NCBI RefSeq assembly: GCF_000328665.1
Contig: NC_019977.1
Span: 1,976,011-2,040,010 of the forward strand
Source: Methanomethylovorans hollandica DSM 15978
Lineage (GTDB): Archaea; Halobacteriota; Methanosarcinia; Methanosarcinales; Methanosarcinaceae
DNA: 64,000 nt
Direction of reading: 5' to 3'
In this document: positions 1 to 64,000 of the stretch, one piece after another
Position numbering within the stretch: position 1 is the first letter of the stretch
Layout: every line of letters starts with the position of its first letter
The notes under the pieces: model-generated
Database searches by the model: none
Seen by the model: the letters and a program-made list of their open reading frames with translations, nothing else
What the model was told of the DNA's origin: nothing
Program-made: the position numbers and the translations under genes

Positions 1-1
1 T

Positions 2-187
2 CTGCTGATGAGAGGATTCATGGAACAGAGCGGTTACCCTAATGTCTGTCTTTCAAGATATGAAACCAGCATTATAGATGACTTCCTTAATAATTATAGT
101 AATTATGAATTCGATGTGGACATCAATGCTCTTAAGAGTCCTTCTAAAGAAATAGTCGATATCTTGACAGAGAAAATGACCTTTTAA
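2..187 (+). CDS. C-terminal end of an unidentified protein (5' part outside window)
   Basis: An open frame runs in from the left edge and stops at TAA 185-187, giving the last 61 residues of a protein. The visible part is hydrophilic and ends in ILTEKMTF. I recognise no motif. It converges on the flippase gene and overlaps its stop by a few bases, so the two genes are tail to tail. Because its neighbours are a flippase and a glycosyltransferase, a role in surface glycan synthesis is possible, but that is only context. Confidence 0.5.
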   Translation: MLMRGFMEQSGYPNVCLSRYETSIIDDFLNNYSNYEFDVDINALKSPSKEIVDILTEKMTF

Positions 188-1431
188 TGAGCATATTGTC
201 TGTAAACGTATAAGGACGATACAACAAGCCCTAGCAAGCAAGCTGTACATGTGGCCATGGCCGCACCATCCACGCCGTATGAAGGAATAAGCGATCGGTT
301 GAGAAATATATCAAGTACAAGTACAAACAAACTGATGAGCATTGAAATACGTGGTTTTCCAATGCCATTGATCACAGTAGTGAACAGAGAGAACAAACCA
401 AAGAAACCCATGCCTATGGTAAGTACTCCCAATGCAGTAGAACCTGCTGAATACTGGTCCGAAAACAGGAAACTTAACACCTGTTCCGAAAAAAGGACTA
501 TAAAAGAAGTAGAAGGAACAAGTACGAACATGGAATACTTCACTGATTTTATGATCTGCCGGATCATTTGGGATCTGTCATTGTGTACTGACATGCTTGA
601 GATCGCGGGGAACAGAGCTCCATATATGCCTGCAATGATGAAAAAAGGCACTTTTGAGATGGTAGATACTGCAGAATAGATACCTGCATCCATGTCTGTC
701 AGATAGGCCTTGACAAAGAAAAGATCAAAGTTCAGAATCAGGTTAGTAGCTGCTGAATAGAACACAATGGGAGTTGCAAAATTCAGTATGGTCCGTGCAG
801 AGACCATACTGTGCCCATTGCTCGATGCCTGTAGCCGATCATCAGCAGAATGGACAAGATGGAGAGAAAGAAACATAATGGCCACTGATGATAGTATAAA
901 ACCGCTTATTGCACCATAAAGTGCATAGGAAGTTAATGCAAAACCTAGTATGAACAGTACCTTAAAAACTGAATATAGGATTAACATTAATGATTGTTTG
1001 CCATATTCCTTTAACCCGTTGAAATAACCAATATACAGGGCTTGTAATGCATAAGCTGGAACAATGAAAGAAGAGAGCTTCAGATAGGGAGCCATGCCCG
1101 GATCGTTCAACATGGTCGCGAGCTGGTCGGCAAAGGAATAATAGGCAATGAACATGATCAGACTGAACGTCAATTGCATATTTTGTGCAGTGCGCTTAAC
1201 ATGTAATTCATTACCATCACCTTGAGCCACGTATTTAGAAACGGCCTGTGGTATACCCGTTGAAAGGATAAGATTGACCATTGTCATAAGTGAAATGACA
1301 ACTGCATATAGGCCATAATCCTCTGGACCTAAGAGTCTGCCTAATCCAATATGTGTTGCATAGCCCGAAAGGACAAAAGAGATCTGAGCTGCTATTAAAA
1401 AGATAGTTCCGTGTCTTAAACTATGTTTCAT
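184..1431 (-). CDS. Polysaccharide/oligosaccharide flippase (Wzx/MVF-like)
   Basis: This is an integral membrane protein of about 415 residues with roughly 12 hydrophobic segments spread along its length. It resembles the MATE/MVF superfamily of lipid-linked oligosaccharide flippases. Near the N-terminus it has the family-like stretch GRLLGPEDYGLYAVV followed by PQAVSKYVAQ, which is typical of archaeal polysaccharide biosynthesis proteins. It should move lipid-linked glycans across the cytoplasmic membrane for surface polysaccharide or S-layer glycosylation. I chose the ATG at 1431 because AAGGT lies just upstream; an ATG eight codons earlier (1455) is possible. The glycosyltransferase gene lies upstream on the same strand. 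The substrate cannot be told from sequence. Confidence 0.8.
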   Translation of the reverse strand: MKHSLRHGTIFLIAAQISFVLSGYATHIGLGRLLGPEDYGLYAVVISLMTMVNLILSTGIPQAVSKYVAQGDGNELHVKRTAQNMQLTFSLIMFIAYYSFADQLATMLNDPGMAPYLKLSSFIVPAYALQALYIGYFNGLKEYGKQSLMLILYSVFKVLFILGFALTSYALYGAISGFILSSVAIMFLSLHLVHSADDRLQASSNGHSMVSARTILNFATPIVFYSAATNLILNFDLFFVKAYLTDMDAGIYSAVSTISKVPFFIIAGIYGALFPAISSMSVHNDRSQMIRQIIKSVKYSMFVLVPSTSFIVLFSEQVLSFLFSDQYSAGSTALGVLTIGMGFFGLFSLFTTVINGIGKPRISMLISLFVLVLDIFLNRSLIPSYGVDGAAMATCTACLLGLVVSSLYVYRQYAH

Positions 1432-1509
1432 TTTTACCTTTGAACATATATGCATTCTATTATCTGAAAAAAATGATCTTAATGGTGTTTGACCTATGTG
1501 CGAATGTTG

Positions 1510-1785
1510 CTATATTTTATGAAACTTGCCTGCTTTTTTCACTGCAAAGTATTGATATGAGGATACAGTAGATGATACAATAGATATAAGACCTGTAGGG
1601 AATGCCCAGCTCGAGAAAATAAGCTCAGCTTTCTTCTTCCTCCTGAGCTCATTAAGGCCCGTATCCCGCTACATGAGGACATAGAACAGATGAGATCAGA
1701 CCCTTCTTCACATACTTCTGTCCTATTTCCAATATCCATCGGGTCCGGTAGTCATCTTTTTTCCGTGGAAAAGATGATTTTATTA
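1510..1785 (-). pseudogene. Decayed gene fragment, possibly a glycan-biosynthesis protein
   Basis: Two reading frames on the minus strand look protein-like but are joined by a frameshift. The first contains WILEIGQKYVKKGLISS and ends at a stop. The second continues with LRRKKKAELIFSSWAFPTG and ISIVSSTVSSYQYFAVKK and ends at TAG 1510-1512. The second part has one hydrophobic stretch and a basic tail, as at the end of a membrane-bound enzyme. No intact start is visible. It lies between a flippase and a glycosyltransferase, so a broken gene of the same pathway is likely but unproven. A 66-residue frame overlapping it looks spurious. Confidence 0.3.
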
Positions 1786-1839
1786 CAAAGACACTCATGA
1801 GAGAATTTTATAATGCCGGTGTATCTGGATAAATTGCAA

Positions 1840-2781
1840 TTATTCCATTTCTATTTTCTTTAAACGGTACAGTATTTCCTCCTCCCTTATCCGCTGATAC
1901 TTCAGCGTGTCAGCGATCAGACCGAATACGAGTATCTGTAAACCGGTAAGACATAACATCGTTGTAAGTATGGCGTAGGAGATGTTTGGGACTACAGCCC
2001 CTGTAGTAAAATATTGGACCATTGCCGTTGCGCCTGATAACACTGCGATGAAAAGGAACATGAACCCTATAGATGCAAAGACTTTCATGGGCTCATAATC
2101 ACGATATGTGCGTAGTATTACAGCAGTTGCACGCTGTGCATAATGGAACACACCCGACATAAGTCTGGAGTTACCTTCTCGTTTTCTGAACTCGATAGGG
2201 ATCTCTACCAGAGTAAGATTGTGGTTCACAGCCTGCATAATGGTTTCCTGTACATAGGTATAGTCAGCAAGGATATTCATTCTTAGTGCAGCATCCCTTG
2301 TGAAAGCTCTGAAACCTGTTTGTGCATCTGTCACAGGATAACCTGAGGCCATGCGTGTCACACGTGTGGCCAGGATATTACCGATCTTTTTTTGAGGAGA
2401 CATGTATTCAATGTGCCCCCTGAATCGGGAACCTAATACGATATCAGCTTTATCCTGGAGAATAGGAGCGATCAGATCAGGGATTTGACTTTGGTTATAT
2501 TGAAAATCAGCATCGGTATTCACAATGATGTCTGCTCCCCTTTCCAGACAAGCTTCAAGCCCTTTACGGAAAGCTAATGCAAGCCCAAGGTTTTCCTTTT
2601 GTGAGACAATATGATCAGCACCAGCTTCCAGAGCGACTTTTACAGTGGAATCTGTAGAGCCATCATTGATCACAAGAACTTCTACTTTATCTATTCCCTT
2701 TATTTGCCGGGGTATCTCTCTGATAACTTTTTCAATTGTTTTTTCTTCATTGTAGGCTGGGATCATGACAATAAGCTTCAT
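1840..2781 (-). CDS. Family 2 glycosyltransferase, DPM1/DPG synthase-like, with C-terminal membrane segments
   Basis: The 313-residue protein starts MKLIVMIPAYNEEKT, the usual beginning of GT-A family 2 enzymes. It carries VINDGSTDST (nucleotide binding) at about residue 40 and NTDADFQYNQ (DxD-type metal site) at about residue 90. Two hydrophobic segments follow near residues 230-300. This layout matches dolichyl-phosphate mannose/glucose synthase-like enzymes, which transfer a sugar from a nucleotide donor to a polyprenyl phosphate on the cytoplasmic face. The open frame extends 44 codons upstream, but that extension is not family-like and overlaps the promoter side of the divergent secretion ATPase gene, so I place the start at 2781. 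The flippase downstream on the same strand could act on its product. Confidence 0.85.
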   Translation of the reverse strand: MKLIVMIPAYNEEKTIEKVIREIPRQIKGIDKVEVLVINDGSTDSTVKVALEAGADHIVSQKENLGLALAFRKGLEACLERGADIIVNTDADFQYNQSQIPDLIAPILQDKADIVLGSRFRGHIEYMSPQKKIGNILATRVTRMASGYPVTDAQTGFRAFTRDAALRMNILADYTYVQETIMQAVNHNLTLVEIPIEFRKREGNSRLMSGVFHYAQRATAVILRTYRDYEPMKVFASIGFMFLFIAVLSGATAMVQYFTTGAVVPNISYAILTTMLCLTGLQILVFGLIADTLKYQRIREEEILYRLKKIEME

Positions 2782-2952
2782 CCTATTTAATATAAAATTG
2801 AAAGAATAAATATTTTTGGTTGTACATCCGCATCTATGAGGTAGTTGTTTAAAAAGATCTGAAACCATAGACAAAGAGACCTGGAGAATAGAAAAGTTTT
2901 TGTATATAGCCAACGATGATAAACAGAAATAAAATAATAATGATGAATATAA

Positions 2953-5388
2953 ATGAAAAACAAATTGCTTATTTCACTTACAGGTAGTACTGAGATCAGA
3001 TCGGATAACATATTACAACAAACATTAAGATTTCTCCACATCCCGGAAAAAGACCAGATATTATCAGAGATCAATAAACTAATTGCTTCTATGGCCTATC
3101 CGAAAAAGGAAATAAAAGATAAGGAATGCGTGTACAAGATAAAAAAAACGAGAAATAAAAACTCCATTATTATAGAATGTGGTGATTGCAAAGGAAACTC
3201 TACATTAAATGAGCCCATATGCAGGTCTAACATATTTAAGATCTTGATTAAAGAAACAGTAACCGAAAAACTTGTAATATCAAATCTTTATGACAGGGAA
3301 TATGACGGAACTATCCTGCAAAAAATATACTCACTTGCCCGTCTGGAAGATCATTTACTATCATATAAGAACATGGAAACAGTTTTCTATGATTGTACAT
3401 ATGACCCCAGAGATACCTGCATAAAGAACAGAAAAGAAGCGATGGAGCAGATCATCGATTCAGCAAGGGAATCTCCATTTAGAGCATACATGAATGCTGA
3501 AAGAAAGATGGATCAACTAAAATATGAAACTGAAAAGTTAATTCATCCTGAATGCAATAAGTGCATCGAGAATTTCCATGAAACATTAAAGGATATAATA
3601 ATAAACATCCAGCCTTTACTGAAGAGTTTTCTGTGCGAGGCAGATGGGAGTTTTGATCACGAGAAAAATCTTCAGCCATATGTAAGGCCTTTGTTCTCTA
3701 CATCCCGGATCTATACTGAACCACCACTGAGTACTATTTTTATTGAATGTTATGATGTACAGAGAGAAGATGGAAGAAAATTGCCCATATCTATTTATGA
3801 GTTTACTGATAAACCCGAAAAACTGTATGTAGTAAACCCGGCTGAATACAACATGCAGCCTGAAGAACTTTTGCTCATTGAGAACGTACGTGCTCGTATG
3901 ATCAGACATCGGCCGGAAGATATGAATTTTGCAGATCCTACCCTTTCAAGAGAATATTTCCGAAGGCTTTGCAAAAGATTACTGCATGAAGAGGCAAGAG
4001 ATAAAAAGGTAGTTTTATCACCTACTCAGCTTGATATGTATTCTGATCTGCTGGCAAAATACACAACCGGGCTTGGCATTCTAGAAGATGTGTTATCTGA
4101 TGAAAGGATTACAGATATTTATGTCAATGCGCCTGCGGATAAGAATCCTGTGCATGTGGTGAGGAATGGTGAAGAATGCACTACTAACATTTTTCTGTCT
4201 CAGGAAGAAATGGATTCCATGGTATCCAGGTTCAGGACGATAAGTGGGAGACCTTTTGGAGAAGCAACACCTGTTCTGGAAATGGCACTTAAAGAATACG
4301 GAGTACGTGTTTCGGTCATAGGTGATCCATTAAGTGCAAAAGGAATGGCCTATGCATTTCGAAAACACGCAAAAGCTCCCTGGACACTACCCAAACTCAT
4401 CAATACCGGTGCTATCACACCCCTTACAGCTGGTCTGCTTAGTTTCATGATGGATGGGCATGCATCAGTACTCATAGCCGGGGGAGTAGGAGCAGGTAAA
4501 ACGTCTCTTTTATGTGCCATGCTTATGGAAATGCCCCAGAAATACAGGATACTGACCATAGAAGACACACCCGAAATCCCTCTTGAAGAATTACAAAAGC
4601 TGGGATGGAAAGCACAGGGACTCAATGCTCAGTCCTCCATAGTAAGATCCAGTATTGAGATAGACCCTGCCACAGCCCTGCGTGCATCTCTGCGGCTTGG
4701 CAGTTCATCTCTGGTAATAGGTGAAGTGAGGGGGCCTGAAGTTTCAATGTTATATGAAGCAATGCAGATAGGCACTGCAGGAAATTCTGTGATAGGAACC
4801 ATTCATGGTGCTTCCACAAATGCGGTCTATGAAAGGATAGTACACACCCTGGGAGTACCACCCGCATCTTTCAGAGCCACTGACGCCGTAATAGTGTGTT
4901 CCAATACCCGTATAGCCGGCAGTATGGCTACAAAACGTAAAGTGATACAGATAGCTGAAGTGAATGAAGTATGGGATCCTGATAACACATACAGCGTTTT
5001 CTCGGAAATTCTCACTTTCGATGCCTCGGTTAATTCACTGGTACCAACAGACCTGCTTGACAGGGGGCAGTCCGCATTGATCAGAAAAATTGCAAGGAAA
5101 TGGGGAATATCCGTGGACGAAGCTTCAAAGAACATTCGTATCCGGGCAAGTATGAAACTTAAAATGGCAGAGTATGGTAGAACAGATCCGGCATTCCTAG
5201 AAGCTGAAATGGTATCTGTCGCGAATAACATGTTCTGGATGTTCATGGAAAAGGAAAAAGAATTTTCCGGAAAACCAGACGTACAGCGCGTATATGACAA
5301 ATGGTGTACGTGGCTTAAGCAGATAGTGGATACCAGGATTGAAGAGAAGCCTGTTACAACTGCAGACAAAATACTATGTTCTGTATAA
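2953..5388 (+). CDS. Type II/IV secretion system ATPase (GspE/TadA/FlaI superfamily)
   Basis: An 811-residue ATPase. The N-terminal ~330 residues form an unconserved domain; the core follows. The Walker A motif GGVGAGKTS is at about residues 510-518, the Asp box lies around TIEDTPEIPLEE, Walker B is represented by LVIGEVRGPEV, and the His box by GTIHGASTNAVYER. Enzymes of this family form hexamers at the inner face of the membrane that power pilus or archaellum assembly or secretion. The next gene encodes the partner membrane platform protein. No prepilin or peptidase gene is visible nearby, so substrate and function (pilus, adhesion or secretion) remain open. The gene is divergent from the glycosyltransferase gene, with a short AT-rich promoter region between them. 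Confidence 0.88.
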   Translation: MKNKLLISLTGSTEIRSDNILQQTLRFLHIPEKDQILSEINKLIASMAYPKKEIKDKECVYKIKKTRNKNSIIIECGDCKGNSTLNEPICRSNIFKILIKETVTEKLVISNLYDREYDGTILQKIYSLARLEDHLLSYKNMETVFYDCTYDPRDTCIKNRKEAMEQIIDSARESPFRAYMNAERKMDQLKYETEKLIHPECNKCIENFHETLKDIIINIQPLLKSFLCEADGSFDHEKNLQPYVRPLFSTSRIYTEPPLSTIFIECYDVQREDGRKLPISIYEFTDKPEKLYVVNPAEYNMQPEELLLIENVRARMIRHRPEDMNFADPTLSREYFRRLCKRLLHEEARDKKVVLSPTQLDMYSDLLAKYTTGLGILEDVLSDERITDIYVNAPADKNPVHVVRNGEECTTNIFLSQEEMDSMVSRFRTISGRPFGEATPVLEMALKEYGVRVSVIGDPLSAKGMAYAFRKHAKAPWTLPKLINTGAITPLTAGLLSFMMDGHASVLIAGGVGAGKTSLLCAMLMEMPQKYRILTIEDTPEIPLEELQKLGWKAQGLNAQSSIVRSSIEIDPATALRASLRLGSSSLVIGEVRGPEVSMLYEAMQIGTAGNSVIGTIHGASTNAVYERIVHTLGVPPASFRATDAVIVCSNTRIAGSMATKRKVIQIAEVNEVWDPDNTYSVFSEILTFDASVNSLVPTDLLDRGQSALIRKIARKWGISVDEASKNIRIRASMKLKMAEYGRTDPAFLEAEMVSVANNMFWMFMEKEKEFSGKPDVQRVYDKWCTWLKQIVDTRIEEKPVTTADKILCSV

Positions 5389-5395
5389 TTGGCTG

Positions 5396-7354
5396 ATGCG
5401 TTACATGGTGGACATGATGCATAATGATAACTGGTACTACAGAGGATGCAAATTTACCTGGAAACATTTCTCCGGATTCATTAAAGACCATGGGGAATTC
5501 AAAAAGAAAAGCGAGACAGCAGTTAGTCCGGAGCATATGAATTCCCTTGTTTATGCGGGCTTTGACCTGGAACCTTATGAAACCACATTGTTTTCCTATA
5601 CAGGATCTGCAGGGATATTCCTTATAATCCTGTTTACAGACACATTGTTTTTCAGATTCACTACAATTTCATCCGGCATGCTAGCAGCAATAGCTATTAC
5701 AAGCCTGATCTTACCGATTGCAGCTTTGTGGTATCTCAGTGAATATGTGAAGATCCATGCCAGACACATGAAAATAACATCATTGGGAGACATGCCTGAA
5801 GTAATGAGCTATGTGGTAATGTCCATGAAGATAGTACCTAATATGGAAAAAGCCGTGCATTTTGCCGCAGAGAACTCTAACAGGCCCCTTTCCAGAGATC
5901 TAAGGAAGATGCTATGGAATCTCCATTTACGAGTATATGCTGGCATGGATGATGCTGTGGTCCAGTTCTCAGAGATGTGGGGGAAGAACAGTGAACATTT
6001 CAAAAGGTCATTACACCTGATCAGAAGCTCCATGAGCGAAACTGATCCAGCACAGCGTACTTTAACATTGAACCGGTCATTGGATATTATACTGGACGGT
6101 ACGAGGAACCTTATGGAGAGCTATGCTGCGAAACTTAAGCTCCCTACATATGTACTATACTCAATATTCATTCTCATACCCCTGGCTCTGGTTGCATTGC
6201 TGCCTGCAATGGCAGTTGTAGGGATACGTATCACAACTATGAACCTTGTGCTGATGTATGATATAATATTGCCCTTGATCACATTTATGTATGCAGAATA
6301 CGTGCTCATGCAAAGGCCGGCATCGTTTGTACCTCAGAAAATAGCGGATACTCATCCTGAACTTGAAGGTCTGCCATATAAAAGAAAAAAGGAATTTATT
6401 AGTGCAGTGGTCGCTGGTATTGCCATATGCAGTACAGGATATATTTTGCTGCAAGCTGGAAATCCTTATGGGATCATTTCAACAGCTGTACTTGAGGGCT
6501 TGATGCCCACCGCACTGCTGATATTACTTGGCATAAGTATGATGCTCTCATGGTATCTTAATGCTGCCTATGGCCCGTATAAAAGAATAAGAGACAAGAT
6601 AATAGCTATGGAAAATGAGTTTGCAGATGCTTTGTTCATCCTGGGCAGAAGAATATCGGAAGGCAGGTCTGCTGAAGAGGCTTTTGTGCATACTGCTGTC
6701 AATATGAAAGGAGCATCCATCAGCGAACCGTTCGAAAAAATAGCTATGAACGTAGCATGTATGAGATGTGAACTATATAGTGCGATATTCGATGAGGAAT
6801 ACGGTGCATTCAAGAACGTATATTCGGAAAGAATAAACACTACTATGAAGCTATTCCTGGAAAGCGTACACAAAAGCCATGAAGCTGCAGGTGTGGCCAT
6901 AGTGAAGCTGGCAGATCATATGACCGACCTGCAGGAAGTGGAGAGACGTATAAAGGAATCACTGTATGATATGACATCTACGATGAAGTCAACAGCATGC
7001 ATATTTGCCCCGCTTATAGCAGGAGTGACAATTGCACTATCGGAGGTCATTGCGAAGATCCTGCAGAACGTGGCACACAGCATATCCAGACTGCCACCAA
7101 ATGTGATACCAGGGCCTGCGGATATATCTCCCGAAAACCTGGAACTCTCCATTGGCCCAAATATGTTCATGCTGTCAATTGGCATATATCTTATACTTAT
7201 CACCACGATCCTAATCCGATTCTCAACAGCTATTGAATACGGGGGGGATAAAAGCCAGATGATGTATGAGCTCTCCAGAGCACTGCCAATATCGATAATT
7301 GTGTTCTCTGTATCAGCTATCGCCTCAAGGATAATTTTCAGAGGATTTATATAA
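5396..7354 (+). CDS. Type II secretion system F/TadC-like membrane platform protein, duplicated domain
   Basis: This protein of about 650 residues has two T2SSF-type halves. Each has a cytoplasmic helical domain containing a segment such as GDMPEVMSYVVMSMKIVPNM (first half) or ENEFADALFILGRRISEGRS (second half), followed by hydrophobic membrane helices. It ends with three further hydrophobic segments. Such proteins anchor the secretion ATPase at the membrane and support pilus assembly. The gene follows the ATPase directly. The open frame reaches back to 5339, overlapping the ATPase by 50 bases; I prefer the ATG at 5396 just after the ATPase stop, although ATGs at 5405-5417 are equally possible. 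The archaeal double-domain form is common in Methanosarcinales. Confidence 0.82.
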   Translation: MRYMVDMMHNDNWYYRGCKFTWKHFSGFIKDHGEFKKKSETAVSPEHMNSLVYAGFDLEPYETTLFSYTGSAGIFLIILFTDTLFFRFTTISSGMLAAIAITSLILPIAALWYLSEYVKIHARHMKITSLGDMPEVMSYVVMSMKIVPNMEKAVHFAAENSNRPLSRDLRKMLWNLHLRVYAGMDDAVVQFSEMWGKNSEHFKRSLHLIRSSMSETDPAQRTLTLNRSLDIILDGTRNLMESYAAKLKLPTYVLYSIFILIPLALVALLPAMAVVGIRITTMNLVLMYDIILPLITFMYAEYVLMQRPASFVPQKIADTHPELEGLPYKRKKEFISAVVAGIAICSTGYILLQAGNPYGIISTAVLEGLMPTALLILLGISMMLSWYLNAAYGPYKRIRDKIIAMENEFADALFILGRRISEGRSAEEAFVHTAVNMKGASISEPFEKIAMNVACMRCELYSAIFDEEYGAFKNVYSERINTTMKLFLESVHKSHEAAGVAIVKLADHMTDLQEVERRIKESLYDMTSTMKSTACIFAPLIAGVTIALSEVIAKILQNVAHSISRLPPNVIPGPADISPENLELSIGPNMFMLSIGIYLILITTILIRFSTAIEYGGDKSQMMYELSRALPISIIVFSVSAIASRIIFRGFI

Positions 7355-7395
7355 GAGAATTTAGTAGCAGACGGCAGGCAGATCATTATGAAATA

Positions 7396-7584
7396 TTATT
7401 CCATATAGATCAGAGCCTTGTTAGGACAACAACGTACACAAAGCATGCATCGGTCACACAGATCATGATCGATCTTTGGCCTGTCATCAACTGTTCTTTT
7501 AAGAGCAGAGTTCGGACAAACTGTTCTGCACCTACCGCATTTTTTACAGCCAGAAACAACTATATACCCTTTACTCAACACCAC
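7396..7584 (-). CDS. Small 2[4Fe-4S] ferredoxin
   Basis: A 62-residue protein with two complete cluster motifs: CKKCGRCRTVCP near residue 13 and CDRCMLCVRCCP near residue 43. These bind two [4Fe-4S] clusters and carry low-potential electrons. The length fits a stand-alone bacterial-type ferredoxin. It is divergently transcribed from the radical SAM gene with about 80 bases between starts; the shared intergenic region has TATA-like boxes on both strands. Supplying electrons to the neighbouring radical SAM enzyme is a reasonable inference from position only. Confidence 0.85.
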   Translation of the reverse strand: MVLSKGYIVVSGCKKCGRCRTVCPNSALKRTVDDRPKIDHDLCDRCMLCVRCCPNKALIYME

Positions 7585-7666
7585 ATAATAAGCAAAGATA
7601 TAAAGGTATTTAAGGAAAATGGACTAAACAATAGATATATATGATAAGATCTATGGTTGCGTCATT
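7585..7666. promoter_or_regulatory. Divergent promoter region between ferredoxin and radical SAM genes
   Basis: The region holds a TATA-like ATATATAT at about 7633-7640 for the plus strand. It lies about 28-33 bases upstream of the ATG at 7667, so that transcript would be nearly leaderless. A TTTATATC box on the minus strand at about 7597-7604 would serve the ferredoxin gene. Confidence 0.45.
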
Positions 7667-8722
7667 ATGCTGAAAATATCTGAGGGAGAAGCTGGTTCAT
7701 ATTACACATATCTTTCCACTGGCTGTAAATTATGCCAGGAAGGAGCAAAAATGGTGCTTTTTATAACCGGCATTTGTGGAAAGAACTGTTTCTATTGCCC
7801 TATTTCTAATGAAAGAAAAGCAGATATCACTTTTGCAAATGAAAGACTTATTAATTCAGATAAAGATATACTGGAAGAGGCATGGCAGATGGGAGCACTC
7901 GGCACTGGAATAACGGGTGGGGAACCTTTGCTCAAACCTGAAAAAGTGCTCAGATATATTAAGCTGCTTAAAGAAGAGTTTGGAAAATCGCATCACATCC
8001 ATTTATATACTGCATTGCCTGTTGATGGGAATCTACTGAAAAAACTCGCATTTGCCGGACTTGATGAAATGAGGTTTCATCCACCTGTAGAGATATGGAA
8101 CAGTAACATGGAGAATTATGCAAGTTCTATTAAAAAAGCGATGGAAACAGGAATGGAAACAGGAATGGAGATCCCGGCAATAAAGGGGGCAAATGAAGTG
8201 TCCAGAATGGCAAACGAACTGGGCTGCTTCCTCAACCTGAACGAACTGGAATTCTCAGATACGAACTCTGAGCAGATGAAAGTAAGAAACTATAGTTTCC
8301 AGGATGAGATATCAAATGCTGTGGCGGGTTCGTACAATATAGGGATGGAAATTTTAAAGACCACCGAAAAGGGGCACTTGTGCACCTCAAGATACAAAGA
8401 TGCAGTCCAGTTGCGAAGAAGGTTACTGCGCATAGCTGAAAGATCTGCCAGGGAATTTGATGAGATCACAGAAGATGGAACGCTTATCTATGGAGTGATA
8501 ACCTGCAACTGTGAGAAAAAATCTGCAAAGGAGATGGGAGAGTTGTTGTTATCATCAGGTGTGCCTGAAGAATTGTTCCTGGTAGAAAAAGAAGAGATAC
8601 ATATAGCTGCCTGGATACTTGAAGACATAATTATGAAAATATCATCATATGTAAAAGAAATGTATATCATTGAAAGATATCCATTTCCAGGCGGGATGGT
8701 AGTAGAAAAGATCCCACTCTGA
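7667..8722 (+). CDS. Radical SAM domain protein of unknown reaction
   Basis: A 351-residue radical SAM protein. The cluster motif is CGKNCFYC (CxxxCxxC) at about residues 42-49, followed by ITGGEPLL (GGE, SAM binding) at about residue 85. Before the radical SAM motif is an extra CKLC pair at about residue 22. A C-terminal region contains TCNCE near residue 283 and is otherwise unassigned. The family resembles archaeal pyruvate-formate-lyase-activase-related proteins whose reactions are not known. The enzyme would cleave S-adenosylmethionine reductively with a [4Fe-4S] cluster; the adjacent ferredoxin could be the electron source. Start is at ATG 7667, consistent with the nearby TATA box. Confidence 0.8.
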   Translation: MLKISEGEAGSYYTYLSTGCKLCQEGAKMVLFITGICGKNCFYCPISNERKADITFANERLINSDKDILEEAWQMGALGTGITGGEPLLKPEKVLRYIKLLKEEFGKSHHIHLYTALPVDGNLLKKLAFAGLDEMRFHPPVEIWNSNMENYASSIKKAMETGMETGMEIPAIKGANEVSRMANELGCFLNLNELEFSDTNSEQMKVRNYSFQDEISNAVAGSYNIGMEILKTTEKGHLCTSRYKDAVQLRRRLLRIAERSAREFDEITEDGTLIYGVITCNCEKKSAKEMGELLLSSGVPEELFLVEKEEIHIAAWILEDIIMKISSYVKEMYIIERYPFPGGMVVEKIPL

Positions 8723-8840
8723 AACCCAAGTTATATATGCATGAATGATATACGTAGTTCAGTTTGGCTACCAATAGCTGTTTAATTTATATAAATCACA
8801 ATAACTTTATAAACTAATATCGCATATAAAAAAAAACGAG

Positions 8841-9152
8841 GTGTTTGTACTGGAAACGATAGAGGACCGCGTGAGGGAGAGGCTCATAAAATATCTCAGC
8901 AGAGATGATACCGGCATTCGTAAAGTGGTATTGCAGCTTTTTCTTGAAGGGGACAAGTTCACGACAGGTGACGTGTACGGGTACCTGAATAAAACTGATT
9001 TCAATGTAAGCTACAGAGGAGTTTCTGCCATGGTCGGTTTAATGAACACAAGACTTGGAATTCTCAGCATTGACGTGACTGGAGACCATAACATATATCT
9101 TCTTAAAGAGGATTACAGGGATGTGGTTCGTTCAGTACTTGAAAATTACTAA
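8841..9152 (+). CDS. DUF2551-type winged-helix protein
   Basis: A 103-residue protein starting with GTG at 8841, or with CTG at 8850 directly after a GAGGTG motif. It is helical and charged, with the pattern of a winged helix: RKVVLQLFLEGDKFTTGDVY followed by NVSYRGVSAMVGLMNTRLG as the likely recognition region. It matches my memory of DUF2551, a family largely limited to methanogens. It may bind DNA, but no target is known. It stands alone between the radical SAM gene and uppS. Confidence 0.65.
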   Translation: MFVLETIEDRVRERLIKYLSRDDTGIRKVVLQLFLEGDKFTTGDVYGYLNKTDFNVSYRGVSAMVGLMNTRLGILSIDVTGDHNIYLLKEDYRDVVRSVLENY

Positions 9153-9336
9153 AATTGATTGTAGAAAACACCTCAAAATAACATTTTTGTAGAATGGACA
9201 CAAATAAGTTGTACAACTGGATAGCCACAAAAGTGTGGAGAGAACCTAGGCAGGGATTTTTATACTCAAATACATAAGTGGGATTGCCTATCGCACATAT
9301 GAGCTTCTTCTTTCAAAGGAAGTTATACATTCAAAT

Positions 9337-10143
9337 GTGCCCGAACATATTGCAATAATCATGGACGGGAACCGCAGATATGCTAATAGGGCTGGAAAAT
9401 TGATCAATTACGGACATGCGAAAGGTGCCAGTGTAACTGAAAAGGTTATCGAATGGTCCCATGAAATAGGCGTCAAACAACTTACCGTATATGCATTTTC
9501 TACAGAGAACTTTAACAGATCTGCTGATGAAAAAGAGAAACTGTTTGAACTTATTGGCCTTAAATTCGATGAGCTTTGCCGGGATGAACGTACCCACAAA
9601 AGAAAAATGCACATCAGAGCCATAGGTGATCTCCAGAAACTACCTTCTGGTTTGCAGGAATCGATCAAAGAAGCCGAGAAGTGCACTGCAGGATATGATA
9701 GATTTTATCTCAATGTGGCTATTGCCTATGGCGGCAGACAAGACATAGTCCAGGCAGTGCGTAAAATTGCAGAAAAGGTTGATAAAGGACAGATCGACCC
9801 GGAAGATATCACAGAGAGTACTATTTCCAATCATCTTTATCCTGTTGCAGGGAATGCAGTCCCCAATGTTGATCTTATAATCCGTACCGGAGGAGACGAG
9901 CGTGTGTCCAATTTCCTTCCCTGGCAGACAGCCGGCAATGAATGTGCTACATATTTTTGTGCACCCTTTTGGCCGGAGTTCAGAAAGATAGATCTCCTGC
10001 GCTCAATAAGGATATACCAGGAACGTTTACAGGAAAAGAAGCGTGTAATGATAAGGCGCAATGCAATTCTTCTAAAGGCTTCAGAGAAGAAGAATACTGA
10101 AATAGTACATAGCTGTCCTGCAAACAACGTGCGCGGTATTTGA
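9337..10143 (+). CDS. uppS: Cis-prenyl transferase, (di)trans,poly-cis-undecaprenyl diphosphate synthase family
   Basis: The enzyme condenses isopentenyl diphosphate units into the long cis-polyprenyl diphosphate that becomes the lipid carrier for surface glycans. Signature motifs are visible: [13 protein letters not shown] with the catalytic Asp near the start, [10 protein letters not shown], and near the end the substrate-binding block [16 protein letters not shown] list the GTG at 9337, the first usual start codon in frame. However, the frame remains open back to 9250, and residues just upstream ([20 protein letters not shown]) look like the family's normal N-terminal helix, so true initiation may be at a non-standard codon near 9262-9283. 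A TATA-like box lies near 9258. The gene fits with the flippase and glycosyltransferase elsewhere in the window. Confidence 0.85.
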
Positions 10144-10397
10144 GTGAATTTATATTCAGTCGATTGTACATAATTAGACACTCTACTTAGAAGTTGTTAA
10201 CTACAGATTTGTTTCGAAAATCCTTTTTGCCCTTTTGTAAACATTCTGAAAGAATAGAATGAAAAGATGATCAGAAAATCTTTTTTCTTATGACATAATA
10301 AAACATATTAGTTAAACCAGAAAGAGAGATGTCTTAAGACAGCTTTGAAAGCGCTTTTATTTCACTTCATCTGAAATATTTATTAAAGAGTTAGAAA

Positions 10398-10482
10398 TGC
10401 GGGGGATGGGATTCGAACCCACGAACTCCTACGAGACTAGGCCCTCAACCTAGCGCCTTTGACCGGGCTGGGCAACCCCCGC
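10398..10482 (-). tRNA. tRNA-Leu (anticodon GAG)
   Basis: The minus strand gives an 85-base class II tRNA. The acceptor stem GCGGGGG pairs with CCCCCGC, with discriminator A. The anticodon stem CTAGG/CCTAG encloses the loop TTGAGGG, giving anticodon GAG. A long variable arm (typical of Leu) and the T arm GTTCGAATCCC are present. It lies downstream of rpoD on the same strand. Confidence 0.93.
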
Positions 10483-10536
10483 GCATGGGGAAAGTACAAT
10501 ATAGGAGATAGCAACCTCCTATATTAATCTGTTGGT

Positions 10537-11331
10537 TTAGAGTGCCGACAAGATCTCAGCCAGACTTGCGGCCTTGTTCTTGATGACATTTCCTGCATTT
10601 AAGATCAGTTCCTTTGTGTTATAAGAGCCATCAGATTCCATCGTGAAGATGAAAGAATGTTCATCCGTTTTGACGTCTATGGCATCAATATCACAAACTC
10701 CTTCACATAGCCTGCAAAGAGTGCATTTAAGCATATCCTCTTGAGATATCTCAGCACTCTCAGTGCCCATCTTGATTATATCAACAGGACACTCAGTTAC
10801 ACATGCACCACATAGATCACAACCACTGAACTCGACCTTTGGCATGTTCTTGTAACCGCATGCTACACCTGCCTGCCATCGGGAATGCTTATTACCATAA
10901 CCCATGTGAGCTATGGCTTCAAGCACGATCTTCTGTCCTTCCCGGAGATCTGCTATCGGAATGTTTGGATCAGCAGGCTGTACCTTGTCATCAGAAGACA
11001 CAAGGTCCTGGGAATAGACTATTTTTGGACCCTCTGCACTGAGAGTAAGGGAAACTTGGCATGCCGGACAAAAATCACCACAGCTACATTCTTCTTTTGG
11101 AACAAAATCCTCCATATTTGAAGTCAGCGGGATCAGTGCCATACGCAAGCCAAGCTGCTCATCATACAGGACCGAGGTATTATTATAGATGTTAACCTCG
11201 GTAATAGCTATCGTAGGAACATCTGCCAGAGAAGCCCTACGAATGCCGTTTGCAAATGCAGCACTGGTGTTAGACAATACAAACTTTGCAGACCTATCGG
11301 AAAGCTCCAGTATGTCTACTTCCATCGTCAT
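10537..11331 (-). CDS. rpoD: DNA-directed RNA polymerase subunit D with ferredoxin domain
   Basis: A 264-residue homologue of bacterial alpha/eukaryotic Rpb3, which pairs with RpoL to seed RNA polymerase assembly. The N-terminal dimerisation part includes FANGIRRASLADVPTIAITEV. The middle domain carries an extra cysteine group (CSCGDFCPAC). It is followed by a two-cluster ferredoxin insertion: CDLCGACVTECP and CTLCRLCEGVCD, all eight cysteines intact. Known archaeal RpoD proteins of this type bind [4Fe-4S] clusters; a redox role in polymerase assembly has been proposed. It is the last protein gene of the rps13-rps4-rps11-rpoD group, 30 bases after rps11, and precedes tRNA-Leu. Confidence 0.95.
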   Translation of the reverse strand: MTMEVDILELSDRSAKFVLSNTSAAFANGIRRASLADVPTIAITEVNIYNNTSVLYDEQLGLRMALIPLTSNMEDFVPKEECSCGDFCPACQVSLTLSAEGPKIVYSQDLVSSDDKVQPADPNIPIADLREGQKIVLEAIAHMGYGNKHSRWQAGVACGYKNMPKVEFSGCDLCGACVTECPVDIIKMGTESAEISQEDMLKCTLCRLCEGVCDIDAIDVKTDEHSFIFTMESDGSYNTKELILNAGNVIKNKAASLAEILSAL

Positions 11332-11361
11332 ATGCTTGTTTCCTTCATCTTTAGGGAGATA

Positions 11362-11742
11362 TCAGACACGTCTGCCGCCTTTTGGACGAGTGCCGTCGTG
11401 CGGTACAGGCGTTACATCTTCAATTCTTCCAATTTTAATGCCTGCTCTGGCAAATGCCCTGATAGCAGCTTGAGCACCGGGGCCCGGACTTCTCTGCTTG
11501 TTTCCGCCAGGAGCACGCACTTTTATGTGCACGCCTTCAATATTCTTATCTTTGAGTGTATCAGCTAACTGGCTTGCCATCTGCATTGCAGTGTAAGGAG
11601 AACTTTCATCGCGTGCTGCCTTTACAACCATTCCACCTGAAGATTTTGCAATTGTTTCGGCACCAGTCATATCAGTAATAGTGATGATAGTATTATTGAA
11701 TGAGCTCTTGATATGAGCAACACCCCATGTTCCATTTGCCAT
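11362..11742 (-). CDS. rps11: Ribosomal protein uS11
   Basis: A 126-residue small-subunit platform protein. Recognised by [20 protein letters not shown] at the N-terminus, the [11 protein letters not shown] region, and the basic C-terminal tail RPKGGRRV. It binds 16S rRNA near the decoding platform. Length and order (after rps4, before rpoD) are as usual in archaea. The spacing to rps4 is 12 bases, and an SD-like GGAGGTG lies just before the ATG. Confidence 0.96.
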
Positions 11743-11754
11743 ATTTACACCTCC

Positions 11755-12315
11755 TTAATCATGCCCTGCTATGGATTTAGCTACCTGGGCAGGTCTTTCC
11801 GGGTGGGTTTCATCAAGCAGAGGAGAATTGCCATAGTAATCGATAAGCATTTCCTGTTCCTTAGTGACAAGCATTCCAGGTACTGTAACTTTCTGACCGC
11901 TGATAGCAATGTGACCATGAGTGATGAACTGTCGTGCCTGCTTTGGAGTGCGAGCAAGCCCTAGCCTGTGGACCTGAGTTTGCAATCTGCGCTCTAGAAG
12001 AGCACTGGTTTGCAGTCCAAGAATATCATCGATATTTGAATCAGATTTTAACATAGAATAGCTGGTAAGCCTTCCGAGGATCTGTTCAGCTTCAAGCTTA
12101 AAATGACCAGTCATCTGTTCAGTTTCTCCTGACTCTGCCAGGAGCCTGCGGGCATCTGCCCTGAATCGTCTGAGATCACTCTGTGCTTTCCATAATTCCT
12201 TTTTGTTACGCAGACCATAGGTCTTTATCAGCTCGACCTCTTCAGCCATCCTGGCAGCCTGCCATGGATGCTTAGGCGTATCGTAACTTTTTCTTTTCTT
12301 TCCTGGATATCCCAT
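11755..12315 (-). CDS. rps4: Ribosomal protein uS4
   Basis: A 186-residue primary 16S rRNA-binding protein. It begins [18 protein letters not shown], the archaeal form, and contains the S4 RNA-binding domain [20 protein letters not shown] followed by [14 protein letters not shown]. It lies 12 bases downstream of rps13 on the same strand, so the genes are surely co-transcribed. Confidence 0.96.
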
Positions 12316-12327
12316 AAGATCACCCTA

Positions 12328-12774
12328 TTACTTTTTCTTGCTCACACCAATGGTGCTACCACGCCTGCCGGTGGATTTTGTCCTCTGCCCTCTAACTTTA
12401 AGACCACGTTCGTGTCTAATACCACGATAACATCTGATCTTTTTAAGAGTGTTCAGGTCTTCCCTCAATGTAAGCAGGATATCCTGTCCAAGAAGATGCT
12501 TGTCCTCACCAGTCACCAGGTCCCTCTGCCTATTGAGCATCCATATAGGCATAGATTGCTCAAAACCACTAATAGCCTGATCAAGCTTTGCAATATCTTC
12601 ATCTTGCAGGTAACCTATTATTGCTAATGGGTCTATACCAGTACTTTCCACAAGGATCCTTGAGGTCCTTCTTCCAATACCAGGAATACCGGTCAGAGCA
12701 TACTCAACAGGCATTCCGCCTTTGAGGTCAGTATTCATGATACGGACAAGATGTCTTATTTCTTCATCTGCCAT
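12328..12774 (-). CDS. rps13: Ribosomal protein uS13
   Basis: A 148-residue head protein of the small subunit that contacts the A and P site tRNAs and bridges to the large subunit. The helix-two-turn-helix region [20 protein letters not shown] and the basic tail [20 protein letters not shown] are clear. It is the first gene of this transcription unit. A GGAGG lies 9 bases before the ATG, and the leader upstream is highly structured (separate entry). Confidence 0.96.
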
Positions 12775-12783
12775 AATTTATGT

Positions 12784-12850
12784 CCTCCTTAGGGATACGT
12801 TGTATCCTGTAGCCCCGGCATATTTGCCGGCACTCCCCAAAAGGGGTGGA
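12784..12850 (-). promoter_or_regulatory. Structured 5' leader of the rps13 operon: three consecutive hairpins
   Basis: Read on the minus strand, three perfect stems follow each other just before the rps13 ribosome binding site: CCCC-UUUU-GGGG (12835-12846), CCGGCA-AAUA-UGCCGG (12815-12830), and GGAUAC-AAC-GUAUCC (12793-12807). The third ends five bases before GGAGG (12784-12788). Such a compact layout next to the SD suggests translational or transcriptional control, for example by a ribosomal protein or a metabolite. The regulator is unknown. Confidence 0.55.
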
Positions 12851-12895
12851 CTGCATATCCTAACGGAATATAAACTGATGGCGCAGATAACACTT

Positions 12896-12910
12896 GTATC
12901 ATATATAATC
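12896..12910 (-). promoter_or_regulatory. Likely promoter of the rps13 operon
   Basis: The minus strand reads AGGATTATATATGATAC, a TATA box with a purine-rich element before it. Start of transcription about 25 bases downstream (near 12875) would give a leader of about 100 bases containing all three hairpins. A second TATA-like TTTATATT lies at 12866-12873 but would start inside the hairpins. Confidence 0.5.
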
Positions 12911-12995
12911 CTATTGCTGACCATGCCTAGGTGAAACCGCTTTCATTAGCCACATAACCAATAGATTAAATTGACAAAATAGATATTATCTTCGT

Positions 12996-13841
12996 ATGTG
13001 CCAAGAAATGCCTTTTGCGAACGATGAGCTGGATTTTACATATCCTTTACCTTCATACTTTGAACACTACCCTTCCTGTTACATATATGTATATAATGGA
13101 AAAGTAGTTGCAAACTCCGCCGATCTATCGGATTCTCCAAAGATCCTGCATGACTGCAGTCAAGAGATGAGAACAAAAAAGGTCGTACAATATGCAGGAG
13201 CACTTGGAGAGAAACTATGTTATGCCATAGGACTTGAATCAGAAGATAGAGTCCCTGATGGAATGCAATTATTGTTCTTAAGAGACCTTATAGGACAAAT
13301 CGATGAAAAAATACTAGCTGTTGCCGGAAGAGCAGTTCAGCTCATAGAATTTGACCTTACCAGCAGAATTTGTGGAAGATGTGGTACGCTTACCGAAACT
13401 CTTGAAGATAGAGGTAAAAAGTGTCCCAGATGTGACCTTCTCATATATCCCCGCATATCCCCTGCAATAATCGTACTTGTTATGAAAGAGGATGAAGTGC
13501 TTCTTGCCCGCTCATCCCATTTCAGGCCTGATATGTACAGTATCATTGCAGGCTTTGTAGAACCTGGAGAAACGCTTGAGCATGCTGTAAAAAGAGAAGT
13601 TATGGAAGAAGTCGGATTAAAGGTAAAAAACATAAGGTACTTCGCAAGCCAACCCTGGCCATTCCCCAATTCTCTGATGATTGGCTTTATTGCAGACTAT
13701 GAAGAAGGGGAAATAAAAGTTGATGGTGTGGAAATAATTGATGCTGGATGGTTCAGGAGAGATGAACTGCCCAATGTCCCAGGAAAGGTCAGTATATCGG
13801 GACATCTGATAGATTGGTTTGCGAGTATGAAAGAAAAATAG
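12996..13841 (+). CDS. nudC: NAD(+)/NADH pyrophosphatase, NudC-type Nudix hydrolase
   Basis: A 281-residue protein with the full NudC layout: an N-terminal domain, a four-cysteine zinc ribbon (CGRCG at about 126 and CPRC at about 143), then the Nudix domain. The Nudix box GFVEPGETLEHAVKREVMEE followed by VGL fits Gx5Ex7REUxEExGU exactly. The SQPWPFPNS motif that marks the NADH-pyrophosphatase subfamily follows. It should hydrolyse NAD(H) to NMN(H) and AMP, and may remove NAD caps from RNA. It is a plus-strand gene lying next to the rps13 promoter, so it is divergent from the ribosomal operon. No SD is visible; a leaderless mRNA or a start at the ATG at 13008 is possible. Confidence 0.9.
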   Translation: MCQEMPFANDELDFTYPLPSYFEHYPSCYIYVYNGKVVANSADLSDSPKILHDCSQEMRTKKVVQYAGALGEKLCYAIGLESEDRVPDGMQLLFLRDLIGQIDEKILAVAGRAVQLIEFDLTSRICGRCGTLTETLEDRGKKCPRCDLLIYPRISPAIIVLVMKEDEVLLARSSHFRPDMYSIIAGFVEPGETLEHAVKREVMEEVGLKVKNIRYFASQPWPFPNSLMIGFIADYEEGEIKVDGVEIIDAGWFRRDELPNVPGKVSISGHLIDWFASMKEK

Positions 13842-13858
13842 ATCAATGATCTTCCAGA

Positions 13859-14047
13859 TCAAAAGTAGAATAAATCCATAATTCCGTCAATGAGGATACA
13901 TACCATCAAATAAGCAACAGTGAGCACTAAAAACATTTTTAATTCCATATGTGTTTCAAAGCCCAGTGAAATCACCGGAAAAAGGAAAGCTACTGATATG
14001 ATATATAACTTTTCATAAATGGAACTTGTTAGAGAAATTGAAATCCG
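13859..14047 (-). CDS. Possible small two-helix membrane protein, no canonical start seen
   Basis: On the minus strand an open frame ending at TGA 13859-13861 encodes SIYEKLYIISVAFLFPVISL, then GFETHMELKMFLVLTVAYLM and VCILIDGIMDLFYF. Two clear hydrophobic helices with a short charged turn look like a real small protein of 50-60 residues. No ATG, GTG or TTG is found in frame at a sensible place upstream; the first in-frame ATG gives only about 29 residues (one helix). It may use an unusual start, or be the remaining 3' end of a broken gene. A TATA-like TATATATTTT lies upstream near 14065. It converges on nudC. Confidence 0.3.
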   Translation of the reverse strand, partial: RISISLTSSIYEKLYIISVAFLFPVISLGFETHMELKMFLVLTVAYLMVCILIDGIMDLFYF

Positions 14048-14281
14048 TGTATAACAGAAAGAAAATATATACGCTGATTATATACAGGCGCAACATTGAG
14101 ACTTCGGATTTTATGTTGATAAAGTTCTTGAAATGTCAAAATAAATATTTCAAAACCCAATGTTATACGGAAGATCATGCACTACCTAAATAAGTGATGT
14201 TCAAAAAAGAATTTATAAGAACGCCGGGGGAAAGCCATAGGCACTGTACTATGCGGTTTATTACGCTCGCTTCGCTCTTTT

Positions 14282-14551
14282 TTGAGAACATTTCCTTTTG
14301 TTGACAGAGAGGAATACAAGAAAATCTTCAGCCAATACTTCGTAGACTCCGGCATCATCCGCCCCTTCCGAGAACGTAACAAGAACCTAAAACCCATAAA
14401 ACAACACCAATACCCCACCGAAACCCCCCTCATAGTCGAAACCTACCGGGAAGCCAACCGGCTCTCCAAAGAACTAAAAGAACTCGGCATCTCCCGCAAG
14501 ATTACCGTGATCTCAAATGGGAATACGATGAGGTATAGCCGTGTACTCTAA
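14282..14551 (+). CDS. Short hypothetical protein, probably a gene fragment
   Basis: An 89-residue frame, partly hydrophilic, with EEYKKIFSQYFVDSGIIRPF and a charged helix YREANRLSKELKELGISRK. Codon use is rich in ATC, CCC and CTC, unlike the AT-rich PIN gene that follows, so it seems to have another origin. I recognise no family. A GC-rich stretch (GCTCGCTTCGCTC) immediately precedes it. It may be the 3' end of a larger lost gene or a mobile-element fragment. Confidence 0.35.
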   Translation: MRTFPFVDREEYKKIFSQYFVDSGIIRPFRERNKNLKPIKQHQYPTETPLIVETYREANRLSKELKELGISRKITVISNGNTMRYSRVL

Positions 14552-14636
14552 TAGCGATAGCTATGGAAAAAAGAACATCTGAAAGCTAGAGAACTATACA
14601 AGCTTATATATAGATTTAAAATAAATTCTTATTTTA

Positions 14637-15914
14637 ATGTCTGTCTATTCAAAAGAAGAATCAACGGGCGAATCCATAGAATGTTTTTATTTATTTATGG
14701 ATACTAATTTATTTTATAGTGAAACGGTTACTTATGACATATTTGAACTAAAATTAATGACAGATCTTTTGGCAATAAGAGACAACTTTAATAAAATATT
14801 CGAAGGATATAGGACGATAAAAATCCTTATTCCTAAACTGGTTCTTGATGAAATATATTCGATTAAAACGAATATAATTCGATATGAATTTAACAATTTT
14901 ATTAAAAAAATTAAAAAAATAAATGAAAAAACACTTATAGCTTCATTAAATCACATTTATAACAATATTTATTCTAATCTTGAATCTTCAGGGAATTCTT
15001 TTATTTCACGTAATAAAATTGAGATTATACCTTATTGTGACAATACTTATTTTCCCACCATTATTGAAAAATCAATAACCAAAAGCTTGCCATTTAAGCC
15101 ATATTTTGATCAAAGAAAGAATCGTGATGTTGGTGATAATGGCTTTAAAGATACGGTAATATGGTACTCAATAATGGATTATGTGAAGAAAAAATGCACA
15201 GAGAATACCAACCATATTTTTTTTCTAACGGATAATGAAAAAGATTTCAAGTCGGATTCGACTTTATTAGAATTTAGGCAAAATACAGGAATAGATATTG
15301 AAATAATAAAATTTAAAAATGAGAACCCAAATGTTAACGATAGTGAATTCAGTCCTTTTTTAAATGTAGTTCTAGACAAATCACACATCCCAATTCCAGT
15401 AAAGTTAGAGCATGTTGATGTTTCTTATTTGATTATTAATAATAAGGTTGACATCACTTCAATTATTGTCGAGCCACTCCACATTAACATTAAGTCTGCA
15501 GTCAACTTTGAACAAAAGACAGATTCATGGGAAGAAAACAAGCCTCTATTAAATGAGAAAATAGAGAATACATTATCTAATTTCCGATTTGACGTTTCTG
15601 ATTTGAAATTTAAGTATCAAATTCCAGAAATAGTACATGTTGATTTTGATTTAGTTCAGGAAATACGTGATTTAGTTATCACTAGTATATCCCTTATTTA
15701 TAATGATGGTTTTCGAAAAATGATATTCTGTTCGATTATAGTAGATCACAACGAAGAAGAGTATTATGGATCCCGTGAGTTTGAAGAAGCTAACGACCCA
15801 TTTGTAAATAAAGCTTTGGACTTAGTCAGCGCTTATTTGGAGGACAATGGATATGGCAGCGCTCCAAGAGAATTAATTAATTTAGAATACTTTGACGCTA
15901 GTGAGATTTTCTGA
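14637..15914 (+). CDS. PIN-like domain protein (DUF4935-type), putative RNase
   Basis: A 425-residue, AT-rich gene. The N-terminal ~210 residues look like a PIN nuclease: FLFMDTNLFY supplies the first acidic residue, LVLDEIYS a second, and FLTDNEKDF near residue 200 the last acidic site, as in DUF4935 proteins. PIN domains are metal-dependent ribonucleases, often toxins or RNA-processing enzymes. The C-terminal half (about 215-425) has no family I recognise. No partner antitoxin gene is obvious. Its base composition differs sharply from the neighbouring operons, which suggests acquisition by transfer. Start may be ATG 14637 or the ATG at 14697 (MDTNLFY). Confidence 0.6.
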   Translation: MSVYSKEESTGESIECFYLFMDTNLFYSETVTYDIFELKLMTDLLAIRDNFNKIFEGYRTIKILIPKLVLDEIYSIKTNIIRYEFNNFIKKIKKINEKTLIASLNHIYNNIYSNLESSGNSFISRNKIEIIPYCDNTYFPTIIEKSITKSLPFKPYFDQRKNRDVGDNGFKDTVIWYSIMDYVKKKCTENTNHIFFLTDNEKDFKSDSTLLEFRQNTGIDIEIIKFKNENPNVNDSEFSPFLNVVLDKSHIPIPVKLEHVDVSYLIINNKVDITSIIVEPLHINIKSAVNFEQKTDSWEENKPLLNEKIENTLSNFRFDVSDLKFKYQIPEIVHVDFDLVQEIRDLVITSISLIYNDGFRKMIFCSIIVDHNEEEYYGSREFEEANDPFVNKALDLVSAYLEDNGYGSAPRELINLEYFDASEIF

Positions 15915-16203
15915 AGTACCTTACTATTTCTTACTATTTATATCCACAATTCCACCAAAAAATACAGCTCCAACAACTTAGTCTAAAATCTTCTTTTTAT
16001 TTGGACACATATTTATTTCTATTTTATGCCATTATTCCACATTTAACTTACGAGCTTGTATATTCAGAAGAGTATTAGTTCAATTTTCCACTGGAACATT
16101 TAATATGATTTATTCTACGTGTTCTAAACATTAGTATCCAACTTTTACTTGCACAGTCTCTATTCAATCTGTTTCACAAAGAATTCTCTAAATATCAATT
16201 TTC

Positions 16204-16815
16204 CCCACCTACCCAGCGTTTGCGCCGCTTCGCGGCAATAGTGGCTTTTTTCATCCGTTCCCTTAGGTACACGATTAAGGAGTCTGTGCCACAGCTGGCA
16301 TGCGTCCCGGTTTCACCCGGATATTCCAGGCCCAAAAACTCCACTAAAAATATACCTTTCCTAACCCATCACAAGTCACAGGGACGTATTGCGAAGCAAT
16401 ACGTCATTTCCCGCCAGGGAAATTATTCCTCCGCCCACCCTCGGAGGTCCCGGTAATTAGCAATATCGGGCCGAAGGGAGCAGACAAACCCCTGCTCCCC
16501 GAGGGCCTGTATGCGTGGGGTCGTAAGACCCCACGTTATGTTGTCTCATCAGTAGCACTCACTCTATCCCGGCACGGATGCGCTCGAAAGAGCGTGTCGG
16601 TGCCCCAACCACGATAGAGGGCCTGAGGTTCGAGCATTGTGAGGCAAAACTGAGCAATCGCAGGACTCCAGACCGACAAATAACCAGCAGGACAAAACAA
16701 CAATTGGGGTTCAAACCAGAATCGAGCATGGGCGCGACTTCAGGAGCGCAGATGCTCCAGCCGCCTGGTAAAGGGCTGTTGTTCTAAGCATAGCGCAGAA
16801 GGGCAGCCCGTCTAA
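16204..16815 (+). ncRNA. Candidate large structured RNA, unassigned
   Basis: About 610 bases are markedly GC-rich between AT-rich flanks and packed with stems, while no convincing protein is encoded. Stems include GACGTATTGC-GAA-GCAATACGTC (16383-16405), GGGAGCAG/CTGCTCCC (16476-16499), CGTGGGGTC-GTAA-GACCCCACG (16514-16535), a 15-pair helix with GAAA loop inside an outer CTCTAT/ATAGAG stem (16562-16618), GAGCAT/ATGCTC enclosing GCGC/GCGC (16723-16756), and GGGCTG/CAGCCC (16774-16809). Two loops are GNRA only when read on the plus strand, and two G-U pairs in the GAAA helix also fit that strand. It does not show RNase P, SRP or group II domain V signatures. Ends are estimates. It converges on the fic gene. 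Confidence 0.5.
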
Positions 16816-16837
16816 CTAAAGCAAATTAAAACTCACT

Positions 16838-17989
16838 CTAAATGATATTCGTACCTCTGCTTATTATGTCAACGTAGTCCTTGAAAAGATACATCTTATA
16901 TCTTTTTTTACCAGTGACCTCGATTAGAATACCTATTTCCTCAAATCTGGTCACAAGGCTATTTGCAGTGACGGAAGATATGTTTAACCTATCAGCAATG
17001 CCCTTGCTGCTGATAAGGGGACTGTCGAACAACAGGTTTATCAATCGGATAGCATGGATGCTTGATATTGAGTTCTCATAGACCTTATTAGTCATATCGT
17101 CCTTTAATTTTATGATTTCCCGTACAGTGTTAACTGCTTCCTGGGAAATTGCACTAACACCTTTGAGGAAGAACTTGAGCCAGTCTTCCCATGCGCCTTC
17201 CGTGCGTACTTTCATAAGCAGGTCATAATATTCGCTTCTATTGTTCTTCAGGTAAAAGCTCAGGTACAGAAGTGGCTTTGACAGTATTCCTTTCCAGATA
17301 AGATAGAAAGTGATGATAAGCCGTCCGATCCTGCCATTGCCATCCAGGAAGGGATGAATGGTTTCAAACTGGGCATGTATCATTCCGATCTTGATAAGCG
17401 GCGGAATGTTGTTCTTTTCGTTCAGGAACCTTTCCAATGCATGCATTGCAGGTACGGTTATAGCCGGTGCAGGTGGTACAAAGATCGCTTCTCTTATTGA
17501 AGCGCCTGGGGTGCCTATATAGTTCTGAAGAACTTTGAAATTCCCGGAATTCAGCCCATTACCTCTTGTTCCCTCCAGCAGGATCCTATGGATCTCTTTT
17601 ATGAGGTCCAGGGACATTGAGGTTTCTACCAGTCTTTCAATTCCATAATTGAGGGCTTTGATGTAATTTACAACTTCCTTTATTTCACTGATATCTTCTT
17701 TTGGTATAAGGTCCGCTTCAAATTCCAGAACTCCTTCAAGGGATGCCTGTGTGCCTTCGATCTGCGAACTCAGAAGAGCTTCTTTCTTAACGTACATTGC
17801 AATGAAAAGGTCCGGGTTTGGTAGAACAGAAGTGATCCCATCCAGCCTGGCAAGATTCCTGTCGGCCTTTGAAAGCAACAAATGTAGTTCATCATCATAT
17901 TGGATAGGAGGCTCTGGTGGCAACTCTTTAGGTATGAAGGATCTGTAACCTTCAGGCGTTAATACAAATTTCCCGGCTCTTTCATTCAT
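16838..17989 (-). CDS. Fic domain protein (putative AMP transferase) with C-terminal winged helix
   Basis: A 383-residue protein. Near residue 76 the sequence SSQIEGTQASLEGVLEFE holds the inhibitory motif (S/T)xxxE(G/N), which marks Fic proteins whose activity is blocked by an internal helix. The catalytic motif HPFLDGNGRIGRL (HxFx(D/E)GNGRxxR) is intact at about residue 215. The last ~80 residues form a winged helix (DSPLISSKGIADRLNISSVT). Such proteins transfer AMP from ATP to a hydroxyl side chain of a target protein, often in stress or toxin settings. The target is unknown. Regular dyad repeats upstream suggest self-regulation through the winged helix. The gene lies in the inserted region next to a recombinase remnant. 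Confidence 0.88.
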   Translation of the reverse strand: MNERAGKFVLTPEGYRSFIPKELPPEPPIQYDDELHLLLSKADRNLARLDGITSVLPNPDLFIAMYVKKEALLSSQIEGTQASLEGVLEFEADLIPKEDISEIKEVVNYIKALNYGIERLVETSMSLDLIKEIHRILLEGTRGNGLNSGNFKVLQNYIGTPGASIREAIFVPPAPAITVPAMHALERFLNEKNNIPPLIKIGMIHAQFETIHPFLDGNGRIGRLIITFYLIWKGILSKPLLYLSFYLKNNRSEYYDLLMKVRTEGAWEDWLKFFLKGVSAISQEAVNTVREIIKLKDDMTNKVYENSISSIHAIRLINLLFDSPLISSKGIADRLNISSVTANSLVTRFEEIGILIEVTGKKRYKMYLFKDYVDIISRGTNII

Positions 17990-18132
17990 AAGACAACGAT
18001 CCTTTACTAAGAGTTCACTTACATAGTTTAAGTTAAGCGTCCTTTACTTAGAATCTAGTTTGCATTTTAAGTTAAGGTTTCTTTATTTAAAATAGTATCT
18101 TCAAATCTAAGTAAAGATCCATTTGCTTAGAA
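17990..18132 (-). promoter_or_regulatory. Array of dyad operators upstream of fic
   Basis: Imperfect palindromes of about 27 bases recur: 18106-18132 (TCTAAGTAAAG then TTTGCTTAGAA), 18065-18092 (TTTTAAGTTAAG then CTTTATTTAAAA), 18027-18053 (TTTAAGTTAAG then CTTTACTTAGAA), and a weaker one over the fic start codon ending CCTTTACTAAGA (about 17988-18013). Centres are spaced 38-41 bases apart. Such phased dyads are typical binding sites of a dimeric repressor; the Fic winged helix is the obvious candidate. Confidence 0.6.
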
Positions 18133-18250
18133 TAACTACATTAAAATTGATCTCTTGCCATCCAGGCATGGATGCCATCTTAAGCATTTAAGCACTACAA
18201 AATCAAGTTTCACCAGATTGATAGCCTTCTGGCCGGAAATCAATGGAAGT

Positions 18251-18693
18251 TCAGGCACTTGCAACATCAACCTTTGCGATCTCGCCAAGTACCCTGGCCT
18301 GCTCCTCGGTAACTTCAAGGACCAGCTCCATCTTCGCCAGGGTGCAGCCATCACCAATTTCGAGCAGCGACTTGCATCTCCTCAGGTAACTTGAAATCAT
18401 TCTTGTGCTTGAACTTTAGCCACTCCGTACACTCCGGATCTTTCCCTCTGTTTATCCACCTGAAGAAACGCTTGAGAGTAATATGATAATCATACTTTGT
18501 TGCGTCATTGTGATTGGATTTAAGGATAATCTCAATAACAAATTCAATATCATCCCTGGTGGCTTCCTTGAATTCAAAATTAAAATTCTCAGCAATAAGA
18601 TTCAGCTGATTAAGTTAGATTCACTATACACTTAGCAGTACGTATTCTATCTTCCTGAGAAACAAATTTCTTATCAATGTTGTAAAGTGTCAT
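18251..18693 (-). pseudogene. Broken tyrosine recombinase (archaeal XerC/D-like integrase), N-terminal part
   Basis: The minus strand begins with ATG at 18693: MTLYNIDKKFVSQEDRIRTA and stops shortly after. After a frameshift and a probable deletion it continues with FKEATRDDIEFVIEIILKSN and TKYDYHITLKRFFRWINRGK up to PEEM and a stop at 18351-18353. This is the SAM-like core-binding domain of archaeal integrases. The catalytic domain is missing. A further frame fused to its end (LEVTEEQARVLGEIAKVDVA, ending at 18251) may be a fragment of another gene. It lies directly downstream of the tRNA-Ser 3' end, the usual position for the integrase of an element that inserted into a tRNA gene. Confidence 0.65.
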
Positions 18694-18774
18694 GCCCTTT
18701 CACTTCGCTTACAGTTTTAAAATATTCTATCCAAGCGATGTGAAAGTAAATTGAGCATTGAACTTAGAATATAA

Positions 18775-18858
18775 CGCCGAGGGGGAGATTCGAACTCCCG
18801 AGGGGCTGAAGCCCCACAAGCTTTCCAGGCTTGCGCCCTACCACTAGACTACCTCGGC
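18775..18858 (-). tRNA. tRNA-Ser (anticodon GGA)
   Basis: The minus strand gives an 84-base class II tRNA. Acceptor GCCGAGG pairs with CCTCGGC, with discriminator G. The anticodon arm CAAGC-CTGGAAA-GCTTG gives anticodon GGA. A long variable arm (TGTGGGGCTTCAGCCCCTC region) and T arm GTTCGAATC are present. Its 5' 15 bases overlap the end of the cbf5/truB gene on the same strand. Confidence 0.93.
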
Positions 18859-19863
18859 ATTTCGCCTGTGCCAGCATTTAGGGTAAACATCTACATCCAT
18901 TATTACTCTTTCGGTATATGCGGCCAATCCATTGCTGGCATCCATGATACCGGCAGTGTCCATCTTTGCCGTAGCTATTGCTACTGCTTCACCTTTCAAA
19001 GTAAAGATACATACCTGCTGCTCATGCTTTATTCCAGGATCAAGACTTACTATTCCAGGCACCGCAAGAGAAGCACCGTGGCAGAGAGCATCCACAGCAC
19101 TGTCGCGGACTATAATCCGTGGGAGGTGTGCTAAACCTTCTTCCATAGGCCTTACTACCCTGCGCAGTTCATCCTCAGAACATCCTTCTTTCCACAGAAC
19201 AAAAGCATCTTTCAATTCCTGCAATGTTACCGCGGTGTCCCCAGTAAAAGGTCCTGTGCGTGTTCTAATGAGCTGTTGCATATTTGCTCCACAGCCTAAG
19301 GCCAGACCAATATCGTGACAGAGCTTTCTGATATAAGTACCAGCTTCGCACCCAACTTTCATTAAAACCATTGGGCCATCTATCTCAAGCACATCAAGAT
19401 AATAAATATTTCTTACACGTATGGACCTTTTTACTGCTGATATCACTGGAGGCATCTGATAAATAGGACCATTGAACTCAGCACAGACCTTCTTCACAAC
19501 CTTTTCTGGAAGTGTATCATGCAACCGCATGAGACATATGTATTCCTTTCCTGAAAGACGAAGTGCAGAAACGGTCTTAGTGGCTTTACCTAGCATTAGA
19601 GGAAGTAAACCAGTTACACCGGGATCCAAAGAACCGGAATGACCAGCTTTCTCGATTTCAAGAATGGATTTGACCCATGCAGTGACCTCATGACTGGTAG
19701 GACCACTTGGTTTATTCAGGTTGACCACACCCATAAGTAGATGTTTGTCTATGGACCGCATATAAGGAGAACAACCATAAATAACATCAGTAGATGATTT
19801 ATTCTTATGGATAAGTTCGATATGATCGCTATCCAAAAAATAAGAAGGATCAGGAGCTTTCAA
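18844..19863 (-). CDS. truB: tRNA/rRNA pseudouridine synthase, Cbf5/TruB family
   Basis: A 339-residue catalytic pseudouridine synthase of archaeal H/ACA RNPs; it also can act alone on tRNA U55. Motifs: NLNKPSGPTSHEVTAWVK, and KAGHSGSLDPGVTGLLPLML with the catalytic Asp in SLDPG. A C-terminal PUA domain follows (LPRIIVRDSAVDALCHGASL). The likely start is TTG at 19863, preceded by GGGGGAG nine bases upstream and overlapping the cmk stop; ATG starts inside the frame are later. The stop lies inside tRNA-Ser, a 15-base overlap. Usual archaeal gene order (cmk then truB then tRNA) is kept. Confidence 0.92.
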   Translation of the reverse strand: MKAPDPSYFLDSDHIELIHKNKSSTDVIYGCSPYMRSIDKHLLMGVVNLNKPSGPTSHEVTAWVKSILEIEKAGHSGSLDPGVTGLLPLMLGKATKTVSALRLSGKEYICLMRLHDTLPEKVVKKVCAEFNGPIYQMPPVISAVKRSIRVRNIYYLDVLEIDGPMVLMKVGCEAGTYIRKLCHDIGLALGCGANMQQLIRTRTGPFTGDTAVTLQELKDAFVLWKEGCSEDELRRVVRPMEEGLAHLPRIIVRDSAVDALCHGASLAVPGIVSLDPGIKHEQQVCIFTLKGEAVAIATAKMDTAGIMDASNGLAAYTERVIMDVDVYPKCWHRRNAEVV

Positions 19864-20404
19864 CTGTCCGTTCTCCCCCTTTATTGATAAGAGTATCGAT
19901 GCATGCAGAAAGTATATGAGCTATCTGGAATTGATCCCATCTGTGCGAGTCTATCACAATATCATAAACTGATAGATCATTTATATCAATACCGTGAATC
20001 TCACGATACCTTGAAGCTTCTGATGCTTCCCTTTCGAGAGTTTCTTCAAAGGCTTGCTGAAAAGAGGTATTTTCACGGCCAACGATCCTCTGCACACGAA
20101 CCTCTATGTGTGCTTTTATCCACACTTTTAGTGCATGAGGAGCCATATGTCCGGCGAGTCTGCCTTCCAGTATAATATTATTTCGGGTAGCTGCTATTTC
20201 CTGCTGGCGTTTGTCTATCTGGACATCTATTGAATCATCCTTTTCTGCCAATTCACCAAACTCAGCAAGTGTCAAACCCCTCTCTTTTGCAAGGGTGCGG
20301 AACACTTCACCTGCGGAGATTAGTTCCATACCATAGCTTTTAGCAAGCAAACTGGAAACTGTGGTTGTTCCACTACCAGGAAGCCCACTAATAGTTATAA
20401 GCAT
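19850..20404 (-). CDS. cmk: Cytidylate kinase
   Basis: A 184-residue archaeal-type CMP kinase that phosphorylates CMP/dCMP using ATP. The P-loop ISGLPGSGTTTVSSLLA is at residues 4-20, followed by LISAGEVFR and the LAGHMAP region. It starts with ATG 20404 in a TAATG overlap with the upstream gene, and its end overlaps the truB start by 14 bases, so the four genes adk, EMC3-like, cmk and truB form one tight unit. Confidence 0.92.
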   Translation of the reverse strand: MLITISGLPGSGTTTVSSLLAKSYGMELISAGEVFRTLAKERGLTLAEFGELAEKDDSIDVQIDKRQQEIAATRNNIILEGRLAGHMAPHALKVWIKAHIEVRVQRIVGRENTSFQQAFEETLEREASEASRYREIHGIDINDLSVYDIVIDSHRWDQFQIAHILSACIDTLINKGGERTVESS

Positions 20405-21030
20405 TATATTCCACCAACATCCAATGCTTTCCTGATCAACTGACTCACAGCAAGGGACGTAATGAAATACCAGAAGATCCAGTATTGAATTGGACCAAAT
20501 GCTGTATCAGTAAGTACCTGATGTCCCCAAAAAGGAAAATTCAGAGAGGCACCTGCATGCCCTGAAATAAAATGATATGCCCACATGAACAATGGCAGTG
20601 AGATGATACTGATATATGCCATGGGCTTGAATTGCTGTTTGGACATCTCCATCTGATCAGACATCATCTTTGTTCTCTGCTCCTCGAGCTTTTTCATTAA
20701 AGCTGTGTTGTTTGCGATCTGAGCTTCCCTGTACTCTTTCTGATAAACACGCATTGTTTCCTGAGAATTACGCATCAGTTCCCAATTAATGGTATACTTC
20801 TGAATAAGAGAAGCATAAAGAGCTGTAATAGCAGCCATTATGAAGAGAATCAGATGGAAGTTTGATTCTCCTACCAAACTAATGAGTGGGTCCATAAAAA
20901 AGCCCACTGCTGTGCCCAAAGCATCCCTGAAATCCTGGCCTAATACCATTATTCCGATCATAAGGGATAAACCCAGGGCCAACAGCATATGATCGACCTT
21001 TTTCTTGAATCCGGTGGTTGCCACGATCAA
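20404..21030 (-). CDS. EMC3/TMCO1-like (DUF106) membrane protein
   Basis: A 208-residue membrane protein with an N-terminal helix, a second helix (FHLILFIMAAITALYASLIQ), a long cytoplasmic coiled region (MRVYQKEYREAQIANNTALM), and two C-terminal helices around PMAYISIISLPLFMWAYHFI. This is the archaeal DUF106 family, structurally related to YidC/Oxa1, Get1, EMC3 and TMCO1, which help insert membrane proteins. Its position right after secY and adk supports a role with the Sec translocon and ribosome. Confidence 0.85.
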   Translation of the reverse strand: MIVATTGFKKKVDHMLLALGLSLMIGIMVLGQDFRDALGTAVGFFMDPLISLVGESNFHLILFIMAAITALYASLIQKYTINWELMRNSQETMRVYQKEYREAQIANNTALMKKLEEQRTKMMSDQMEMSKQQFKPMAYISIISLPLFMWAYHFISGHAGASLNFPFWGHQVLTDTAFGPIQYWIFWYFITSLAVSQLIRKALDVGGI

Positions 21031-21039
21031 ATCCCCACT

Positions 21040-21690
21040 TTATTTCTTATATGAATCAAGTACATCACATATTTGTTTAAAAACATCTTCTACTGAACCA
21101 GTACCATCGATGTTCACAAGGAGACCTATGTCCTCATAATAATTTATCAGTGGCTTTGTCTTAGCTGCATATACCTCAAGCCGCTGACGAACTACCTCTT
21201 CCTTATCATCATCACGCTGATATAGTTTACCGCCACATGAATCACATGTTCCTTCCTTTAAAGGAAGATTGAACATCAAATGATAACTGTCTCCACATGA
21301 ACACATCCTGCGTCCACTAAGTCTGCCGATCAAATCGTCATCAGGAACATCAATATTTAGAACCACATCAAGAGGCTTGTTGATCTTCTCGAGAATATCT
21401 TTAAGGGCTTCTGCCTGAGGAATAGTACGGGGATAACCATCCAGCATGTAGCCATCCTTACAGTCTGACTCTTTAACTCGATCCCTGATAATTCCTATCA
21501 GCACTTCGTCTGGCACAAGCTCTCCTTTATCCATAAATTCTTTAGCTTGCATTCCAAGTTTTGTACCTTCCCTCACATTGGCACGTAAAATATCACCCGT
21601 GGAAATATGAGGTATATTATAATGCTTAGCCAGTTCTTTGGCCTGAGTGCCTTTACCGGCACCAGGCGGTCCAAATAACACTATATTCAT
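21040..21690 (-). CDS. adk: Adenylate kinase
   Basis: A 216-residue long-form adenylate kinase that interconverts ATP + AMP and 2 ADP. The P-loop GPPGAGKGTQ is at residues 7-16. The LID contains cysteine pairs (CSCG and CDSCG) likely binding zinc. DGYPRT marks the AMP site. The frame opens five codons earlier, but GGGGGAGG sits inside that stretch, exactly where an SD for the ATG at 21690 should be, so I use that start. It follows secY by about 15 bases. Confidence 0.95.
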   Translation of the reverse strand: MNIVLFGPPGAGKGTQAKELAKHYNIPHISTGDILRANVREGTKLGMQAKEFMDKGELVPDEVLIGIIRDRVKESDCKDGYMLDGYPRTIPQAEALKDILEKINKPLDVVLNIDVPDDDLIGRLSGRRMCSCGDSYHLMFNLPLKEGTCDSCGGKLYQRDDDKEEVVRQRLEVYAAKTKPLINYYEDIGLLVNIDGTGSVEDVFKQICDVLDSYKK

Positions 21691-21704
21691 TGAAACCTCC
21701 CCCA

Positions 21705-23186
21705 TTAATCTTGTCCGAAGAAAGATCTTATCATCGGATGCATCTCCATCATCTGTTCCGATGCTATATCCTCATACAGACGATACACAATACTTACAGC
21801 AAGCAAAAGACCAGTCCCTCCTGCCCCTCCAAGAGTACCGAGCAGACTTGCCACAAGTGTGAGCAAACCAATAAATGCACCACCTATGACTGTCACTTTT
21901 GGAATGTAACGGAGCATGACCTTTTCAATGCTGCCTACATTACGTCTGAAACCGGGGATCTGCATACCGGAATTGAAGACCTTCTGAGCGGTCTGCTTTG
22001 CACCCATGCCTGTCGTTTCTATCCAGAACAGAGCAAAGATGATCCCACCTCCAATGAGCATCAAAGCATCGAAAAAGACATGCAGCCCGATCTGCCATAA
22101 GGCTGGTACAGGAGCTCCCATGCCTGAGAAAGAGTCCCTGACAAGGGATGGGATCCAGTCATACGGACTGTTTATAGGCGCAAGGTAATACATGATACCG
22201 TTTATTGGTTGTGAACCTACATATTCTCCGAATATCGTGATCCCTCTTCCACTCAATAGAAGACCTATCAGCTGAATGTTAGCCTGAAGAGCACGCACAA
22301 GTATCATAGGAAGAACTGATGCATATATCAGTTTCACAGGGAACTTGCCTCTTGCTCCCCTTACAGCACTATGAGCGAGGGGGATCTCGATTCGTGTACT
22401 TTCAACAAAAACGACCAGCAAGAATATGAGAATAGTACTAACAAGGGCCAATATTCCACCGCTTACAAGTACATACAGTAGACCCTGCCCTGTTGTGAAC
22501 AATGTGAGCAGTTCCTCATTCTGAATAATGTATACCCATTTTGGGAGGAAACCTATTGGAATACCAGAAGAATCGGCTTGCCAGTTAAACAGGCCAGTAA
22601 CTATTTGCTGAGATACACCCGCCACGATGAAAAGACCGACACCAGAACCAATACCCCATTTGGACACCACTTCGTCCATGAACAGTATAAGGATACCGCC
22701 GATACATATCTGAATAAATATAAGAATAGTAATGAAGGTTCCACTGACACCCAGGGAAGAAGCAAGATTTAGATCCGGCTGGATGTATCCACCCAGGATC
22801 TGAGGCAAAGCTTCCAGTACGATCATCACAAATACCATGAATTTCTGTGCACCCTGGAAAAAAGCCTGATCAGAAGGATTGGAAAGATCCATTTTTATCA
22901 CATCTGCACCAACAAGCAGCTGGAGCACAATTGATGCTGTTACGATAGGACCTATACCAAGCAGGATCAATGAATTCGATGCCCCGGCAAAGAAGGCACG
23001 ATATTGTTCAAATAAGTCAATCGAATCTGCAGATAACCCAAATAAAGGCACATTTGCAAGTGCAAAATATAGCACAAGCACGCCCAATGTCCACATAAGC
23101 TTTTTCTTGAAATGTACGTGGCCTTCTGGACTGGCAACTGCAGGTAATCTTTTAAATATGGGGTCTAAACTCTCCTTGAAACTCAT
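21705..23186 (-). CDS. secY: Protein translocase subunit SecY (Sec61 alpha)
   Basis: About 493 residues with ten hydrophobic helices; it forms the protein-conducting channel in the cytoplasmic membrane. The N-terminal FKRLPAVASPEGHVHFKKKL is followed by the plug region, the loop IEIPLAHSAVRGARGKFPVK and the C-terminal half. The frame starts earlier, but GGTGG at 23191-23195 positions the ATG at 23186 (or 23189). Unlike its neighbours it is separated from rpl15 by about 150 bases that include a hairpin and promoter-like DNA, so it may be expressed partly on its own. Confidence 0.94.
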   Translation of the reverse strand: MSFKESLDPIFKRLPAVASPEGHVHFKKKLMWTLGVLVLYFALANVPLFGLSADSIDLFEQYRAFFAGASNSLILLGIGPIVTASIVLQLLVGADVIKMDLSNPSDQAFFQGAQKFMVFVMIVLEALPQILGGYIQPDLNLASSLGVSGTFITILIFIQICIGGILILFMDEVVSKWGIGSGVGLFIVAGVSQQIVTGLFNWQADSSGIPIGFLPKWVYIIQNEELLTLFTTGQGLLYVLVSGGILALVSTILIFLLVVFVESTRIEIPLAHSAVRGARGKFPVKLIYASVLPMILVRALQANIQLIGLLLSGRGITIFGEYVGSQPINGIMYYLAPINSPYDWIPSLVRDSFSGMGAPVPALWQIGLHVFFDALMLIGGGIIFALFWIETTGMGAKQTAQKVFNSGMQIPGFRRNVGSIEKVMLRYIPKVTVIGGAFIGLLTLVASLLGTLGGAGGTGLLLAVSIVYRLYEDIASEQMMEMHPMIRSFFGQD

Positions 23187-23189
23187 CAT

Positions 23190-23337
23190 TCCACCCTTTA
23201 AGCTGGAGAAATGCAAACACGGAATCCGTGATTGTATACAATTAATAAACCTAAATATACGTTTACATTAATAAAGGTGCACCCTATAGTTGTTTAAATT
23301 ACAAAAATAGAATAAGTAATGCCTATTGGCATTACCT
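23190..23337 (-). terminator. Hairpin plus promoter-like DNA between rpl15 and secY
   Basis: Directly after the rpl15 stop the minus strand folds as GTAATGCC-AATA-GGCATTAC (23316-23335) followed by TTATTCTATTTTT, like a terminator or attenuator. Further on, TTTATTAAT and GTATACAAT are TATA-like and could start a secY-adk-cmk transcript. This is the only large gap inside the ribosomal cluster. Confidence 0.5.
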
Positions 23338-23766
23338 TTAAGACTCCAGGCACGAGCCGCCTGCAGCCTCTATTTTTTCTCTTGCCACACCAGAGAACTC
23401 GTAGGCTGTGACAGCAAGTTTCTTGGTGACCCTGCCTGTACCAAGTACCTTATCGATATCAAGACATGTCAGATCGATACGATACTGGCCTTCTTCAAGC
23501 TGAGCCAGGCCATCAATTACTAACTCATCTGCAAGCTCATCAAGTTCGCCTACATTTACAACGGACACCGATTTAACAGTCTTTGGAGGACGAGTGAAAC
23601 CATGCTTACCCTGAGCATATCCAAGAAGAATTGCCTTGATAGCATGGTGTTTGCAGACACCTGCTTTTCCCCTTCCTCCGCGATTACCTGCACCACGTCT
23701 GTTTTTACCAGTACCGCCGCCACAGGTGCGAGAACCTCTGAACTTCTTTGTGTTACCCTTGCTCAT
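23338..23766 (-). CDS. rpl15: Ribosomal protein uL15
   Basis: A 142-residue large-subunit protein. The glycine/arginine-rich N-terminus ([20 protein letters not shown]) threads into 23S rRNA, and the C-terminal globular domain ends with [12 protein letters not shown], the family signature. It follows rpl30 by four bases. Confidence 0.95.
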
Positions 23767-23770
23767 GATA

Positions 23771-24232
23771 TTACCTCATCTGGTTCAGGAGGACCTTTAT
23801 GCCTTCACCGTGATTCCCCAGTACCCCTCCGAGCTCAACAGGCTTTTTGATTCCTGCGTGCCCTTTACGGGGCGGATGAAGCCTGAATACTGGTTTCAAC
23901 CCCGGTACATCCTTAAGTGAAGCTTTTCCAGCACATACCGCATCAGCAAATTCAGCAATTGTTGAATAGTCGGTATTTTGAGAAAGATACTCGTTTGTGA
24001 GCTTCTCTCCGCCTTCAAGCTTACCACGGTTGGTCAGCACCTCTGCAAGAGTGGCTGCATCTATAATACCGTAGGCAACATAATCCTTAACCATCTGGAT
24101 CATACCCCTGTTGTGAGGTGTGTCAGTGATCACTACACAATGGTTTACCCTGTTGAGACGAAGCATGTGAAGAGTATCCTGAATAGAACCCCTTACATCT
24201 ACACTACCGCGCATTCTTACAAGCACAAACAT
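23771..24232 (-). CDS. rpl30: Ribosomal protein uL30
   Basis: A 153-residue archaeal-length uL30 (longer than the bacterial form). It starts [20 protein letters not shown] and carries [16 protein letters not shown], the typical fold. It binds 23S rRNA near the 5S region. It abuts rps5 with one base between them. Confidence 0.95.
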
Positions 24233-24233
24233 C

Positions 24234-24872
24234 TCAAGCTTCCTCCCTGCGGATATGAATCGGATGTTTTACAGTACCTATTGCCTGCAGAGCATTGAAT
24301 GTTGCCTTTGCAAAGTTAAGTGTAGTTCTGGTGGTACCTTCTGTCCTTGTCCAAACATCCTTGATACCGGCCTTTTCCAGCACTTTCTTTGCTGTTCCAC
24401 CGGCAGCGAGGCCAAGACCTCTTGGAGCCGGCATAAGCACTACAATGACACTTCCTGCCTTGCCCATTACTTCAGATGGTACGGTGTGGTTAAGACCGCA
24501 GGCACATTCCCATGAACCGCATCCGCGCTTCACGCGTACCAGATTGATCTTCGCATTCTCAATGGCCTTTCTGATAGCAGGTCCTACCTGGTTATCCTTA
24601 GCCTGACCAAGACCTACAAAGCCATCACCGTTGCCCACTATAACCGTAGCTCTGAACTTTACACGGCGTCCAGAGTCAGTCATTCTCTGAACCATGTTAA
24701 TGTCCAGAACCTCATCTTCAAGATTGGGGAGCAGTATATCCACTATCCTTGATTCTCTCAGAGGCAGTCCAGAATCGATCGCCTCATCCATGGAAGTGAT
24801 CTGACCCTCCTGGACAAGCTTGCCAAGCCTGGTTTGTGGAATCCATTCCTCTTCTTCGAACTGATATGCCAT
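24234..24872 (-). CDS. rps5: Ribosomal protein uS5
   Basis: A 212-residue small-subunit protein important for accuracy. The double-stranded RNA-binding domain is visible at [20 protein letters not shown], and the C-terminal domain at [20 protein letters not shown]. The N-terminal extension [20 protein letters not shown] is typical of archaea. It follows rpl18 by eight bases. Confidence 0.95.
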
Positions 24873-24880
24873 ATGATCAC

Positions 24881-25402
24881 CTAATTGAAATCAGAAGAGA
24901 TCTTTTCCTTGACTGTATCAAACAGTTCTGGAAGATTTGATCTTTCCATATATTCTGCGATATGCTCGCCTCTGATCCTTTCATCAGAGGGGAATACGGA
25001 CGGATCATGGGGCACCTCTAATCCTGAGTCAACTATGCCTTTTAAAACAGCATAGACACGGGAGCCAGGCGAGGATGCCTGTAATCCAATATCAAGTATC
25101 CCATAATCGTATCCCTTGCTTAAGGTCCTGTAACCAAACAAGAGGCCGGTAAGATAAGCTGCCGGCGTGTTACCTGTGGAAGCATCATAACCATACTTCT
25201 TGAGTTCAGTAGATATGGTTGATGAAAGAGTGACATCTCCTTCAGGTTTAGGAGCTATTAGCTGAACCTGAATATGTTTTGAACTCTTGCGGACCACCAC
25301 ACGGTCTTCTTTTGATAAAAGCAACTTAAGACGCTGATGATAATTTGTGCGTCCTTCCCTTCGTCGCCTGAAAGCGACTTTATATCTGGGCCCTGTTGCC
25401 AT
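24881..25402 (-). CDS. rpl18: Ribosomal protein uL18
   Basis: A 173-residue 5S rRNA-binding protein. It begins [20 protein letters not shown] and includes [20 protein letters not shown]. Two codons upstream there is another possible ATG, but GGAGGG lies seven bases before ATG 25402, so I use the latter. Confidence 0.95.
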
Positions 25403-25448
25403 GATCATACCCTCCTGGATAAAATATCAAAGCTTCTCTTGGTCATCT

Positions 25449-25907
25449 TCATTCCTCACGTTTAAGGAGCTTCTGTGACTCAAGGTGTGATACCATGTGT
25501 GCAACACTTCTGTATTCTCCACCTTTTGCCTTACGATATATCTTACAATATGTAGACTTTTCCAAGGAGCCATCTGCACGAAGTTCCTTTAACTTCGCTC
25601 TGATAGCACGGATCCTCTTCATCCACTGTTCTTTCCTTGGATTCCTTGCTCCTTTTGTACCTTTTCTCGAACCATGGCCCTTACGGTGACCATACTTGCG
25701 TTTGACGTCTCTTGCTCTTGCACGGCCTCTGCTAACACCTTTGGGTTTTTCAGCAGCTACACTTCCTTTCTTGATGAGTTCACGAAGATCCGCCCTTGTT
25801 ATAGCAACAGCAATATCGCTGGCAGCTTCTGGATCCATCCATACTCTGTGCAAACCACAATCAAGGATCGCTGCAGCCATCCTTTTCTGGTTAGAAAGAT
25901 CCGTCAT
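25449..25907 (-). CDS. rpl19e: Ribosomal protein eL19
   Basis: A 152-residue archaeal/eukaryotic-specific large-subunit protein, highly basic. It starts [20 protein letters not shown] and has the core [27 protein letters not shown] five bases before ATG 25907 decides the start over an ATG three codons earlier. Confidence 0.94.
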
Positions 25908-25908
25908 C

Positions 25909-26352
25909 TTATTCACTCCTGGAAGGATTGAGGATCTTAATTCCGAGGGACACGGCCTTTTCCTCTATCATAGCTTTCTTTCTTGCACCAACCTTTGCAG
26001 CTATTCTGATAGCCACTGTATTAGCATCCAGTGATGAAAAATCAATCAGTGTTTCGACCATGATTTCGGAATACCCTGATGGGTGGAGGCCCTTTACCAT
26101 AACCGGACTACCATAGCCTACCTGTGCATGAGCACCCTTTGAAACAAATCCTTTACGTTTTTTGCTTTGCAGGCCTCTTGGGATTCTCCAGTTGGAGTCC
26201 AGCCTCTTATATTTGTGACAATCAGTCCTCTTGAACTGGGGCTTCTTTGCCTTCTGTACCTTACGGACCTTGAAAAGGCGCTTACCTTCCGCATCCATTG
26301 ATACACCACAGTTGACAGTTACAGAAGAGGAACTAGTGATATTATCTTCCAT
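25909..26352 (-). CDS. rpl32e: Ribosomal protein eL32
   Basis: A 147-residue archaeal/eukaryotic large-subunit protein. The conserved block [20 protein letters not shown] and the following [11 protein letters not shown] are present. The N-terminal ~25 residues ([14 protein letters not shown]) are a non-conserved extension. It ends one base before the eL19 start. Confidence 0.94.
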
Positions 26353-26361
26353 TCAAATCAC

Positions 26362-26895
26362 CTACAATATCTTCTCCACGATATATATACCATCCTGGAA
26401 TACACGGGGATCGAATCTCTTAATCTTCGTGGCTTGCTCTATGTTGGCTGCGGTCTGTCCAACATCCTCTTTGTTTATACCGGTTATGGTGACCTGGTCG
26501 GCTCCTGCCTTGACCTTGGTTTCACCGAGGATATTTGCAGATCTTGCTTTCTTCTCACCCAAGAAATTACCAATGAACAATTTCTTACCCTCTACTTTTA
26601 GCTGCATAGGGAAGTGGGAATAAACAACCTTCATGCGATATTCAAACCCTTGAGTCACACCTTTCATCATATTGTTAATATGTGAAGAGAAGGTGCCGAT
26701 CATAGCCTTGTGTGACTTCTTTGTAGAAGTCGAATCCACTGTGATCTCAGAATCTCCAACTTCAATTATGATCCCTGGATACCAGAGGTACCTCTCATTC
26801 TTTCCTTTGGGTCCTGATACGGAAAGGATATCATCCTGGAAAGTAACGCTAACCCCTTCCGGAATGCTTACCACGTTCTTCATCTCTTTAGCCAT
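26362..26895 (-). CDS. rpl6: Ribosomal protein uL6
   Basis: A 177-residue protein with the duplicated L6 fold. It includes [20 protein letters not shown] and the [14 protein letters not shown] region of the second half, both archaeal in character. It binds 23S rRNA near the sarcin-ricin loop. It lies between rps8 and rpl32e in the usual order. Confidence 0.94.
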
Positions 26896-26909
26896 TGAAC
26901 CACTCCATA

Positions 26910-27302
26910 TCAGTACACATATGCAAGAAGCTGTCCGCCAATGTTTTTCTCACGTGCATCATATTGAGACATGACACCATGAGATGTAGTAAGGATCAAT
27001 GTTCCGAAGTTCTTAGCTGGTAGGAATTGCTTCTCCCATCTCTCGAAATCAAGTGAACCTACTGAATAACGTGGCTTTATTGCTCCGCATTTATTTATTT
27101 TACCAATGAGCTTAACCTCATAGATGCCTGCTTTACCGTCCTCGATGAACTCGAACTCACCGAGGTATCCACTGTCCTGCATCACTTTAAGGACCGTACC
27201 GATGAGTTTTGATGCCGGTTTAAGTGTGCATGACTGTTTACCGATTGCTTCTGCATTCTTTATTGTGGAGAGTGCATCAGCAAGAGGATCTAATAACACC
27301 AT
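26910..27302 (-). CDS. rps8: Ribosomal protein uS8
   Basis: A 130-residue primary 16S rRNA-binding protein. It begins [20 protein letters not shown] and ends with [20 protein letters not shown] plus GGQLLAYVY, the archaeal signature of the C-terminal RNA-binding domain. Confidence 0.95.
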
Positions 27303-27313
27303 TATTTTTCACC

Positions 27314-27466
27314 TCAAGTATATTTTTCAAATCCCATATCATGGGCTATCTCACGGAAACAGTGGCGACACAGGTAAATATCATATTTCCTTACAAGGCC
27401 CTGCTTTCTTCCGCATCTCTTGCATTCGTGTGCGCCGCGGCCAAATTGCTTAGTAGTCTGGACCAT
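27314..27466 (-). CDS. rps14: Ribosomal protein uS14 (zinc-binding form)
   Basis: A 50-residue protein encoded between rpl5 and rps8. It reads [20 protein letters not shown] and continues with [20 protein letters not shown]. The cysteines CKRC and CRHC bind zinc. It supports 16S rRNA folding in the head of the small subunit. The stop TGA is at 27314-27316; the ATG at 27466 directly follows the rpl5 stop. Confidence 0.95.
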
Positions 27467-27976
27467 TTATGCCACCTCCACGAAAAATATCTCCTTGAAG
27501 AAGGAAATCGTATCGTCCTTTGTGATCCTGTGAGCTGAAGGAATTCTCCTTTCAGATATCCTTCTTTTGCTTATTCTGTATCCTGGGCGGTTGACGACTA
27601 CATTAATGTCCATACCAAAGACACCGATATTCGGATCATATCTCATTCCAGGGAAATCCGTGTGCTCTTCAATTCCGAATGCTACATTCCCATTTTTATC
27701 GAACTGGGAAGAGGATAACTTTTTATCTACTATTGAAAGAACAGTTTGAAGGAATTTCTCTGCATCAATACCACGAAGAGTGACCTTGCAACCTATTGGT
27801 TCACTTTTCTTGATACCGAATGCAGGAAGGGTTTTCTTTGCATATGTACGAACAACGGTCTGCCCGGTGATCTCTTTCATGATCCCTTCGGCATTCACAA
27901 GATGTTCACCACTTTCACCGACACCCATGTGAACAATGATCTTCTCGATCTTGGGAGCTTTCATTGGATTACTCAA
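27467..27976 (-). CDS. rpl5: Ribosomal protein uL5
   Basis: A protein of about 170 residues that binds 5S rRNA and contacts tRNA in the P site. Recognised by [37 protein letters not shown] and [20 protein letters not shown]. The start is uncertain: a TTG at 27976 (reading [11 protein letters not shown]) lies downstream of GGTGG at good spacing, an ATG at 27964 has a weaker SD, and a GTG at 27988 is possible. All versions overlap or closely abut rps4e. Confidence 0.93.
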
Positions 27977-28682
27977 TGACCTCACCACCCAGTTTAATTT
28001 CTGGCTTATCCGTGCCGATCACGACTACGTAATCTTCTATGGTATGGAATTCCTCACCTTCGCCAGCAATCAGCACAGTGTTGGAATTGGAACTGCGCAC
28101 TGTGTTGATATCTTTGATGGCACCTATTTTGCCAGTGTGCTTACCACCAATTATCAATGCGAGATTGCCTACTTCGTACTTGATATGTGTGAGTATCTTC
28201 TTATCAGGCACTGAAAGGATCACTGAGTCTTTGGCTTTGTAATCGTTGGAGCCAATAAGGTTAGAGCCGTCATTTAGATTGAGCTGCACTTTGCCGCCCT
28301 TGATAACGGTCTTTCCGAGGATCCTGCATAGCTTGCTTGATTCTGTACCTTCAAGTTTATGTAATTCTAATCTTCCCTTTCTATCGAGGAGCACCCTGTA
28401 TGATTGTTCCATCTTAGGAATAGAAACTACATCCAGTAAACCTATAGGGAATCTTAGGTCCTTCCTGATAATGCCATCAACAAGAATGCTACCTTCTGAA
28501 AGCACTCTTTTTGCCTCAACCCTAGTGTCCACTACATGTAACATATCCCTGAGCACCACTCCAAGAGGAATGCTCAGTTGCCTGTTGTGAGGACCCGGCC
28601 TTGTCGATGTTATCCATTTATTGGATTTCTTGGATATCTGCCAGCTTTTTGGTACAGAAATCCTTTTTTGATGTTTTCCCAC
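27969..28682 (-). CDS. rps4e: Ribosomal protein eS4
   Basis: A 237-residue archaeal/eukaryotic small-subunit protein. The N-terminal part includes [20 protein letters not shown], followed by an S4 domain and a KOW-like stretch ([20 protein letters not shown]). It is placed between rpl24 and rpl5 as usual for archaea. Confidence 0.94.
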
Positions 28683-28690
28683 AAAACCAC

Positions 28691-29044
28691 CTACTTTCTG
28701 CTCAATACTTCTGATCTGCGGTTATCTTTCATTTCTAGGGATGTGATCGTTACGTTGGAAGGATATATAGGCCTTGGTACTTCTGTACCATCTGCTTTGG
28801 ACACTGCTACTCCCTCTACAACTATAGTCCCATGTTTAAGTGATACCGCTTCTACTTTACCTGTGGTGCCTACATGGTCTCCGCGCATCACTTTTACAGT
28901 GTCACCGATAATGACCTTTGCTGTCCTGCGACCATATTTTTCACGGAGCTCTTTAGAAAGGGGAGCACCCATATATTTTTGCCTTAAATGCAGTGGAGCA
29001 TTATACCGCAGCTTCCTCTGTTTCCTTGGCTGATTAGTAACCAT
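28691..29044 (-). CDS. rpl24: Ribosomal protein uL24
   Basis: A 117-residue assembly-initiating protein of the large subunit. KOW motif region: [21 protein letters not shown]-terminal archaeal extension [20 protein letters not shown]. The frame opens six codons earlier, but GAGGTG lies six bases before ATG 29044, which I take as start. Confidence 0.94.
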
Positions 29045-29054
29045 TGCATACACC

Positions 29055-29453
29055 TCACACAATTATTGAAGCCGTTGTACCTATCTTTGGATACCTTTCA
29101 GCAACCTCTCTTGCAATTGGTCCTTTAAGATCAGTACCCTTAGGCAGTCCATCCTCATCGGTGATAACAACGGCGTTGTCTTCAAAGGATACCCTCAGCC
29201 CATCAGGACGACGGAATTCCTTCTTCTGGCGGACAATAACAGCATGCATGATCTGCTTACGCATCTCTGGAGTACCTTTCTTCACAGATACCACGCACAT
29301 ATCGCCTATACCGGCGCATGGCTGTCTGTTCTTGGTACCTCTGTAACGCTTTACAGATATGATCTCAACGACCCTTGCACCTGTGTTGTCCACACAATCT
29401 ATACGGGCACCACTGTTCAATGCACGAGGTATAGTGGAACGAATTCCTCTCAT
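29055..29453 (-). CDS. rpl14: Ribosomal protein uL14
   Basis: A 132-residue protein at the subunit interface. Motifs: [20 protein letters not shown] and [20 protein letters not shown]. Its start overlaps the rps17 stop by four bases, so translation is probably coupled. Confidence 0.95.
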
Positions 29454-29779
29454 GCCTCTACCCCCGTTTTGATTACCACATAGGATTTGGTCTTACTTAG
29501 AGGACGGCATTCCGCAACTGTCACAATGTCTCCTACCTGTGCGTCAATACATGGAGGATTGTGAGCATGGATCTTAGATTGCCTTTTCTCATACCTCTGA
29601 TACTTGCTTATAAGTACTTCATGTCTTCTCTGGATGACCACTGTCCTGTCCATCTTGTTGCTAACAACGGTTCCCACCAGTACTTGTCCCCTGACTGGCA
29701 GCTTTCCGTGAAATGGACAATTGATGTCAGTGCACTCCTCTTTAGGAGTTGGAACATCCAATCCGATATCTCTTGTCAT
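29450..29779 (-). CDS. rps17: Ribosomal protein uS17
   Basis: A 109-residue primary 16S rRNA-binding OB-fold protein. The core [20 protein letters not shown] and the archaeal N-terminal extension with [17 protein letters not shown] are clear. It follows the RNase P protein gene by five bases. Confidence 0.95.
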
Positions 29780-29784
29780 GATTA

Positions 29785-30096
29785 TTACCTCATGCGAATT
29801 TTCCTGATATTCTTTATACGATTCTCGGGTTGTGAGAGCAACAAATTCCCGTTCACCTTCACTTGCTCAGTAACACGTGTATTCCCTCTGAGAAGATGTA
29901 TATGGAACAAGAATGTTGATCCTGATTTTGGAACCATCTTTTCATTTTTGTCATCTGTTTCCACGATCAACATATTCTTTGTTTCACCTACAACTTTGCC
30001 GCGAATCTCCTCTAAGGAGGGATTGTTTGAGTTTATCACTTTTGTGAACAGTCCGATAATTTCGTGAAATATCAGGTTATAAGCGGATATTTCCAC
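29785..30096 (-). CDS. rnp1: RNase P protein component 1 (Rpp29/Pop4)
   Basis: A 103-residue Sm-like barrel protein of archaeal RNase P, which matures tRNA 5' ends. The family pattern is visible in [37 protein letters not shown] and [14 protein letters not shown]. Its position between rpl29 and rps17 is the standard archaeal arrangement and ties ribosome and tRNA synthesis. The RNA partner of RNase P was not found in this window. Confidence 0.92.
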
Positions 30097-30300
30097 TTAA
30101 ATCTCCTTTAACTCTTTCTGGACGGTCTTAACACGCGCAATGGTCCTTCTAAGTAATCCAATTCTTCCTGGATTGTCTGGAGCACCACCTGCAGAAGTGA
30201 GCGCGCGCTCACGTATGAGCTCAGTCCCTAACTTGTCAAGCTCGTCCATCCTTTCATTTGGGCTCATGTCCCTTATTTCATTCATACGCAGAATAGCCAT
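30097..30300 (-). CDS. rpl29: Ribosomal protein uL29
   Basis: A 67-residue helical protein near the exit tunnel, a docking site for SRP and chaperones. It starts [20 protein letters not shown] and ends [17 protein letters not shown], the expected two-helix pattern. It directly follows rps3 and abuts rnp1. Confidence 0.94.
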
Positions 30301-30302
30301 GA

Positions 30303-31217
30303 TCAGCCCTCCCTGTGAATACGGGCCATCGGATGCCAGTAATCGTGTCCTTCATGCTTATGCTGCCAGACACCATCAGCCTCCCTGCGTTCTTCATTCT
30401 CCAGAACCTCTCCTGATTCTATTTCAGCGGTCGAGCTGGAAGGCTCTGTTTCAGATACTTCCGTTTCAACTGTTGTCACGTCAGACTTTTCTGGCTGTAC
30501 TGGTTCCTCTTCAAGGGTCTCTTCAACCTCTGCAACCTCACCTGCAGTCTCTTCACTTACAAGCTCCTTGACACCTGATTTAGGCTCCGGGGACTTGGTA
30601 GCTTCAGATACTGCTTCTACAGGAACATCCTTAAGTTTAAAGGAATCCGGAAGAACCGCACCTGGTGGAATTATCCTTACCTTGCACCCAAGAGTACCAA
30701 GCTTCTTAACAGCTACAGCAAAACCCTCATCGACAATATCTTCTGCTGGTTTACCTGCATGCTTTATATAACCTTGAACGATCTTCTCGCTCCTTGACCT
30801 TGATCCTGTGAGCTTACCTGAGATCACGATCTCACAGCCAAGTGCGCCTGCATTCATGATAGCTCTCATGGCATTATGACCAGCTTTTCTGAAATACCAT
30901 CCTCTTTCAATGGATGATGCCAGACGTGTTGCCATCATTTGTGCATTGAGTTCTGGTCTTCTGACCTCCTGAGCATCTATCTGAGGATTGTCCAGATCAT
31001 ACATCCTGTCGATGTCCCTTGTGAGCTTCCGGATAACCTTACCGGCCTTACCAATAACCATTCCAGGCTTCTCGGCATAAACCGTGATCTGAGTTCCCAT
31101 GGGAGTCCTATTGACTTCCATACCGCCGTATCCAGCTCTGTTAAGCTGTTTAGCAAAGTATTCGTCCAGTGAGGCTTTAACGTAACCTTCATGCACGAAC
31201 TTCTTCTCTATTGCCAT
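30303..31217 (-). CDS. rps3: Ribosomal protein uS3 with long acidic C-terminal tail
   Basis: A 304-residue protein. The first ~205 residues are a normal archaeal uS3: KH domain region [20 protein letters not shown] and the C-terminal domain with [20 protein letters not shown]. After about residue 207 comes a ~95-residue extension that is strongly acidic and low in complexity ([18 protein letters not shown]-like runs of E, V, T and S), ending in [20 protein letters not shown]. The tail is unusual in length but is known in some Methanosarcinales. It is read in frame with no sign of a frameshift. Confidence 0.94.
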
Positions 31218-31672
31218 TAGAGCACCTCATTCAGTATAATCTCGATGTTAACAGTATCCGTGTTGTGCGGACTGCCTCTTCCGCGTGCCCTTGCAATCAT
31301 ACCGGGAATGACACGCCCGCCCTTTGTTGCCACATGGGCTATATACATGCGTTCCGGGTCCAATCCTTTATATTCAGCATTGCTGCCTGCATTCTCCAAG
31401 ATCTTGAGGAACGCTTTTGCAGCATCTACCGGATATCTCCCACCTGCCATTGGTCCTTTCCTATGGCCTGCTCCTTCGCAATGCCTCTTGAAGGGAACTG
31501 CCTGTTTCTTGGCAACAACACCTTCAAGATATCTCTTGGCGTTCTGGGTACGCATACCTTTGAGAGCCCTTCCGAGTTCCCTTGATTTCTTGGGAGAGAT
31601 ATGAAGCTCAGAACCCATTGCCTTAGAGGTGGTCTTTGGATCCATTTCTAAAGTATAATCAATCCTTGCCAT
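31217..31672 (-). CDS. rpl22: Ribosomal protein uL22
   Basis: A 151-residue protein lining the exit tunnel. Archaeal signature elements: [20 protein letters not shown] and the tunnel loop [20 protein letters not shown]. Its stop overlaps the rps3 start by one base. Confidence 0.95.
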
Positions 31673-31683
31673 ACATAATCACC

Positions 31684-32097
31684 TCACTTCAATGGTACGA
31701 ACCTGCTTGAACGGGTTGCTCCCACACCAGCACTACCATGAGAGACTTTTGGACGACTCTGTGAGAATTCACCGAACCTGTGCCCTATCATCTCAGGCTG
31801 TATTTCGAAGTCAAGGAAGCTCTTGCCATTGTACACTGCAACTGTCTTGCCTACCATATCAGGAAGTATGATGACGTTCCTGTAATGAGTACGCACGTTG
31901 TCTGCACCATCTTTTATCTGCTGCATCACATCCTTCTGATGCTCATTGAAGCCTCTCCTGATAGAGCGGCGCTCTCTTGCTGTAAGAAGTTCTGTGAATT
32001 CCTCCGGGCTCATCGCCTGAAGTTGCTCGATGGTATTGCCACGATATGTGAACTCACCTTTTCGTTTTGGTAATTTTGATCCTATTTTTCTTGCCAT
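31684..32097 (-). CDS. rps19: Ribosomal protein uS19
   Basis: A 137-residue small-subunit head protein. Conserved [20 protein letters not shown] near the C-terminus and [20 protein letters not shown] identify it. It forms a complex with uS13 near the A site. Confidence 0.95.
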
Positions 32098-32112
32098 GGG
32101 ATTACCTCCGGT

Positions 32113-32826
32113 TTAACGCTTTCCGGTCCTACGTGCTGCTATCTGTCCAACCTTACGTCCGGGCGGTGCATTCCTGCTAACTGTTGTTGGCCTTCCTGGA
32201 TGCTGCCTGTTACCTCCACCGAATGGGTGGTCAACTACGTTCATGGCAACTCCCCTGACACGAGGATACTTTGCAGCTCTCGTCTTCATCTTGTGATATT
32301 TCTTACCTGCTTTCAGGAAGGGTCTGTCCAGCCTTCCACCGCCTGCAACGATACCAACAGTGGCACGGCATTTAGAGTTAAGCCACTTCATTTCACCCGA
32401 TGGCATCTGTACAACGGTCTTTCCCTTATCATGAGAAACCACTGTTGCATAAACTCCAGATGAACGTGCGAATTGACCGCCATCATTGGGCTTTGACTCA
32501 ACATTGCATACAGGGACACCTTCCGGGATATTTCTAAGTGGCAAGACGTTACCTGGTCTTACGGCAGCTTCGGTACCACATGAAATAATGGTACCAACAG
32601 CCATCCCCTCCGGAGCCACGATCATTTTTTCCTCGCCGTTAGCAAAAGATACTTTTGCCAATGGAGCAGAACGCGCTGGATCGTGTTCAAGACCTACTAC
32701 AGTACCGATCAGCATTTCATTATCATTCACTTTAGGGTGCTTTAGAGAAGCCTTGTACTTATGAGAGGGAGCCCTGTAGGTAGGTGTACCGCGACCCCTG
32801 TTCTGTGAAATTAATCGTTTACCCAT
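32113..32826 (-). CDS. rpl2: Ribosomal protein uL2
   Basis: A 237-residue primary 23S rRNA-binding protein essential for subunit joining and peptidyl transfer. The catalytic-centre loop [20 protein letters not shown] with the conserved His is present. The N-terminus [20 protein letters not shown] is archaeal. Confidence 0.96.
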
Positions 32827-32837
32827 TGTTACTCACC

Positions 32838-33086
32838 TCACATCAGTCCTATCCTTGTAGCTATCTCATGAGCAGCATCAGTTTTACTAAACGTTACGAT
32901 AGCCTTCTTCTGGCCATTCATAGTGCTCATTGTACATACTGATGTGACATTAAAACCATACATCTTCATGATGTCTGATTTTATCTGCCCCTTGTTTGCC
33001 TTGCTGTTAACAATGAACTGGAGCTTATTGTTTTCCAGTAACATCATAGCTTTTTCTGTGATGAATGGATAATTTATAGCTGTCAT
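32838..33086 (-). CDS. rpl23: Ribosomal protein uL23
   Basis: An 82-residue protein at the tunnel exit, binding site for SRP and chaperones. It reads [20 protein letters not shown]. The frame opens 14 codons earlier, but GGAGGG lies nine bases before ATG 33086, which overlaps the rpl4 end by four bases. Confidence 0.95.
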
Positions 33087-33850
33087 ACGAACATACCCTC
33101 CAGAGCTGCGATAGCAGATTCCGTCCATATGGTAAGTCTGCCTGCATGAGTGCCGGGGGCCAGCAATTCAGTGCTTATGGAGCTAACTGAAACAACATCC
33201 ACACCTGCCAGGTTCCTTGCGGAATTGAACAATGCACTACCCTCATCAGCAACTACCAGGAGACTTTTTCTGTTCTTGTATCTTCTTCCTCTAAGCTTTC
33301 CGCGACCTGCTCTGATATTCCTGCCTTCCTTTGCACGCACTATATCATCGAACACACCAGCTGCTTTAAGGAACTGCACAACATCCTTTGTTTTGGCCAG
33401 GTTCTGCAATGCATTCTCTGCTACCAACGGTAGCTGGACGCTCTCTTCGAACTTATGACCACGAGCCCGTACAAGTTGTACATTACCAGTTGCCGAAACT
33501 GCTGAGCGGATAGCAAGTCTTCTTTCCTTTTTGTTTACCTTTTCTGTCCTGTCCGCCTCTGGTTTTGGCGGATGTGCTGCCCTTCCGCCAACCGCTTGCG
33601 GAACCCTGGCTGCACGACTACCAGTTGCGATCCTCGGGATCTGTGCTACACCGCGCCCTGATCCCCAGGATACTGCAGAGGTCTCCATACCTGCATATAA
33701 ACGAGGACCATAGGGCTGGTACCTCTTGGTCTGAGATGCAAGCACCGCCCTCTTTATAAGGTCCGGCCTGTATGATTCATTGAATATCTCAGGCAGGGCG
33801 ATCTCACCTATCGTATTACCAGAAATCCCAATAACATTAGTTTTAGCCAT
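33083..33850 (-). CDS. rpl4: Ribosomal protein uL4
   Basis: A 255-residue protein. The extended loop ([20 protein letters not shown]) and [20 protein letters not shown] are typical of archaeal uL4. It lines the exit tunnel and follows rpl3 by five bases. Confidence 0.95.
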
Positions 33851-33855
33851 TTAAT

Positions 33856-34869
33856 TCACCCCTGCTTGCTCTGTGTGCTTATGTGAACTATCTGAGGTTC
33901 ACCCATAGCGGATACTCTCGCCCTGGTAGGTTCACGCAGTCTGATAAGCCTCTTGGATGGACCTGGGACACTACCTTTGATAAGCACATAGTCGTTCCTT
34001 ACAAGACCAAAATTGGTGAACCCACCAACAGGGTTGATCTCCTCAGGATTCGTGCCTATTTTGAAGATGCGCTTATTACATTCAGTCCTCTGGTGGAAAC
34101 CAGTCTGACCCATCTGAGGTACCCTCCAGTTCACATGTGCTGGTCTGAAAGGACCAAGGGTACCTATCTGCCTTAGGCTTCCCTGACGGGAATGCTTACC
34201 TTTCTGAAGCATTATACCCCATCTTTTAACCGGACCCTGAGTACCTTTACCTATAGTGATAGCAGCTACATCCACTAAACTGCCGCCCTTGAAAACATCG
34301 CTTATTCTAACTTCTTTGCCGAGAATAGACTTTGCATATTCGTACTTGTCCTTAGAATTTGCACCGCTTATGCCAGTTTCCATTATGTCAGCATTCTTCT
34401 TGGGAACACCTGTAATGCTCTTTGGGAGAGTATAGGTCACTACTCTAATATCAGAAACCTTTCCCTCGTTCATTAGTTGTTCGATCTTCCCCAGAGCTGC
34501 ATTAGTATCATGTTTTAATGGGACCTTGATTGTCTGTGCAAGACTTGTATCAAGTTCCTTGGTCCAAGCCTCTGCCAGAGCCCTCTCGCCGACAGTATCT
34601 TTTCCATAGGCCCTGATAGCAGCCACCCGAATAGCTGGTGTTTCGATCACAGTCACAGGTACTGTGATCTCAAGACCTTCTGTAAGGCTGTTCTTGGTAT
34701 CATCGATGATCACGACATGAGTCATACCGACCTTGTAACCAGCGAAATCCTGAATTTTTATTCCAGCGTCTGATACCGGCCATGACCTGTAACGTGGTAT
34801 GGGGCTCTGTGCTCTTTTGCGCGGACTGAACGCGAGTGATCCTCGCCTTGGTCTGTGTCCTTTTGCCAT
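33856..34869 (-). CDS. rpl3: Ribosomal protein uL3
   Basis: A 337-residue protein near the peptidyl transferase centre. Archaeal features: [20 protein letters not shown] at the N-terminus and [20 protein letters not shown] with the following [16 protein letters not shown]. It is the first gene of the large ribosomal cluster and has a leader of several hundred bases. Confidence 0.95.
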
Positions 34870-35245
34870 TGTAATTCTCCCGATCTATATTTTTTAGATT
34901 TGGCCGTTCAACTTTCTTGCTGATAGCATGGGTTATGCAAAAAGTCGAAGCGCCACTGGGATCAGAAAACACATGTTTATTGTGTGATCGACGGCTATAC
35001 TGCCGCTGCTATACAACCGTAAAAAGCAGAATATTGCCCTATACCGGTAGGATCATAGCAGATATCCCTACTGTGGTCATCTCCAGAACGATTTAAACAC
35101 CTTATGTCCCTGCAAACGTTTCCGCAAGCAGGAGGGCATTCTTGAAGAGGCCCCGAACATCACATGTTAAATCCGACTTTTTCATACGTAGTTAGTTTCA
35201 TTGCGATATGCAAGGCGAACCTTACATACCCATCTCTATCGTTGG
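34870..35245 (-). promoter_or_regulatory. Long 5' leader of the ribosomal cluster with stems
   Basis: If transcription starts about 25 bases after the TATA box at 35263-35273, the leader is about 370 bases with no convincing ORF. It contains the stem CGGUUGUAU/GUAUAGCCG (34990-35017), whose three G-U pairs fit only the minus strand, and CCTGC/GCAGG (35109-35132) with a purine-rich internal part. Ribosomal protein autoregulation of such leaders is known in archaea (for example L1 and L4 type control), but the binder here is not known. Confidence 0.45.
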
Positions 35246-35262
35246 GCTTAGATAGATAAATA

Positions 35263-35280
35263 CATATATAAAACCTTTGC
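35263..35280 (-). promoter_or_regulatory. Promoter of the uL3 ribosomal cluster
   Basis: The minus strand reads GCAAAGGTTTTATATATG: a strong archaeal TATA box (TTTTATATATG) with a purine-rich BRE-like stretch before it. It is the best promoter upstream of rpl3 and lies about 400 bases from its ATG. Confidence 0.6.
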
Positions 35281-35448
35281 ATGGGAAAAGTGTCTGAAAG
35301 ATAAATCGAAACAATAGCCGTATCTATCTTTCATGAAATAAGATTCAATGTTTTTACCAGATGCAACTGCATTATCATTCACTTATTCTTTAAAGCCATA
35401 GAGCCGAATAAGATACATGTAATTCAACATGGAAAGTAAATAAGAACA

Positions 35449-36039
35449 TCATGCATGAAGTCTTCCAATACCAAATGCTTTGATGTTGATATCCATTGTC
35501 CTCTTTGGTACTGATGCCTTGACACAATCCAGCAATACATCTTTAGATAGTGGCAAGTATTTAGATACTGCCCCTATCATCACAGTATTCATGGATTGTA
35601 CATGGCCAGCTTCTTTGGCAAGTTGCACTGCATTAAAAGCCTTTACAGTGAACCTCTGTTCCAGATAGTCAATTATCTCCCCCATATCAGGATATGAAGA
35701 AATACCCGAGGTCACTGTCACGGGTAATACTGGCTCTGTGTTGACAATAACTATACCTTCATCTGACAGATATTCAATATATCTCAAAGCCTCACTTGGC
35801 TCCAGAGCTATTAAAGCATCAGCGCTTTTCAAGGGAATTAGAGAACCTAACTCACAGCCAATCCTCAGATGATTTACCACTGAACCACCGCGCTGTGCCA
35901 TACCATGAGTCTCAGCAGCCATTACTGGCAACCCTTCCTTTACTGCAGCCTTCCCAATTATATCTGAAGCAAGGATGGTACCCTGCCCTCCCACGCCTGC
36001 TATTACCAGATCGAAGAGAGATATCCCGGCTGAGCTCAT
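35449..36039 (-). CDS. iorB: Indolepyruvate ferredoxin oxidoreductase, beta subunit
   Basis: A 196-residue gamma-domain-type subunit of 2-oxoacid:ferredoxin oxidoreductases. The start FDLVIAGVGGQGTILASDII and AAETHGMAQRGGSVVNHLRI are the family hallmarks. With IorA it converts arylpyruvates and CoA to aryl-acetyl-CoA with reduction of ferredoxin; in methanogens the reverse reaction can supply aromatic amino acids from arylacetates. Its ATG overlaps the iorA stop by four bases, so the two are translationally coupled. Confidence 0.93.
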   Translation of the reverse strand: MSSAGISLFDLVIAGVGGQGTILASDIIGKAAVKEGLPVMAAETHGMAQRGGSVVNHLRIGCELGSLIPLKSADALIALEPSEALRYIEYLSDEGIVIVNTEPVLPVTVTSGISSYPDMGEIIDYLEQRFTVKAFNAVQLAKEAGHVQSMNTVMIGAVSKYLPLSKDVLLDCVKASVPKRTMDINIKAFGIGRLHA

Positions 36040-37841
36040 CTCTTCACCTCCAATATTGCCCCAAACTTACATATCTGGGCACATACACCGCATCCCGTAC
36101 ACATGTTGTTGATCCTCGCACGTTTAAGTTCATTATCGAATTCTGTTGCAGGACAGCCAAACCTAACGCAGGACTTGCAGCCTGTACATTTCTCCTGATC
36201 CACTGAAAATGCTGGTTTTCTGGCTCCTGATCTTCTCAGATCGATCACACATGGCTGCCTTGCTATCACAACAGAGGTACCTTTGTAGTCCCTGGAGCGT
36301 CTGAACACATCCTCAGTAGACGCCAGATCATAGGGATCGACCACTTCCACGAATTCCGCTCCTAGAGAACGGCATATATCAGATATAGACACCGCTACCG
36401 TGGATTCGCCAACAGCCGTTTTGCCCATTCCGGGATTTGGCTGATGACCGGTCATGGCAGTGACCCTGTTATCCATAATAGTTACTGTGATATCCGCCTT
36501 ATTATATACTGCATTGAGCAAGCCGTTCATGCCTGTGTGGAAGAACGTGGAATCACCGATGGAACAACATATAGGATGTTCCTCTCCTGCATGATATATT
36601 CCTGAAGATACAGTAATGCTTGCGCCCATACATAATGTAGTGTCTACAGCACCTGACTGTACTCCAAGAGTGTAGCAACCAATATCACTTGGATAAATTC
36701 CGTCTTTCCCAAAAACCTTCTTCATAACATGGAAAGCAGCTCTGTGGGCGCAACCGGGGCACAATACAGGAGGACGCGAAGGGAGTTGAAGGCCCACATC
36801 ATTAACCTGCCGAGAAGGTTCAGGTAGCTCGAAAGCCTTTGAGATGGCATCCATACATATATCAACATTCAACTCCCCATGCCTGGGAACAAGACCCTCT
36901 AATTTCCCCAGAACCTTTACTCCGATACCATGCTTCTGTGCCATGATACGTATTTCATCTTCTAACACCGGCTCAAGTTCCTCTATCACAAGCACTGTGT
37001 CTGCATGCTCCAACATACCGGTAATCTTGTCCTCAGGAGCCGGATATGCACATATTTTTAGGAAAGATGCATCCAGACCTATTCTTTTTATGGCTTCCCT
37101 GGCATAGACAGAAGCTACGCCTGAAGATACAACACCTATTTTCGATCCTGTCTTGAGTTCAAGCTGGTTCCATGGGGAATTCTCAAGCTCTTTTCTGATG
37201 TCCTCGTACACCTGCAACACATAAGGATGTCTTAGCCTTGCATTCTTAGGCATCATTATCCATCTTTCAGGGATCTTTTCGAACTTTACCTGCGGCCTCT
37301 GTTCAGTTATATCCCCAAGTTCCACATCAGACTTGCCGTGAGAGATACGGGTAGTAGGTCTGAAAATAGCAGCCGTCTGGAACAAATTAGACAACCTGAA
37401 AGCATCCGGTATCATATCCTTTGCCTCCTGGGGATTTGAAGGATCAAAACAGGGCATCAGCGCGAACTGGGCATATTTACGAGTATCCTGTTCGTTTTGA
37501 GAGGAATGACATGAAGGATCATCCGCAGAGATTATTATCATTGAACCTTTAACACCCATATAAGAGAGGGTCATAAGTGGATCTGCAGCTACATTAAGAC
37601 CCACGTGCTTCATGGTGACTACAGATCTTACACCTGCAATAGCAGCCCCTGCAGCCACTTCAAAGGCTACTTTTTCATTAACCGACCATTCCACATAGAA
37701 ATCCCTGTTTTCCATTGCTGCCAGAGTATCTATGATCTCCGATGAAGGAGTGCCCGGATAACCAGCAATTACCTGGCCACCTCCTTCTACAATGCCCCGT
37801 GCTATAGCGACATTACCTAGCATGAATTCACGTGTGCTCAT
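36036..37841 (-). CDS. iorA: Indolepyruvate ferredoxin oxidoreductase, alpha subunit
   Basis: A 601-residue subunit holding thiamine diphosphate and Fe-S clusters. The N-terminal domain begins MLGNVAIARGIVEGGGQVIA and GYPGTPSSEIIDT. The TPP-binding segment GDSTFFHTGMNGLLNAVYNK ends in IMDN at about residue 455. The C-terminus carries CTGCKSCVRFGCP and CTGCGVCAQICKF, a 2[4Fe-4S] domain in which the first motif has the usual loose spacing. Length is normal. The enzyme is cytoplasmic and works with IorB. The promoter probably lies in 37842-38040. Confidence 0.94.
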   Translation of the reverse strand: MSTREFMLGNVAIARGIVEGGGQVIAGYPGTPSSEIIDTLAAMENRDFYVEWSVNEKVAFEVAAGAAIAGVRSVVTMKHVGLNVAADPLMTLSYMGVKGSMIIISADDPSCHSSQNEQDTRKYAQFALMPCFDPSNPQEAKDMIPDAFRLSNLFQTAAIFRPTTRISHGKSDVELGDITEQRPQVKFEKIPERWIMMPKNARLRHPYVLQVYEDIRKELENSPWNQLELKTGSKIGVVSSGVASVYAREAIKRIGLDASFLKICAYPAPEDKITGMLEHADTVLVIEELEPVLEDEIRIMAQKHGIGVKVLGKLEGLVPRHGELNVDICMDAISKAFELPEPSRQVNDVGLQLPSRPPVLCPGCAHRAAFHVMKKVFGKDGIYPSDIGCYTLGVQSGAVDTTLCMGASITVSSGIYHAGEEHPICCSIGDSTFFHTGMNGLLNAVYNKADITVTIMDNRVTAMTGHQPNPGMGKTAVGESTVAVSISDICRSLGAEFVEVVDPYDLASTEDVFRRSRDYKGTSVVIARQPCVIDLRRSGARKPAFSVDQEKCTGCKSCVRFGCPATEFDNELKRARINNMCTGCGVCAQICKFGAILEVKR

Positions 37842-38058
37842 GTCAATCTCCTGCTACCCCTTACAGAGCAATTATTGATAAATATATCTAAAATTGGAAA
37901 TGATGATCTAGTTAATTCATTATATACAGAGTTTTTATACGTGTCAGGCCATTATCGATAAGTATAAGACTTAAGAACTAATTGCAATATCAGTTAGTCT
38001 ATAATCCGAAGAAAATGAGATATCCCTCTTTAAGGAACATGTTCAGGTGGTCCGATCC

Positions 38059-39420
38059 ATGGTAACAGAGATAGAAGCAAAGGTGATCGAAGCTAAAAAA
38101 GCATCAATCACACTTGCAAGTGTGAGCACGGATATGAAGAACCGTGCACTTGAGGAGATGGCAAATGCGCTGGATATTAACAGGCAAGCCATACTTTCAG
38201 CTAATGTAAGAGACCTGGAAGCCGCTGAGAAAGCCCAGAGAAAAGGTGAACTTTCCCAGGCAATGGTAGACAGGCTTAAGGTCAGCGACAGTAAGATAGA
38301 TGGTATGATGGCCGGCATCAGAGATGTGATACATCTCGAAGACCTCGTAGGAAGAACGATGAGTTCTCTTGAACTTGATAATGGTCTGGAGCTTTATCAG
38401 GTAAGCTGTCCGATCGGTCTGATCGGAGTTATATTTGAATCCAGACCGGATGTTGTTCCTCAGATAATGGCACTTTGTCTGAAAAGTGGTAATTCCACTG
38501 TGTTCAAAGGCGGAAGCGAGGCACTTAACTCGAACAGGACTATCTTCAATATATTGGTAGAAGCCATCGAGAAAGTCGAAGGCATACCAAAAGGAGCTTT
38601 CCAGCTCATGGAAACCAGGGAAGAGGTAATGGATATACTGGCCATGGACCCTTACATCGACCTGCTCATACCCAGAGGATCTAACTCCTTCGTAAAGTTT
38701 ATCCAGGACAATACAAAAATACCAGTCCTTGGCCACGCCGATGGAATATGTCATGTATATGTGGATGATGAAGCTGACCTGGCAAAAGCCTATAATATCT
38801 GTTTCGATTCAAAAGTGCAGTATGCTGCCGTGTGCAATGCCATGGAAACTTTACTGGTACATGAAAAGATCGCAGAGAAATTTCTGCCTAAAATGGCTCA
38901 GATGCTGGAAGGTGCAAGTGTTGAATTGCGCTGCGACAATAGATCGTTTGAGATATTAGAACAGATAGACTTTATTAATAAACTAGTGCGTGCCATAGAA
39001 GAAGACTGGTCTACCGAGTATAATGACCTAATTCTGTCTATAAAAGTAGTCAACTCGATAGAAGAAGCTATTGAACATATCAATACTTATGGTTCCCACC
39101 ACACTGATGCTATAGTTACCGAAAACAAGAAGAAAAAGAAAAAGTTCGCTGACTTTGTAGACTCCTCCAGCGTCATGATAAACGCATCTACAAGGTTTGC
39201 CGATGGTTTCAGATATGGTAAAGGAGCAGAAGTAGGTATAAGCACTAACAAGATACATGCCAGAGGACCTGTGGGCATGGAAGGTCTTATGATCTACAAA
39301 TATGTGCTCATAGGAAACGGAGACAAAGTTGCCGACTATGTAGGACCAGCAGCAAAGGAATTCACTCACAAAGAGCTAAACAAAAAACTCTCCGATGTCA
39401 TAACAGAAAATAAAGTGTGA
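38059..39420 (+). CDS. proA: Gamma-glutamyl phosphate reductase
   Basis: About 453 residues; the second enzyme of proline synthesis, making glutamate semialdehyde with NADPH. Catalytic cysteine region VQYAAVCNAMETLLVHE; other signatures are IFESRPDVVPQIMALCLKSG and LIPRGSNSFVKFI. GGTGG at 38046-38050 places the start at ATG 38059 rather than the GTG at 38047. A TATA-like TTTTTATACG lies near 37931. It precedes proB by seven bases in the same operon, the reverse of the more common proBA order. Confidence 0.93.
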   Translation: MVTEIEAKVIEAKKASITLASVSTDMKNRALEEMANALDINRQAILSANVRDLEAAEKAQRKGELSQAMVDRLKVSDSKIDGMMAGIRDVIHLEDLVGRTMSSLELDNGLELYQVSCPIGLIGVIFESRPDVVPQIMALCLKSGNSTVFKGGSEALNSNRTIFNILVEAIEKVEGIPKGAFQLMETREEVMDILAMDPYIDLLIPRGSNSFVKFIQDNTKIPVLGHADGICHVYVDDEADLAKAYNICFDSKVQYAAVCNAMETLLVHEKIAEKFLPKMAQMLEGASVELRCDNRSFEILEQIDFINKLVRAIEEDWSTEYNDLILSIKVVNSIEEAIEHINTYGSHHTDAIVTENKKKKKKFADFVDSSSVMINASTRFADGFRYGKGAEVGISTNKIHARGPVGMEGLMIYKYVLIGNGDKVADYVGPAAKEFTHKELNKKLSDVITENKV

Positions 39421-39427
39421 AGAGGCA

Positions 39428-40558
39428 ATGTTCTTGAGCAGCAGGAAAGAGCTTTTAGGCAACATAAACAAAATTGTGGTGAAAATAGGGACTACATCAA
39501 TAAACCAGGATGATGGTAAAATTAGCCCGGCTTTCTTAGACTCTATAGCTTCCCAAGTTTCCAACCTGCATAATGCCGGCAAAAAAGTGATAATAGTAAG
39601 CTCTGGCTCTATTGGACTTGGCGTGGATGTACTGGACCTTGACTCAAGACCACGGGAAATACCTGTAAGACAAGCTGCAGCAGCTGTTGGACAGAGCATA
39701 CTCATGCAGGAATGGAGTAAAGCCTTCAGCAAGTATGGACTGAAAGTAGCTCAGTTGCTCCTTACTTATGATTCCTTTTCTAACAGATTAACATACCTCA
39801 ATCTCAGGAACAGTATGCACACCCTCCTTAGTTACGGAGTTATCCCCATCATAAATGAGAATGACCCAATATGCGTACATGAGATAGAAGCTACTTTTGG
39901 GGATAATGACAAGCTCTCTGCCATGGTTGCAAGTAAAACAGAAGCAGAGCTTCTGATAATCCTCTCGGATATTGACGGGCTCTATGACAAGAATCCACAC
40001 AACAATCATGGTGCTAAACTGCTCCACCTTGTAGAAGAGATTACTCCTGAAGTGGAAAGCTATGGAGGAAATCCAACAAGCCTTAAGGGCGTGGGAGGCA
40101 TGCGAACAAAGATAATGGCTGCCAAGATCTGCGGCCTTTCCGGATGCCACACGATGATCGCTAGCAGCAGAGAAAAAGATATCTTGCTCAGGTTGCTAGA
40201 TGGTGAGGAAATAGGTACGCTATTCATGGCGAACAAGGAAGTCCACACAAACAGAATACGCTGGATCTTATTATCAAAATCCTGCGGTTCAGTGGAAGTT
40301 GACGAGGGTGCAAAAGAAGCCATTGAGAATAGTATGAGTCTCTTACCTTCCGGAATAACTAATGTTGAAGGTGATTTCAGAAGAGGGGATATCATCGAAA
40401 TTAAATCCAGAGGAGAAGTCTTTGCGAAAGGTATCACTGATTACTCATCAACTGAGCTTGCAAAGATAAAAGGTCAACACACAAACCAGATAATAGATAT
40501 CCTTGGATACAAGAATTACAACCATGTGATCAAAAAAGAGAACATTGGACTGTACTGA
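39428..40558 (+). CDS. proB: Glutamate 5-kinase
   Basis: A 376-residue enzyme that phosphorylates glutamate, the first step to proline. Amino-acid-kinase domain: IVVKIGTTSINQDDGKIS, IVSSGSIGLGVDVL, and SDIDGLYDKNPHNN. A C-terminal PUA domain follows from about residue 280 (GSVEVDEGAKEAIENSMSLL). The PUA-containing long form is usual. It follows proA directly; no proC is present in this window. Confidence 0.93.
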   Translation: MFLSSRKELLGNINKIVVKIGTTSINQDDGKISPAFLDSIASQVSNLHNAGKKVIIVSSGSIGLGVDVLDLDSRPREIPVRQAAAAVGQSILMQEWSKAFSKYGLKVAQLLLTYDSFSNRLTYLNLRNSMHTLLSYGVIPIINENDPICVHEIEATFGDNDKLSAMVASKTEAELLIILSDIDGLYDKNPHNNHGAKLLHLVEEITPEVESYGGNPTSLKGVGGMRTKIMAAKICGLSGCHTMIASSREKDILLRLLDGEEIGTLFMANKEVHTNRIRWILLSKSCGSVEVDEGAKEAIENSMSLLPSGITNVEGDFRRGDIIEIKSRGEVFAKGITDYSSTELAKIKGQHTNQIIDILGYKNYNHVIKKENIGLY

Positions 40559-40692
40559 AGATCACTTCGCTTTCTCCGGATCTCTTCTATGGCTAAATAA
40601 AACAAAAAAATTTTATTTTTATTTTGGTAGCACTCCATAAATTATAACTTCAAGAACAACATAAGCAGCCTCATAGGGTAGAAAGTGGCTTT

Positions 40693-42054
40693 ATGGAAAA
40701 CGATTTACTTAAAGATTTGAAAGAAGCCGTTCTGGAAAGTATAAGTCCAAAAACTGAAGAAAGAGCTTATCTGAAAGAGATCGCAGAATTGCTTATAAAA
40801 AAAATTGATCGTATAGCCTGCTCAATGAACCTGAAGGATGTTTCTGCAAAACTGGTTGGTTCAGCTGCCAGAAATACCTGGATATCGGGTACACATGACC
40901 TGGACATATTTATTATGTTCCCTGGCGATGCCAGCCGGGCAGAGCTTGAAAAAAAAGGACTGATCATCGCAAGAATGATAGCTGAAGAATCCGAGAGTTT
41001 TGAAGAACGCTATGCAGAACATCCTTACATAAATATGAGATATAGAGGGTTCGATGTGGACATTGTTCCCTGTTTCAGAGTGGATTCGGCCTCTTGCATA
41101 AGGTCTGCTGTAGATAGAACACCTTTTCATAACGAATTTATAAAAGAGAATATTCAGGGACTTGAAAAAGAGGTACTGCTCTTAAAACAGTTCATGAAAG
41201 GAACAGGTGTATATGGTTCAGAACTTAGAACACAGGGTTTCTCAGGTTACCTCACAGAGCTGCTTGTGATAAAATATGGTTCTTTCGAAAATGTGATCAG
41301 ATCTGCCTGCGACTGGCAGCCTGGAACATATATTGACCTTAATTCTCATGGAATTATGAAACATAAAGAACCACTTATTATGGTAGATCCCACTGATCCG
41401 AAACGTAATGTTGCTGCCGCCCTGTCGCTGGATAAATTCTGCATGTTCATTGATTCATGCAGGGAATTTGTATTGCACCCTTCATTGGATATCTTTTTCC
41501 CACGAGCAGTGATACAAATTGATGACATGAAACTTTTCCAGAAACTGAAATCACGTGGTACCGCTTTTATTGCCATAACATTCAAAACACCTGATGTAGT
41601 GGAAGATGTGCTGTATCCACAATTGTATAAGATGGAGCAGGCAGTTGTTGCATTGCTCGAAGAGCATGAATTCAAGGTTCTGAATAAAGGATCATGGGCA
41701 GGACAAAACACAGTGGTCTTACTGGAACTCATATCTGCCAACCTTCCAGCCTTGAGTAAGCACAGGGGCCCACCCGTATGGGTACATCAACATGCCGAAA
41801 GCTTCAAAAACAAATATATGGCTGCAGAAGACGTTTTTACATTCTATATCGAAAATGGTATCTATGTAGCAGAAGTTCCCCGGAAATACCCGGATGCATA
41901 TTTACTTTTAAAAGAAAGACTTACTTCGTGTTCTATAGGCAAACAGGTCAGCTTTGCAGTAAAAGATGGATTTAAGGTGCTGAGAGGCAGTGAAATATGC
42001 AGTATTCAGGACCCGAGCTTGAAATTGTTCCTGATGAACTGGCCAGGGATCTAA
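40693..42054 (+). CDS. cca: CCA tRNA nucleotidyltransferase, class I (archaeal)
   Basis: A 453-residue enzyme that adds or repairs the 3'-CCA of tRNAs without a template. The nucleotidyltransferase signature LVGSAARNTWISGTHDLDIF contains the GS and the metal-binding DxD pair (DLD). The archaeal substrate-binding and tail domains follow. Length is as for archaeal class I enzymes. It stands after proAB with a ~130-base gap. It matters here because archaeal tRNA genes, including both in this window, do not encode CCA. Confidence 0.94.
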   Translation: MENDLLKDLKEAVLESISPKTEERAYLKEIAELLIKKIDRIACSMNLKDVSAKLVGSAARNTWISGTHDLDIFIMFPGDASRAELEKKGLIIARMIAEESESFEERYAEHPYINMRYRGFDVDIVPCFRVDSASCIRSAVDRTPFHNEFIKENIQGLEKEVLLLKQFMKGTGVYGSELRTQGFSGYLTELLVIKYGSFENVIRSACDWQPGTYIDLNSHGIMKHKEPLIMVDPTDPKRNVAAALSLDKFCMFIDSCREFVLHPSLDIFFPRAVIQIDDMKLFQKLKSRGTAFIAITFKTPDVVEDVLYPQLYKMEQAVVALLEEHEFKVLNKGSWAGQNTVVLLELISANLPALSKHRGPPVWVHQHAESFKNKYMAAEDVFTFYIENGIYVAEVPRKYPDAYLLLKERLTSCSIGKQVSFAVKDGFKVLRGSEICSIQDPSLKLFLMNWPGI

Positions 42055-42147
42055 TATAGATGACTTTTTTTATATTTAAAGCAGTATTCATTATTACCAA
42101 TTCAACTATTAAATAGTAGAAGATCATTTTTAGAAAAGGGTGATATT

Positions 42148-42342
42148 ATGATATGGGTATTTTCTTCACTTACGGATGAACAGATAAAATCTATCAAAGA
42201 ACTGGAAGGGAAAATGGGTGTAACATTGTTGGCTTTTTCGGGAATTAAAACCAAGTATGCTGACATTTCCGAAGAAGATCTTAAACTTCTCCTTCAAGCT
42301 GAAAAGGACATTGGGGTTTCATTGGTTGCAGTTAATGTGTAA
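42148..42342 (+). CDS. Small conserved-looking protein of unknown function
   Basis: A 64-residue acidic protein beginning MIWVFSSLTDEQIKSIKELE. It appears to be a compact alpha/beta fold: strand, helix, strand (GVTLLAFSGI), helix (SEEDLKLLLQAEKDI) and final strand (GVSLVAVNV). GGGTGAT lies seven bases before the ATG, so it is well translated in appearance. I do not recognise the family. It stands alone between cca and the secreted protein gene. Confidence 0.65.
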   Translation: MIWVFSSLTDEQIKSIKELEGKMGVTLLAFSGIKTKYADISEEDLKLLLQAEKDIGVSLVAVNV

Positions 42343-42710
42343 TGAAAAAGAAGGAAAATAGTTGCAATTTAAACCTTGCAACTTGCCTTTATTCAACAGT
42401 TTGATCATGCCTTTATGAGCCCCTCAAATCCATATTTAAGCAATTATTTAGCTTCAATTCAGGCATTCTATGATAGACGTCTATTTTTTATTGACGACAC
42501 TGCAGTAAGTCTTAAGAAGAAAGCATGACCTGCTCCCAACATCTGATGCTTTAACATCTTAATAGAGATCAGAAAACAAACATATAAGAAAGTGTAGAAA
42601 ATAATATAGCATAGTAATATACTTGTAATCTATAGAACCAAAGACTAAAGATCATGGACTGAAAAACAAAGAAAAATATGAATAATATATCTCTTAAAGG
42701 AGGATTTTTC

Positions 42711-43307
42711 ATGGGGAGAAAAAACAATCTGTTCCACAGGGCATGTATTGTATTGATGCTACTTTTTGTATCATCGTTTGTTGCTTGCGGGGTATCAGTT
42801 GCAGCGGAAGATACAAACGACATGGTCAACAGTGATATAGACCTGCAGATCTCTGAACAGCCGAACAAGAATAATATGACAGAGGCTGAAGAGAAGTTGA
42901 GCACGGATCTGCTTGAACTTCTGAGAACAACAAGACCAGGATCATCAACCGGAGCTATTATTAACTCAGATGAACAGGACCTTGTACATGTATATGTTTA
43001 CCTGTATAAAGGTAACAACACCGATGTTATAGCACCTATAGTACAGGAGATCACCAACTGGGACGAGGAAACTTCAGTAGCTGTTGCATGGGTAAGTGTA
43101 AACAGGCTGGAAGAGCTTGCCTTGCTTGAAGAAGTAAAAAACATAAGAACGGTAATTCCTCCTGTAGTGAATAATGGTTCTGCTACAAACGAAGATAACA
43201 TAAGTACTGATGCTGAAAAGGGTAACTATCTTGAAGACGGGAACTGGATAAAAATAATAGGGGTACTCCTTTTTACTGCAATAGTATTTAAAAAGAGATC
43301 TGAATGA
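42711..43307 (+). CDS. Secreted, C-terminally anchored protein of unknown function
   Basis: About 198 residues starting at ATG 42711, with AAAGGAGG seven bases upstream (the frame opens 11 codons earlier without such a site). A signal peptide (CIVLMLLFVSSFVACGVSVA, cut after VAA or AEA) is followed by an acidic spacer. A domain then appears with VHVYVYLYKGNN and AWVSVNRLEELALLEEVKNI; it resembles inhibitor-I9-like or FlaF-like modules seen in archaeal surface proteins, where successive residues contrast a strand with a VNxxEExxxLExVKxI motif. The C-terminus has a hydrophobic helix and a basic tail (FKKRSE), which is like a membrane anchor. Function unknown; it is probably exposed on the cell surface. 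Confidence 0.65.
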   Translation: MGRKNNLFHRACIVLMLLFVSSFVACGVSVAAEDTNDMVNSDIDLQISEQPNKNNMTEAEEKLSTDLLELLRTTRPGSSTGAIINSDEQDLVHVYVYLYKGNNTDVIAPIVQEITNWDEETSVAVAWVSVNRLEELALLEEVKNIRTVIPPVVNNGSATNEDNISTDAEKGNYLEDGNWIKIIGVLLFTAIVFKKRSE

Positions 43308-43368
43308 CAGTGTTTTATGCTGCTCCCCTCAGCAGTGTTTTTCATCAGATCACCTTTCTTTTATCAAA

Positions 43369-44208
43369 TCACTTTAACCCTTCAAGTCTTTTCTGATAGA
43401 ACAGATATTGCTGTGCATAACCACAGTACTTGCCAAAGTACATTCTGCCCCACATACCGATCTTGGTCTTGCTCATACCACCCTTGAAGAAGTCCTGGTT
43501 GCCATAGTAGGTCCTGATCACCTTTTCAACATGTGTGTCCACTGGAAAAGCTTCCATTTTCTCAAAAGCGAAGAGAAGGATACAATCTGCCACTTTCTCG
43601 CCTACACCATCAAGCGTCATTAGCTTCTTTTTAGCAGCCTCGTAGTCAAGTTCAAAAAGCTCGGCAAGGTCGATATCCCCATTAACTACCTGTACCGCTG
43701 CCTTTCTTATACGATTTGTTCTAAAACCCAGTCTGCAATCGCACAGATCGGAATCACATGCTATCGCTAATGAGTCTGGTTTTGGAAAACTATAATAGCC
43801 ATCAGCAATTTCCTCACCAAAAATTCTAGATAGCTTGAAAATGCCATTTTTTATATTGGGAATGCTCCAGGCAGTGGCAAGAAGATATGATATCAAACAT
43901 TCCCATGGGTCCTGCCGGATAAGGCGCATTCCCCTGTAACCGCTGATAGCTTCAGCCATGTATTTATCTTTATTTACAGCTTCCATTATACTGTTAAGAT
44001 CATCATCAAATCGGAAATAATTAAGGAAAAAATCCTTCGGCAATATGGAATCGATGTGTACAGCACCTGTTTGTATGTCCTGCCAGGTACGTACCACATC
44101 CCCCCGGACGACACCTGTCCATACATCACCAACCTTGTCCCATCTGAAAACCTGGCCACAATCCAGTGTATAGTCCAGATTGAAATCATCACACTGTAGA
44201 GTATGCAT
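43369..44208 (-). CDS. ogg: 8-oxoguanine DNA glycosylase/lyase, OGG1-like HhH-GPD enzyme
   Basis: About 279 residues. The N-terminal domain (LDYTLDCGQVFRWDKVGDVW) is of OGG1 type. The helix-hairpin-helix LMTLDGVGEKVADCILLFAF contains the catalytic Lys in VGEKVAD, and the following PVDTHVEKVI supplies the catalytic Asp. It removes oxidised purines and nicks the DNA. GGTGAG lies six bases before ATG 44208, the chosen start. Its promoter may be shared with the kinases upstream on the same strand, 11 bases away. Confidence 0.9.
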   Translation of the reverse strand: MHTLQCDDFNLDYTLDCGQVFRWDKVGDVWTGVVRGDVVRTWQDIQTGAVHIDSILPKDFFLNYFRFDDDLNSIMEAVNKDKYMAEAISGYRGMRLIRQDPWECLISYLLATAWSIPNIKNGIFKLSRIFGEEIADGYYSFPKPDSLAIACDSDLCDCRLGFRTNRIRKAAVQVVNGDIDLAELFELDYEAAKKKLMTLDGVGEKVADCILLFAFEKMEAFPVDTHVEKVIRTYYGNQDFFKGGMSKTKIGMWGRMYFGKYCGYAQQYLFYQKRLEGLK

Positions 44209-44218
44209 TGTTCTCACC

Positions 44219-45556
44219 TTACTTTTTCCGCAGTTCCAGCTCCCTGAGAAACATTGAAGCGGTTACAGTATCTCCAAGACCCACAGTGGAAACAGGATCA
44301 TCAGTAAGCAGAGCAGGTATCATGCACACCTGATACTCATTATAAGTTCCTGCTGCACCACGACCTAACTGAACAGCTGCTGTTGCTTCAATGAATCGCT
44401 GCATCTGACCAAGACCAATTTCGCTTTCCTTCATATCTGAAGACATTGACCATAGTTTATTTCGATCATGAAGCTGGCCAGTAGATGCAAAAACTCCTGC
44501 ACATGCCACACCGAAACCCATAGCTTCAAGCTGCTCTTCCGGCAAAATGTCTTTCTGGGAAGATATGCTTAAGATATATTCCCTGGTGTGAACTATCATT
44601 TTCCGAAGACCTGAAGCCACAATACTACGCCTTGCAGCTTCCATTAAGGAAAAAACTTCCATCCGCAATATTTTGGCTGCATCCACCTGATGTATGGAAG
44701 TTAACATGGCAAGCTCATCTTCATTCATACCTATAGAACTTACAAGAGGTGATATCCTGGAAAACACATCCTGGGCGAGAACCGGATTACTAAAATGACC
44801 AAATTCAGCATGTATTGACATGTCATTGTTCATGTGACCCCACACATTTAACTGTTCCATTACTTTGTTGAGTTTGTCCCTGAAAGTAGAACCATCGGGA
44901 TAGGACTCAAGCATCATGTGGAAGCCCGATATAAGAAGACCATCCATTTCACCCGCATGCCTGATGGCATATTCTTCGAAGCAAGGATTGACCAGAAGAG
45001 ACATGTTCATAATGTCATAAGTAGCTATGAAACGGTTCTCCCTTGGTACTGTAAAATGTACATTCCCCCATGCCACCTTATCCCCTTTTTTGAAATCGAA
45101 CACAAAATGTATGGGCTCATCTTCTTCACACCTGGTTTCCTGAGAATATGTACCATCCCCGGGAATAAGAACAGCTTTTTTGGAAAAAAAAGAGAGCTGC
45201 CTTTTTGTGGGTTTCACAACGTTGGCAATTACGAGTTCTGCACCCATTTCCGAGAGTACATTTGCCATTATACCCATATTGCCACCCATCCTCAGTCGGG
45301 ACCCATTGATGAACTTATCCTTAAGAAGTTTGAATGCTTCCGGTCTGTGGACAAGCCATTCTGCACCTGTGCCCTCTTTCATACAGATAAGAAGTCCAGC
45401 AAGAAGATCAGACATGGAGTTTATAACGCCTGTGGGAGTTGCTATTTTTTCCACCAGCTCTGCTGCATCTTCAGAAGCGAGCATATCAGACACTTCCGCT
45501 CCTGTGATGGAATATAAGGCGTCTATATTGGCATTGTATGCGCAGAGTATCTTCAT
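44219..45556 (-). CDS. ADP-dependent sugar kinase paralogue (PFK/GK family)
   Basis: A 445-residue member of the ADP-dependent glucokinase/phosphofructokinase family within the ribokinase superfamily. It begins CAYNANIDALY (sugar binding) and contains MGGNMGIMANVLSEMGAELV. The catalytic GxGD motif is intact (TVGLGDTVTA). It lies 12 bases downstream of a longer paralogue. Two adjacent copies suggest either different sugars or a specialised paralogue. The substrate cannot be assigned from sequence, so I give no symbol. Confidence 0.82.
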   Translation of the reverse strand: MKILCAYNANIDALYSITGAEVSDMLASEDAAELVEKIATPTGVINSMSDLLAGLLICMKEGTGAEWLVHRPEAFKLLKDKFINGSRLRMGGNMGIMANVLSEMGAELVIANVVKPTKRQLSFFSKKAVLIPGDGTYSQETRCEEDEPIHFVFDFKKGDKVAWGNVHFTVPRENRFIATYDIMNMSLLVNPCFEEYAIRHAGEMDGLLISGFHMMLESYPDGSTFRDKLNKVMEQLNVWGHMNNDMSIHAEFGHFSNPVLAQDVFSRISPLVSSIGMNEDELAMLTSIHQVDAAKILRMEVFSLMEAARRSIVASGLRKMIVHTREYILSISSQKDILPEEQLEAMGFGVACAGVFASTGQLHDRNKLWSMSSDMKESEIGLGQMQRFIEATAAVQLGRGAAGTYNEYQVCMIPALLTDDPVSTVGLGDTVTASMFLRELELRKK

Positions 45557-45567
45557 CTCTACTCCTA

Positions 45568-47046
45568 TCAGTTAGCTTCATTCTTTTTCTTGAGCATAGC
45601 AAGGATCGCTACAAAAGCACCTGCTGAAATGGTGTCCCCGATACCCACAGTAGCCACAGGGTCAGGTACCACTTTTGAGGGGATGACAATAAGGTCATGG
45701 GTAAGCGCACATACGCAACCATCCTCGAACTCGGTCCCGGTACAGACATCTCTTCTGACAAGATATTTTTCAAGTTGATCAAGATCATGATGTCCCTGGC
45801 TGGATATTGGGACACTGAGACCGATTTCCCCTTCCCGGAGACTACCAATGCCACCATGCAATGCCTGGGCTGCTGCAAGAGTAGACGAGAACATCAAAGC
45901 ATCTCTGTGCTCTTCAACGCTAAGGGGGAAATCCCTGCAAGCCACACAGATATAGAACCCTAGGCAATGAATATGGACCCTTTCAAGTTTCAGTTCACAT
46001 AAGAGCTTAACAGCACCCTCGTACAGGGCAGAGATACTATTCTCGCCTTTGCTGATAACAGCATATGCAAGCTCCTCATGGCCCAGTACATTAAGAGCGT
46101 TAGCCACCTCAACAGTATCCAGTCCTAAAGAAGACACATGCTTGTACACAATATCCTTAAGGATCGTTTTTCTTATGACCTTGTTCTGGATAGAAGTAAA
46201 CTCCACATGTATGCGCATATCAGGGTTGCCTTCCTTAAGCCTTTTGATAACCTGCACAGCCTTTTTCACATAATCACGGTAAGTGGTCCCATCCTCATAT
46301 TTCTCCTTTATCATCTGATAACCTGCGAGTATAGCACCATCGATAACTCCATTCATATGCGGAATCTGATCGTATAGCTGCTCGCTCATATCTATGCGCA
46401 GCCAGGATGGTCGTGAAGAAATGATCAAACGATTATCTCTGGGAACTTCAAAACTGTCTTCATAATATTCAACCTTAGTACCTTTTGAGAATTCAAGTAT
46501 CCAGTTTACCTTAGGACGCTGGTCCGGATCATAGGCCTCTGAGGGATGTCTCAGTTTGAGCACACCATCCTCAATTACCGGATATTTGAGATTAGGAGAA
46601 TCAACAAAATATTCTGCTTGTTCCCTGGACAACCATGGAACATAGGTTATAACATTTTTAATTCCAAGATTGGCAAGCAAGTTAGAAATGATGCCAGCCT
46701 GACCTCCCATACGGGCTTTATCGAATACCAGATTATCCATGAGCCACTGGTGGATATCAGTAGTATAGGTAGGCACTTCGGCAGCTTTGCCATCGCGCAT
46801 GGCTATCACAAGCCTCGCCAGAAGGTCCACCGGATCCTGAACTTCACGTGGATATCCTGCTATCCTTTGCTGCACCGCCTTGGCACCCACTATGGAAATG
46901 AGCTTATGGATATCTTTTTCAGTGACATGCTTTATAGCATCTACATTACTGTTGTATGCTACAAAGATACCATTAATGTCACCAAGTACATCACTGATAC
47001 TGGAAAAGGCCGTAGAATAACGCTTCTCCCATTCTTGTATGTCCAT
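45568..47046 (-). CDS. pfkC: ADP-dependent phosphofructokinase/glucokinase
   Basis: A 492-residue ADP-dependent sugar kinase of modified archaeal glycolysis; it phosphorylates fructose 6-phosphate (and in some species glucose) with ADP as donor. The N-terminal FVAYNSNVDAIKHV binds the sugar, and RMGGQAGIISNLLANLGIKN follows. The catalytic VATVGIGDTISAG holds the GxGD base. It leads a unit with the second kinase and the DNA glycosylase. Choice of phosphofructokinase over glucokinase is an inference. Confidence 0.83.
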   Translation of the reverse strand: MDIQEWEKRYSTAFSSISDVLGDINGIFVAYNSNVDAIKHVTEKDIHKLISIVGAKAVQQRIAGYPREVQDPVDLLARLVIAMRDGKAAEVPTYTTDIHQWLMDNLVFDKARMGGQAGIISNLLANLGIKNVITYVPWLSREQAEYFVDSPNLKYPVIEDGVLKLRHPSEAYDPDQRPKVNWILEFSKGTKVEYYEDSFEVPRDNRLIISSRPSWLRIDMSEQLYDQIPHMNGVIDGAILAGYQMIKEKYEDGTTYRDYVKKAVQVIKRLKEGNPDMRIHVEFTSIQNKVIRKTILKDIVYKHVSSLGLDTVEVANALNVLGHEELAYAVISKGENSISALYEGAVKLLCELKLERVHIHCLGFYICVACRDFPLSVEEHRDALMFSSTLAAAQALHGGIGSLREGEIGLSVPISSQGHHDLDQLEKYLVRRDVCTGTEFEDGCVCALTHDLIVIPSKVVPDPVATVGIGDTISAGAFVAILAMLKKKNEAN

Positions 47047-47094
47047 GCATTCACCCTTATTTGTAACCCCTTGATCTGAAAATAAAAACTGAGC

Positions 47095-48279
47095 TTATGT
47101 AGTGTACTCAGCATTTATGCGCACATAATCATAAGTAAGATCACAACCCCAGGCTGTAGCACTGCTTTCCCCCAATCCCAGGTCAACTATGATATACACT
47201 TTCGATCCGCCCATTATTTCCCCAAGCAAAGAGAGAGCTGACTCACTTGTCCCCTGGACCTTACCCCTGCTGACTAATTCGATCATGTTCTTGCCATCTG
47301 AGAAAGCCAGCGATAGCTTGTGCTGATCTACCTCTGCACCGGAATAACCCACTGCTGCTGTTACACGCCCCCAGTTAGGATCTTTACCAAATACTGCCGA
47401 CTTCACAAGTGGTGAGCGTACAATGGCCTTTGCTGCTATACGAGCATCTTCATCAGATAGGGCACCTGTTACCTTTGCCTCTATGAGCCTTGTGGCCCCT
47501 TCGCCATCTGCAGCTATCATTTTTCCAAGCTCTGTCAACACATGGTCAAGCCCCTGCTGGAACGCAGCTGGCACTGGCTCAATACCAGACTTACCTGTTG
47601 CTGTTAAGAGCACCATATCATTGGTACTTGTGTCACCATCCACTACTACCATATTAAAACTTTTGTCCACAGTCCTGGTAAGGCATTCTTGCAATGAGGC
47701 TGAAGGCATTTTTGCATCCGTGTAAGCAAAACATAGCATTGTGCCCATGTTGGGCTCTATCATACCAGCACCTTTGGCAATGGCCCCGATACGGACACCG
47801 CTATCAAGTTCAATAGCTATCTCTTTCATTGTCGTATCAGTGGTCATTATGGACCTTGCTGCTGCACGGCTGCCTTCGTGATCTGCTTTTAATGAAGCTA
47901 TGACATCCAGAAGGTTCGAAGCTATCCATTTTATGTCCAGCCGCCTGCCAATGACACCGGTAGAAGCTACTGCCACCTGTTCAGGATCCAGGGACAACGC
48001 ATCCGCCAGCATGCTGGCCATTTCCCTTGCATCTTCAAGACCCTGTTCACCGGTAAAAGCATTTGCATTGCCGCTGTTGACTATTAAGGCACTGAGCTTG
48101 CCATGTTTTTGAAGATGCTCCTTTGTAACTACCAGAGGAGCAGCAATGACCTTGTTCCTGGTAAACACTCCAGCAGCATTGCCTTCTGCCACGATCACTC
48201 CAAGACCCATCTTACCGGGTTTGATACCCCAGGCTTTAACACCCTTTACAGCACAAATACCACCATCTATCGGTTTCAT
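47095..48279 (-). CDS. argJ: Bifunctional ornithine acetyltransferase/N-acetylglutamate synthase
   Basis: A 394-residue enzyme of cyclic arginine synthesis that passes acetyl from acetylornithine to glutamate. The self-cleavage site is in EPNMGTMLCFAYTDAKMP, where the Thr of GTML becomes the nucleophile. VNSGNANAFTGEQGLEDA is a further family mark. The ATG overlaps the preceding CBS-protein gene by four bases. Complete length. Confidence 0.94.
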   Translation of the reverse strand: MKPIDGGICAVKGVKAWGIKPGKMGLGVIVAEGNAAGVFTRNKVIAAPLVVTKEHLQKHGKLSALIVNSGNANAFTGEQGLEDAREMASMLADALSLDPEQVAVASTGVIGRRLDIKWIASNLLDVIASLKADHEGSRAAARSIMTTDTTMKEIAIELDSGVRIGAIAKGAGMIEPNMGTMLCFAYTDAKMPSASLQECLTRTVDKSFNMVVVDGDTSTNDMVLLTATGKSGIEPVPAAFQQGLDHVLTELGKMIAADGEGATRLIEAKVTGALSDEDARIAAKAIVRSPLVKSAVFGKDPNWGRVTAAVGYSGAEVDQHKLSLAFSDGKNMIELVSRGKVQGTSESALSLLGEIMGGSKVYIIVDLGLGESSATAWGCDLTYDYVRINAEYTT

Positions 48280-48749
48280 TGCTCCGTATTCCCTCCAAGC
48301 CCGTGTATGATATCACCACGAGTGATGATACCGACCAGAATATCATCCTCTACAACCGGGAGGCGGTTCACCTTGTGCTTCGTGATAAGCCTGACCGCAT
48401 CCTGGATACTGTTTTCAGGGGATATCAAATGCACATTCTTTTGCATGATCTCGCTGACAGGCTTTGAACCAATGTCATCAAGCATGTGTTTAGTTTCCTC
48501 CCAGTTCAGAAGTTCACGTATGGGTATCTCTATTACCTCAAAGGGACTGGGCAGCCACAGACCTCCATGCTCAGGAACTTCCAGCAATTTGAGAAGGTCG
48601 CCTTCTGAGACTATGCCTACAACCCTTCCCTCTTCTACAACCGGAAGGCCACTAATGTTATGCTTTTTGAGCAGCTGAGAAGCCTCACTTATGGTTGTGT
48701 GAGGATCACATACGATCACATCGGTATTCATTATGTCTTTGACTTGCAT
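48276..48749 (-). CDS. Two-CBS-domain protein
   Basis: A 157-residue protein consisting of two CBS domains: MQVKDIMNTDVIVCDPHTTI (first) and VSEIMQKNVHLISPENSIQD (second), each with the ISGLPVVEEG or VNRLPVVEDD core. Such proteins bind adenosyl compounds (AMP, ATP, SAM) and sense energy state. It lies between argC and argJ on the same strand; its end overlaps the argJ start by four bases, so it is probably made together with the arginine enzymes. A role in controlling them is inferred from position. Confidence 0.88.
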   Translation of the reverse strand: MQVKDIMNTDVIVCDPHTTISEASQLLKKHNISGLPVVEEGRVVGIVSEGDLLKLLEVPEHGGLWLPSPFEVIEIPIRELLNWEETKHMLDDIGSKPVSEIMQKNVHLISPENSIQDAVRLITKHKVNRLPVVEDDILVGIITRGDIIHGLGGNTEQ

Positions 48750-48779
48750 AGATTACACCATCTTAATAAGCATTGAAAC

Positions 48780-49793
48780 TTAAGGGGCTACACCTGACAT
48801 CCACAAACCGGTAGTTTCACCTAAGCCACACATGATGTTCATATTCTGTATAGCCTGTCCTGAAGCTCCCTTTACCAGGTTGTCGATCGCGGAGATAACA
48901 ACTACGCGATTATTACGGGTATCCACTTCAAAGCCTATATCGCAAAAATTGGAGCCTCTTACTGCACTAAGAGAGGGAATACCATCCACCACTCTGACAA
49001 AAGGCTTGTCCTGATACATTTCTGCGTACAGGTCCATGACATCATATTGTGTAAGCTTGCCTTTGGTAAAGATGTGAGCTGTAGTAAGTATGCCCCTCAC
49101 GGAGGGAATAATATGAGGTGTGAAACTGATCCTGGTAAGAGAATTATCCAGACGCTGTAGCTCCTGAGTGAACTCGGCCAGATGCCTGTGAGTTGTCAGT
49201 TTGTACGGCTGAACATTCTCGGCCATGTTTGGATAGTGTGAAGCCTGACTCGGTTCAATACCAGCACCTGAAACACCGGTCTTCGAATCAAATACGACAT
49301 TTTCGATCATAGAAACCTGCGCAAGGGGAGCGGCTGCAAGAGTGGCACCTGTTGGAAAACAACCAGGATTGGCTATGAACTTTTCGTGCTTCACTTCCGG
49401 ATGCAACTCCGGCATTCCATAGACCACATGACGCGGATCCTGGTGTTTAATACCGTACACTTTCTCAAAGACATCTGGATTAAGACGATAATCAGCACTC
49501 AGATCAATTACCTTCACTTTGTCGTCGAGGAGCTTTGGTACGATCTCCATGGCAGTGCCATGAGGCACAGCTACAAAGACCACATCACACCTATCTTTTA
49601 TTTCCTGTGAATCGGGGTTTTCAAACTCCAGGTCCACCATGTCCTTGAGATGCCTGTGAGTAGCAGATACTTTCTGGCCGATCAACTTACGGGATGTAGC
49701 AAGTTCGACCCTGGCCTGCGGGTGGTTAAACAGCAAGCGCATAAGCTCGCCGCCTGTGTAACCTGATGCACCGATGATTCCTATGTCAAGCAT
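48780..49793 (-). CDS. argC: N-acetyl-gamma-glutamyl-phosphate reductase
   Basis: A 337-residue enzyme, third step of arginine synthesis, using NADPH. It begins MLDIGIIGASGYTGGELMRL, and the catalytic cysteine is in FIANPGCFPTGATLAAAPLA. Start is ATG 49793; an ATG three codons earlier is possible. It is the first gene of the argC-CBS-argJ unit. Confidence 0.93.
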   Translation of the reverse strand: MLDIGIIGASGYTGGELMRLLFNHPQARVELATSRKLIGQKVSATHRHLKDMVDLEFENPDSQEIKDRCDVVFVAVPHGTAMEIVPKLLDDKVKVIDLSADYRLNPDVFEKVYGIKHQDPRHVVYGMPELHPEVKHEKFIANPGCFPTGATLAAAPLAQVSMIENVVFDSKTGVSGAGIEPSQASHYPNMAENVQPYKLTTHRHLAEFTQELQRLDNSLTRISFTPHIIPSVRGILTTAHIFTKGKLTQYDVMDLYAEMYQDKPFVRVVDGIPSLSAVRGSNFCDIGFEVDTRNNRVVVISAIDNLVKGASGQAIQNMNIMCGLGETTGLWMSGVAP

Positions 49794-49802
49794 GATATTC
49801 AC

Positions 49803-50194
49803 TTTTGTATTAGATGATAAAGATTAATTTGAGTATTGTTTAATGCTTGAACTAATAAAAGGGTTTGTCAAGAATAGAGCTTGATCAGGGGATGCAAGAT
49901 ACCAGATATCTGTTTTTCAGGATACTATTAAAAAATGATGCTTAAATCTAACAGAATGCAGCAATTTGGCAGCGCATCTTAAATGCTGTAAAATACGATA
50001 TCCTGTACCTTAGTAGAATATTGCTAACAACTAGGAGAAGTTACAGGAAAAATTTACAGCGAAATGGATACGCTACATTTATAATTGAGGGAAGATTAGA
50101 AAACAAGAATATAATGAAATATAAATTCTCCCTTAAATACGAAATCTGTACTTGTAAGCGTTCAATGCAGGATTATTAAAGGAGATGTGAGAAA
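49803..50194. other. Intergenic region with a copy of a dispersed repeat
   Basis: No gene is evident. A segment at 49968-50046 resembles 55924-56004: both read GCTGTAAAATA(C/T)GATA, then CTGTACCTTA(G/A)TAGAATATTG and AGGAGAAG with few differences. The other copy follows a broken transposase, so this is likely a mobile-element end or a small dispersed repeat. Confidence 0.5.
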
Positions 50195-51712
50195 ATATCG
50201 CTTCCTGTAAATGTCAAAGAGCTGATCAATGGCCACACAGTTGAATGGGAGCGTATCGAATTTAAAAATGGCTGGAACCCAGAATCAATTTTGCACAGCA
50301 TCTGTGCATTTGCCAATGATTTTAATAACTGGGGTGGTGGCTATATTATTGTTGGGATAGGGGAAAAAGAAGGACTTCCTGTTTTCCCTCCTTCTGGGCT
50401 TGAAATTGAACAAATCGACAGGATACAGAAAGAACTACATGGCATGTGTAATAAACTGTATCTGGCATATTTTCCTGTTGTTGAACCTGTATACTTCCAG
50501 AAAAAGCATGTTTTGATCATCTGGGTACCTGGAGGACAAAATCGCCCTTATAAATCTCCTATTTCACTTGGTAAGAAAAATGACTATGCCTATTACATTA
50601 GGAGATTCTCAAAGACTGTAAAGGCAAAAGGCGATGAGGAAAGGGAACTGTTGTCTATGACTGCGTCACTACCATTTGATGATAGGATAAATCACAATGC
50701 AAGTATTGACGACCTGAACTTTACTCTTATCAAATCCCATCTTAAAGAGATAGGTAGCGATCTTCTCACAGAAGCTGATAGAATACCGTTCATAGACCTG
50801 TGCAGAAGGATGAACATTGTAGAAGGACCTGATGAATATGTTAAGCCAAAAAACGTGGGTCTTTTATTCTTTAACGATGAACCCCACAGGTACTTTAAGG
50901 GAGCACAGATAGATATTGTTGAGTTCAAGGATGAGGTAGGAGATAGCTTCACAGAGAGAATTTTCACAGGTCCTCTGAGGCAGCAGATAGTTTCTGTTCT
51001 AGCATACATAAAGAACAATATCCTTGTTGAGAATATAAGGAAAGTACCTGACAGGGCAGAAGCGATACGCTTTTTCAATTACCCATACCAAGCTTTCGAA
51101 GAAGCCCTTGTGAATGCGGTCTATCACAAAAGTTATGAGATAAATGAGCCCGTAGAGGTCAGGATATACTCTGACAAAATGGAGATACTCAGTTACCCGG
51201 GACCACTTCCTCCTCTTAATAAAGACAATCTGATGAATGAAAATATCTCTTCAAGACGATACAGAAACAGGATAATAGGAGATTTACTTAAAGAACTACA
51301 TTTGACAGAAGGCAGAAATACTGGATTCCGGAAGATAAGAAAATCTCTTATGATGAACGGTTCCCCAGAACCTGTATTTAGGACAGATGACGAGAGGAGC
51401 TATTTCCTGACAGTTCTAAGGATACATCCTGAGGCCCAAGTCGAGGCCCAAGTCGAGGCCCAAGTCGAAAAGGTAATAGGATTGACTGATACTCAGGCAA
51501 AGATCCTATCTGAATGTGCTATAAAACCGATGTCTAAAAGAGAAATAGCTGAGATACTAGGCCATTCCAATGTGTCCGGGAACTTGAAAAAAGCTATAAC
51601 AGAACTTCTAAGTAATGGGTTGCTCGATTATACGATACCTGAAAAACCAAGAAGCCGATTACAGCGGTATCAAACAACTGTTTCAGGCAGGAAACTCATT
51701 AAAAAAGACTGA
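50195..51712 (+). CDS. AlbA_2/Schlafen-type ATP-binding transcriptional regulator, start codon unclear
   Basis: About 505 residues. The N-terminal AlbA_2 domain reads VEWERIEFKNGWNPESILHS and GGGYIIVGIGEKEG; the middle is a helicase-related/ATP-binding GHKL-like region (FEEALVNAVYHKSYEINEPV); the C-terminus has the spacer AQVEAQVEAQVE and a winged helix. This is a common archaeal regulator (COG2865). The first usual start codon in frame, TTG 50291, would remove the beginning of the AlbA domain. The frame is open further upstream, where ATA at 50195 sits in the position expected for Met (reading xSLPVNVKELI) ten bases after GGAG. Either ATA is used or the start codon has mutated. Target unknown. 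Confidence 0.7.
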   Translation: MSLPVNVKELINGHTVEWERIEFKNGWNPESILHSICAFANDFNNWGGGYIIVGIGEKEGLPVFPPSGLEIEQIDRIQKELHGMCNKLYLAYFPVVEPVYFQKKHVLIIWVPGGQNRPYKSPISLGKKNDYAYYIRRFSKTVKAKGDEERELLSMTASLPFDDRINHNASIDDLNFTLIKSHLKEIGSDLLTEADRIPFIDLCRRMNIVEGPDEYVKPKNVGLLFFNDEPHRYFKGAQIDIVEFKDEVGDSFTERIFTGPLRQQIVSVLAYIKNNILVENIRKVPDRAEAIRFFNYPYQAFEEALVNAVYHKSYEINEPVEVRIYSDKMEILSYPGPLPPLNKDNLMNENISSRRYRNRIIGDLLKELHLTEGRNTGFRKIRKSLMMNGSPEPVFRTDDERSYFLTVLRIHPEAQVEAQVEAQVEKVIGLTDTQAKILSECAIKPMSKREIAEILGHSNVSGNLKKAITELLSNGLLDYTIPEKPRSRLQRYQTTVSGRKLIKKD

Positions 51713-51844
51713 ATTCGTGGTAGCATTATTTGCAATCCTTTTCTTTACAGTGCCCATAGACTTCTTTCAGACATATCTTTTTAAGATTGTTATTTAAAAA
51801 TAAACGGAATAGAGCGAAATAATATTCGCTCACATTCAAACTAT

Positions 51845-54800
51845 TCAAGCTTTTGTCACGGTCAACTTCGGTCTTTGAGCTGCATTGGTCCACTCCGAGC
51901 TGTAAAAAGCAATGTAATTGCCGCTCTCGACCTTTGCTTTCAGGAAGAAGCCCGTGTTCTTGTATTTGACACTTACATATTCCTGTACAAGCTGTGTGAC
52001 ATCAAAATCATAGTACTTGTTGTCAGGAACTTTACTACCTGCAAATGTTAGTGAAGCATACGGTGTAGCACCCTGAGCAACATTATTCTTATCATACCAG
52101 CTTCCTCCAGCATTGCTCCATAAGACACCAGACATTCTTGAATTCCAAGTCACATATTGTGGATTCCATTCAAGAGGTCTATAGACTTCGACGATTGTAT
52201 CAGAAGTGCGTGTCTTACCTGCAGGATAGTACCAATACAACGACAGAGTTGCCTTTGATATCATATCCGTTGTTTTATAACTGCTCAGATCGAATATCAT
52301 CACATCTCTACAAACAGGTGTGCTCTTTCCTATGTCAAGATAAGTGGTCGTGGATAGAACACTAGATGGAGTATCTGAACGTAACCTGTTGTCAGAGGTT
52401 GGTGCATAAGATACTGTACTTGTTGGAGGTGGTGTACCACTTACAGTTACCTGCAATGTATCAGTAGATTTCTGGCCAATTGTGTCTGTAACAGTAAGTG
52501 TTACAGTGTAAGTCCTTGCGGTAGTATAGGTCTTTGTAGCACTAACAGTGCTTGCTTCTGAAGTTATGCCATTTGATGCATCGAAGTCCCACGAATAAGA
52601 TACTATTCCCTTATCATCAATGGAAGCACTTCCGTCAAATGTCACTGCAGAACCTACAGTACCGGTTTTATCGGCGCCTGCATTTGCAACTGGCATTGGG
52701 TCCCCAGTACTTGCTCCCTTAGTCACAGTTAATTTTGGCCTCTGTGCTGCATTAGTCCACTCAGAGCTATAGAATGCAATGTAATTGCCGCTCTCGGTCT
52801 TTGCTTTCAGGAAGAAGCCCGTGTTCTTGTACTTCCCACTTACGTATTCCTGTACAAGCTGAGTAACATCGAAATCGTAGTATTTATTGTCAGGAACTTT
52901 GCTACCTGCAAATGTCAGAGAAGCATAAGGTGTCGCACCCTGAGCAACATTATTCTTATCAAACCAGCTTCCTCCAGCATTGCTCCATAAGACTCCAGAC
53001 ATTCTTGAATTCCATGTCACATACTGTGGATTCCATTCAAGAGGTCTGTATACCTCAACTATAGTGTCAGATGTGCGAGTAGCGCCTGCAGGATAGTACC
53101 AATAAAGTGACAGAGTCGCTTTGGAGATAGTATCCGTTGTCTTATAGCTGCTTAGATCGAACAGCATTACATCCCTGAAACTGGATGTACTTCTTCCAAT
53201 GTCAACATACGTGCTAGTGGAAAGAAGTGTAGTTGGAGTAGCATCCCGCAATCTGTTGTCATAAGTAGGCGGATAAGAGACTGTACTTGTTGGAGGTGGT
53301 ACAGCACTGACAACTACCTGCAATGTATCAGTAGACTTCTGGCCAATTGTGTCTGTAACAGTAAGTGTTACAGTGTAAGTCCTTGCGGTAGTATAGGTCT
53401 TTGTAGCACTAACAGTGCTTGCTTCTGAAGTTATGCCATTTGATGCATCGAAGTCCCACGAATAAGATACTATTCCCTTATCATCAATGGAAGCACTTCC
53501 GTCAAATGTCACTGCAGAACCTACAGTACCGGTTTTATCGGCGCCTGCATTTGCAACTGGCATTTGGTCCCCAGTACTTGTTCCCGAAATCACAGTTAAC
53601 TTTGGCCTTTGAGCTGCATTGGTCCACTCCGAGCTATAGAATGCAATGTAATTGCCGCTCTCAGTCTTTGCTTTCAGGAAGAATCCAGTGTTCTTGTATT
53701 TGCCACTTACATATTCCTGTACAAGCTGAGTAACATCAAAATCATAGTATTTGTTGTCAGGCACTTTGCTGCCAGCGAATGTTAGTGAAGCATACGGTGT
53801 AGCACCCTGAGCAACATTATTCTTATCAAACCAATTACCTCCTGCTGTAGTCCATTTAGTGCTTGATGCACGGTTGGTCCAGCTTACATATCTTGGATCC
53901 CAGTCAGCTGCTGGTCTGTAGATCTGTACTACTGTATCAGAAGTACGTGTCTTACCTGCAGGATAATACCAGTACAGGGAGAGCGTAGCCTTTGAGATTA
54001 CATCTGTTGTTTTGTAGTTACTCAGATCGAACATCATTAGATCCCTGCAACTAGCTGAATTCCTTCCAATATCAATATAGTTTATAGTGGGGAATGCACT
54101 TGTCGGGGATGAAGTCCTCAGTCCATTGTCATAGGTCGGAGAATATGAGGTCGATCCTGCTGGAGATGGTGTGGTAGTTGTTGAATCGCTGGTAGATGGA
54201 GCTGTATTCACATTGTTGCTCATTGTGAAACCTCCTCCATATGTGTCCCCATTCTTATTATTGTAAAAATTGTTGCTCTGAACTATGAACTTTGCATAGG
54301 ATGGCTGTGTGTTCCATATACCCACTCCTGAGCCTGTAACCCCACTCATTCCATCATTGTTCATTATGACATTGTTCCTCACATAAGTGGTGAACTGTGC
54401 CTTTTGTTGTGCAACAGATACAAAAGCATCATGATTTGGATACCCAGACCATACATGCCATTTTATTGCAGCATTACCACCATCATCAAATACATTATTC
54501 TCGATGATAGTATTATCAAAATTCTGCATTGTGATCGCTGCATTGGTGTATCCGGTATTCAAAGGATCCTGTCCTACTTTTGTAAAAGTATTGTTATGTA
54601 TATAGACATTCTTTGCCCTTATGACATTATCAGTATATGCTGCAACCATCAAGATTCCTGAACCTCTCATGGTACTTATCTTATTATTATATATTTCTAT
54701 ATTATTAAAGGACAAATTGCCTAAACTATTGGTTTTATCGATCTCTATTGCCGGCCCTGTTGATGTGCCGCCCCCGTCAGAATAGATTATATTATCATGA

Positions 54801-55645
54801 ACAGTAAAATCAGAGGCACCGCCGAATAACCTGCACGCACTATTTGTCCGTGTGAAGACAGTGTTGTATGCAACTTCACCATTATTCGAGTAAAGTATGT
54901 GAAAAGCATCATGCCCAATCTTGTAAACATCATTATGAGTAAAAACGATGTTACTGCCTCCTCTTACCTGTACACCATCGTTACAACTCCATTCAAAACG
55001 CATGTTGGATACTTCTATGTTACTAGAATCTACAAAATTTATTAGATTATAATAGCTTCTTCCAAAAGGAACACCCTGAGTTTCGCTGTTTCCATCGATA
55101 ATAAATCCGGTGATCATGATATTCTTTGCTCCGGTATCACCTCGGATCATTGGAACATTGCTGGACCAACCTGCCTTTGGAACAAGTTTTATTTCAGCAG
55201 TGGAGTCACCTGTGAGTTTTGTGTTTGAGCCGATGTAAAGAGTGCTATCTATCCAGTATGTGTTTGGACCTTTCAGGTATACAGTACCGCCACCAGTACT
55301 TTTTACGTATGCCAGTGCTTTATTTATTTCAACATGATCATTCGTTCCGTCACAAATGTAGTCGGCACTTCCACTCGCCGCAACATATGCATTTGCTGCA
55401 GATGATATACCGGATCCGATTATTGAAAAACACAGGAAACAAAATACTAATCCAAGGACAGAAAAAGATGTTTGTTTAAAGGTGGTGTTGTTTTTATTTT
55501 TAGCGAAATTGTATTTTGCAGAGAAAGTAGCTGATGTTGAGTAAAAAGAACTGCTCAACCATAAAACAAGTAAGAACACATAACGTGATTTAGCCCACCT
55601 ATGGGCACTAAATCTTTTAAAAATCTTAAAACATATATTATCCAT
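51845..55645 (-). CDS. Disaggregatase-like surface protein: beta-helix, three disaggregatase repeats and two PKD domains
   Basis: About 1266 residues from ATG 55645 (GGGGTG upstream). After a hydrophobic N-terminal region (VLGLVFCFLCFSIIGSGISS, signal/anchor) comes a parallel beta-helix: GGGTVYLKGPNTYWIDSTLY and many 'NIVFTHNDVY'-like turns up to about residue 450. Then three ~185-residue disaggregatase/DNRLRE repeats (SPTYDNGLRTSSPTS..., TLSLYWYYPAG..., SEWTNAAQRPKLTV) alternate with two PKD domains (PVANAGADKTGTVGSAVTFD). In Methanosarcina mazei, disaggregatase breaks down the methanochondroitin matrix between cells. Two PKD/linker segments are nearly identical in DNA. Likely extracellular; a catalytic activity is plausible but unproven. 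Confidence 0.85.
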   Translation of the reverse strand: MDNICFKIFKRFSAHRWAKSRYVFLLVLWLSSSFYSTSATFSAKYNFAKNKNNTTFKQTSFSVLGLVFCFLCFSIIGSGISSAANAYVAASGSADYICDGTNDHVEINKALAYVKSTGGGTVYLKGPNTYWIDSTLYIGSNTKLTGDSTAEIKLVPKAGWSSNVPMIRGDTGAKNIMITGFIIDGNSETQGVPFGRSYYNLINFVDSSNIEVSNMRFEWSCNDGVQVRGGSNIVFTHNDVYKIGHDAFHILYSNNGEVAYNTVFTRTNSACRLFGGASDFTVHDNIIYSDGGGTSTGPAIEIDKTNSLGNLSFNNIEIYNNKISTMRGSGILMVAAYTDNVIRAKNVYIHNNTFTKVGQDPLNTGYTNAAITMQNFDNTIIENNVFDDGGNAAIKWHVWSGYPNHDAFVSVAQQKAQFTTYVRNNVIMNNDGMSGVTGSGVGIWNTQPSYAKFIVQSNNFYNNKNGDTYGGGFTMSNNVNTAPSTSDSTTTTPSPAGSTSYSPTYDNGLRTSSPTSAFPTINYIDIGRNSASCRDLMMFDLSNYKTTDVISKATLSLYWYYPAGKTRTSDTVVQIYRPAADWDPRYVSWTNRASSTKWTTAGGNWFDKNNVAQGATPYASLTFAGSKVPDNKYYDFDVTQLVQEYVSGKYKNTGFFLKAKTESGNYIAFYSSEWTNAAQRPKLTVISGTSTGDQMPVANAGADKTGTVGSAVTFDGSASIDDKGIVSYSWDFDASNGITSEASTVSATKTYTTARTYTVTLTVTDTIGQKSTDTLQVVVSAVPPPTSTVSYPPTYDNRLRDATPTTLLSTSTYVDIGRSTSSFRDVMLFDLSSYKTTDTISKATLSLYWYYPAGATRTSDTIVEVYRPLEWNPQYVTWNSRMSGVLWSNAGGSWFDKNNVAQGATPYASLTFAGSKVPDNKYYDFDVTQLVQEYVSGKYKNTGFFLKAKTESGNYIAFYSSEWTNAAQRPKLTVTKGASTGDPMPVANAGADKTGTVGSAVTFDGSASIDDKGIVSYSWDFDASNGITSEASTVSATKTYTTARTYTVTLTVTDTIGQKSTDTLQVTVSGTPPPTSTVSYAPTSDNRLRSDTPSSVLSTTTYLDIGKSTPVCRDVMIFDLSSYKTTDMISKATLSLYWYYPAGKTRTSDTIVEVYRPLEWNPQYVTWNSRMSGVLWSNAGGSWYDKNNVAQGATPYASLTFAGSKVPDNKYYDFDVTQLVQEYVSVKYKNTGFFLKAKVESGNYIAFYSSEWTNAAQRPKLTVTKA
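51850..54170 (-). repeat. Internal tandem repeats within the surface protein gene
   Basis: A unit of about 865 bases (one disaggregatase repeat plus one PKD domain) is repeated. The PKD parts near 52452-52700 and 53317-53565 are almost identical at the DNA level, differing at only a few bases, whereas the disaggregatase parts diverge more. This suggests recent duplication or gene conversion. Confidence 0.8.
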
Positions 55646-55713
55646 ATATTTACACCCCACTTTGACATCACAAGTGATAAAAATATTATTAGCCTTGCAG
55701 TTGTTGACTAGAT

Positions 55714-55971
55714 ATGCAGCAAAAACTAGGAACATACGATATAATTCCTAACGACAATATATGCATTCCTATCGGAACCATTATGGCTGTAAACAAACTC
55801 TATGATGTTCTTGACTTTCCCACTATTATTGGTAAACACTAAAAGAATGGAATTGATATCAATGACCTGCTGAAAGCTCTTGTGAGCTACAAGCTTACAG
55901 ACAATTTCAGCATAAGTAAGGGTGGGCAGCGTATCTATTTTGCTGTAAAATATGATAGCTCTGTACCTTAA
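55714..55971 (+). pseudogene. N-terminal fragment of an IS1634/IS4-like transposase
   Basis: From ATG 55714 the frame reads QQKLGTYDIIPNDNICIPIG, then an internal TAA at 55840 and KNGIDINDLLKALVSYKLTD. This matches the N-terminal region of transposases common in Methanosarcinales. The catalytic part is missing. The last bases overlap the dispersed repeat that also occurs at 49968-50046. Confidence 0.6.
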
Positions 55972-56335
55972 TAGAATATTGCGAACAACCAGGAGAAGGT
56001 ACAGTGAAACGGGGACACTACCTAAAATCCCAAGCCATCTGTATATTCACATACCTTTAGCATATTATGCTGCCCATAATAATTTACATTCGGGTCTTGT
56101 TAAATATCATTGTGCTATAAGTGGTTTCAACCCAGTCATAAATTACTGGGGCTAAATCCATAGGGGATTAAAAATCCCACAAACTTCCCACGATGTCAGC
56201 AAAATTCTCATTCTCTCCATGCTGGCATCTCCCACTCTTCACAAAGATGTTGGTTAAAAGATTTGATATGCTATCCTGCTTTGTTGCTTTACCGGACTGC
56301 GTTCATGTTTGACAGCTTAATATAAAAAATATGCA

Positions 56336-56715
56336 CCAGAAGCATGATCATCTCCTCCTGTTGATCGTACGGAATGCTGTTGCAAAGAATCCTGCGAACA
56401 CTGCATCTGCCAGCCATGCCTTCGGCAGCCATTTTGTTTCTTTGATCCAGTATGTGCCATCTGCTAACCGGGTTACTGACCGTTGCCTGCGTTGCGTTAG
56501 CGATAGCCGTGCCATACACAGTATTGGTTAAAGGGTCGTACAATTCGTAGGTCCATTTATTCGTTACATTGTATAGCGGGAAGATCTATTCGGTTGCATT
56601 TGTGGAATTAGCTATGATGATCTGCACATTGCAGGTCATGCTATTGGTATTCCAGTCCTTCCACACGGTTGTGGGTGGGAAATAGCCAGGAACTTCAGTG
56701 ATGGGAGTATGTCAG
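56336..56715 (-). pseudogene. Decayed gene of a surface/membrane protein
   Basis: The minus strand carries recognisable protein stretches broken by stops and a frameshift: EVPGYFPPTTVWKDWNTNSM and CNVQIIIANSTNATE, an in-frame TAG, then NKWTYELYDPLTNTVYGTAI, and in another frame GTYWIKETKWLPKAW and AGFFATAFRTINRRR. The style (Asn/Thr-rich strands) is that of a surface protein. No intact start or end remains. Confidence 0.5.
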
Positions 56716-56756
56716 CTGCCTGCCTACAGACCTGCATTAACAATTAGTTGTTCATG

Positions 56757-56912
56757 ATATTTTACAATAAAAGAGGAGAATATGAACTAAAACACAGGCA
56801 TATCAAAGACACAGTTAAATTCGACATCAGAAAAGTAAGAGTGACGAGTAGAGAACTTTACTCCCTACTTAGTTTCGTAGCATATCAGTTTTTGATACTT
56901 ACGGTACTATAA
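56757..56912 (+). pseudogene. C-terminal fragment of a transposase related to the intact one at 57.1-58.2 kb
   Basis: The frame FYNKRGEYELKHRHIKDTVK then FDIRKVRVTSRELYSLLSFV and ending QFLILTVL matches the C-terminus of the neighbouring transposase (GHMKDTMNFDVRRIRVESRA). It points the opposite way, so two related elements lie with their 3' ends facing each other. The DNA after the stop (57000 region) also resembles the other element's end. Confidence 0.65.
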
Positions 56913-57052
56913 AATTGTTTTCAAGAAATAAATTCATTTGGGAGGTTCTTTCGACAAATATTGTCTAATTAGAATTGGGAATATTTGAAGCTAATTAGAT
57001 GGTCTCAATGATAGAAAAGGTATGGCCAAATAACTTAGGTCTTCATAAAGAG

Positions 57053-58320
57053 GCCATCAAATTAGCTCCTTATATTTCTATTCTAATTTGATGTACTTTT
57101 TTAGAATAGCCTCCCAAACGAATTCCTGAGTTTAACTTTATTTTGCAATTCAGTAAGCACTAATAGTTGATAGGAAACGAAATTCAGCAGAGAGTAGAGA
57201 GCTCTGCTCTCTACTCTTATTCTTCTGACATCGAAGTTCATCGTATCTTTCATGTGGCCATGTACTTTTTCGCATTCTACTCTTTTCTTGTATAACTCCC
57301 AAAATAATTCATCGAGGATGTTTTGATTTCTTAGGTACATCCCAACTTGTTCTTGTCTTCCATTTTCATACAGAAACTTCAGCTTATTTTCTATTTTGGT
57401 ATGAACTTCTCCACCAAGTTTCCACATTTTGTTCACCCAATGATCAATCCTCTCTACTTCACCTTCTTTGTGCAATACTGCATCACACGAGTAGGAAATA
57501 ATTGGTTTTGCATTCAGATGATACCATATATCTGCATTGTTTTGGAATGAGTCATAAGCTCCATCCGCAGCATAAAATTCAATATTAGCTTCCATTTTCT
57601 TTAATGCGTGTATGTGTTTGATAAGTTCCGTAGAATCAGAACTAAGGCCATTAGTATATGTCATAAATACCGGATAAGTTCCAATCATTGTAATGTGAGC
57701 TTTGTCCATTTTACATTTATAATGCGGATTATAATCCGCATATTTGTCATATCGTGAAGCTTCAAGAGGTGTTGAATCTATCTTGGCGTCTTTTAACTTT
57801 GAGCTTTTAAGAATCTTTTCGCCTACCATTATTATTAGTTCATTGATCCCATCTTCTCCAAGTCTATATTTTACAAAATGATGGAGGGTTCCAGCTGAAG
57901 GAAGTCTTATTTGCCCATTTTTATCACAGAACGATAGCATAATAGCTTCTTCTTCTGTTAAACTGGATACTGTTTTTTCATAAGAGAGATTCCTGAAGCA
58001 CTTTACAATAAAGAGCTTTATCATTGAGGAAACGTTATATTTAAAATGCCAACGTTTGTTGGTATACACAGTACGTTCAACGTATTGTGAAATGTCTTCT
58101 ATACAGAGAAAATGAAGAAATTGGCAAATAGAGGCAGTTTCTCTGTAAAGATAGTTTTCTATGGAGTCCTCGAAGAGGACTCCTCTATACTCGATAGATT
58201 TTTTATCCATAAAGAAGCAAAATTTTTTATATTTATAGCTACCACTGACCAAAAAAAAAGAGAATAGCAGTATCAACGAAAAAAGGAATAGGTTTTTAAA
58301 TCAAAATCCTAATTTGAGAT
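57053..58320 (-). mobile_element. Insertion sequence carrying one transposase gene
   Basis: The transposase is flanked by short inverted sequences: CATCAAATTAGC near 57055-57066 and CTAATTTGA near 58309-58317. The end sequence AGCTAATTTGATGG also occurs, slightly changed, beside the broken copy at 56.98 kb. Exact ends and target duplications could not be set by eye. Confidence 0.5.
57101..58207 (-). CDS. IS5/IS1182-like transposase
   Basis: About 368 residues from ATG 58207 (MDKKSIEYRGVLFEDSIENY). It has a DUF772-like N-terminal helical part, then a DDE domain: AKIDSTPLEASRYDKYADYN supplies the first Asp, IEFYAADGAYDSFQN the second, and the C-terminal HGHMKDTMNFDVRRIRVES region the last acidic site. 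The frame is intact, so the element could be active. It cuts and pastes the IS. An earlier ATG (58276) is less likely. Confidence 0.75.
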   Translation of the reverse strand, partial: DKKSIEYRGVLFEDSIENYLYRETASICQFLHFLCIEDISQYVERTVYTNKRWHFKYNVSSMIKLFIVKCFRNLSYEKTVSSLTEEEAIMLSFCDKNGQIRLPSAGTLHHFVKYRLGEDGINELIIMVGEKILKSSKLKDAKIDSTPLEASRYDKYADYNPHYKCKMDKAHITMIGTYPVFMTYTNGLSSDSTELIKHIHALKKMEANIEFYAADGAYDSFQNNADIWYHLNAKPIISYSCDAVLHKEGEVERIDHWVNKMWKLGGEVHTKIENKLKFLYENGRQEQVGMYLRNQNILDELFWELYKKRVECEKVHGHMKDTMNFDVRRIRVESRALYSLLNFVSYQLLVLTELQNKVKLRNSFGRLF

Positions 58321-58391
58321 TCTCCATAAACATACAGGCAAAATAGGCTTATGGCAGTTGCCGCAAATAGAGAAGCAACATATACCGTAAA

Positions 58392-59831
58392 TTACCCCAA
58401 TAGTAAAAAAAGTAAACCTGAAACTGCAGCTCCGACAAAGGTAGCATAGAAATTCACACCACTGTTGGTCAGTATCCCCCTGTTCTGAAGTGTTGCACCA
58501 AGTAAGCTGTCAATGTTGGTGCCAATGAATCCTCCAAGAGTTGTCACTAAGAGCGCCAGGGGTATGTTTTCTACCCTGCCGAACAGAATAGCTAAAACAG
58601 CTATGACAAGAGAACCAAATATGCACGCAAGTTCACCAAGTATAGTAACAGCACCATCACGCCCTGGTTTTGCAGGCTTGAAATTCGTGATCATGCGTGG
58701 TTTTTCCTTTGAAGTTGTCCCGATCTCACTTGCAAGAGTATCCCCGGTAGCCGTTGCAACTGTACCCAGATATGAATACATTATGAGTTCACTGTGCTGT
58801 GGATATATACCATAGGCAACAGCAAGCACAAGAGCTGCCATACTATTGCTAAAGACATTCTCATAGCTCCTGACACCCCCTTTGGATTCAGCTATGCCAA
58901 TGGAGGCCTTGTAAGCATACTTGTATTTGGTAAAACCACCACCCAGTATGAAAAAAGTTAGGAGTAACAGGAACCAGAAAATATCGGCAAAGACTATGAT
59001 CAGTACACCCACAATGCTGGCACCCAAAAGAGCAGAGATATCTGCTATACGTGCTCTGTAAGCAAGATATCCTAGCAAAAGGGAAAAAAGAAGAGCAAAG
59101 AACATGTGTCCTGGAGGTACTGTGTACCCAAACGACGCAAAAAGCCACATTACCATGCATGACCCGAAAAGAATGGAAATATTATCATCCACTCTGGATG
59201 GAATGGACTTAAAAAGAGCACCAGTTACCGAACCTATAACAGCTATGAAAAAGATCATGTCGTAGGATACGGCAATTTCCTTCCAGTGAATGATCCATGC
59301 CCCTACCAGAAAAGCTGAAATGATACCAATGATCAGCATGACGAGACTTGAAGACAGATTGAACATATCGTTGTCTTCTCCCTTATATTTCTTTTCGGGA
59401 TAATCCAGCCTTGCCAGACATTTTAGTTGAGCTCGTTTCCAATACCGGAATAAGTTAGCAGAGGCACTTCCAAATGTGCTGATTGCTACAGCTCCACCGA
59501 TCACATATAAAGGGAAGGTTACCCCTTCCAGCCTAAAAGCATAGTTGAAAAGCAAAAGCAAAAGAATGGCAAAGACGATATTGTTTGCACTCCTGACCCC
59601 CTTATCGAAGGTCTTTTTCTGGTCGACATTTTCATTTGAGGAAAGGATCTCATATAGTTTTGACCTTTGTGAAGACCGCCTCAAAACCACAAGCATAAGG
59701 AACATGATCAATGCCAGTATACCTATAGGAAGAAAAGGATAGAGAAAGCAGGTAAGCCCAAGTGAAGCATGAAGCAGATATCTGATGTATACTGGATCCA
59801 TCTTTTTGATAACCCTCTCTATATTATCCAT
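58392..59831 (-). CDS. DUF92 family integral membrane protein
   Basis: About 479 residues with some 12 hydrophobic segments. The C-terminal half has the DUF92 pattern: GILGGGFTKYKYAYKASIG-like region, GTVATATGDTLASEIGT and GAVTILGELACIFGSLVIAV. A related plant protein is VTE6 (phytyl phosphate kinase), so a role as a polyprenyl or phytyl phosphate kinase is possible. The start ATG 59831 follows GGGTGAAC; the frame opens 22 codons earlier without an SD. Isolated between the IS and the TnpB remnant. Confidence 0.8.
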   Translation of the reverse strand: MDNIERVIKKMDPVYIRYLLHASLGLTCFLYPFLPIGILALIMFLMLVVLRRSSQRSKLYEILSSNENVDQKKTFDKGVRSANNIVFAILLLLLFNYAFRLEGVTFPLYVIGGAVAISTFGSASANLFRYWKRAQLKCLARLDYPEKKYKGEDNDMFNLSSSLVMLIIGIISAFLVGAWIIHWKEIAVSYDMIFFIAVIGSVTGALFKSIPSRVDDNISILFGSCMVMWLFASFGYTVPPGHMFFALLFSLLLGYLAYRARIADISALLGASIVGVLIIVFADIFWFLLLLTFFILGGGFTKYKYAYKASIGIAESKGGVRSYENVFSNSMAALVLAVAYGIYPQHSELIMYSYLGTVATATGDTLASEIGTTSKEKPRMITNFKPAKPGRDGAVTILGELACIFGSLVIAVLAILFGRVENIPLALLVTTLGGFIGTNIDSLLGATLQNRGILTNSGVNFYATFVGAAVSGLLFLLLG

Positions 59832-59904
59832 GTTCACCCTTTCCGAAACTGTTGGACATATGTTTAAGAACATATATATTTGTGATGTGTCTCTCAATGT
59901 ACAA

Positions 59905-59965
59905 AGCTGTCAATTACCCCTCCCTGCCACGCTAACGCGTGGCTAGGAAAGAACTTGCATATCAG
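59905..59965 (-). mobile_element. Right end of the IS200/IS605-type element with hairpin
   Basis: Downstream of the TnpB remnant the minus strand holds the palindrome CCACGCGTTAGCGTGG, followed by CAGGGAGGGGTAATTGAC. Palindromic right ends and a TTAC-like target are characteristic of this family; the reRNA/omega-RNA of TnpB is encoded in such ends. Confidence 0.5.
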
Positions 59966-59976
59966 TGATGAGAATA

Positions 59977-60110
59977 TCAGATTATCTCATGCGTATGGGT
60001 GATTGACTGACACCCCTGAGATTCTAAGGTATACCTAAAATCTCGTGCTCTGTGCTCTATGTTGTTTGCAGCATTAAGATCAGCATTCATCTCATAACCA
60101 CATATAACAA
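59977..60110 (-). pseudogene. C-terminal remnant of a TnpB (IS200/IS605 OrfB) protein
   Basis: The frame ends CGYEMNADLNAANNIEHRAR then DFRYTLESQGCQSITHTHEI, the zinc-ribbon end and C-terminal segment typical of TnpB. All of the RuvC core is missing, and the upstream frame (to 60243) is unrelated. It is therefore the 3' trace of a deleted IS605-type element. Confidence 0.65.
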
Positions 60111-60341
60111 TGGAATTTAAGGCTGTGTCGATTGTTCCTGCTAATAAATGCATTGCTACTGATATCCTTAATAAGAATGAATATGTTAAAATAATAGTAG
60201 ATTTTAACTGAACTAGACTATCGTGATTGGTCCAATCAGACATGCAGTGAAGCGTCTATCTCCTTAAAGATTATTTTGATCTGTCAAAGCTCGACCAAAC
60301 ATGTGATATTCAAGGTAAGTGCAAGAAAAGGAAGGCTGAAT

Positions 60342-60896
60342 ATGCAGGAAAAGATAAAAGAAATAGCTATTCGTGTTAAGGAACTGCGCGAGATATCCAA
60401 CATCTCGGCAGAGGAAATGGCCAGCCGGTTGAACATTGATACTGCCACATATCTAAGATACGAAGCAGGTGAGGCAGATATTCCTGCCAGCATCCTCTAT
60501 GAGATAGCCACTGAGCTTAAGGTCGATATGGCTGTGTTGCTTAAAGGTGAAGACCCCAGAATGCATGTTTTTACAGTGACCCGTAAGGATAAAGGTATAG
60601 TCGTTGAAAGAAGAAAAGAGTACAAGTATCAGAGCATTGCTGCCAACTTCATTCACAAGAAAGCCGAGCCTTTTGTGGTCCAAGTGGAACCAAAACCTGA
60701 AGGCACACCGATCTCTATGAACGCACATCTTGGACAGGAATTTGATTTTGTTCTTGAGGGGACATTGAAAGTGGTTATACATAATAATGAGATCGTGCTT
60801 GAAGAAGGCGATTCTATATTCTTCGACTCCAATTATCCGCATGGTATGGCTGCTGTCGGTGGAAAGAGTGCCAGGTTCCTGGCAGTAATAATGTAA
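60342..60896 (+). CDS. HTH-cupin transcriptional regulator
   Basis: A 184-residue regulator. The N-terminal helix-turn-helix ([20 protein letters not shown]) is followed by a C-terminal cupin domain ([20 protein letters not shown] then [10 protein letters not shown]). This is the XRE-cupin family that often controls adjacent metabolic genes in response to small acids or sugars. It lies 18 bases upstream of the acyl-CoA ligase in the same direction, so it likely controls that cluster. I set the start at ATG 60342 (GGAAGG upstream). Confidence 0.85.
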
Positions 60897-60913
60897 TTGG
60901 GAGACGAGAAAAC

Positions 60914-62584
60914 ATGAATTCTTTGTTAAACTGTTTCGTTCCTGTTTCAGAATTTAAATCCTATGAGGATTTTAAGGAGAACTTCACGATCAATGTACCG
61001 GATAAATTTAATTTCGCCTACGATGTTGTAGATGTTTATGCTGCGCAGCAGCCACACAAAAAAGCCCTTGTCTGGTGTGATGACAATGGCAATGAAGCGG
61101 TCTTCGATTTCAAAGACCTGCAATACTACAGCAATAAAACAGCAAACATGTTCGTCAAATATGGCATTAAGAAAGGCGACAATGTGATGCTCATAATGAA
61201 AAGCAGATTTGAGTTCTGGTTCTGTCTGCTTGCCCTGCACAGAATAGGAGCTGTTGCGGTGCCTGCCACTCACATGCTTACCAAAAAGGACATAGTATAT
61301 CGCGTGGAGCATGCAGACATAAAGGCAATAGTCTGTGCCATGGATGATTATGTACTTGGAGAAGTTGATGCAGCCTATAAGGAATGTGATTCTATCCTTA
61401 AGCAAAGGATGGTACTGGGTACAGATCGTGAAGGCTGGATCAACTTTAATACCGAACTGGAAGCAGCCTCCGAGAGCTTCAAGCGTCCTGTGGGTGAGGA
61501 GGCAACCAACAACAGTGACATATCAATCATATATTTCTCATCAGGTACCACAGGCTTGCCAAAAATGGTACAACACGACTTTGCATATCCTTTAGCACAC
61601 ATCATAACTGCGAAATACTGGCAGAACGTAGCTAATGAAGGGCTCCACTACACAGTGGCAGACTCAGGATGGGCTAAATGTATCTGGGGAAAGATATACG
61701 GTCAATGGATAGCAGGTAGCGCGGTCTTTGTCTATGATTATGAAAAATTTTCTGCAAATAAGATGCTGGAAAATACCGTAAAATATAATGTGACCACTTT
61801 CTGTGCTCCTCCCACTATATACCGTTTCCTTATCAGGGAGGATCTTAGCAAATACGAGTTCAGTAACCTGAAATATTGTGTGGTTGCAGGTGAACCCCTG
61901 AATCCGGAGGTTTACGAGCAGTTCCTTGAGCTTACCGGTCTGAAGCTCATGGAGGGCTTTGGACAGACTGAGACCGTGGTGAGCGTAGCTACATATCCCT
62001 GGATGGAGCCAAAACCCGGTTCCATGGGTAAGCCTTCCCCTATGTATGATATTGAACTCCTGAACGCACAGGGAAATGCCTGCGAGGTGGGTGAGGAAGG
62101 AGAGATATGCATAGATACAAGTTTTAGTAACCCTCCTGGGATATTTGCAGGTTACCGCTCAGAACCTGAGAGGACGGCAGATGTGTGGCATGATGGTTAC
62201 TATCACACTGGAGACATGGCTTGGAAGGACGAAGATGGATACTTCTGGTTCGTGGGCAGAGCAGATGATATAATCAAGACCTCCGGATACAGGGTAGGTC
62301 CTTTTGAAGTTGAAAGCGCATTGATAGAACACCCGGCAGTACTCGAGTGTGCCATAACCGGTGTACCTGAACCCGTACGTGGGCAGGTCATTAAAGCCAC
62401 TATAGTGCTTACAAAGAACTACAAGGCCAGTGATGAGCTGAAAAAGGAATTACAGGACCATGTGAAGAAGGTTACTGCTCCATATAAATATCCACGCATA
62501 GTAGAGTTCGTACCTGAACTGCCAAAGACGATCAGTGGTAAAATCAGGCGTGTGGAGATACGCGACAAGGACAAAGAAGAATGA
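60914..62584 (+). CDS. AMP-forming acyl-CoA synthetase, branched-chain/aryl acid type
   Basis: A 556-residue ATP-dependent ligase that adenylates an acid and couples it to CoA. Motifs: [17 protein letters not shown] (P-loop A3) near residue 210, [11 protein letters not shown] (A5), [20 protein letters not shown] (A7), then [20 protein letters not shown] (A8) and the catalytic Lys in KTISGKIRR near the end. It closely recalls the Methanosarcina acetivorans enzyme (Macs) that prefers 2-methylbutyrate. Together with the 2-oxoacid oxidoreductase genes downstream it could turn branched or aryl acids into 2-oxoacids for amino-acid synthesis. A strong hairpin follows. Confidence 0.9.
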
Positions 62585-62657
62585 ATGCGTCCTGTGGTGA
62601 ACTATTTATAAGATATGTATAGTAGCAAATGCCAAAATACAGAAAGCTACAAATATA

Positions 62658-62685
62658 AATGGCCTTTTCAATAAGGCCATTATTT
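62658..62685 (+). terminator. Hairpin terminator after the acyl-CoA synthetase gene
   Basis: The stem ATGGCCTT-TTCAAT-AAGGCCAT is followed by TATTTTG. It lies between the ligase and the ferredoxin-type subunit gene, so the latter may start its own transcript. Confidence 0.55.
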
Positions 62686-62746
62686 TGTATGAACTGTTTT
62701 CTGAGATTTGTTGATCAATGCATCTTGAGTATTAGAGGCTTGAAAT

Positions 62747-62986
62747 ATGTCAGATTTCGTAGAAAAAAAGGATCCTTACCCGGTAATAAACATATTGGAG
62801 TGTAAAGCCTGTGGACGCTGCATAATCGATTGTCCGAAGGACGTGCTTCGGATGAGTGAATGTCTTAATGAGAGAGGATACCACTATGTGGAATATGTGG
62901 GTTCTGGATGTATAGGATGCGCTAACTGCTACTATACATGCCCTGAGCCTCTGGCAATAGAGATACACATTCCCCTCAAGGAATGA
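62747..62986 (+). CDS. 2-oxoacid:ferredoxin oxidoreductase, delta (ferredoxin-like) subunit
   Basis: A 79-residue 2[4Fe-4S] protein with [16 protein letters not shown] and [17 protein letters not shown]. Such small subunits pass electrons from the thiamine enzyme to ferredoxin. It lies 23 bases before the alpha-subunit gene. The substrate (2-oxoisovalerate, 2-oxoglutarate or arylpyruvate) cannot be decided; the adjacent ligase favours branched-chain acids. Confidence 0.88.
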
Positions 62987-63009
62987 ATTAACCTAGCGGA
63001 GTTTTCATC

Positions 63010-64000
63010 ATGGTTACACAATTAGTGAAAGGCAACACTGCAGTTGTTATCGGGGCTTTGTATGCAGGATGTGACTGTTACTTTGGCTATCCAATAACCC
63101 CTGCCAGTGAGATATTGCATGAAGCATCCTCCTATTTCCCGATGCTTGGCAGGAAGTTCGTGCAGGCGGAATCAGAGGAGGCAGCCATAAATATGGTCTA
63201 TGGCGGAGCATCCACCGGCCACAGGGTGATGACAGCCTCATCTGGCCCTGGGATCAGCCTGAAGCAGGAAGGCATTTCATACCTTGCAGGCGCAGAACTA
63301 CCCTGTGTGGTAGTGGATATAATGAGAGCCGGACCTGGCCTTGGTAATATCGGTCCTGAACAGGCCGATTATAACCAGGTGGTCAAAGGAGGAGGCCATG
63401 GCAACTACAAGAACATAGTCCTTGCTCCTAATTCCGTACAGGAAATGTGCGACCTTACCATCAAGGCCTTCGAACTTTCTTTTAAATATCGTAATCCTGC
63501 ATTTGTCCTGGCAGACGGAGTGCTGGGCCAGATGGTGGAGCCGCTGAAGTTCCCCACAATTGCGGTAGAGCCACAGATAGATACTTCCTGGGCTGTGAAT
63601 GCTACCGCGCAGACAAGACAGAACCTGGTAACTTCCATCTTCCTGGACTTCAAAAAGCTTGAAGGATTCAACAATGAGCTGCAGGAGAAGTACAAGCTCA
63701 TTCAAGAGCATGAAGTTGACTATGAAGAATATATGATGGAAGACGCCGACATCATCCTGGTGTCATATGGTATAAGCAGCCGCATTTGCCGGTCTGCTGT
63801 GGAACAGGCAAGGAAGAAAGGTATAAAGGCAGGTCTCTTCAGACCCATCACCCTTTTCCCCTTCCCTGAAAAAGAACTGCTCACATTGGCACAAGCAAGA
63901 GATTGCACATTCATCTGCGTGGAGATGAGCAATGGGCAGATGAAAGATGATGTACTGCTTGCAACAAAATGCCTGCGACCTGTTGAACTTGTGAACAGGC
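63010..64000 (+). CDS. 2-oxoacid:ferredoxin oxidoreductase, alpha subunit (runs off the window)
   Basis: The first 330 residues are present. The N-terminal pyrimidine-binding domain reads [20 protein letters not shown] then [35 protein letters not shown] and [20 protein letters not shown] are family marks, and the C-terminal swivelling domain begins near residue 240. It forms the catalytic core with a beta subunit that must lie beyond the right edge. The most probable identity is a 2-oxoisovalerate (VOR) or related oxidoreductase. Confidence 0.9.

Follow-up and report, generated by a model that had tools for sequence, protein, structure and literature searches.

A row of hairpins lies between the promoter and the first gene of a ribosomal protein operon in an archaeon of the family Methanosarcinaceae (genome 2.71 Mb), and the question is whether these hairpins form a conserved RNA that regulates the operon behind it and, if so, which protein it would answer to. 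An earlier note, made from the sequence, had read three such stems as a regulatory leader of rps13, either a ribosomal protein autoregulator or an attenuator, perhaps evolved after the gene cluster was split. We refer to the whole stretch of DNA analysed, 64,000 nucleotides long, as the window, and all coordinates are positions in it. The genes of the operon, which is followed after rpoD by a gene for tRNA-Leu(GAG) on the minus strand, and their divergent neighbor are as follows:

12774-12328, minus strand: rps13 (uS13), first gene of the operon (Pfam PF00416, E 6.7e-41)
12315-11755, minus strand: rps4 (uS4), candidate ligand (Pfam S4 domain PF01479, E 2.3e-12)
11742-11362, minus strand: rps11 (uS11) (Pfam PF00411, E 2e-46)
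11331-10537, minus strand: rpoD (RNA polymerase subunit D), last protein-coding gene of the operon (Pfam PF01000 and PF01193)
12996-13841, divergent from rps13: Nudix hydrolase gene, NADH pyrophosphatase type (Pfam)

The operon partners recur in the loci of relatives: uS4 in all 97, uS11 in 96 (the single locus without it is a short one), and rpoD in 95. The product of rpoD (10537-11331, minus strand) contains 4Fe-4S ferredoxin-type domains (Pfam Fer4 and relatives). Farther along, on the plus strand, a gene at 14637-15914 encodes a PIN domain at its N-terminus (PF16289), beside a short open reading frame at 14282-14551 that has no Pfam match; the two are possibly a mobile remnant.

All three stems described in the earlier note are present in a row before rps13, on the minus strand at 12846-12793, and so is the TATA box that it had placed upstream of them; the last stem, said to stand five bases from GGAGG, in fact ends four bases from it (CUAA). 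The parts of the leader are:

12908-12901, minus strand: TATA box TTATATAT of the rps13 promoter, centered about 71 nt 5' of P2
12871-12855, minus strand: P0, upstream hairpin AUAUUCC/GGAUAU with one bulged U and loop GUUA (read from the sequence)
12846-12843 and 12838-12835, minus strand: P1, hairpin CCCC/GGGG with loop UUUU (read from the sequence)
12833-12812, minus strand: P2, hairpin GU(G)CCGGCA/UGCCGG(G)GC (from sequence and covariation)
12830-12825 and 12820-12815, minus strand: core of P2, CCGGCA/UGCCGG with loop AAUA
12833-12831 and 12814-12812, minus strand: foot of P2, with pairs G12833-C12812 and U12832-G12813 and mismatch G12831.G12814
12811-12808, minus strand: linker UACA between P2 and P3
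12807-12802 and 12798-12793, minus strand: P3, hairpin GGAUAC/GUAUCC with loop AAC, directly upstream of the Shine-Dalgarno sequence
12790-12784, minus strand: Shine-Dalgarno sequence (SD) AAGGAGG, of which GGAGG is 12788-12784

The stretch from 12885 to 12772 has a minimum free energy (MFE) of -41.8 kcal/mol (z = -3.91), a stability equaled by none of 200 dinucleotide shuffles, and its MFE fold keeps P1 and P2 and replaces P3 by long-range pairing. The sequence of P0 is wholly different among genera (some Methanolobus have CAGGCAA/UUGCCUG, for instance); by eye, several other genera have a hairpin at its position that is unrelated in sequence.

Of the 46 distinct leaders of the family, 34 have their best TATA match 59-75 nt 5' of P2. 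The scan preferred a proximal TATA-like TTTATATT, 37-39 nt from P2, in four close relatives as well as in the window itself, while in the sixth member of the genus the best match is 72 nt away; we set TTTATATT aside, although it scores best in the window, because other genera lack it. As far as the sequence tells, transcription does not begin inside the stems, a start that would speak against a leader: the shared TATA box puts the predicted start upstream of P1-P3, presumably near 12879 given usual archaeal promoter spacing, and the rps13 mRNA would carry a 5' untranslated region (UTR) of about 105 nt. In Methanolobus psychrophilus most ribosomal protein mRNAs are described as having long 5' UTRs, with a mean of 165 nt (text of PMC5378194).

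Covariation and conservation of the hairpins

In a MAFFT alignment of 37 sequences (32 of the family and five ANME-2 relatives) that was built without structure, 95.4% of the P2 and P3 cells are paired, and 10 of the 14 pairs have changes on both sides (5 of 8 in P2, 5 of 6 in P3). Doubly changed cells number 65, against 18.9 after shuffling and 2-13 in slid controls (pairing partner displaced), and none of 500 shuffles reached the observed covariation score. A weaker measure, further pair types, was reached by 19 of 500 shuffles of the 37-sequence set and by 6 of 500 of the class-wide set; class-wide, over 35 sequences, six of seven P2 pairs have changed on both sides. RNAalifold, supplied with no structure, returns P2 and P3.

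Fitch parsimony on a uS13 protein tree, with ties resolved arbitrarily, yields 27 inferred compensatory double changes in P2 among 92 distinct leaders and nine inferred double changes in P3 among 42 leaders; moving the pairing partner by one to four bases leaves 0-7 and 0-2, respectively. For these tree counts the 5' strand of P2 was picked for best pairing, so that pairing is inflated in them, a bias from which the MAFFT-based counts are free; applied to shuffles, the same optimiser gave a mean of 3.0 against the 8.6 observed. The tree set leaves out L033, in which the parser misplaced P2, and L179, outside the set, has an uncertain P2 register. In P3, only 76% and 71% of the 42 leaders can form the two pairs on the loop side. 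Covariation of the stems in relatives was one check that the earlier note had proposed; the stems are conserved and carry compensatory changes, and that the hairpin array is a real conserved RNA structure, beyond chance, is established computationally.

Within the family, 100 of 111 genomes yielded rps13, and the array (P1, P2, UAC(A/G), mostly P3, and the SD) is present in all 99 whose rps13 upstream region was read, comprising 30 plus 69 loci, with G099 left out for its split rps13 match. The motif was read by eye at two loci (L154 and L158) that the script had misanchored; the contig of L154 was parsed correctly as L019. Of 93 distinct leaders, 83 have a P1 of at least 5 bp ending just before P2 and all have one of at least 4 bp; the corresponding rates in shuffled sequences are 30% and 64%. 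P2 opens in the family with G-(U/C)-(G/U) and closes with GGC or a near variant; its foot pair is G-C in 92 of 92 leaders, and its internal mismatch is G.G in 76 of them, U.G in 15 and U-A in one.

At the linker, CUA is invariant in the 37-sequence alignment and GGCUA is kept in all but one sequence, variants of the motif being GACUAC (L085), AAGCUACC (L119) and UGCUAC (L179). Elsewhere the linker reads UAU in ANME-2, and UAA or UG(C/A) in f5, f2 and f7; here f2, f3, f4, f5 and f7 are our working family numbers, of which f3 is ANME-2, f5 is, we assume, Methanoperedenaceae-like, and f7 presumably Methanothrix-like. The GGAGG of the SD is invariant across the 37 sequences. P3 is weak in Methanimicrococcus-type leaders. 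Next to its foot, 42 leaders have G-U (20), A-C (17) or A-U (5); G.U and A.C wobbles are isosteric, and their exchange, over only five inferred changes, hints at a structural constraint.

Spread of the leader and history of the gene cluster

A covariance model, R1, trained on the family and ANME-2 only, matches one place in the window and one in the host's own genome. Across the host's order, R1 matched 111 of 185 genomes with an E-value limit of 0.1, chance accounting for some of the weakest matches, and there is nearly always one match per genome. In f5, where 25 genomes matched, the position before rps13 was verified in 19 and the remaining 6 are unchecked; 12 were verified by fetched sequence (on the same strand as rps13) and 7 by coordinates, these 7 including the genome of a thirteenth fetched match, which lies at a contig end and was confirmed through a second contig. 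All seven fetched matches in f3, which contributed to the model, lie upstream of rps13, as do three of five in f7, a member of another order of the class, the other two (L202, L203) being without rps13. R1 is insensitive to divergent members: it misses many Methanosarcina, with their long P2 loop, and a leader-bearing locus (L045) is among the 43 loci without an R1 match.

Of 30 f7 loci read directly, 29 carry the element and one is masked there (rps13 was found in 41 of 50 f7 genomes); the element is also present in all three f2 loci read and in three further f5 loci. Most f5 leaders lack P3, so the presumed effector part is not universal. In f4, P1-P2 is absent from all 14 loci read, and the proposed control would thus be dispensable there. 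Four of these 14 f4 loci keep GGCUAC in another context: among L252-L256, four of the five have GGCUAC (GGCUGA in L253) enclosed by CCGAG and a CUCGG that overlaps the SD, an arrangement that is perhaps a remodelled descendant of the leader. Two lineage-specific features were also seen: several f7 leaders (among L210-L239) have an extra fast-evolving hairpin in the P3 loop, and in f5 (L182-L194, L257-L259) uS13 apparently has a long N-terminal extension rich in lysine and glutamate.

Among 392 phylum-level genomes searched at E up to 0.005, the sole R1 match outside the class is in G266 (E 8.7e-4), at a coding region and without rps13. Four weak off-target matches that were read have E values of 0.014-0.054. 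The idea of a mobile or multi-gene motif was rejected, the extra matches without rps13 (L207 and L208 in the family, L202 and L203 in f7, and G266) being treated as chance. Since R1 performs poorly on divergent members, absence outside the class rests on a search for the motif itself, which found it within 250 nt of rps13 in none of 42 other loci outside the class; in six of these the upstream region spans less than 160 nt, and in six loci the short pattern occurs farther away. The leader thus seems to span the class, f4 excepted, and, judged by its spread, predates the window's genus.

The gene content behind rpoD differs between loci with and without the leader. The genes eL18-uL13-uS9 follow rpoD in none of 40 leader-bearing loci, with flanks after rpoD of about 0.1-2.7 kb (at least 1 kb in 28), versus 28 of 42 leaderless relatives, these 28 being Methanomicrobia-, Methanocellia- and Methanolliviera-type archaea. 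Such a distribution fits the earlier suggestion that the leader evolved after the cluster was split, but it does not establish the link, because of the other 14 leaderless loci 11 (mostly Methanophagales) also lack eL18-uL13-uS9; the last three end too soon. In 38 of the 42 leaderless loci, the region 50-180 nt before rps13 contains a tRNA T-loop signature, which ARAGORN identifies as tRNA-Ser in many of them, though not in several Methanophagales loci. The leader could have arisen with a rearrangement of the cluster at the base of the class; its presence coincides with the loss of eL18-uL13-uS9 downstream and of the neighboring tRNA-Ser, which offers a setting for studying the birth of a leader.

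Shine-Dalgarno accessibility and possible mechanisms

The autoregulator of the earlier note is the best-supported reading, given the covariation, the near-single copy, the position before rps13 and the distance to the TATA box; autoregulation itself is what we infer. We consider it probable that the array is a structured ribosomal protein leader (r-leader), in which P1, P2 and UAC bind a ribosomal protein and P3 with the SD acts as effector, giving translational feedback on rps13-rps4-rps11-rpoD. The RNA structure, its conservation, its near-single copy per genome, its location and the operon are established, and from there protein binding, the identity of the ligand and repression of translation are inferred steps. 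One operon-encoded protein would dock on P1, P2 and the UAC linker. With little of that protein free, the local hairpins would form, the SD would be accessible and the operon translated; in excess of new 16S rRNA, the protein would bind P1/P2, and the structure clamped by it beside the SD would block the 30S subunit.

The attenuator, the other half of the earlier proposal, fared worse. Stable hairpins in a leader are what transcription attenuation would use, but in the window P3 is followed by CUAAGGAGG, with no U-tract and with the SD four bases on, and the lack of a U-tract makes attenuation extremely improbable.

Accessibility of the SD was compared with that in shuffled leaders, folding from P1 on. 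The SD is more open than in shuffles in 27 leaders of other Methanosarcinaceae (0.71 versus 0.41) and in nine f5 leaders (0.84 versus 0.60); differences are small in the window's genus (0.54 versus 0.41), in ANME-2 (0.55 versus 0.46) and in Methanosarcina-type leaders (0.39 versus 0.32). In 27 f7 leaders it is less open (0.31 versus 0.43), because the 3' strand of P3 overlaps the SD. These values vary with the stretch folded, from 0.09 to 0.64-0.74 in L007 and from 0.30 to 0.87 in L022, and the window's own SD is 0.34 free in the whole-leader fold versus 0.73 when folded from P1. The modelled folds suggest that the leader acts on translation as an operator and that its resting state varies from lineage to lineage.

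A constitutive element for translation or stability, a 5' armour that holds the SD open and has no protein ligand, would account for the open SD of most Methanosarcinaceae and f5; we regard it as unlikely, for it leaves unexplained the invariant G-C foot, the conserved mismatch and the UAC linker, as well as the f7 SD hidden in P3. The whole-leader fold of the window points elsewhere, to an RNA thermometer or self-switching leader, in which, within the window's genus, the SD is hidden by pairing of an upstream GUUAGGAUAU with GUAUCCCUAA. The fold including this pairing has an MFE of -40.0 kcal/mol, versus -36.3 for the local fold (a difference of about 3.7), and leaves the window's SD 0.34 free; complementarity reaches z of -1.7 to -2.9 in five of six genus members; and the text of PMC5378194 reports, for a cold-adapted Methanolobus, that 5' UTRs are long and that a stem predicted for an Hsp20 gene would mask its SD. 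Yet the mean complementarity z over 39 leaders is 0.03, outside the genus only L091 reaches -1.7, and in the sixth genus member z is -1.1 and the long-range fold is not favoured, so that we find a thermometer quite improbable. A conserved long-range switch that hides the SD was rejected, as only the window's genus and a single further leader (L091) show it.

The feedback leader that we prefer might work through a local switch, a more specific proposal that we hold to be doubtful. The true SD would compete with an SD-like GGA in the 5' strand of P3 for one UCC, and the ribosomal protein at P1/P2/UAC would shift the balance. In one resting state, expected for most Methanosarcinaceae and ANME-2, the UCC would sit on the decoy GGA with the SD open; in the other, expected for f7, two f2 loci (L240, L241) and one f5 genome (L257), the anti-SD would pair straight to the SD. 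It faces the SD directly in those f2 loci and that f5 genome. The GGA/UCC of P3 is not absolutely invariant, and CCC or UUC in some relatives argues against a strict anti-SD role.

Candidate ligands and known leaders

For the r-leader that we consider probable, uS4 is a guess by precedent as to the ligand, with uS13 nearly as likely and uS11 possible. That the same leader instead binds uS13 is quite conceivable, if somewhat less than an even bet: its gene lies directly downstream, and the leader's GGGCUAC occurs three times in the host's own 16S rRNA, all within 1130-1181, a region that we take to lie in the head and to be contacted by uS13. This shared 7-mer was picked post hoc, and by the same scan other 7-8-mers of the leader occur elsewhere in 16S rRNA; in f3, f5, f2 and f7 the motif is mostly just GGGGCU(A/G), and the covariance model of the leader has no match to 16S rRNA. 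Mimicry of rRNA was indeed rejected, the best plus-strand R1 score at the host's 16S locus being 4 bits with filters off, with only short k-mers shared. As convincing rRNA mimicry is lacking, uS13 stays a close rival and uS11 possible. The nearest gene is described as a poor predictor of the ligand of an r-leader, and a protein already known as a leader ligand as the better guess (text of PMC7247131); the former weighs against uS13, and the latter favours uS4.

To our knowledge, few cis-regulatory RNAs are known in archaea. The nearest bacterial counterpart is the alpha-operon leader of Escherichia coli, which we take to be Alpha_RBS of Rfam (RF00140), bound by S4. Like the archaeal leader it precedes the S13 gene of an operon that also encodes S11, S4 and an RNA polymerase subunit, and the proposed logic is the same; it is a pseudoknot, whereas the archaeal leader consists of hairpins in series. 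A scan of the window with Rfam 15 at gathering scores returned two tRNAs and no Alpha_RBS; on 12600-13000 it gave only a meaningless snoRNA sR41 (E 9.9, overlapping the gene start), and on the leaders of 14 relatives only tRNAs.

S4-type leaders, with S4 as the predicted ligand, are described before bacterial rpsM-rpsK-rpsD-rpoA operons in Clostridia and Fusobacteriales (Eckert and Weinberg 2020, PMC7247131). As there described, they occupy the corresponding operon position in another domain of life, and by eye the GUAA of the Firmicutes and Fusobacteriales leaders is not conserved here. The same paper reports archaeal r-leaders for S15, eL15 and L4, which are likewise structured and covarying but belong to different genes, and its Table 1 has no archaeal leader for S13, S4 or S11. 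In an archaeal k-turn leader, L7Ae is proposed, in the texts of PMC5539422 and PMC6298567, to repress its own mRNA, the same idea of self-repression with another protein and gene. A literature search, the supplements of PMC7247131 and PMC5378194 aside, thus yielded archaeal leaders for S15, eL15, L4 and L7Ae and none for the rps13 operon. Most likely, then, the rps13 leader is an undescribed family of r-leader, a switch by which a ribosomal protein lowers its own production. It would control an operon for uS13, uS4, uS11 and an RNA polymerase subunit, the three ribosomal proteins being the candidate ligands; and should the ligand prove to be uS4, bacteria and archaea would control their versions of this operon with the same protein but through unrelated RNA structures, a case of convergence.
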